Below are positions 1 to 21,605 of a stretch of DNA of 21,605 bases, piece after piece. The first letter of the stretch is position 1; every line of letters begins with the position of its first letter. This stretch comes from a virus. Both the position numbers and the translations under genes were made by a program. Below the pieces are notes generated by a model that saw nothing but the letters and a program-made list of their open reading frames with translations, was not told where the DNA came from and searched no databases. The stretch spans positions 1-21,605 of IMG/VR virus record IMGVR_UViG_3300025815_000137. The stretch is one strand, 5' to 3'.

Positions 1-605
1 TGAACATTATCAAGTTCAACATAAACAAACGATTTGTCTTTTAGTCTTTTCCTGAAAACATTTTTAGCAATAGCAGATGCACCAGTAACGGAACCAATTA
101 TCTCCGTTCCCACTAAACCTTTAACATCTTCAAAAGAACTCCCTTCTCCCAAAAAAAGTTCAACTACATCTGGTCTATTAAATCTAGAATCTGAAGGTCT
201 AAAAAGAAATCTTCCCGGAACAAAAATGTCAGGAGAATCGTTAAACGCCAAACGGAAAAACAACTTAATCCCTCTTTCCGTTCCCTTAGATCTATAAAGA
301 TCTTTGATGTGTTTAATGATGAATCTTAAATCACCAGTTATTACGGCAGGAAGTTCTTTGATAAATCTACCAGAACCAAAGGTATACTTATTGTTAAAGC
401 GTATTAAGTTAGCATCAGAGGTAGTATCAATATCACCTTGATACTGAAGATCTCTAATTTTATAACCAGTATTGGCTGAAAAATGCTTGTAGTAGGTATC
501 TACAAAATTTACAATTCCCTCACCTTCATCTAGAAAGAAGTCAGGGAATTGTGATTTAACAAAATGATCTGTCGATTTTTCACTTTTTGTAAAACGATCA
601 GTCAT
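1..605 (-). CDS. Large baseplate/virion structural protein, N-terminal part (gp7 position)
   Basis: The frame starts at ATG 605-603 and stays open to the left edge, so only about 201 N-terminal residues are visible. The start overlaps the gp6 stop by 8 nt (ATGACTGA). The visible part begins MTDRFTKSEK and contains FPDFFLDEGEGIVNFVD, GDIDTTSDANLIRFNNKY and FIIKHIKDLYRSKGTERG. This pattern (an acidic FPxFF..EG start, a DIDTT segment, then a helical IKHxKDLYxxKGTE stretch) is what I know from the very large structural proteins that follow gp6 in T4-like cyanophages, where T4 has gp7. It is probably a baseplate wedge or peripheral tail component expressed late with gp25 and gp6. The assignment rests on remembered family resemblance and position. 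The C-terminus, which would say most about function, lies outside the window. Confidence 0.6.
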   Translation of the reverse strand, partial: MTDRFTKSEKSTDHFVKSQFPDFFLDEGEGIVNFVDTYYKHFSANTGYKIRDLQYQGDIDTTSDANLIRFNNKYTFGSGRFIKELPAVITGDLRFIIKHIKDLYRSKGTERGIKLFFRLAFNDSPDIFVPGRFLFRPSDSRFNRPDVVELFLGEGSSFEDVKGLVGTEIIGSVTGASAIAKNVFRKRLKDKSFVYVELDNV

Positions 606-2367
606 CAGTTGTCTGTCCATCTATTGTTACGTTAATATTTAACGATTGTATAAGAATAATCTGATCCTGATCTACAATAATATCTGGGTTAACATTCTTA
701 GCATAGAACTGAACTCTGTCACCAAATGCTGTTCTACCTCTTGCAAAATATCCATCCAATCTAAAGTTGGTAAGGTTGACAACACCATTTTGATAATCGA
801 TAGAACCAGCATCAAAAATCAGGATTTCCTTGGAGCCTCTAGTTCTGGAACACATTTGAATAGTTCCATTAACGTCTTCAAGAAACGCTTCAAAATTAAC
901 CCCATTAATAGTCTTGGTAAACAAAGAAGAAACGAAAGATCCTCTTTCAATCTCATTATCATAATCTAAAACAAAATCACTAGTCGATTGGGAGAATGGC
1001 GTTTCTTCTTTGATCATTCTGATTTTGGTATCGTTCGAAAGGATGCTTGTGTCTGTTGCATCAATAACGGTCAAAAGTTTACTGTATCTAAAGTCACGAT
1101 CAAATTCAGAAAGATTGTTTGTACCATACTGAAGAATACTATTGATAACAGAAGAACGTAAATCTTCTTCCCCTCTGGTAGTTTGAGTAGAGTTAAATCT
1201 TACAGAGCTTTGAATGTCCAAAATAATAAACTTGGGATCAGCCGTGATAACTTCTGTGCTAACAGAAGCTTTATTTTTCAAGAATTCGACAATAGAATCC
1301 TTGAGTGATTGGCTTGCTACCTTGGCATTGAAAGGCTTAGGCACAACAACAACTTTACCGAATCTTGGTGGAGATAACTTTTCACCACCAAAAACATTAA
1401 GCGTTTCAATGGTTGGAAACTTATTTTTAACCAGTGACTTGTAGTCTTCTGCCGTTACCGCTCTATCTTGTGTGGAGAAGACTCTTGGGGCATTGAATCT
1501 GATAGAATCAATAGATTCTCTTTCAGACCCCAAAGAAGATCTTGATACAGTCGAAACAGAAATGGTTGGATCTGTAGGGGAGAATGTTCTAGCATTGTTA
1601 GCTTCTTCGCCTAATGTTTCACGGTATCTAAGACGAATGATGTTTCCCGGAGTAAGTCTTTTCCCTGTCACATCATTACCAAACTCAATCTCGTATTTGC
1701 TATTACCAAAACCCTGAACAAAGAAAACATCTGATGTTGGAGTCAGGTTGAAAAGATTTTCTGCTCTCAAAAACGTTGAGTTGGCAAGATCAGAAGCACT
1801 GTTCTGGACGACAATTTCTAAACTATCAATATCTACGTTAGCTGATGACACAACAATTTTTGTATTAGAAGATGTCACGTCAAAAAATTCAGTGATAACC
1901 GTACCTTCATAGATGTTCACGTTATTTGCAATGAATGTTCCTGTTCCATCATTGACTGCTGTGATGTCTCTATCTGTAGAAAATATTAGTGTATTTCCTC
2001 CAACTTCTGATGTAAATGTTGTGAACTTGTTAATGGTTTTTGTTCCATCTGTAACAGATCCGGTAGTTGACAGGTTGACCACTGCTCTGGACGAGTTTCT
2101 GGATCTAGGAAGATAGTTCAGTTCCTTTGCATGAGAAACTACAGACTCTTTTAACTTTGCAGTGTCAAGAAAAGACTCTGTTCCAATTTGATTAAGATAG
2201 TAAGCGTTAATGTGGGTATTGTAAGTCAAAAGATCCATGATAATAGACATGTTAGATCCATCAAAGTTGTAATCTTTGTACTGACTTTGACCTTGCAAAA
2301 ATTTTCTAAAATCATCTTTTAAGGAATCGAAATCCAGTTCAGACGTTGATAGATAGTTATCCGCCAT
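598..2367 (-). CDS. 6: Baseplate wedge protein gp6
   Basis: This 589-residue protein is the T4 gp6-like wedge subunit, which dimerises to form the inner ring of the baseplate. T4 gp6 is 660 aa. The N-terminus carries the family signature: FDSLKDDFRKFLQGQ, then FDGSNMSIIMDLLTYNTHINAYY, then a FLDTAKLKESVVSHAKELNY helix. The middle is beta-rich, and a segment around residues 285-345 (RFNAPRVFSTQDRAVTAEDYKSLV) matches the conserved core shared with P2 gpJ-type baseplate proteins. Its ATG overlaps the gp25 stop by one base (TAATG), and its own stop overlaps the next gene, so the three are translationally coupled. A CATAAATA late-promoter-like octamer lies about 46 nt upstream on this strand, inside gp25. 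The order 25-6 is the same as in related marine phages. Confidence 0.92.
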   Translation of the reverse strand: MADNYLSTSELDFDSLKDDFRKFLQGQSQYKDYNFDGSNMSIIMDLLTYNTHINAYYLNQIGTESFLDTAKLKESVVSHAKELNYLPRSRNSSRAVVNLSTTGSVTDGTKTINKFTTFTSEVGGNTLIFSTDRDITAVNDGTGTFIANNVNIYEGTVITEFFDVTSSNTKIVVSSANVDIDSLEIVVQNSASDLANSTFLRAENLFNLTPTSDVFFVQGFGNSKYEIEFGNDVTGKRLTPGNIIRLRYRETLGEEANNARTFSPTDPTISVSTVSRSSLGSERESIDSIRFNAPRVFSTQDRAVTAEDYKSLVKNKFPTIETLNVFGGEKLSPPRFGKVVVVPKPFNAKVASQSLKDSIVEFLKNKASVSTEVITADPKFIILDIQSSVRFNSTQTTRGEEDLRSSVINSILQYGTNNLSEFDRDFRYSKLLTVIDATDTSILSNDTKIRMIKEETPFSQSTSDFVLDYDNEIERGSFVSSLFTKTINGVNFEAFLEDVNGTIQMCSRTRGSKEILIFDAGSIDYQNGVVNLTNFRLDGYFARGRTAFGDRVQFYAKNVNPDIIVDQDQIILIQSLNINVTIDGQTTDD

Positions 2368-2777
2368 TATCTTGCTCTTTCTAATACTACGTTTAGTGTG
2401 ACTTCTTGTTGACTATTTATGGGAGTGAAAACAATCGAAACGTTTAAATCATAGCTATCTATTTGTTCAGCAGTGTTTGTGACATTTACTTCTAAAACTT
2501 CAATCCTTGGTTCAAAATTTGCAAGTTGAATTTCGATTTCTTCAGCAAGAGCAATTCTGATAAGATCACTATCAGGTTCAAAAAGAAGCGCTCTTACATT
2601 AGACCCAAACTCAGGCTTAAAAGGTCTCTCACCTTTGTTTGTGCTAATGATATTTCTTACTGATCTTTTAATTGATTCAAAGTTTTTGATAGACACAACA
2701 TCATCACTGATTGGATTTTGTGTGAACTGTGTGTCCAAGTCTGAAAAATAAATATCTTTTACGACAGGTGATTGCAT
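2367..2777 (-). CDS. 25: Baseplate wedge protein gp25
   Basis: This protein of about 136 residues is of the gp25/GpW (lysozyme-like fold, non-enzymatic) family, which links the wedge to the sheath. Diagnostic segments are FTQNPISDDVVSIKNFESIKRSVRNII, followed by STNKGERPFKPEFGSNVRALLFEP; the GERPFxPEFGS motif is the family hallmark. Two ATGs sit in tandem at 2780 and 2777. I prefer the second: it gives a 6-base AGGAGG Shine-Dalgarno at a 5-nt spacing and a one-base TGATG overlap with the upstream stop, whereas the first would leave only 2 nt. It is coupled by TAATG to gp6 downstream. Length is close to T4 gp25 (132 aa). Confidence 0.93.
   Translation of the reverse strand: MQSPVVKDIYFSDLDTQFTQNPISDDVVSIKNFESIKRSVRNIISTNKGERPFKPEFGSNVRALLFEPDSDLIRIALAEEIEIQLANFEPRIEVLEVNVTNTAEQIDSYDLNVSIVFTPINSQQEVTLNVVLERAR
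2414..2421 (-). promoter_or_regulatory. Possible late promoter for gp6 (CATAAATA)
   Basis: The minus strand reads CATAAATA here, one base off the T4 late -10 element TATAAATA. It lies inside gp25 and would give a leader of about 40 nt before the gp6 ATG at 2367. The same octamer occurs in front of the operon at 18147. In AT-rich DNA single hits are expected by chance, so this is weak. Confidence 0.25.
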
Positions 2778-3421
2778 CATTTCCTCCTAACGAATCCAGC
2801 AATGCCTCTTTTTTTATTATTTACTGAAACCATAAGAGTTGGCCTCTCGTATTTCTTTAATGTATTGTCGATTAGAAATCTGTCGAATATCGAAAACTCG
2901 ATAATATAATTAGCGCATAGATTAACGATCTCATTATTTTCATCTTTAGGAAAATTCATGACAACAGCATTTCCCTGTATCTGATCAGAAAAGAAAGAGT
3001 CCATATCAACACCACTTAGACTGTCCCTAAACAGCAAACCACTTTCGATATTTGGCCTTTTCCCTGCCATTTCATAAACTGGTTCCATAACTTCAAAACA
3101 AAGTCTTTGAAGATTGTCATATATTGTTTTAATACTAAAATGATGCCTTGGTGCCTCCTCAAAAACGTTTTCACTTCCTATGTAGGGGAGAATTTCACCT
3201 GCTGTTCCTTGTATTTGTTTCCGAATAAAATCACTATCACTAAAATTGCTAGAAAGCTGAAATGATTCTTCGTCAAAAGGATCTATTACATCTTCTGGAT
3301 ATTTTTCTATTTTGAATTTTTTAGGTATTGGTAAAAATTTATTTCTTTTAAAAATTTCTAGCTGATAAGAATCAAATTGTCGAATTGGTCCAAATGTTCT
3401 GCTTCCTACATCAATAATCAT
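2777..3421 (-). CDS. Degenerate M15A-peptidase-like baseplate protein
   Basis: This 214-residue protein resembles peptidase M15A (D-Ala-D-Ala carboxypeptidase fold) domains found in phage tails, but the metal site appears lost. In the family I expect NLxxLCxxVLEPxR, then NSGYR, then SxHxxGxAxD, then WVHVS. Here the segments are NLQRLCFEVMEPVYEM (residues 103-118), NIESGLLF (124-131), SDQIQGNAVV (145-154) and TLMVSVNNK (195-203). The three zinc ligands would therefore be replaced: His by Gln147, Asp by Val154 and His by Met197. It is probably structural rather than enzymatic, perhaps attached to the spike encoded just upstream. It overlaps the spike gene by ATGA and gp25 by TGATG. The GGAGG ribosome site lies 9 nt from the start, inside the spike gene's last codons. 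The family call is from remembered motifs; the loss of ligands depends on it. Confidence 0.55.
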   Translation of the reverse strand: MIIDVGSRTFGPIRQFDSYQLEIFKRNKFLPIPKKFKIEKYPEDVIDPFDEESFQLSSNFSDSDFIRKQIQGTAGEILPYIGSENVFEEAPRHHFSIKTIYDNLQRLCFEVMEPVYEMAGKRPNIESGLLFRDSLSGVDMDSFFSDQIQGNAVVMNFPKDENNEIVNLCANYIIEFSIFDRFLIDNTLKKYERPTLMVSVNNKKRGIAGFVRRK

Positions 3422-3435
3422 TCTGTTTGGCCTCC
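3418..3435 (-). repeat. Gene-junction repeat, copy 1 (with 4753-4770)
   Basis: The minus strand reads GGAGGCCAAACAGAATGA. It comprises the ribosome site, the last codons (GGQTE-stop) of the spike gene and the start of the M15-like gene. It matches 16 of 18 bases with the junction at 4753-4770. Confidence 0.7.
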
Positions 3436-4218
3436 TGAAGTGCCACCAGAACTTGTGGCTGTAGAACTTGTGGCTGTAGAACCTGCTGGACCGGATACTG
3501 TTGTTCCTGTTGTAACTGGACCCTGAGTAGGCTGATTTGGACCCTGAATAGGCCGAACATCGAACTGATCAAATTCAAATAGATCCGGTTGATCATTTTG
3601 ATCATTTTCTTCCTCAACTTTCTTCGAGTAATCAGGGTTGAATTCTATTTCAAACTCATTACTAAAGCCACCATTAACTATAAGGTTTCCGTCGATTCTC
3701 AAATCTCCCCGGATAATTACATCATCTGCTATAAGCTCAATACCTCTAGATGCACTCATAATAACTTTATTTGTTCTAACATCAAATAGATTCGAATCAA
3801 ACACTTGACTTTGTTCACTATAATTTTTATAAGCGTAACTTTCTGACTTATGAAACCTCTTTGTTTTAGTGTTAAAATCTCCGCCAACTTCGATGCCATA
3901 ATCTTTTGAAACTTCATCATGTCTATTGCCATCTACTTGAATTATTTCCACGTCACCATTTTCAAAAAATGTCAAACGAGTCTTATCATTGCCATGTTGA
4001 ATGTTGATATATTCGTGACCGGGAGTTGTGTTAAACTCTACCTTGCTGCCGTTCAAATACTTAGTTGCTTTATTATAAAAATAAGTAATTTCTGGTTGTG
4101 GTGCAATTCTTGGTGGAATTGGTTCAAGTGCAATGTGATCATTGTCATAATTAATTTCTTTTGGCCCGTCTTTCCCCTCACCCCTTGGTGCTGGCAATGG
4201 ACCGAATTCTTTAGTCAT
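3418..4218 (-). CDS. Tail spike / central puncturing needle protein (gp5 C-terminal-like)
   Basis: This 266-residue protein looks like the needle part of a gp5/VgrG-type spike as a separate gene. Residues 65-130 are short beta strands with periodic Gly/Asn turns (PGHEYINIQHGNDKTRLTF, ENGDVEIIQVDGN, YGIEVGGDFNTKTK). Residues 145-185 continue in the same style (VIMSASRGIELIADDVIIRGDLRIDGNLIVNGG). This is the alternating pattern of triple-stranded beta-helix tail needles. A very acidic stretch follows (about 196-222). The tail, about 228-266, is low-complexity Gln-Gly-Pro and Ser/Thr/Ala/Gly, built partly from tandem DNA repeats and ending GGQTE. No lysozyme domain is present. It sits downstream of the gp5 OB-domain gene and the amidase-like gene, in the same order as the domains of T4 gp5. 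It probably forms the trimeric tip of the hub. Confidence 0.65.
   Translation of the reverse strand: MTKEFGPLPAPRGEGKDGPKEINYDNDHIALEPIPPRIAPQPEITYFYNKATKYLNGSKVEFNTTPGHEYINIQHGNDKTRLTFFENGDVEIIQVDGNRHDEVSKDYGIEVGGDFNTKTKRFHKSESYAYKNYSEQSQVFDSNLFDVRTNKVIMSASRGIELIADDVIIRGDLRIDGNLIVNGGFSNEFEIEFNPDYSKKVEEENDQNDQPDLFEFDQFDVRPIQGPNQPTQGPVTTGTTVSGPAGSTATSSTATSSGGTSGGQTE
3451..3480. repeat. 15-bp tandem duplication in the spike tail
   Basis: The unit acttgtggctgtaga occurs twice without a gap. On the coding (minus) strand it adds one five-residue Ser-Thr-Ala-rich unit to the spike C-terminus (STATS-type). Nearby, two GGACCCTGA-containing units at about 3518 and 3538 encode QGP repeats. Such in-frame slippage explains the variable-looking tail. 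Confidence 0.75.
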
Positions 4219-4756
4219 TGTTTAACACTCCTTTTCCATATTCCGAGAGATCAAAACCTAGATTCGTGATCTTATCATAGTTATTGTCAACAGACAGGTT
4301 GTCAAAAGAAGTCTGGTAAGAATTTTTTCCAAATGTCAGAATGATACTGTTCAACGTTTTTAACTGATTATACTGATACAACGATTGAGGTTTCTTTTCG
4401 TTATTCAAATTTACATTCTTACCAGAAATACACAAAACAATATTCAGATCACTTGTTTCGTCCGGATAAAAGTAAGATTCAGAACTCATCTCAAGATCAG
4501 TTAAAAGATTTCCACTTTCGTTTATATAAAAATGAAAAGATCCATTCAGTGATGAAGCTTCAAGATCTTTGATCGAATCAAGAAAACCTTTACCCTGATT
4601 ATTGTAGTAGGAAAATGCACTAATGGTGAAAGATGTTTTTCCTGTATTTTCCATATTATACAAGATCTCGTTTTTTAGATGATGTGTATCTACAATCAGT
4701 CTGTTTTTTTTATAGTTATTGATACCTAAATCAAAATTAAATGCTAATGGCGTCAT
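4211..4756 (-). CDS. Degenerate amidase-like baseplate protein
   Basis: This 181-residue protein has no obvious name. Its segments follow the N-acetylmuramoyl-L-alanine amidase (amidase_2) order: RLIVDTHH (19-26) at the usual IVIHHT position, GSFHFYINESGNLL (72-85) for the YHFxIDxDGTI strand, NIVLCISGKN (105-114) for the IGIELVG strand, YQYNQLKTLNSIILTF (127-142) for the YTxxQxxAL helix, and TNLGFDLSEYG (164-174) for the CPGFDWxxY end. The later ligands (His of GH and Cys/Asp of CPG) would be Asn159 or a neighbour and Asn165, so catalysis is unlikely. It lies between the OB-domain gene and the spike gene, where T4 gp5 has its lysozyme domain. The resemblance is by eye and modest. If wrong, it is simply an unknown baseplate hub protein. 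It is coupled by ATGA to the OB gene, and its TAA lies within the start of the spike gene. Confidence 0.4.
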   Translation of the reverse strand: MTPLAFNFDLGINNYKKNRLIVDTHHLKNEILYNMENTGKTSFTISAFSYYNNQGKGFLDSIKDLEASSLNGSFHFYINESGNLLTDLEMSSESYFYPDETSDLNIVLCISGKNVNLNNEKKPQSLYQYNQLKTLNSIILTFGKNSYQTSFDNLSVDNNYDKITNLGFDLSEYGKGVLNND

Positions 4757-4770
4757 TCTGTTGAGCCTCC
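4753..4770 (-). repeat. Gene-junction repeat, copy 2 (with 3418-3435)
   Basis: The minus strand reads GGAGGCTCAACAGAATGA. It contains the ribosome site, the last codons (GGSTE-stop) of the OB-domain gene and the ATGA start of the amidase-like gene. Sixteen of 18 bases match the junction at 3418-3435. Confidence 0.7.
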
Positions 4771-5229
4771 TCCATCACCGCCAACTGGTATTGAAATTAT
4801 TCTATCTTCTACTGAAGCATCAGCACCACTAGTACCGCTTTGTGGAAACTGAACAACATTAAAAATATCTTCCCATTGCCGCATAGAACGTGGCGTAATT
4901 CCCGAAAGTGCGCCAATAACACACGGATGTTGCCTGTGTCGATCTAACCAAAAGCCTACAACAAAAGCACCCACCTCAAGTCCGGGCGTTCCGCCAATAT
5001 CATATACTGTTGACAAAGTTGTTGGCATGAGTGGTGTTGCTAATGGCAGATCATCTAATTGCGCACCCTCATCATGATATCCAAGAATACGAATAGCAAC
5101 ACGAACTAGGTGATCAGCGCCTCTGACATCTTCAGCTTCGTAAACCTGTTCAACATAAGCTAAAAACCAGTTATACCTGTTACCGTAGTGGTCACTTTCG
5201 AAACCAGCAATGTCAAAAAAATCTCTCAT
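4753..5229 (-). CDS. 5: gp5-like OB-fold domain of the central spike, separate gene
   Basis: This 158-residue protein corresponds to the N-terminal OB-fold domain of T4 gp5, which sits on the gp27 trimer and carries the spike. The match covers residues 21-112: WFLAYVEQVYEAED..., HLVRVAIRILGYHD, then LPLATPLMPTTLSTVYDIGG, then VGAFVVGFWLDRHRQHPCVIGALSG. The pattern of LPWAxPL, G-S/AWVVGFF and QHPVVxGxxGG is characteristic of gp5/VgrG OB domains. T4 gp5 continues into lysozyme and beta-helix domains (575 aa in total), but here the gene ends after a Gly-rich tail (GGDGGGSTE). The missing parts seem to be supplied by the next two genes. The ribosome site AAGGA lies 5 nt before the ATG, next to the gp27-like stop, matching the hub gene order. 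Confidence 0.82.
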   Translation of the reverse strand: MRDFFDIAGFESDHYGNRYNWFLAYVEQVYEAEDVRGADHLVRVAIRILGYHDEGAQLDDLPLATPLMPTTLSTVYDIGGTPGLEVGAFVVGFWLDRHRQHPCVIGALSGITPRSMRQWEDIFNVVQFPQSGTSGADASVEDRIISIPVGGDGGGSTE

Positions 5230-5231
5230 GA

Positions 5232-6491
5232 TTATCCTTCACCATCTTTTGCTAGTTCAAATTGAGAATAACATTCGCCGTTAGTGTTTACACTGTGTTT
5301 TGCAGCTATAACAAAATGAGGCGTACTGTACTCAGTATCGTGACCTCTTCCCGGATCGGCTGTATTGATTTTGTAATTCAAAAGAACAACATCACCCGCA
5401 TGTACATTAAAACAACCGAATGCAGAAATAGTAATTCTTTTTGACAAAAATCCAGAGGCCGGAACCTTTTTTTTCAACCATGCATTTCTAACATTAGGGT
5501 ACTTAAAATACGTGTCATCGCCATTGTGCGCTTCATATATTGCACGGGTTGCTCTTTGTCCAGAATGACTTTTAAGAGCTTCAACAACTTCTGGCATTTG
5601 CTTTGAACCCATAGCTGTATTTTGGACTTGATCCCTGTCAAATCTAGTAATTTTATTGACAAAATCAATTTCAATATACTCTCTAGATGCATAGCCTTGC
5701 TGAATGATATCATGAGCATTGAAAGCAGAGTCTTGGTGGAATTGAAGTATTCTACATTGATTGCCACCATTAACATAAATCTCATCGATATAATGAGCTT
5801 CTGGTGTAGATATGTTTTGCTCGGTCATATGGAATAAAAATTTTGGTCCTTGACCAGCTAATCTACTAACTTCGTCCAACTGGAATCTAGGACTAGACCC
5901 TATAAATTTTTGATAATAGACAAAAAGATTAGACCCTGAACCAGAAGCTCTTTCAAGCAAAAAGGAAATTGCCTGAAGTGGAGTTTGATTCACAATATCT
6001 ATATTTACCGCTGGATATGAAGAAACATTTACATCCAACTGTCCCTTAAGATATTTGTCATTAATATATTCAATTATATTTACGCAAGTCTCTCTGGTGT
6101 GTTTAAATTTCCACTCTGTGACTTTTTGTGCAGCGTTGTTAAGATGTTCTGCAGTCATACCAACAAATTCGATACCGTAGGCTCTTCTACCATTTGTAGT
6201 GTATGTTCTCATACTGTTAATATGAAATTTTCCTGTAAGTTTTCTACCGCCACCATCTGTCATAGAAGCAACTATAGAATAATCACCGTTAATATTGTTA
6301 TTATGTTTAAATCCATATTCATCCATCATTGTCAAACTCATCGAAATAAAAGGATGTTCTATGGAAGAATAAACACTAAAAGCAGTAAGGCCCGGTGTTA
6401 AGTCGTCCACCTTACCGCCCAAAGTACGATGAAGTTCCATTACTGGTTTAGCTTTACCTTTGGCTGGTTCTAAAGCCTCTATGCTAGCCAT
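5232..6491 (-). CDS. 27: Baseplate hub protein, gp27-like
   Basis: This protein of about 419 residues is taken to be the hub subunit that forms the trimeric ring under the tail tube and binds the gp5 OB domain. T4 gp27 is 391 aa. Visible features fit the gp27/gpD type: an N-terminal beta-barrel (LTAFSVYSSIEHPFISMSLTMMD; KLTGKFHINSMRTYTTNGRRAYGIEFVG), a helical link (TRETCVNIIEYINDKYL), a second barrel with TPLQAISFLLERASG, and a C-terminal barrel with RITISAFGCFNVHAGDVVLLNY (family: GxxxLxAGDxVxL). I chose the ATG at 6491 over the one at 6512. The later start has GGAG 10 nt upstream and gives MASIEALEP, while the longer form adds an odd KWSCCL leader and lies deeper in gp53. It is followed by the OB gene after 2 nt. 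Confidence 0.75.
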   Translation of the reverse strand: MASIEALEPAKGKAKPVMELHRTLGGKVDDLTPGLTAFSVYSSIEHPFISMSLTMMDEYGFKHNNNINGDYSIVASMTDGGGRKLTGKFHINSMRTYTTNGRRAYGIEFVGMTAEHLNNAAQKVTEWKFKHTRETCVNIIEYINDKYLKGQLDVNVSSYPAVNIDIVNQTPLQAISFLLERASGSGSNLFVYYQKFIGSSPRFQLDEVSRLAGQGPKFLFHMTEQNISTPEAHYIDEIYVNGGNQCRILQFHQDSAFNAHDIIQQGYASREYIEIDFVNKITRFDRDQVQNTAMGSKQMPEVVEALKSHSGQRATRAIYEAHNGDDTYFKYPNVRNAWLKKKVPASGFLSKRITISAFGCFNVHAGDVVLLNYKINTADPGRGHDTEYSTPHFVIAAKHSVNTNGECYSQFELAKDGEG

Positions 6492-7032
6492 TAAACAACA
6501 ACTCCATTTCACGTTTTATCTGATCGGTAAAGGAAGGGTCTATTAACTTAATATTTCTCAAATTATCGTTCCTTTCTTCTTCATATTCAAATGCTGTAAC
6601 AGGCTCCCATCCAGTTCTTTCAACACTAATCGTAGCATCTACGAAATCAGAATTTGCATATCTAGAATAGGTGGCTTGATTGATTGTAAACCCGTACTTA
6701 GGATTTTTGTAGTGCAAAATTTGTTCTTTGGCTGCTGGGACAGAGCCATACTTTTGAGTGTAATATTCCGTCATTTGCTTATATGATTTGGGCCACTCGT
6801 TGTGAACGTCAACAATATCATTCGAAAATAAAACTAACCAAGAATAAAATACACTATCATAAAACGTATAAGCAATTTCTTCTGGAGTCTCACCGTCCTC
6901 AACGGTGTAATTAAAGAAGGCAATAGGATTTGCAAAGGCATCCTTAACAATCTTCGAAGATACCATTAGATTTCTTGCCAACTTTCCATCATATTCTATG
7001 ATCGGTAGATTTTTAAAAAGACCTTTTGGCAT
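6484..7032 (-). CDS. 53: Baseplate wedge protein gp53
   Basis: This 182-residue protein matches T4 gp53 (196 aa), the wedge component that joins neighbouring wedges around the hub. Residues about 40-75 form the LysM-like segment typical of gp53 (FFNYTVEDGETPEEIAYTFYDSVFYSWLVL), followed by NDIVDVHNEWPKSYKQMTEYYTQKYG, which is strongly conserved in cyanophage gp53. The C-terminus (NLRNIKLIDPSFTDQIKREMELLF) is the usual end. It starts at a TAATG overlap with gp48, and its last codons contain the ribosome site and start of the hub gene (8-nt overlap). In T4 gp53 lies beside genes 4 and 5, and the same neighbourhood is kept here. Confidence 0.92.
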   Translation of the reverse strand: MPKGLFKNLPIIEYDGKLARNLMVSSKIVKDAFANPIAFFNYTVEDGETPEEIAYTFYDSVFYSWLVLFSNDIVDVHNEWPKSYKQMTEYYTQKYGSVPAAKEQILHYKNPKYGFTINQATYSRYANSDFVDATISVERTGWEPVTAFEYEEERNDNLRNIKLIDPSFTDQIKREMELLFNG

Positions 7033-8261
7033 TATGCAAATCCACTTGGTGCCGCAGCGAAATCACTTCTTGTCTTACTGGTAACTTCAGTAATAGATAG
7101 AGATAATGCTATGGAAGTTGGAGCGCCCGATTTAAAGAAGAAAGGAGCGCCTGATGCTGAATAGTCTACAGTAATGTCAGTTATAACACTTTCAAAAACA
7201 GGAAATATAATCAATCCATTTGGAGATCTTATATCAAATCTCGATAAACGAGCAGGATATCTGACAATATTGAGAATAGGATCGACAAGATCTGGGTGAG
7301 CAGCTTCTTTTAAAATCTGAATGATTTGAAATATAGCTTTAGAGCCAGATTCAGAATCGGCATACAACTTCCATCTAAAATTAAAAGATCTTGGCATAAC
7401 ACCGGAAAACTGTTGAACCATGCTGTTGTTGAACGCCGTATCAAAGTTTCCCACCCCTGCCATGTTTCCGAGAGCGCCAAGAAAGTTAGCAACGTTTCCC
7501 TTTTTCTCATAAAAACTTTTCATATCAGCAAAAGTTTCTTTCATTTGAGTGATCATAGAGTTATTTGGACTTCCCGTTTCAGCAACGTTTCTCAATGAAG
7601 TTGCAACAGCATTCATCATTGCATCTTGAATAGCCATGCCCTGACCTTTGTGTTTACTCTCATAACTGATGTTCATGTTTTCTTGCAAATTATCGGGAGT
7701 TGGCAATCCTATTGTTCCGCCCGATGCACTAACACCTGCGGATCCACCGCCACCTCCAGCGCCTCCTCCACCAAAACCTGTTCCTCTAAGAGACGGACTA
7801 TCTATTCTGCTTAAACCCGTGGAAAAATTCTGGCTAACACCCTGCTGGAATGCTGCTGCACCTTCCTGTCTATTTGCTGAAAAAGCAGTTTGACTACTTA
7901 TATTTTGAAGTTTTTTCAAAAATTCTTCAGTTGTAAAGCCAATATCATCCTTATCTGGTGAATAATGTTCCCTAACACAAATGACAGAATCACCATTTAT
8001 TCTACCTTCATCAAATCTTTCAACGGCACCTCTTGCATCAATAACATTTGTCGTCTTTCTTCGATTTCTGTTTGCCAGTTTATTTCTATAAGCCTGAGAA
8101 GATTTTTTCTTTTTGATGCCAGTTCCACCAATACCAAAGTTTCCGCCATTTTGCTTAACAAGATGTTGATGGTTTTGCCTTATTGACCTTTCATAGTTAG
8201 ACATCCCAAGTCCTTGTCTTGACTTAGCGCTTATTTGTGGAAGTGATGCAAAATCTACCAT
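7032..8261 (-). CDS. 48: Baseplate tail-tube cap protein gp48
   Basis: This 409-residue protein is the gp48-like protein that caps the baseplate hub and nucleates tail-tube growth (T4: 364 aa). The C-terminal third (about 285-400) is the conserved part: MPRSFNFRWKLYADSESGSKAIFQIIQILKEAAHP, NIVRYPARLSRFDI, FPVFESVITDITVDYSASGAPFFF and APTSIALSLSITEVTSKTR, ending in the gp48 pattern of NGAPxxIxLxLxFxE. The N-terminal half is unusual: a basic patch (about 50-70) and a very Gly-rich linker (about 160-182). It is the first gene of the minus-strand baseplate operon, with AGGA 6 nt before the ATG and only 23 nt to the divergent gp4 gene. Confidence 0.85.
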   Translation of the reverse strand: MVDFASLPQISAKSRQGLGMSNYERSIRQNHQHLVKQNGGNFGIGGTGIKKKKSSQAYRNKLANRNRRKTTNVIDARGAVERFDEGRINGDSVICVREHYSPDKDDIGFTTEEFLKKLQNISSQTAFSANRQEGAAAFQQGVSQNFSTGLSRIDSPSLRGTGFGGGGAGGGGGSAGVSASGGTIGLPTPDNLQENMNISYESKHKGQGMAIQDAMMNAVATSLRNVAETGSPNNSMITQMKETFADMKSFYEKKGNVANFLGALGNMAGVGNFDTAFNNSMVQQFSGVMPRSFNFRWKLYADSESGSKAIFQIIQILKEAAHPDLVDPILNIVRYPARLSRFDIRSPNGLIIFPVFESVITDITVDYSASGAPFFFKSGAPTSIALSLSITEVTSKTRSDFAAAPSGFA

Positions 8262-8272
8262 TTTAAATCCTA

Positions 8273-8285
8273 CTAAATATTAATA
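8273..8285. promoter_or_regulatory. Candidate divergent late promoter between gp48 and gp4
   Basis: The 23-nt gap contains CTAAATA (8273-8279) and the self-complementary TATTAATA (8278-8285). TATTAATA differs by one base from the T4 late -10 box TATAAATA on both strands. Read on the minus strand it would start RNA about 10-17 nt before gp48, just upstream of its AGGA site. On the plus strand initiation would fall at or after the gp4 ATG, so gp4 would be leaderless or use another promoter inside gp48. This is inference from motif and position. Confidence 0.35.
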
Positions 8286-8722
8286 TGGCTGCTAAAAAAG
8301 GTTACTTTAAACCAAAAAACTACAAAAAATATAAAGGTGATCCAACTAACATTATTTATAGGAGTAGTTGGGAAAAAATGTTTATGGGCTATCTTGATAG
8401 CAACCCAAACGTTATCGAATGGTCATCAGAAGAATTTTTCATACCTTACAGAAGTCCTGTTGATGGGAAGACAAGAAGATATTTTCCTGATTTCTACGTC
8501 AAGAAAAAGAACAAGCAAGGTGGTGTTGATGTTTTGGTAATAGAAATAAAACCAAAGTACCAAACCGAAAAGCCAGAAAAAGTCAAAAAAGTAACTAGAC
8601 AATATGTAAATAAAGTTAAGACATATGCCATTAACGAATCCAAATGGAAGGCTGCTGAAAGCTTCTGTAAGGATAGAAAATGGCAGTTCCAAATCTTAAC
8701 GGAAAATGAACTAGGACTTTAA
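8285..8722 (+). CDS. 4: Head completion protein gp4 (nuclease-fold)
   Basis: This 145-residue protein is the T4 gp4 (formerly gp50/4) head completion protein, needed to make filled heads competent for tail joining. It keeps the PD-(D/E)XK nuclease layout: Glu30 in YRSSWEKMF, Asp69 in RRYFPDFYV and Glu87-x-Lys89 in VLVIEIKPK. The segment NVIEWSSEEFFIPYRSPVDGK is also typical of the family. The size matches T4 gp4 (150 aa). No strong ribosome site is visible before the ATG. It is the first plus-strand gene after the divergent gap and directly abuts gp2. T4 keeps genes 2, 4 and 53 together, and the same set is found here around the strand switch. Confidence 0.9.
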   Translation: MAAKKGYFKPKNYKKYKGDPTNIIYRSSWEKMFMGYLDSNPNVIEWSSEEFFIPYRSPVDGKTRRYFPDFYVKKKNKQGGVDVLVIEIKPKYQTEKPEKVKKVTRQYVNKVKTYAINESKWKAAESFCKDRKWQFQILTENELGL

Positions 8723-9385
8723 ATGGCTATAACACTAAATTCCTTCAAGGAAACAGTAGAAAAGGTTGTAGGTAAACGACCTAAAGACGTTTTTCATTCT
8801 ATTCTTCAAGAAGGTCTAGAACAAGAGATTGTTCCAGCAAGAACAAAAAGAGCCAGAGAATACTATCGTGGATTTGGTGCAATGGCTTTAGAAAGTTCTA
8901 AAGAAACAATTTTAAAAAATAGAGATAGAGTAGCCAAACTTCCTACTATCGGAAAAATGTATTTTTTTCAGTACTATCCCAAGATGATAAAGGAACTACC
9001 TTATCATGATAGACTACCGATGATATTTCCTATTGACACCATAAATAATGGAATAATGGGCATCAACCTACACTATTTGCCTCTTCAACCGAGAGCAGCT
9101 TTGATGGATGCACTTTATACTTTGTCAAGCGACAATACATATGATGATAAAACGAGATTGAGAATAAGCTATCAGATTCTGAAGGTTGCTTCGAAATTTA
9201 GTATGTTTAAGCCTTGTGTTAAAAAATACTTATTCAATCAACTTCAGTCTCCTCTTTATGAGGTTAGATCATACGAATGGGATATTGCTTTATTCTTACC
9301 TGTTGAAATGTTCGCCATTGGGACAGGAGCGCCTAGTTCAGGTGTTGCTGGAATTGCACAAAAAGATTCACTCGATAGGATTTAA
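8723..9385 (+). CDS. 2: DNA end protector gp2-like protein
   Basis: This 220-residue protein resembles the protein annotated as gp2 (protects packaged DNA ends from RecBCD and plugs the head) in T4-like cyanophages. The recognisable core is GKMYFFQYYPKMIKELPYHDRLPMIFPID (about 77-105), then NGIMGINLHYLP and RAALMDALYTLSSDNTYDDKTRLRISYQILK, and late in the protein SYEWDIALFLPVEMF. The N-terminal region is helical and basic, compatible with DNA contact. The ATG follows the gp4 stop without a gap, with AGGA 6 nt upstream. Adjacency to gp4 matches T4 synteny. The function is inherited from the T4 name and is less certain than the family membership. Confidence 0.7.
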   Translation: MAITLNSFKETVEKVVGKRPKDVFHSILQEGLEQEIVPARTKRAREYYRGFGAMALESSKETILKNRDRVAKLPTIGKMYFFQYYPKMIKELPYHDRLPMIFPIDTINNGIMGINLHYLPLQPRAALMDALYTLSSDNTYDDKTRLRISYQILKVASKFSMFKPCVKKYLFNQLQSPLYEVRSYEWDIALFLPVEMFAIGTGAPSSGVAGIAQKDSLDRI

Positions 9386-9386
9386 A

Positions 9387-10022
9387 ATGGGCTTTAGTAT
9401 AGAACAGTTTAAAGGAAGATTTAAGAACGACTTTGCAAAGGCAGCTTTGTTTGAAGTCTTCTTCTCAAGCTTTCCTGAATTGAGGTTTCAAGCCTCTTCT
9501 GGAACTTTACCCGGCTCTAGTGTAGTTACCGATACTTTTAGTAACGGACCCTACAGACCTTTGGAAAAAGCAGTTTCAAGATCATATGGTGGAGCAGGAT
9601 ACAGTTTTCTTTTGGACAATGAAGGAAGATGTTTATCCGCTCTCAACCAAATGCTTGATTCTATTGTAGATCCTAACGGATTTGTAGGACAGGGATCTGG
9701 CACAGCCGTTTCTATAACACACTACAATCAACAAGGCAGACCCATCACAATCTATACCCTGAACCAAGCATACATCGCTTCTGTCTCAGACGTATCACTT
9801 GATTGGGGCAATGGAGACGCTATTGCTACAGTATCGTGTGTGATTAAATACAGATCTTACTCGATGAGTGCATTTGGTGGAGGAAGTTTCCCATCAGCAT
9901 CATTCGGAGAACCCGGTTACGTTAATAAGATTCCGATGCCAGATGTAGTTCCTCCTATTACCGAAAGACCTAAAACAAGACCTCCAATTGGAACCGTTAG
10001 TACTGGACCACAGATTGATTAA
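9387..10022 (+). CDS. Tail-tube-fold protein, probably baseplate-tube initiator (gp54/gp19 type)
   Basis: This 211-residue protein has the tail-tube fold shared by T4 gp19, gp54 and Hcp. Supporting segments are FKNDFAKAALFEVFFSSFPE (the ARxNLFEV start), FQASSGTLPGSSV (the CxxAxLPG strand), RPLEKAVSRSYGGAGYSFLLDNEG (the tube insertion loop and beta strand), LDSIVDPNGFV (helix), then GRPITIYTLNQAYIASVSDVSLDWGNGDAIATVSCVIKYRSYSM. The C-terminus from about 180 is Pro-rich. The ATG at 9387 is preferred because AGGA lies 6 nt upstream; longer in-frame starts would run deep into gp2. The main tube gene normally lies beside sheath and portal genes, so this copy, close to gp48, gp53 and gp26, is more likely the gp54-like initiator. 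gp19 itself cannot be excluded. Confidence 0.72.
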   Translation: MGFSIEQFKGRFKNDFAKAALFEVFFSSFPELRFQASSGTLPGSSVVTDTFSNGPYRPLEKAVSRSYGGAGYSFLLDNEGRCLSALNQMLDSIVDPNGFVGQGSGTAVSITHYNQQGRPITIYTLNQAYIASVSDVSLDWGNGDAIATVSCVIKYRSYSMSAFGGGSFPSASFGEPGYVNKIPMPDVVPPITERPKTRPPIGTVSTGPQID

Positions 10023-10032
10023 AGGATGAAAA

Positions 10033-10722
10033 ATGTTACCACAAATTCAGACTGCTGTTTTTAAGACCAAAATCCCATCTTTAAACAGAGAAATATTAAT
10101 GAGACCATTTTTGGTCAAAGAAGAAAAAATTCTTTTGATGGCAAAACAGTCTGGCGAAAAAGATCAAATCTTTCTTGCTATCAAACAGGTAATTCAAAAT
10201 TGTGTTGTCGATGATTCTTTGGATATTAGTAGACTTCCTTACTACGATATCGAATACCTTTTTATCCAACTAAGAATCAACTCTGTTGGAGAATTCATCG
10301 AGATCGAAATTACAGATCCTGATACTGGTGAAAGGTGTCCTGCAACCGTAAATCTAGAGGACGTAAATATTATTTCGGGTGATGTTGTAGATAGAGTTAT
10401 TATCAATGACCACACAGCCTTGATTATGAAGTACCCGACTCTGGATGAAATTTCTAGGGTAACATCTGATAATGACGTTCAAGCATTTTTTGATACACTG
10501 AAATACTGCATCAAATCAGTATTCCACGAAGATCAAACATACGAATTTTACTCTTACAGTGATCATGAAAAGGAAGAGTTTGTTGATTCTCTTACCGTGA
10601 AAAACATTGAAGAGTGTAAGGATTGGATTGCCGCAATGCCTTCTGTCGAAGTTGAAGCAAAGTGGAAAGAAGGCAAAAAGAATAAATCTATGAAGTTGAA
10701 AGGGATCAACAATTTTTTTTAA
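10033..10722 (+). CDS. 26: Baseplate hub assembly chaperone gp26
   Basis: This 229-residue protein matches the T4 gp26 family (T4: 208 aa). Motifs are LNREILMRPFLVKEEKILLMAKQSGE (about 18-43), then QVIQNCVVDDSLDISRLPYYDIEYLFIQLRINSVGEFIEI, then KYPTLDEISRV. T4 gp26 is needed for hub assembly around the tape-measure protein gp29. The start has AGGA 6 nt upstream. The 3' end is striking: codons AAT-TTT-TTT-TAA form a T-TTT-TTT slippery heptamer immediately before the stop. The -1 frame is open from there through the gp51 gene, so a minor 290-residue gp26-gp51 fusion is likely. It would then play the G role, and the fusion the GT role, of tail assembly chaperones. Confidence 0.9.
   Translation: MLPQIQTAVFKTKIPSLNREILMRPFLVKEEKILLMAKQSGEKDQIFLAIKQVIQNCVVDDSLDISRLPYYDIEYLFIQLRINSVGEFIEIEITDPDTGERCPATVNLEDVNIISGDVVDRVIINDHTALIMKYPTLDEISRVTSDNDVQAFFDTLKYCIKSVFHEDQTYEFYSYSDHEKEEFVDSLTVKNIEECKDWIAAMPSVEVEAKWKEGKKNKSMKLKGINNFF
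10713..10719 (+). promoter_or_regulatory. Slippery heptamer for -1 frameshift, gp26 to gp51
   Basis: The sequence is T-TTT-TTT in the gp26 frame, inside an 8-T run (10713-10720), followed at once by TAA. A -1 slip lets both phenylalanine tRNAs re-pair perfectly and moves reading to TTA-ATA-CTG in the gp51 frame. A sequencing error in the T run is the main alternative. Confidence 0.75.
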
Positions 10723-10725
10723 TAC

Positions 10726-10783
10726 TGCTGGCTCATAACAACCTTAAAAATTACTACAAGCTAATTTTTAATATGGCCCAGCA
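10726..10783 (+). promoter_or_regulatory. Nested hairpin downstream of the slippery site
   Basis: An outer stem pairs TGCTGG (10726-10731) with CCAGCA (10778-10783). Inside it is a perfect 10-bp inverted repeat, TTAAAAATTA (10744-10753) and TAATTTTTAA (10762-10771), with an 8-nt loop. The outer stem begins 6 nt after the heptamer, the usual spacing for a frameshift-stimulating structure. It also buries the ATG of gp51 at 10773. Confidence 0.6.
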
Positions 10784-10904
10784 TCATGGATACAATATTT
10801 CTGATTTAGAAAATATGATTCCATTCGAAATGGAGTTATACTCTTCTATGCTAATTGACTATTTGGAGAAAAAGAAAAACGAACAGGAAATGGCTAGAGG
10901 CTAA
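10773..10904 (+). CDS. 51: Baseplate hub assembly protein gp51 (frameshift partner of gp26)
   Basis: This short gene encodes 43 residues if read from its own ATG, starting MAQHHGYNISDLENMIPFEM and ending EMARG. The segment SxxDLENMIPFExELY is the pattern I know for gp51-type hub assembly proteins of T4-like marine phages. No Shine-Dalgarno is visible before the ATG, and that ATG falls inside a predicted hairpin. The reading frame is open upstream without a stop through 10719, adding LILLAHNNLKNYYKLIFN. That added part looks like natural sequence of the same protein. Expression is thus probably mainly or only as the C-terminus of a gp26-gp51 fusion made by -1 frameshifting. Its stop overlaps the tape-measure ATG by one base (TAATG). 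Confidence 0.8.
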   Translation: MAQHHGYNISDLENMIPFEMELYSSMLIDYLEKKKNEQEMARG

Positions 10905-13111
10905 TGGCAGACACTTTAAATGGACACATACGAAACGATATTCCAAAAAATGCAACAAAGGCATCTATTCGTTATAAAAATCCGGGTGCTGCTTACCCCG
11001 ACATGTACTCCAAGATGTTTGGAGCAACTGAGTATGGAATAATTGGTGGAGATCATCCAATAGCCAAATTCGATACCTTTGAACAAGGTATCGCCGCAAA
11101 CATCTATAAATTTTTTCACAGTAAACATTTCGTAAATAAAACCTTTAAAGAAGCATTTACAACTTGGTCTGATAAACCAAAAAATGCTCCAAGATATTAT
11201 GAAGGCGTCAAAGGGATAACTGACACAACTGTCGTAGATCCAAGCATGATAAGAGACAAAGAATTAGTTTCTTCCCTTTGGTCACAAGTTTTAAAAGTAG
11301 AAACTGGTGATGAGCAAGGATATCCAGAAGTTCAAAGTGCATTTGAGCAAGGATACAAATTAGCAATGGATAAGGTTGAAGGAAATCCTTTAGAGTTTCC
11401 CGAAAAACCTTCTAACGAATCTTCTGAAGAGCAATATCCTACACTGAGTGAGAAATCTGAAGCAGTAAAGGAGGTTGTGGCCGGGGAATTTGTAAACCTC
11501 GCTGCAAATATGTTTCCCGATAGGACTGTTGCTGCTATCACTAATTCTCTTCCTGCAAATATTGCAAGTTTACCATCGGCTTCTAAAATTTCAAGAGAAA
11601 TTCTGGAGTCAATACAATCCGGTGAAGGCGTTAAGTCATTTACTTCGGCTGTTGAAAAGATTGCTTCGGCGGAAACGCCTGTAGGCCGACTGACAGCTAT
11701 TGGTGATATTGCAACAGAATATGAAGCAGACATCAAAGCACTTTACCCTGACTTAGCAAGTATAGATTTCAAATCTGCTATTCCTGCCATCGTTGATATC
11801 GAAAATAAAACGGCAAGAGATAGAATTTTTTCTGTAGTAGAAATTGCAAATGATACTATTTTAGATAAACCTTTAAGTGACATTATTAAAAATATACCAA
11901 ACGAAACTGTTAGAACAACAATAGAAAGTTATATTCAAGAAGACGTTAAAAATATGTCTATAAAGGATCTTATAAAAGATCCTAGTAAAATACCTCAAAT
12001 TCCTGATTTTATTGACAAGGTACTTCCTGAAGGTTACAAAATAGGAAAAATAGATAATTATATAAAAGAACTTTTATCATCTGAAAATCCTCAAAAGCAA
12101 CAAGAAGCAATAAAGGGTCTGAAGGAAACAGCTTTAGGTGGTTTAATTGAAGAATATGGCATAGAGACTGCTTTAACTGGATCTTTAGAAGATATAGTAA
12201 AATCACCTTTAACGACAAAACTGTTGGGTGAGGAATATTCGGGTTTGGCATCAACAGTTATGACAGGTGAAAAATCTGACGTGAAAAAAGCCTTGACGGA
12301 TATAGGAGCATCAAAGCTTGCTGAATTTACACCATTAGAAGAAGACACATCAAAAACACTCATTGCTGGTGGCTCAGAAGAAGAAAACAAAAAGCTGAGA
12401 CGGGAAGTTGGTGGAATTGCATTAGACAGTTTCATCGAATCTAACCCAACACTTAAGGGAATTATAAACTGGTTCTCAGAAAATAAAGAAATCGTAACCC
12501 TTCTCGGAACAGCAGGTGCCTTTGCTGGATTAACATCATTAGTTGGCGGTGGAACTTTAGGAGGTTTTGCAACTGGCTTTGCAGGTATCACCGGAGCAAA
12601 AATGCTTTTAGGTGAAGAAGGTTTCAATGAATTTTCCGGAATGTTGAAAAAAGCTGCCTCCCCAGTCTTCGATATAGCTAGTAACCTTTTAGTTGAAACT
12701 GGCCTAAGTGAAGTTCCTCTTGTCGGTTCATTCTTGTCAGGAGCTTTAGACGTTGGTAGAGAAAATCCTTTAGCTGGTATTGCTGCTGTCGGTGGTAATT
12801 TTGGAACTGCTGCAGGTATTTTAGCAGCATCAAATATAGGGGAAATTAGTGATAAAACATCTTCTATTATAGAATCAATGTCAAAACAATTATTCCAAGA
12901 TACACAAATTCAGCCCGATCTTGCTGCTTCTGGCGGGGACGGTAAACTTATGGACGAACAAATGACAAGACCAACAAGCCCTACTGGTGTTAATTCAAGC
13001 TTGTCAGGAAGTCCCGGTGTTTCGTCACAAGCTGGGATGTTTCATGGTCTGTCACATCCAAATTATCAAGATTTTGGAAGAACTGGAATGGGTTCAGCGG
13101 CAGGAATATAA
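10904..13111 (+). CDS. Tape-measure-like tail protein with N-terminal lysozyme-like domain
   Basis: This 735-residue protein lies directly after the gp26/gp51 pair, where the tape-measure gene is expected (gp29 position; T4 gp29 is 590 aa). Residues about 20-140 resemble a muralytic-type domain found at the ends of phage tail proteins: ASIRYKNPGAAYPDMYSKMFGATEYG, then HPIAKFDTFEQGIAANIYKF, then TFKEAFTTWS. The middle (about 180-510) is long, mostly helical and low in aromatics. Hydrophobic Gly/Ala-rich stretches occur at about 530-570 and 622-645 and could insert into the host membrane on DNA ejection, as is common in tape measures. The C-terminus is Gly/Ser-rich. If the whole chain were extended helix at 1.5 A per residue, the tube would be at most about 110 nm. 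The gene ends at a strong terminator. The tape-measure role is inferred from position and composition. Confidence 0.68.
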   Translation: MADTLNGHIRNDIPKNATKASIRYKNPGAAYPDMYSKMFGATEYGIIGGDHPIAKFDTFEQGIAANIYKFFHSKHFVNKTFKEAFTTWSDKPKNAPRYYEGVKGITDTTVVDPSMIRDKELVSSLWSQVLKVETGDEQGYPEVQSAFEQGYKLAMDKVEGNPLEFPEKPSNESSEEQYPTLSEKSEAVKEVVAGEFVNLAANMFPDRTVAAITNSLPANIASLPSASKISREILESIQSGEGVKSFTSAVEKIASAETPVGRLTAIGDIATEYEADIKALYPDLASIDFKSAIPAIVDIENKTARDRIFSVVEIANDTILDKPLSDIIKNIPNETVRTTIESYIQEDVKNMSIKDLIKDPSKIPQIPDFIDKVLPEGYKIGKIDNYIKELLSSENPQKQQEAIKGLKETALGGLIEEYGIETALTGSLEDIVKSPLTTKLLGEEYSGLASTVMTGEKSDVKKALTDIGASKLAEFTPLEEDTSKTLIAGGSEEENKKLRREVGGIALDSFIESNPTLKGIINWFSENKEIVTLLGTAGAFAGLTSLVGGGTLGGFATGFAGITGAKMLLGEEGFNEFSGMLKKAASPVFDIASNLLVETGLSEVPLVGSFLSGALDVGRENPLAGIAAVGGNFGTAAGILAASNIGEISDKTSSIIESMSKQLFQDTQIQPDLAASGGDGKLMDEQMTRPTSPTGVNSSLSGSPGVSSQAGMFHGLSHPNYQDFGRTGMGSAAGI

Positions 13112-13115
13112 TTAC

Positions 13116-13146
13116 AAAAAAGGGGGCCGAAGCCCCCTTTTATTTT
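13116..13146. terminator. Bidirectional rho-independent terminator
   Basis: A perfect GGGGGC (13122-13127) / GCCCCC (13132-13137) stem with a CGAA loop is flanked by A6 on the left and TTTTATTTT on the right. It therefore works as an intrinsic terminator in both directions. It sits between the convergent tape-measure and gp32 genes and is by far the most GC-rich element nearby. Confidence 0.93.
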
Positions 13147-14077
13147 AGTCATCATCCATCAAGGATTTAAAGACTGAAAGATCATCGTCGTCATCATCGA
13201 CCGATGCCTTTGACTCAACATCAAACGGAATATCGTCATCAAGAAATTCTGCCGATGAAGTCTGCTTAACTGGCTCTGGTTTTGGTTGTGGCTTTGGTGT
13301 TGCAACACTAGGACCATCAAGACCAAGAACCTTGTTGAGCTTTTCTTTGAGTTCATCGTAAGACTTAAACTTATCAGGTGATACGATTTCAGCCAAAGAA
13401 TGCTGTTGCATGTAGATTTCTTCTAACTTGTCATCATCATCAAAAAGTGCAGATGGAGAGTCAAAAGTGGAATCATCATAATTCCAGTAGGTTCTACCAT
13501 CACCCTTTACGGTGCTAATTCTCATACGGAAATTGGCACCTTCCCACATATCAAAAACATTAACCTTTTCTTCGTCATCATAGACAGGCTTAAGTTTCTT
13601 AGCAATCATGTCATGGATCTTTTTACCATACTTGAAGAGGAAAACCTTCCCCTCATTTGCTGGATTAGCAGGATCCTTGACCACGTAGATATTTGAATAG
13701 TAGTTCAAATTTCTTTTTTGGTCTCTTGCTTGTTTTCTGTTGGGATGGTTATCACTATCAGTAGAATTCCAAAGCATAGAATTATATTCTGAGCAAGGAT
13801 CTGGTGTTCCTCTCCCCAAAGTTGTCAGGGAGTTTTCCACGTAGTAACCACCCGGACCCCGGAAAAAGTGACTGTACAGATGAACAACAGGAGAATCTTC
13901 CCCACTCGGTTCTGGAAGAAACCGAATGATGAATTGTCCGTTACCATCTTTTCCAACTGAAGGTTTCCAGTATTTCTCTTGATCTTCAGAGTAACCACCT
14001 TCATTTGCAGATTCCATCTTTTTGAGGAGGTTTTCCATACTGGATTTACGTTTTGATTTGAGTTCTTGTAAGCTCAT
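13145..14077 (-). CDS. 32: Single-stranded DNA-binding protein gp32
   Basis: This 310-residue protein is T4 gp32 (301 aa), the cooperative ssDNA-binding protein of replication, recombination and repair. The N-terminus has the KRKSS motif (residues 9-13; T4 KRKST) used for cooperativity. The core keeps GNGQFIIRFLPEP (45-57), SNIYVVKDPANPANEGKVFLFKYGKKI (128-154), WEGANFRMRI and DKFKSYDELKEKLNKVLG. The C-terminus is very acidic (DDDDDDLSVF...MDDD), the usual protein-interaction tail. The T4 zinc site (His64, Cys77, Cys87, Cys90) is not kept: His70 remains, but ENSLTTLGRGTPDPCSEYN has only one Cys (95). This is also my recollection for cyanophage gp32. A three-copy 10-nt repeat precedes the AGGAAAG ribosome site and may be an autoregulatory target. 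It is the last gene of the block, after gp33 and gp59. Confidence 0.95.
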   Translation of the reverse strand: MSLQELKSKRKSSMENLLKKMESANEGGYSEDQEKYWKPSVGKDGNGQFIIRFLPEPSGEDSPVVHLYSHFFRGPGGYYVENSLTTLGRGTPDPCSEYNSMLWNSTDSDNHPNRKQARDQKRNLNYYSNIYVVKDPANPANEGKVFLFKYGKKIHDMIAKKLKPVYDDEEKVNVFDMWEGANFRMRISTVKGDGRTYWNYDDSTFDSPSALFDDDDKLEEIYMQQHSLAEIVSPDKFKSYDELKEKLNKVLGLDGPSVATPKPQPKPEPVKQTSSAEFLDDDIPFDVESKASVDDDDDDLSVFKSLMDDD

Positions 14078-14090
14078 TATCTTTCCTTTT

Positions 14091-14123
14091 AGTGTCTTGT
14101 AGTGTCTTGTAGTGTCTTGTAGT
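14091..14123 (-). repeat. Three tandem 10-nt repeats in the gp32 leader, possible translational operator
   Basis: The plus strand has AGTGTCTTGT three times in tandem plus AGT. The gp32 mRNA therefore reads ACT followed by three ACAAGACACT units, directly before AAAAGGAAAGATA-ATG. The array fills most of the 47-nt gap between gp59 and gp32. The units have few self-pairing options. In T4, gp32 represses its own mRNA by binding cooperatively to unstructured leader RNA, so this array is a good candidate site. Confidence 0.6.
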
Positions 14124-14124
14124 T

Positions 14125-14694
14125 TTATTGTCCACTGTAAATTTCATAGATATAGTTTTTGTATATTTCAGTACGAATGTTGATGAAGGGTCTATACTTC
14201 ATCAACTTCATATTTATCTCATCCCAAAGAGGGTCTTTAAGATGAGTACCCCAATATTTACAGCCATCAATGAGTTTATCGACAACTGAAAGTGTGTCAA
14301 GGGATATCTTGCCAGAGAAATAATCTGAAATTATTTCTGGGTAGCCTTCTTTGACGATGATCGCTTGGTCGAAGTTTTCGTACTGCTTGATTTCTTCTTT
14401 GAAGCTGTAGTCGAAGCTTTGCTGGTACTTTTGCCACCTTTTGTGGATTTTTTCACCTCGTTCAGAGAGGATGTCCGTGACGTAAAAATCAGGGTCATCT
14501 GACAGTACAGATACAAGCAGAGTTTGTACATTTGGTCTAGAGGCCATTTTAGTAAAGAGATAGTAGTCTTTACGATTTTTGAAAGTGTCTTCATTTGCAT
14601 TTACCTTTCCGTTATATTTAAAAAAATCATAAGTCTCCGTTTTGAAGTGCTGTTTAAGGGCTAAGTAGAGCTTATAACATTTGAATGGTGTCAC
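14125..14694 (-). CDS. 59: Helicase loader gp59
   Basis: This 189-residue protein matches T4 gp59 (217 aa), which binds forks and gp32-coated ssDNA and loads the gp41 helicase. The N-terminus (MTPFKCYKLYLALKQHFKTETYDFFKYNGKV) is the family signature, followed by FKNRKDYYLFTKMA and DPDFYVTDILS. The C-terminal half is helical (HLKDPLWDEINMKLMKYRPFINIRTEIYKNYI). The start codon is GTG at 14694 and overlaps the gp33 stop as GTGA. It lies between gp33 and gp32, as in T4 (33-59-32). Confidence 0.9.
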   Translation of the reverse strand: MTPFKCYKLYLALKQHFKTETYDFFKYNGKVNANEDTFKNRKDYYLFTKMASRPNVQTLLVSVLSDDPDFYVTDILSERGEKIHKRWQKYQQSFDYSFKEEIKQYENFDQAIIVKEGYPEIISDYFSGKISLDTLSVVDKLIDGCKYWGTHLKDPLWDEINMKLMKYRPFINIRTEIYKNYIYEIYSGQ

Positions 14695-14924
14695 AGTATC
14701 GCCGTATTTGCATCCTTCTGGAGAAGATTATATTTTCGACTCTCAAGTTCCAGTTTAATCTTTAAAACCGGATTCTTCTTAATCATCTTATATATAATTT
14801 CTTCTTCCAAGTTTTCACGTTTCATAATCTCCATTATAGCTTCCATGTAGGTTATGTCCGAGTCAAGTACCATATTCTCAACTGCAAGTCCAAAATTTCT
14901 GTATGTTTCTATAGCATTTTTCAT
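14691..14924 (-). CDS. 33: Late transcription coactivator gp33
   Basis: This 77-residue protein fits gp33, which bridges the host RNA polymerase beta flap and the gp45 clamp to activate late promoters. T4 gp33 is 112 aa; marine relatives are shorter. The sequence is mostly helical: FGLAVENMVLDSDITYMEAIMEIMKRENLEEEIIYKMI, then LKIKLELESRKYNLL. It ends in a hydrophobic tail (ANTAIL), which would be the clamp-binding end. The call rests strongly on position directly before gp59 and gp32. No clear ribosome site is seen before the ATG, 8 nt after phoH. Its presence supports the late-promoter reading of the TATAAATA-like boxes in this window. Confidence 0.75.
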   Translation of the reverse strand: MKNAIETYRNFGLAVENMVLDSDITYMEAIMEIMKRENLEEEIIYKMIKKNPVLKIKLELESRKYNLLQKDANTAIL

Positions 14925-14932
14925 ATATTAAT

Positions 14933-15658
14933 TCAATTGAGACCTAATTCCATTCTTGCCTCAAGATACTCCCTTACAATTCCACTTCTTACGACATCGT
15001 TTATTCCCATCTCTACGTGTGTGAATGATGGCATTAGGCGAATTATCTTGAAGAGGTTGGTTATTCCACTTTCCTCAAGACCCTTAGTGACAAAATCAGA
15101 CTGCCTGAAATCACCGCAGAATATGATTCTAGAACCTTGTCCCATACGGGTAATCACTGTTGAAATTTCGTGATCATTCAAGTTCTGAACTTCGTCAACA
15201 ATCACAACATGATTGTCCCACGTTACGCCTCTGAGAAAAGATGTTGGCGTAAAGTCAATCATCTTCCTCATCTTAAGCTGCGTGTACGCATCATCCCTGT
15301 CGAACAATTTAGAACATATTTCATAGTATGGTTCCTCATAAGCCCTCATCTTGTCTTTTGCTGAACCGGGCATAAATCCCAACTCTCTAGCAGAGACAGC
15401 ACTTCTGATAACCAGAACCTTTTCAATATTCGAATCCGACAGAAGATCTTTGAGTGCAAGGTAAAGGCTGATATATGTCTTACCCGTACCCGGAAGCCCA
15501 TGAATGAAAATATGTTTCTTTTGAAAATACTGACTGAAGATCTTCTTCTGATTATCAGTCTTTGGCCTTACATTTTCTAGAACTAACGATTTTTCAAATG
15601 ATTGTCTTTTTTGTTCTTTAATATGATTGGCGTTTTTTTGTCTTATTTTTCTAGCCAT
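14933..15658 (-). CDS. phoH: PhoH-like ATPase
   Basis: This 241-residue P-loop ATPase is of the PhoH family, widespread in marine phages and sometimes linked to phosphate stress, with no settled function in phage. Walker A is GLPGTGKT (54-61) and Walker B is VVIVDE (151-156). The family segments RSAVSARELGFMPGSAKDKM (85-104) and FCGDFRQSDF (180-189, sensor region) are present, along with FLRGVTWDNHVVIVDEVQN. The N-terminus is very basic. The start has AGGGA 5 nt upstream. It is preceded by a run of small conserved genes and followed by gp33. Confidence 0.93.
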   Translation of the reverse strand: MARKIRQKNANHIKEQKRQSFEKSLVLENVRPKTDNQKKIFSQYFQKKHIFIHGLPGTGKTYISLYLALKDLLSDSNIEKVLVIRSAVSARELGFMPGSAKDKMRAYEEPYYEICSKLFDRDDAYTQLKMRKMIDFTPTSFLRGVTWDNHVVIVDEVQNLNDHEISTVITRMGQGSRIIFCGDFRQSDFVTKGLEESGITNLFKIIRLMPSFTHVEMGINDVVRSGIVREYLEARMELGLN

Positions 15659-15666
15659 TCAATTCC

Positions 15667-15900
15667 CTAAAATGTATTTACTGTGCTACCTTTATGTGCC
15701 TTCTTAGTCTCTCTAAGAAGATCTCTAAAATTGTCATCCGGTTTAATTCTCCCCATTCTGTGAGGATCAGCAAATCCGGGTGTAGCTAAACAAAGCTGAA
15801 GATTTTTATTTTCTTCTAGATAACTATCTCTTTCTACAAGAGACATAATTTTAGTTACCGTTTCACCAGTTTCTTTGTCTTTAAATGTATAAGATGGCAT
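15667..15900 (-). CDS. Small conserved FmdB-like protein without the zinc cysteines
   Basis: This is a 77-residue protein of unknown function. It starts MPSYTFKDKETGETVTKIMS, which resembles the start of FmdB-type zinc-ribbon regulators (MPxYxFxC..CG), but the cysteine pairs are missing; the only Cys is in LQLCLATPGF. The later part (GFADPHRMGRIKPDDNFRDLLRETKKAHKGSTVNTF) looks like a conserved family I recall in T4-like marine phages next to phoH. I prefer the ATG at 15900, which overlaps the upstream stop by one base (TGATG), over the one at 15909, which would add only MEL. Confidence 0.65.
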   Translation of the reverse strand: MPSYTFKDKETGETVTKIMSLVERDSYLEENKNLQLCLATPGFADPHRMGRIKPDDNFRDLLRETKKAHKGSTVNTF

Positions 15901-16055
15901 CAGTTCCATTCATCCCTGTAATCATCCCGGTAAGGATCGTTCTTTTTTCTGTTCAGATTTTTTTGTCTCTTATACTTTTGATAATTGATATCTTCAAATT
16001 CATCATAATATTCTTCAGTTACGAAATCTGACTTTTTACTAGACCGTCTTTTCAT
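15900..16055 (-). CDS. 51-residue highly charged small protein
   Basis: This small gene fits exactly between its neighbours. The ATG at 16055 overlaps the upstream stop as ATGA, and the TGA at 15900-15902 overlaps the next ATG as TGATG. The product starts MKRRSSKKSD, has an acidic middle (VTEEYYDEFEDINYQ) and ends DDYRDEWN. More than half of its residues are charged or Tyr. The double coupling and lack of gaps are the evidence that it is real. No function can be read from it; a nucleic-acid or RNA-polymerase binding peptide is possible but unproven. Confidence 0.75.
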   Translation of the reverse strand: MKRRSSKKSDFVTEEYYDEFEDINYQKYKRQKNLNRKKNDPYRDDYRDEWN

Positions 16056-16471
16056 TTGAATAAATCCGGGAAGGCTCTTTCTGTTAATTTTTGGGTTACA
16101 TTTTTAACGGGAATTTCTTTGTCTTTCATTCCAATTAAAATTTTAGCATCATCTTTATCGACCGTTTCCAACATACCGATGAAAAGGCTTTCTCTTTTGA
16201 GATCAGTGATGTTTGGATTTCCACCCTCAATAAAAAGATAAAGCTTTTTGAAATGATAATACAAATTGCCTTGTTGATCTGGGAAATCATTTTCTTTGTA
16301 AGGAGGTGTCCCTTCCGGTAAAAGAAATTTGATTCTCGGATCAAATGCATATCTAAGAATTGTTCTAAGAGGATTATTACCTCTGTAGCTTCTCATAACT
16401 TTAACACGATCTTGAAAAGAGGCTTGTTCGCCAATCTCATGCAAGATTTCAGAAATACTTTTTCTAACCAT
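16052..16471 (-). CDS. DUF6433-like conserved marine phage protein
   Basis: This 139-residue protein of unknown function resembles a family common in T4-like cyanophages (DUF6433, as I recall it). The conserved points are an N-terminal helix (SISEILHEIGEQASFQDRVKVM), LRTILRYAFDPRIKFLLPEGTPPY (the FDP..KFLLPEGxPPY motif), YHFKKLYLFIEGGNPNITDLKRESLFIGMLETVDKDDAKILIGMKDK, and the C-terminal LTERAFPDLF. No catalytic pattern is evident. The ribosome site AGGAC lies about 4 nt before the ATG, inside the last codons of the upstream gene (8-nt overlap). It probably belongs to the early or middle set that includes phoH and gp33. Confidence 0.7.
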   Translation of the reverse strand: MVRKSISEILHEIGEQASFQDRVKVMRSYRGNNPLRTILRYAFDPRIKFLLPEGTPPYKENDFPDQQGNLYYHFKKLYLFIEGGNPNITDLKRESLFIGMLETVDKDDAKILIGMKDKEIPVKNVTQKLTERAFPDLFK

Positions 16472-16895
16472 TGTTGTCCTTGTTTTTTAAATATTCTTTA
16501 GTCATTTCAATGAGTTTGTCTCTGTATTTATTATTTACGGAAACGAAGAGATGGGTGTTAAACCCATCCTCCGTAAAACCAATTGGCTCATAAAGATTAT
16601 CAAACACAACAGAAAGATCATAATCAACGTTTTCAAGAAGACAAAATACAGCAAAAAGAGCTTCTTTAATCATTGCCAATCGAGGTTGAAGTTCTTCGAA
16701 AAACCCTTCATCCTCTGTGTCGATGTGGTTCATATGACCACTTCTTTCGATGATTCTCATAACAATGCCAAAAATCTCATTCGACATCTCATCACAGTAA
16801 GATGACTTAAGACTCAATAAGTCCTTATCGACATCCTTTTTATCTTCACTCGGCTTTGTACTTTTACCGAAACTAATTACATTGTTAGAGTTCAT
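16464..16895 (-). CDS. Conserved hypothetical protein
   Basis: I do not recognise this 143-residue protein. The N-terminus (about 1-30) is polar and Lys/Asp/Ser-rich, probably disordered. Residues about 33-90 form amphipathic helices (YCDEMSNEIFGIVMRIIERSG; RLAMIKEALFAVFCLLENVDY). The C-terminal part continues with YDLSVVFDNLYEPIGF and LFVSVNNKYRDKLIEMTKEYL. There is no signal peptide or membrane segment. It overlaps the glycosyltransferase end by 11 nt and the next gene by 8 nt, so it is translated in a coupled chain. The helical core may be an oligomerisation or binding module; no function is claimed. Confidence 0.7.
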   Translation of the reverse strand: MNSNNVISFGKSTKPSEDKKDVDKDLLSLKSSYCDEMSNEIFGIVMRIIERSGHMNHIDTEDEGFFEELQPRLAMIKEALFAVFCLLENVDYDLSVVFDNLYEPIGFTEDGFNTHLFVSVNNKYRDKLIEMTKEYLKNKDNNG

Positions 16896-17841
16896 TTCTT
16901 TCCCATAAAATATTATTCAATAGCTGATTCCACTCCTGCATTCTAACCTTCCAAGAATAAAAATTGTCGTAGTATAGTTTTTGCTGGATAATCATATTTT
17001 CAGCATCGTCTTTACCTTCAGACAAAGTTTTAATCATGTTGTCCAAAATGGATGTAAACAAATTTGCATGTTTATTATTATCTGGCGTCCACTGATAAGT
17101 GATCCCCCAAGATGCAGCAGTCTCAGAAAGCGCTGCGTAATTAGGTGCCAACATCAGACACCCAGCATCCAAAGCCTCAATTGCACAAATGCATGATGTT
17201 TCAGGCCAGATGTTAGGATAAGCAAAAATATCTGCCTTTGCCAAAGCTTCTCTAATTACAGAGTTAGGCTGTGTCCCGTGATAATGAATCTTAGGATGTT
17301 GTCTACATCTATCGAAAAGATCTTCATATGGCTTGTCTCTTTCCGGCCAACCATATAAATCAAAACTCGAATATACATCGAGTTCAATGTTATCATACTT
17401 TTCTGCAAGATATTCGAAAGATGGGATCAGCAACTCAAGTCCACGGTGAGGTGTTGAGTGGTAAATCAATCTGATAATACCATCTTTAGGTTTTTCTTCC
17501 ATTTCAATCGGCTCGATTGCATTTTTAATTACGTAACAATCATCCCAATCTAAACCATATGTATGGATGTACTCATTCATTTGCCAGTTTGACACAAAAA
17601 CAAACTTTGCAAATCTATCCCTACTTTCTTTATCTGCTAAGTGCTGTGATTCGGGATCATTTGGAAGATCGTGTAACCACAAAATAGGGATCTTATTTTC
17701 ATCAATATCCCTAACTCTTGAACAAATAATCTGAAACTTGTCAGCTAATTCTGGATCAAGTCTCTCAGCTAGAGCAGTTGCCATGAGTTCTGTTCCACCC
17801 ATAGCATTCTGACTCAGTTCATTTCTTTCAATTTCTACCAT
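16885..17841 (-). CDS. GT4-family (GT-B) glycosyltransferase
   Basis: This 318-residue protein is a retaining GT-B glycosyltransferase of the group 1/GT4 type. Evidence: GGTELMATALAERL near the N-terminus (15-28), the YHSTPHRGLELLIPSFEYL segment at the domain junction (127-145, with the phosphate-binding Arg133-Gly134), HYHGTQPNSVIREALAKADIFAYPN, and the E-x7-E donor-site motif (Glu214 and Glu222) in PETSCICAIEAL. The N-terminal domain looks short (about 115 aa). Targets could be phage DNA, virion proteins or host surface glycans; the sequence does not say which. The neighbours are glutaredoxin upstream (one-base gap) and a hypothetical gene downstream. Similar genes are frequent in T4-like marine phages. 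Confidence 0.88.
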   Translation of the reverse strand: MVEIERNELSQNAMGGTELMATALAERLDPELADKFQIICSRVRDIDENKIPILWLHDLPNDPESQHLADKESRDRFAKFVFVSNWQMNEYIHTYGLDWDDCYVIKNAIEPIEMEEKPKDGIIRLIYHSTPHRGLELLIPSFEYLAEKYDNIELDVYSSFDLYGWPERDKPYEDLFDRCRQHPKIHYHGTQPNSVIREALAKADIFAYPNIWPETSCICAIEALDAGCLMLAPNYAALSETAASWGITYQWTPDNNKHANLFTSILDNMIKTLSEGKDDAENMIIQQKLYYDNFYSWKVRMQEWNQLLNNILWERNEL

Positions 17842-17842
17842 T

Positions 17843-18085
17843 CTATCCCTTAAGTAACATTCTATTTACGGATTCAGTTAATTCCTGATAACCACCAAGT
17901 TTTTGACCGTCCAAAACAACAATAGGAACAGTCTTAACACCCGGAAACATTTCAAAAAGATCAGTCTTGGAAATATCTCTTCCTAAGACGTACTCAGTAT
18001 ATGTGTGTCCTTTATCCTTTATAAGCTCCTTTGCCTTAACACAATAAGAACAGTTCTCTTGAGTGTAAATTACATAGTTATTCAT
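17843..18085 (-). CDS. Glutaredoxin
   Basis: This 80-residue dithiol glutaredoxin reduces disulfides using glutathione. In phage it probably supplies electrons to ribonucleotide reductase for dNTP synthesis. The active site is Cys12-Ser-Tyr-Cys15 in ENCSYCVKAKELIKDKG; the cis-Pro motif is TVP (52-54) and the glutathione-binding GG is 64-65 in DGQKLGGYQEL. The length is that of a minimal Grx. The start has a strong AAGGAG site 7 nt upstream. It is the first gene of the minus-strand block, divergent from the Ntn-hydrolase-like gene. Confidence 0.92.
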   Translation of the reverse strand: MNNYVIYTQENCSYCVKAKELIKDKGHTYTEYVLGRDISKTDLFEMFPGVKTVPIVVLDGQKLGGYQELTESVNRMLLKG

Positions 18086-18104
18086 CTTTTAACTCCTTGT
18101 TTAT

Positions 18105-18112
18105 CATAAATA
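18105..18112 (+). promoter_or_regulatory. Candidate late promoter for the exported-protein operon
   Basis: CATAAATA differs in one base from the T4 late box TATAAATA. It lies 35 nt before the ATG at 18147, which would give a leader of about 28 nt containing a strong AGGAG (18137-18141). It sits in the only divergent gap here (18086-18146) and is followed directly by an inverted repeat. Confidence 0.5.
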
Positions 18113-18132
18113 ACAGTAATCTTATTTACTGT
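18113..18132. promoter_or_regulatory. Inverted repeat in the divergent gap, possible operator
   Basis: ACAGTAA-N6-TTACTGT is a perfect 7-bp inverted repeat with a 20-bp span, typical in size of a dimeric repressor site. It covers the expected start point of the plus-strand promoter. On the minus strand it contains AGTAAATAA, a weaker late-like box pointing to glutaredoxin. The site is therefore placed to control both blocks. Confidence 0.4.
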
Positions 18133-18146
18133 CAACAGGAGTCAAC

Positions 18147-19010
18147 ATGTGTGTTGTCGTTGCAAAATATCTTCCTGAGTACGGTTGGGTTCTTGCTAAA
18201 AACAGGGACCGTAACTACAAACCCGTTGTTTCTATTAAACAATCTAATAGAAACGGCGTACAAAGATTGTACATGCAAGATGATAAGACTCGTTACACTG
18301 AAGGTGTAAACGAACACGGTGTGGCTATTCTTTCTGCATCTATTATGGTTAAGAAAGATGAGAAGGAAGGCGCTGCTGCTGGTTCAGATGATCAGTCTGA
18401 GAGAACTTACTACGCTCCAGATGGTATTCGTATCAGAACTGCTCTGTTTAAAAGAAGTGCAAAGTCTGCCCTGAACACTCTTATTAGACTTCAGATTCCG
18501 GGAAATACTTTAATTGCAGACGACAATGAGTGTTACATTCTGGAAGGAGCATTCAGAGACTATCACGGTCCTAATAAAAAATACGAATATACTTTCAAAA
18601 AACTTAAAAAGACTGACGGTATTGTGAGAACAAATCACGGTATCGACATGCCTTGGGCTGGTTATCAAAACAACAAAGATAACCCACATGAAAAGGCTTC
18701 TAGAAAGTCTTCTGAAAATAGAATGAAGATTGTTCTTCAGCAACTGAAATCCATCAAAACACCTGAAGATATGTTACAAGTTCTTTCTTCTCAACCCGAA
18801 AAAGATCCACAAATGAATCCTTTGAGGCATGATGAGAAAAGAAAAGCTATGAGAACTACAGGTCAACTTCTTTGTATTCCAAAGGAAAGAACCTTACACT
18901 ACAGACCAACATATTCAGAAATTACACTAAAAAATTATAATGCATTAAACAACCAGAAGAGTAAAACCTTCTTCGAAGTGATTTCATCTAGAAAATTATT
19001 CGACATTTAA
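18147..19010 (+). CDS. Ntn-hydrolase-fold protein (NRDE/choloylglycine-hydrolase-like)
   Basis: This 287-residue protein begins Met-Cys (MCVVVAKYLPEYGWVLAKNRDRNYKP). A Cys at position 2, exposed by Met removal, followed about 17 residues later by NRDR or a similar motif, is the layout of Cys-type Ntn hydrolases: choloylglycine hydrolase, acyltransferase and the NRDE/TANGO2 family. Further fitting parts are RYTEGVNEHGVAILSAS (the GVNEHG turn, about 49-65), NTLIADDNECYILEG (about 118-132) and GIVRTNHGIDMPWAG (a TNH motif after a strand, as in the family). Asp21 and Arg20 would be active-site partners. It probably cleaves or transfers an amide or acyl bond on an unknown substrate. It lacks a signal peptide, so it acts in the cytoplasm, yet it leads an operon of exported proteins. 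AGGAG lies 5 nt before the ATG. Confidence 0.7.
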   Translation: MCVVVAKYLPEYGWVLAKNRDRNYKPVVSIKQSNRNGVQRLYMQDDKTRYTEGVNEHGVAILSASIMVKKDEKEGAAAGSDDQSERTYYAPDGIRIRTALFKRSAKSALNTLIRLQIPGNTLIADDNECYILEGAFRDYHGPNKKYEYTFKKLKKTDGIVRTNHGIDMPWAGYQNNKDNPHEKASRKSSENRMKIVLQQLKSIKTPEDMLQVLSSQPEKDPQMNPLRHDEKRKAMRTTGQLLCIPKERTLHYRPTYSEITLKNYNALNNQKSKTFFEVISSRKLFDI

Positions 19011-19019
19011 GGACATGAA

Positions 19020-19586
19020 ATGTTTAAAAGACTGCTACTCGTAGCAGTGTTATTTGTTATTCCAAATATTGCATTTTCACAAAATGAACCGATAGTGACT
19101 GAAAATTACACTGAAAGCACTGTTGACACAAAATCGGAATCTACCACTACGGTAATTTCGGCACCGCCTTCTGCTATTGCACCAAACCTCAATACGGCAA
19201 ACTCTGACCTTTGTACGGTTGGAGTTTCAGGTGCTGTTCAAACGCAAATCTTGGGAATATCTGCTGGATCGACAGTTCGAGACATGAACTGTGAAAAACT
19301 CAAAAATGCTAAAACACTTTATGACATGGGAATGAAAGTTGCAGCCGTATCTGTGATGTGTCAGGATCCTAGAATTTTTACTGCCATGATGAATGCGGGA
19401 ACTCCCTGTCCTATCGATGGTATGATTGGAGAACAAGCCAAAGAAGAATGGGACAAGCCCATCAACCAAGATCGTAGACCAGACTCAGAAAACAATAGAG
19501 GCATTAACATTGACTCAGAAACTCGTACTACCCTTATTGGCGGTGCTATCGTTGTCGGTGTTCTGGCATTACTCTTGGGCGGATAG
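19020..19586 (+). CDS. Exported protein with C-terminal membrane anchor
   Basis: This 188-residue protein has a clear signal peptide (MFKRLLLVAVLFVIPNIAFS, cleavage expected before Gln21). A Ser/Thr-rich linker (29-60) leads to a compact domain with four Cys (65, 91, 114, 130), for example SDLCTVGVSGAV and SVMCQDPRIFTAMMNAGTPCPIDG, which could form two disulfides in the periplasm. The C-terminus is a membrane segment with Gly-rich ends (TLIGGAIVVGVLALLLGG, 171-188). I recall similar exported proteins in other T4-like marine phages, but know no function. A short GGA-type ribosome site lies just after the upstream stop. Its last 77 nt also encode the signal peptide of the next gene in another frame. 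Confidence 0.75.
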   Translation: MFKRLLLVAVLFVIPNIAFSQNEPIVTENYTESTVDTKSESTTTVISAPPSAIAPNLNTANSDLCTVGVSGAVQTQILGISAGSTVRDMNCEKLKNAKTLYDMGMKVAAVSVMCQDPRIFTAMMNAGTPCPIDGMIGEQAKEEWDKPINQDRRPDSENNRGINIDSETRTTLIGGAIVVGVLALLLGG

Positions 19587-20430
19587 CATTTATGGTGTAA
19601 CCAACAATGCAGCACAAGATGCTCTTAGTTGGTCAATGACTGGTGTTTTACCAGACTTCACTTCTCCTAACGTAACCTTACAGGTCAACGGCATAACTTA
19701 CTATTACGTTATATCAAAAGATCCCGCTGAAGATGTTAAAGTATACGTTCGTAATGAAGATGCTGTAAACGGTGGTTACATTTTTGAAGAAGTTGACGAT
19801 TGGTCAGGACTTCCGGGAAACTCCATTCAAAAGAACTTCAGGTTTGCTGGAATACCGGGAGAACAATGGGGACAAGGAAGCATGGACGTAGAAGGAAATG
19901 GGACAATATCCGACCCTTCTATGTTTTATTCTTACAGAATGGATATAACACCAGATCAAGTTGTTTGTACAAATCCACTTTCAGATCCAACGTGTCCGGG
20001 TTTCCTGAACGCTGTTTATAAATACGTAAGCGGGATTCAAGTCATGACGCCAGATGAAGAATTTTATGAATACTGGCTTGAATTTAAAGAATCTCAAAAA
20101 ATTGAACTTGAAAAAGATGATGTAGTTGAAAATTTTTTTGAAGAAGAAGAAGATGAAGATTTAGAACGTCTTTTAAGATCTGATCCAAAAGTCGGTGGTT
20201 TAGTAGACCTCAACCGACAACAGGAAATGCTTAAAAAACTTAATCCAGAACCTCTTCTTGTTCCATACTACCAAGTTGAATATCAGGGAAACGAATACCC
20301 TGACAAAAATATCATTGATGATAAAGAAATGCCTGATAATAACAGGGCGTTGAGACAACTGGCAGGATCAGCCAGATATTATTCTATGGTGCGCTCTCAG
20401 TATGACAGAGAAGAACTAACCGGAGAATAA
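19510..20430 (+). CDS. Exported acidic protein with signal peptide (TTG start)
   Basis: The frame has no ATG near its beginning. I choose TTG at 19510: AGAGG (19497-19501) lies 8 nt upstream, and the product then starts with a textbook signal peptide, MTQKLVLPLLAVLSLS..., ending SWA before Asp25. This gives 306 residues. The mature N-terminal part is beta-rich (VTLQVNGITYYYVISKD; VKVYVRNEDAV; NFRFAGIPGEQWGQGSMDVEGNGTI), with two Cys close together (VVCTNPLSDPTCPGF). A helical, strongly acidic part follows (EEEEDEDLERLL), and then a Tyr-rich C-terminus. It is probably periplasmic or surface-exposed. I do not recognise a family with certainty. The overlap with the preceding gene's membrane segment is 77 nt. 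Confidence 0.7.
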   Translation: MTQKLVLPLLAVLSLSVFWHYSWADSIYGVTNNAAQDALSWSMTGVLPDFTSPNVTLQVNGITYYYVISKDPAEDVKVYVRNEDAVNGGYIFEEVDDWSGLPGNSIQKNFRFAGIPGEQWGQGSMDVEGNGTISDPSMFYSYRMDITPDQVVCTNPLSDPTCPGFLNAVYKYVSGIQVMTPDEEFYEYWLEFKESQKIELEKDDVVENFFEEEEDEDLERLLRSDPKVGGLVDLNRQQEMLKKLNPEPLLVPYYQVEYQGNEYPDKNIIDDKEMPDNNRALRQLAGSARYYSMVRSQYDREELTGE

Positions 20431-20431
20431 A

Positions 20432-20929
20432 ATGTTAAGAACTATCTTTGCATTGTCTACGCTTTTTATTGCAGGATTTGCTTATGCAGAATCTGTTCCA
20501 ATTATAGGCAATGTCTCATCCAAGTGCAGCATTTACACTGACACGTCTGGTGTTTATGGAAACCCAACCCCAGATGCACTAAGCACAGATCCTGTAGATG
20601 GTGGCGTATTCCCTATCGTAAGATATGACGTTACCATTGCAGATTATTACACTGCTAAAATTTCTTGGCCTCAATCATTTGTGTCGTCACCAAGCTTGAC
20701 CGATGCTCTCAATTGGGACGGAGAAGTAACTGTTTCGTCAACATCTGACGCTTTGATGTCTGGTTATGAAGCAGCCAAAGTAGAATATGACAATGTAACA
20801 GAATACGATCTTTCTGTTGCTGGTTCCACATGGTTTCAAATTGATTCCGAAGTGACTTATGGATTCGGAAAATCATTTCCGGGTGGCGAGTATTCTGCAA
20901 ATATCACAGCAGAGTGCATTGCAAACTGA
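20432..20929 (+). CDS. Exported beta-sandwich protein, fimbrial-subunit-like
   Basis: This 165-residue protein has a signal peptide (MLRTIFALSTLFIAGFAYA, cleavage before Glu20). The mature part has an early Cys (VSSKCSIYTDTSGVYG) and a late Cys (GEYSANITAECIAN), with beta strands between (RYDVTIADYYTAKISWP; GEVTVSSTSDALMSG; YDLSVAGSTWFQID). A Cys near each end and a final GxYxAxIT strand recall secreted Ig-like or pilin-like domains (spore coat U or DUF4402 type). This is a loose resemblance, not a firm family call. GGAG lies 6 nt before the ATG, inside the last codons of the preceding gene, and the stop overlaps the next start (TGATG). Confidence 0.7.
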   Translation: MLRTIFALSTLFIAGFAYAESVPIIGNVSSKCSIYTDTSGVYGNPTPDALSTDPVDGGVFPIVRYDVTIADYYTAKISWPQSFVSSPSLTDALNWDGEVTVSSTSDALMSGYEAAKVEYDNVTEYDLSVAGSTWFQIDSEVTYGFGKSFPGGEYSANITAECIAN

Positions 20930-21303
20930 TGAAAAGGTTTATTGCAGCAGTAGCAGTTATATTTTTAGCTGCTACTGCACAAGCTCACGAATGGACACCT
21001 ACCTACCCTAAGTTCAGACCTTCGTTCTTAGACGACATTGTCGTGACTACTATGAAACTTTTCAACAAAAGAAAAGAGATAGAGTACTATGAAATTTCTG
21101 TTTACGATGAAGACTGGAACACAATTCGATTTGCTACGCCAAATAAATTAATAAACGTTCCTTATCTAGGTCAAAAGACTGTTGAAATTTACATCAGAGA
21201 AATTGACTGTGAACGTATAGAATATATCTGCACTACTTCTAGAAGATTTGTAGATGACGCAGAATCAACTGGCATAGATTCAAGAATATGCTCAAAGGTG
21301 TGA
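20929..21303 (+). CDS. Exported small beta protein, possibly chaperone-like
   Basis: This 124-residue protein has the signal peptide MKRFIAAVAVIFLAATAQA (cleavage before His20) and the mature start HEWTPTYPKFRPSFLDDI. It continues with alternating strands: VTTMKLFNKRKEIEYYEISVYDED, TIRFATPNKLINVPYL, KTVEIYIREIDCERIEYICTTSR, ending in SRICSKV. The layout (N-K-R followed by a strand, then a hydrophobic strand pair) vaguely recalls the first domain of periplasmic pilus chaperones, but I cannot establish that. I chose the ATG at 20929 (TGATG with the preceding stop) over a GTG at 20914, since it gives a clean signal peptide. Three Cys are present. A similar exported protein seems to occur in other marine T4-like phages. 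Confidence 0.7.
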   Translation: MKRFIAAVAVIFLAATAQAHEWTPTYPKFRPSFLDDIVVTTMKLFNKRKEIEYYEISVYDEDWNTIRFATPNKLINVPYLGQKTVEIYIREIDCERIEYICTTSRRFVDDAESTGIDSRICSKV

Positions 21304-21305
21304 CG

Positions 21306-21605
21306 ATGATCAATTACACATGGAGTAGACTTCTACTCATTTCACTCATATTTCTACTATTTTACACATCTGTTGCATTTGGTCAATCCAGCAGTTCTTT
21401 AAACCTATCTCTTCCTTCTGCTCCCGGCAGCTACCAATCAGATAGGTTTAAAGCAGGAGATCTGGACTGTTCTAATGCAATCGGCTCTGCAACAAATTTA
21501 GAATTTGGGGTCACTGGCATTATCGGGAGAGGGTATACCGATCCTTTAAGTGGTTACGTTGATTCTAGAGTTGGTGACGTTGGCGTCTTTGCTAGAATTA
21601 CTATC
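21306..21605 (+). CDS. Exported protein, N-terminal part (runs off the window)
   Basis: An ATG 3 nt after the preceding stop opens a frame that continues to the window edge (100 codons seen). The start has a long hydrophobic signal segment (LLLISLIFLLFYTSVAFG, within residues 9-26). The mature part follows with SSSLNLSLPSAPGSYQSDRF, then AGDLDCSNAIGSATNLEFGVTGIIG and VGDVGVFARITI. One Cys is seen. The repeated beta-type segments suggest an outer-membrane or surface protein. It is the fifth consecutive product with an export signal. Its family cannot be decided from this part. Confidence 0.75.
   Translation, partial: MINYTWSRLLLISLIFLLFYTSVAFGQSSSSLNLSLPSAPGSYQSDRFKAGDLDCSNAIGSATNLEFGVTGIIGRGYTDPLSGYVDSRVGDVGVFARITI

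Follow-up and report, generated by a model that had tools for sequence, protein, structure and literature searches.

The virus contig considered here ends in five consecutive genes (A to E) for exported proteins, which together with a sixth gene (F) form a cassette of constant order in many uncultured marine phages of two kinds. The window, that is, the whole stretch of DNA that was analysed, is the entire 21.6 kb contig of a T4-like phage, the baseplate protein of which is nearest to those of T4-like phages of Stenotrophomonas, Methylophilales, Caulobacter and Pelagibacter (34-39% identity). With a probability of about 0.4, the cassette may specify an usher-less, late, periplasmic chaperone-subunit complex that would probably act on the envelope close to the time of lysis. 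The structural part of this reading is moderately supported; we infer the role in lysis, as well as the pairing of C with D, the formation of a complex, the membrane topology and the late timing. The features of the window are as follows.

18105..18112, + strand: CATAAATA, a box resembling a T4 late promoter, before the operon; same position in loci L002, L004, L009-L012, L027 and L049
18147..19010, + strand: C45/AAT-like Ntn hydrolase, cytoplasmic, heading the operon of the window but outside the cassette
19020..19586, + strand: gene A; leader, stretch rich in Ser/Thr, domain with Cys, hydrophobic tail at the C-terminus
19510..19586, + strand: A/B overlap; 3' end of A and leader of B in two frames
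19510..20430, + strand: gene B, TTG start; leader, probable beta domain, acidic middle and conserved C-terminus, from alignments of relatives (28 in the first collection)
20432..20929, + strand: gene C; Ig-like exported protein, its N-terminus bearing a donor-strand signature as in pilins
20929..21303, + strand: gene D; exported single-domain protein resembling domain 1 of the chaperone PapD
21306..21605, + strand: 5' part of gene E; leader, conserved domain, C-terminal probable coil; the contig end cuts the gene

The preliminary description had pointed to five tightly coupled exported products in a row, and this observation is confirmed: all five ORFs are present on one strand, coupled or overlapping, with signal-peptide-like leaders, and both leaders and order are kept in relatives. 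These relatives were gathered from IMG/VR with B, C or D as bait, so that the presence of these three is not independent; A and E never served as bait. The collection comprises 239 viral loci with 163 distinct versions of B. The order A-B-C-D-E on one strand is found in 182 complete internal loci of the 239, and shorter gene patterns mostly reflect contig ends, or gene calling and split genes. Leaders were scored with a lenient, home-made test, not SignalP, in which later start codons were also allowed for A to E. They were found in 121/121 versions of A, 156/163 of B, 146/146 of C, 143/144 of D and 132/132 of E, that is, in 96-100% per family, versus 29% of other ORFs in a similarly lenient test, and are therefore not a matter of chance. 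The relative frame of the A/B overlap, commonly 65-80 nt long, is identical in 144 of 145 loci. Consequently, the hydrophobic tail of A and the leader of B are encoded by shared DNA.

Beyond these five genes, gene F, which encodes a membrane anchor with a coiled coil, is present in all 105 loci that extend 3 kb or more downstream. From a reading of its sequence, F is predicted to be a type II inner-membrane-like protein with an N-terminal helix and a periplasmic coil. Gene G, encoding an EF-hand membrane protein, lies downstream in 55 of the same 105 loci. Pairwise distances of B to E correlate at 0.85-0.88 and, as far as sequences tell, the cassette is thus an invariant unit that is inherited together. 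Such strict conservation, with a fixed order across 163 distinct B versions and two kinds of phages, makes it probable that the module performs one joint job.

Loci L002 and L004 are near-identical to the window (A 100%, B 98-100%, C 99%, D 92-94%, E 96-100%), which allows the sequence beyond the window edge to be read; the complete gene E, for instance, is found at L002 7994-8434. D diverges by 6-8% from its counterparts in L002, L003 and L004, in contrast to the 98-100% identity of A, B and C, which points to either recombination or selection on D. Small additional genes occur around the cassette. A small lipoprotein with an A-like motif overlaps the start of A in two Roseobacter phages, CRP-207 and CRP-810 (L033 1725-1938, L036 4690-4948), and in a T4-like subgroup a lipoprotein of the GCSLIPSRWDDNEA type directly follows F (L075 9303-9701, L099 2275-2667). 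CRP-207 gp73 (L033 3292-3873), annotated as a putative lysozyme, resembles F, with a membrane anchor and a coil.

The structure of D was predicted. Its AlphaFold2 model (pLDDT 87.9) superimposes on the chaperone DraB with a VIA Z of 10.4 (rmsd 2.3 over 95 residues), and FimC, Caf1M, SafB, PapD and CsuC are aligned with Z values of about 9-10.4 in VIA-align; the best Foldseek match is FaeE (E 1.2e-4). Non-chaperone Ig-type domains reach about equal scores, and therefore the result is a statement on fold: the model of D has the fold of a PapD-type chaperone domain 1. At this level, the earlier impression that one product loosely resembles a periplasmic chaperone is borne out. Whereas the chaperones of chaperone-usher systems have two domains, D has only the first; it counts 124 aa, ends at the last strand and is of about the same length in all 59 aligned members. 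No sequence-level signal was obtained with hhalign between D and eight K-12 chaperones. The mature start of D aligns with residue 1 of FimC/PapD, and the invariance of His20, just after the predicted cleavage site, suggests that the leader is cleaved. Furthermore, Cys101 and Cys121 are invariant among the 59 members and lie, 20 residues apart, on the two final strands. This is reminiscent of the FGL chaperones, for example Caf1M, in which an F1-G1 disulfide is conserved (PMC4133393), the likeness being one of strand position. Unlike D, FGL chaperones also have an N-terminal extension of 12-14 residues (PMC4133393).

For C, the fold prediction is Ig-like (pLDDT 90.7). The top Foldseek matches are pilins (CfaB, the PapG pilin domain and FimF), with E values of about 2e-3 (best 1.9e-3, none below 1e-3). 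In VIA the best Z is 7.8, with Gram-positive adhesin domains first; chaperone-usher pilins are absent among the top rows, which does not exclude a pilin. With no Foldseek match below 1e-3 and Z under 8, the pilin-like fold of C is weakly supported and not proven. Fold prediction, which had been proposed as a check and covered C and D, thus yields a chaperone domain for D and an Ig-like C with a weak pilin match. The N-terminus of mature C, for example ESVPITGNVSSKCSI, displays an alternating pattern with Gly and Cys as in K-12 pilins (FimA VHFKGEVVNAACAV), and C shares with chaperone-usher pilins the arrangement V-x-I-x-G-x-V-x3-C. This donor-strand motif is present in 110/146 versions of C and 12/17 K-12 pilins, as opposed to 0/560 other cassette proteins and 3/2057 other ORFs; as the C versions are mutually related, it counts as one observation and not as 110. 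A C profile matches K-12 pilins with a probability of 62 (E 8e-5; controls at most 14), part of the match being leader sequence. At the level of sequence, the N-terminus of C thus has a pilin-like donor-strand signature, and of the initial comparison of one product with a fimbrial subunit it is this signature, rather than the fold, that holds.

Ahead of the cassette, the product of 18147-19010 has no place among the five exported ones, as it is itself not exported. It matches NCBIfam C45 (E 8e-10, below the family cut-off) and Pfam AAT (E 0.005), and its second residue is Cys. According to neighbour clusters, not all relatives have such a gene: it stands first in the operon in about 10 non-redundant loci. 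The position of CATAAATA at 18105 is kept in most relatives with the C45-like gene, which agrees with the late-type promoter previously placed at the head of the operon, but the window contains eight NATAAATA sites and the assignment is only suggestive. Downstream of A to E, L002, L004 and other loci encode an SNase-like nuclease and several membrane proteins, namely small ones, the one with the EF-hand and the coiled-coil F.

As the most likely mechanism, we propose that A to E and F constitute one phage module, made late, the products of which would be exported into the periplasm by the host Sec machinery. D, with its single PapD-type domain, would most likely hold C, the pilin-like Ig subunit, by donor-strand complementation, and would let C assemble with B and E, perhaps together with additional copies of C, into a complex or short fibre. 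F could tie this assembly to the inner membrane through its N-terminal helix, with the coil in the periplasm, and the hydrophobic C-terminal tail of A is a probable second tie. As no usher or CsgG is encoded, the complex would most likely stay in the envelope, where it would act as infection ends, probably as part of the disruption of the outer envelope or close to that event. The invariant gene order, the constant presence of F, the correlated distances and the conserved leaders argue for such a joint assembly, as do the chaperone-domain match and the two invariant cysteines of D and the donor-strand motif of C. Against it stand the missing second domain of D, its lack of a sequence match to K-12 chaperones, the similar scores of non-chaperone Ig folds, and the weak fold match of C together with a profile match that is partly leader.

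The link to lysis is drawn from the podophage-type genomes, in which A to G directly precede holin and endolysin genes. Downstream of the cassette, contig G017 encodes a GTA_holin_3TM protein (E 1e-23) and a GH108 protein (E 2e-31), and G013 a GH19 protein (E 6e-9), all from Pfam; a holin- or endolysin-type gene follows in 16/16 podophage-labelled loci with 3 kb downstream. In DB2, a cassette-less relative with a capsid 71% identical to that of G013, the endolysin comes shortly after the homologous small gene, and A to G therefore look inserted in the podophage-type genomes. However, a lysis-type gene, in this case a lipase or SleB-like gene, is nearby in only 10/54 T4-like loci, which weakens the preferred reading. 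Class 3 lipase genes near the cassette in T4-like carriers are found at L116 10376-11104 and L143 9301-10059 (Pfam E 5e-24 and 4e-23).

The strongest competitor, although doubtful, is a surface or periplasmic fibre that alters the surface of the infected cell. As has been suggested for phage curli, it would serve to exclude superinfection, to aggregate cells or to capture siblings. It would account for the chaperone- and pilin-like parts, and curli modules have been described in Pelagibacter phages (PMC7029224, PMC9599517). Furthermore, about 21/140 non-redundant loci have small secreted OMP-like genes upstream (for example L143 6168-6518, L116 5612-6481 and L028 5414-5803). Yet neither an usher (PF00577) nor CsgG (PF03783) was detected in 24 long carrier contigs (32-219 kb, completeness not known), while the controls, in the case of the usher from E. 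coli, rang; a fibre would thus have no known exit through the outer membrane. The location of the podophage cassette within the lysis region also speaks against it. In comparison with chaperone-usher pili, the cassette is phage-borne, lacks an usher and specifies, besides C and D, three exported proteins as well as a membrane protein with a coiled coil.

A direct replacement of spanins, with F as an i-spanin-like protein and A to E in the place of the o-spanin, is possible from the sequences but of low probability. Phages without spanins are an open problem (PMC6139136), and F, to judge by its sequence, shares with known spanins (Rz/Rz1, T1 gp11; PMC6139136) the layout of an inner-membrane anchor, an N-terminal helix and a coil, while in podophages the cassette lies beside holin and endolysin genes. 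A home-made lipobox scan revealed no credible lipoprotein gene, in any frame, in nine podophage-type carriers, whereas in cassette-less DB2 the endolysin is followed by an o-spanin-like ORF, at 23616. The absence is not specific, however, since the same scan gave no credible lipoprotein in phiM5, NV1 and Venkman either, as far as their sequences were read, and these phages have no cassette. Conversely, Pro-rich o-spanin-like lipoproteins are encoded by T4-like G001, which carries the cassette, and probably by G004 and G006 as well, a finding that counts against the preferred reading as well. Because of these two observations, the idea that the cassette simply replaces spanins is not upheld. 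In contrast to spanins, the cassette comprises five extra exported proteins, among which no outer-membrane lipoprotein o-spanin was found: A to E as a rule have no lipobox (lipobox-like sequences in 5/121 A, 5/163 B, 1/146 C, 1/144 D and 0/132 E), and an embedded lipobox ORF is present in 7/134 F genes.

It is improbable that the products are virion-associated proteins joining the particles during or after lysis. The late-gene position in podophages, between tail/head and lysis genes, would fit, but leaders are kept in nearly every member, His20 of D suggests cleavage, and A to E have no match to virion families. Finally, the suggestion that the pore and other parts of a secretion system, be it of the curli type (type VIII) or another, lie past the right edge of the window is very remote, because the search for CsgG and usher genes that had been advised was negative in the 24 carriers and the genes that follow the cassette in L002, L004 and further loci are different, which leaves only the analogy with pelagiphage curli (PMC7029224, PMC9599517), likewise phage-borne export cassettes in marine phages of Gram-negative bacteria but with unrelated proteins in a different genomic place, and hence a separate system.

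The cassette is present in T4-like and in podophage-type contigs (G013, G017). On a B-E tree of 131 loci the two types are apart with one label change, 59 of the 157 labelled loci being too short for a phage-type assignment, so it was exchanged between phage kinds at least once. C and D have no match among 50,697 phage records, and when 84,980 species genomes were scanned with C, only three phage contigs were retrieved, all in metagenome bins. Gene A matches phrog_20531 (E 1e-15) and has relatives in Pelagibacter, Roseobacter and a few other phages, such as HTVC115P gp54, HTVC023P gp45, Mosig_00202 and CRP-207 gp75 (about 34-55% identity). HTVC115P also encodes an F-like protein, as cassette carriers do, but phages with phrog_20531-type proteins lack C or D in the same records. 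Homology of B to the long acidic proteins at the B position in Pelagibacter phages is not claimed (probability 6.8, C-terminus alone). Profiles of B, C, D and E gave no credible match in the PDB, and A to E no meaningful one in PADLOC or NCBIfam, where families of anti-phage and superinfection-exclusion proteins were of interest, although absence from a library decides little.

None of the parts of the cassette has a named function, C and D are absent from the cultured phage records searched, and no description of such a cassette was found in the literature. In its widest form, which we consider unlikely, the proposal would be that two unrelated tail types of marine phages share a transferable six-gene machine, which uses pilus-style, usher-less donor-strand chemistry to build a periplasmic fibre or complex; during lysis, this structure would remodel or break the outer envelope. 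The module may provide an answer to how phages without spanin genes pass the outer membrane, or it may show that phages build pilus-like structures in their hosts.
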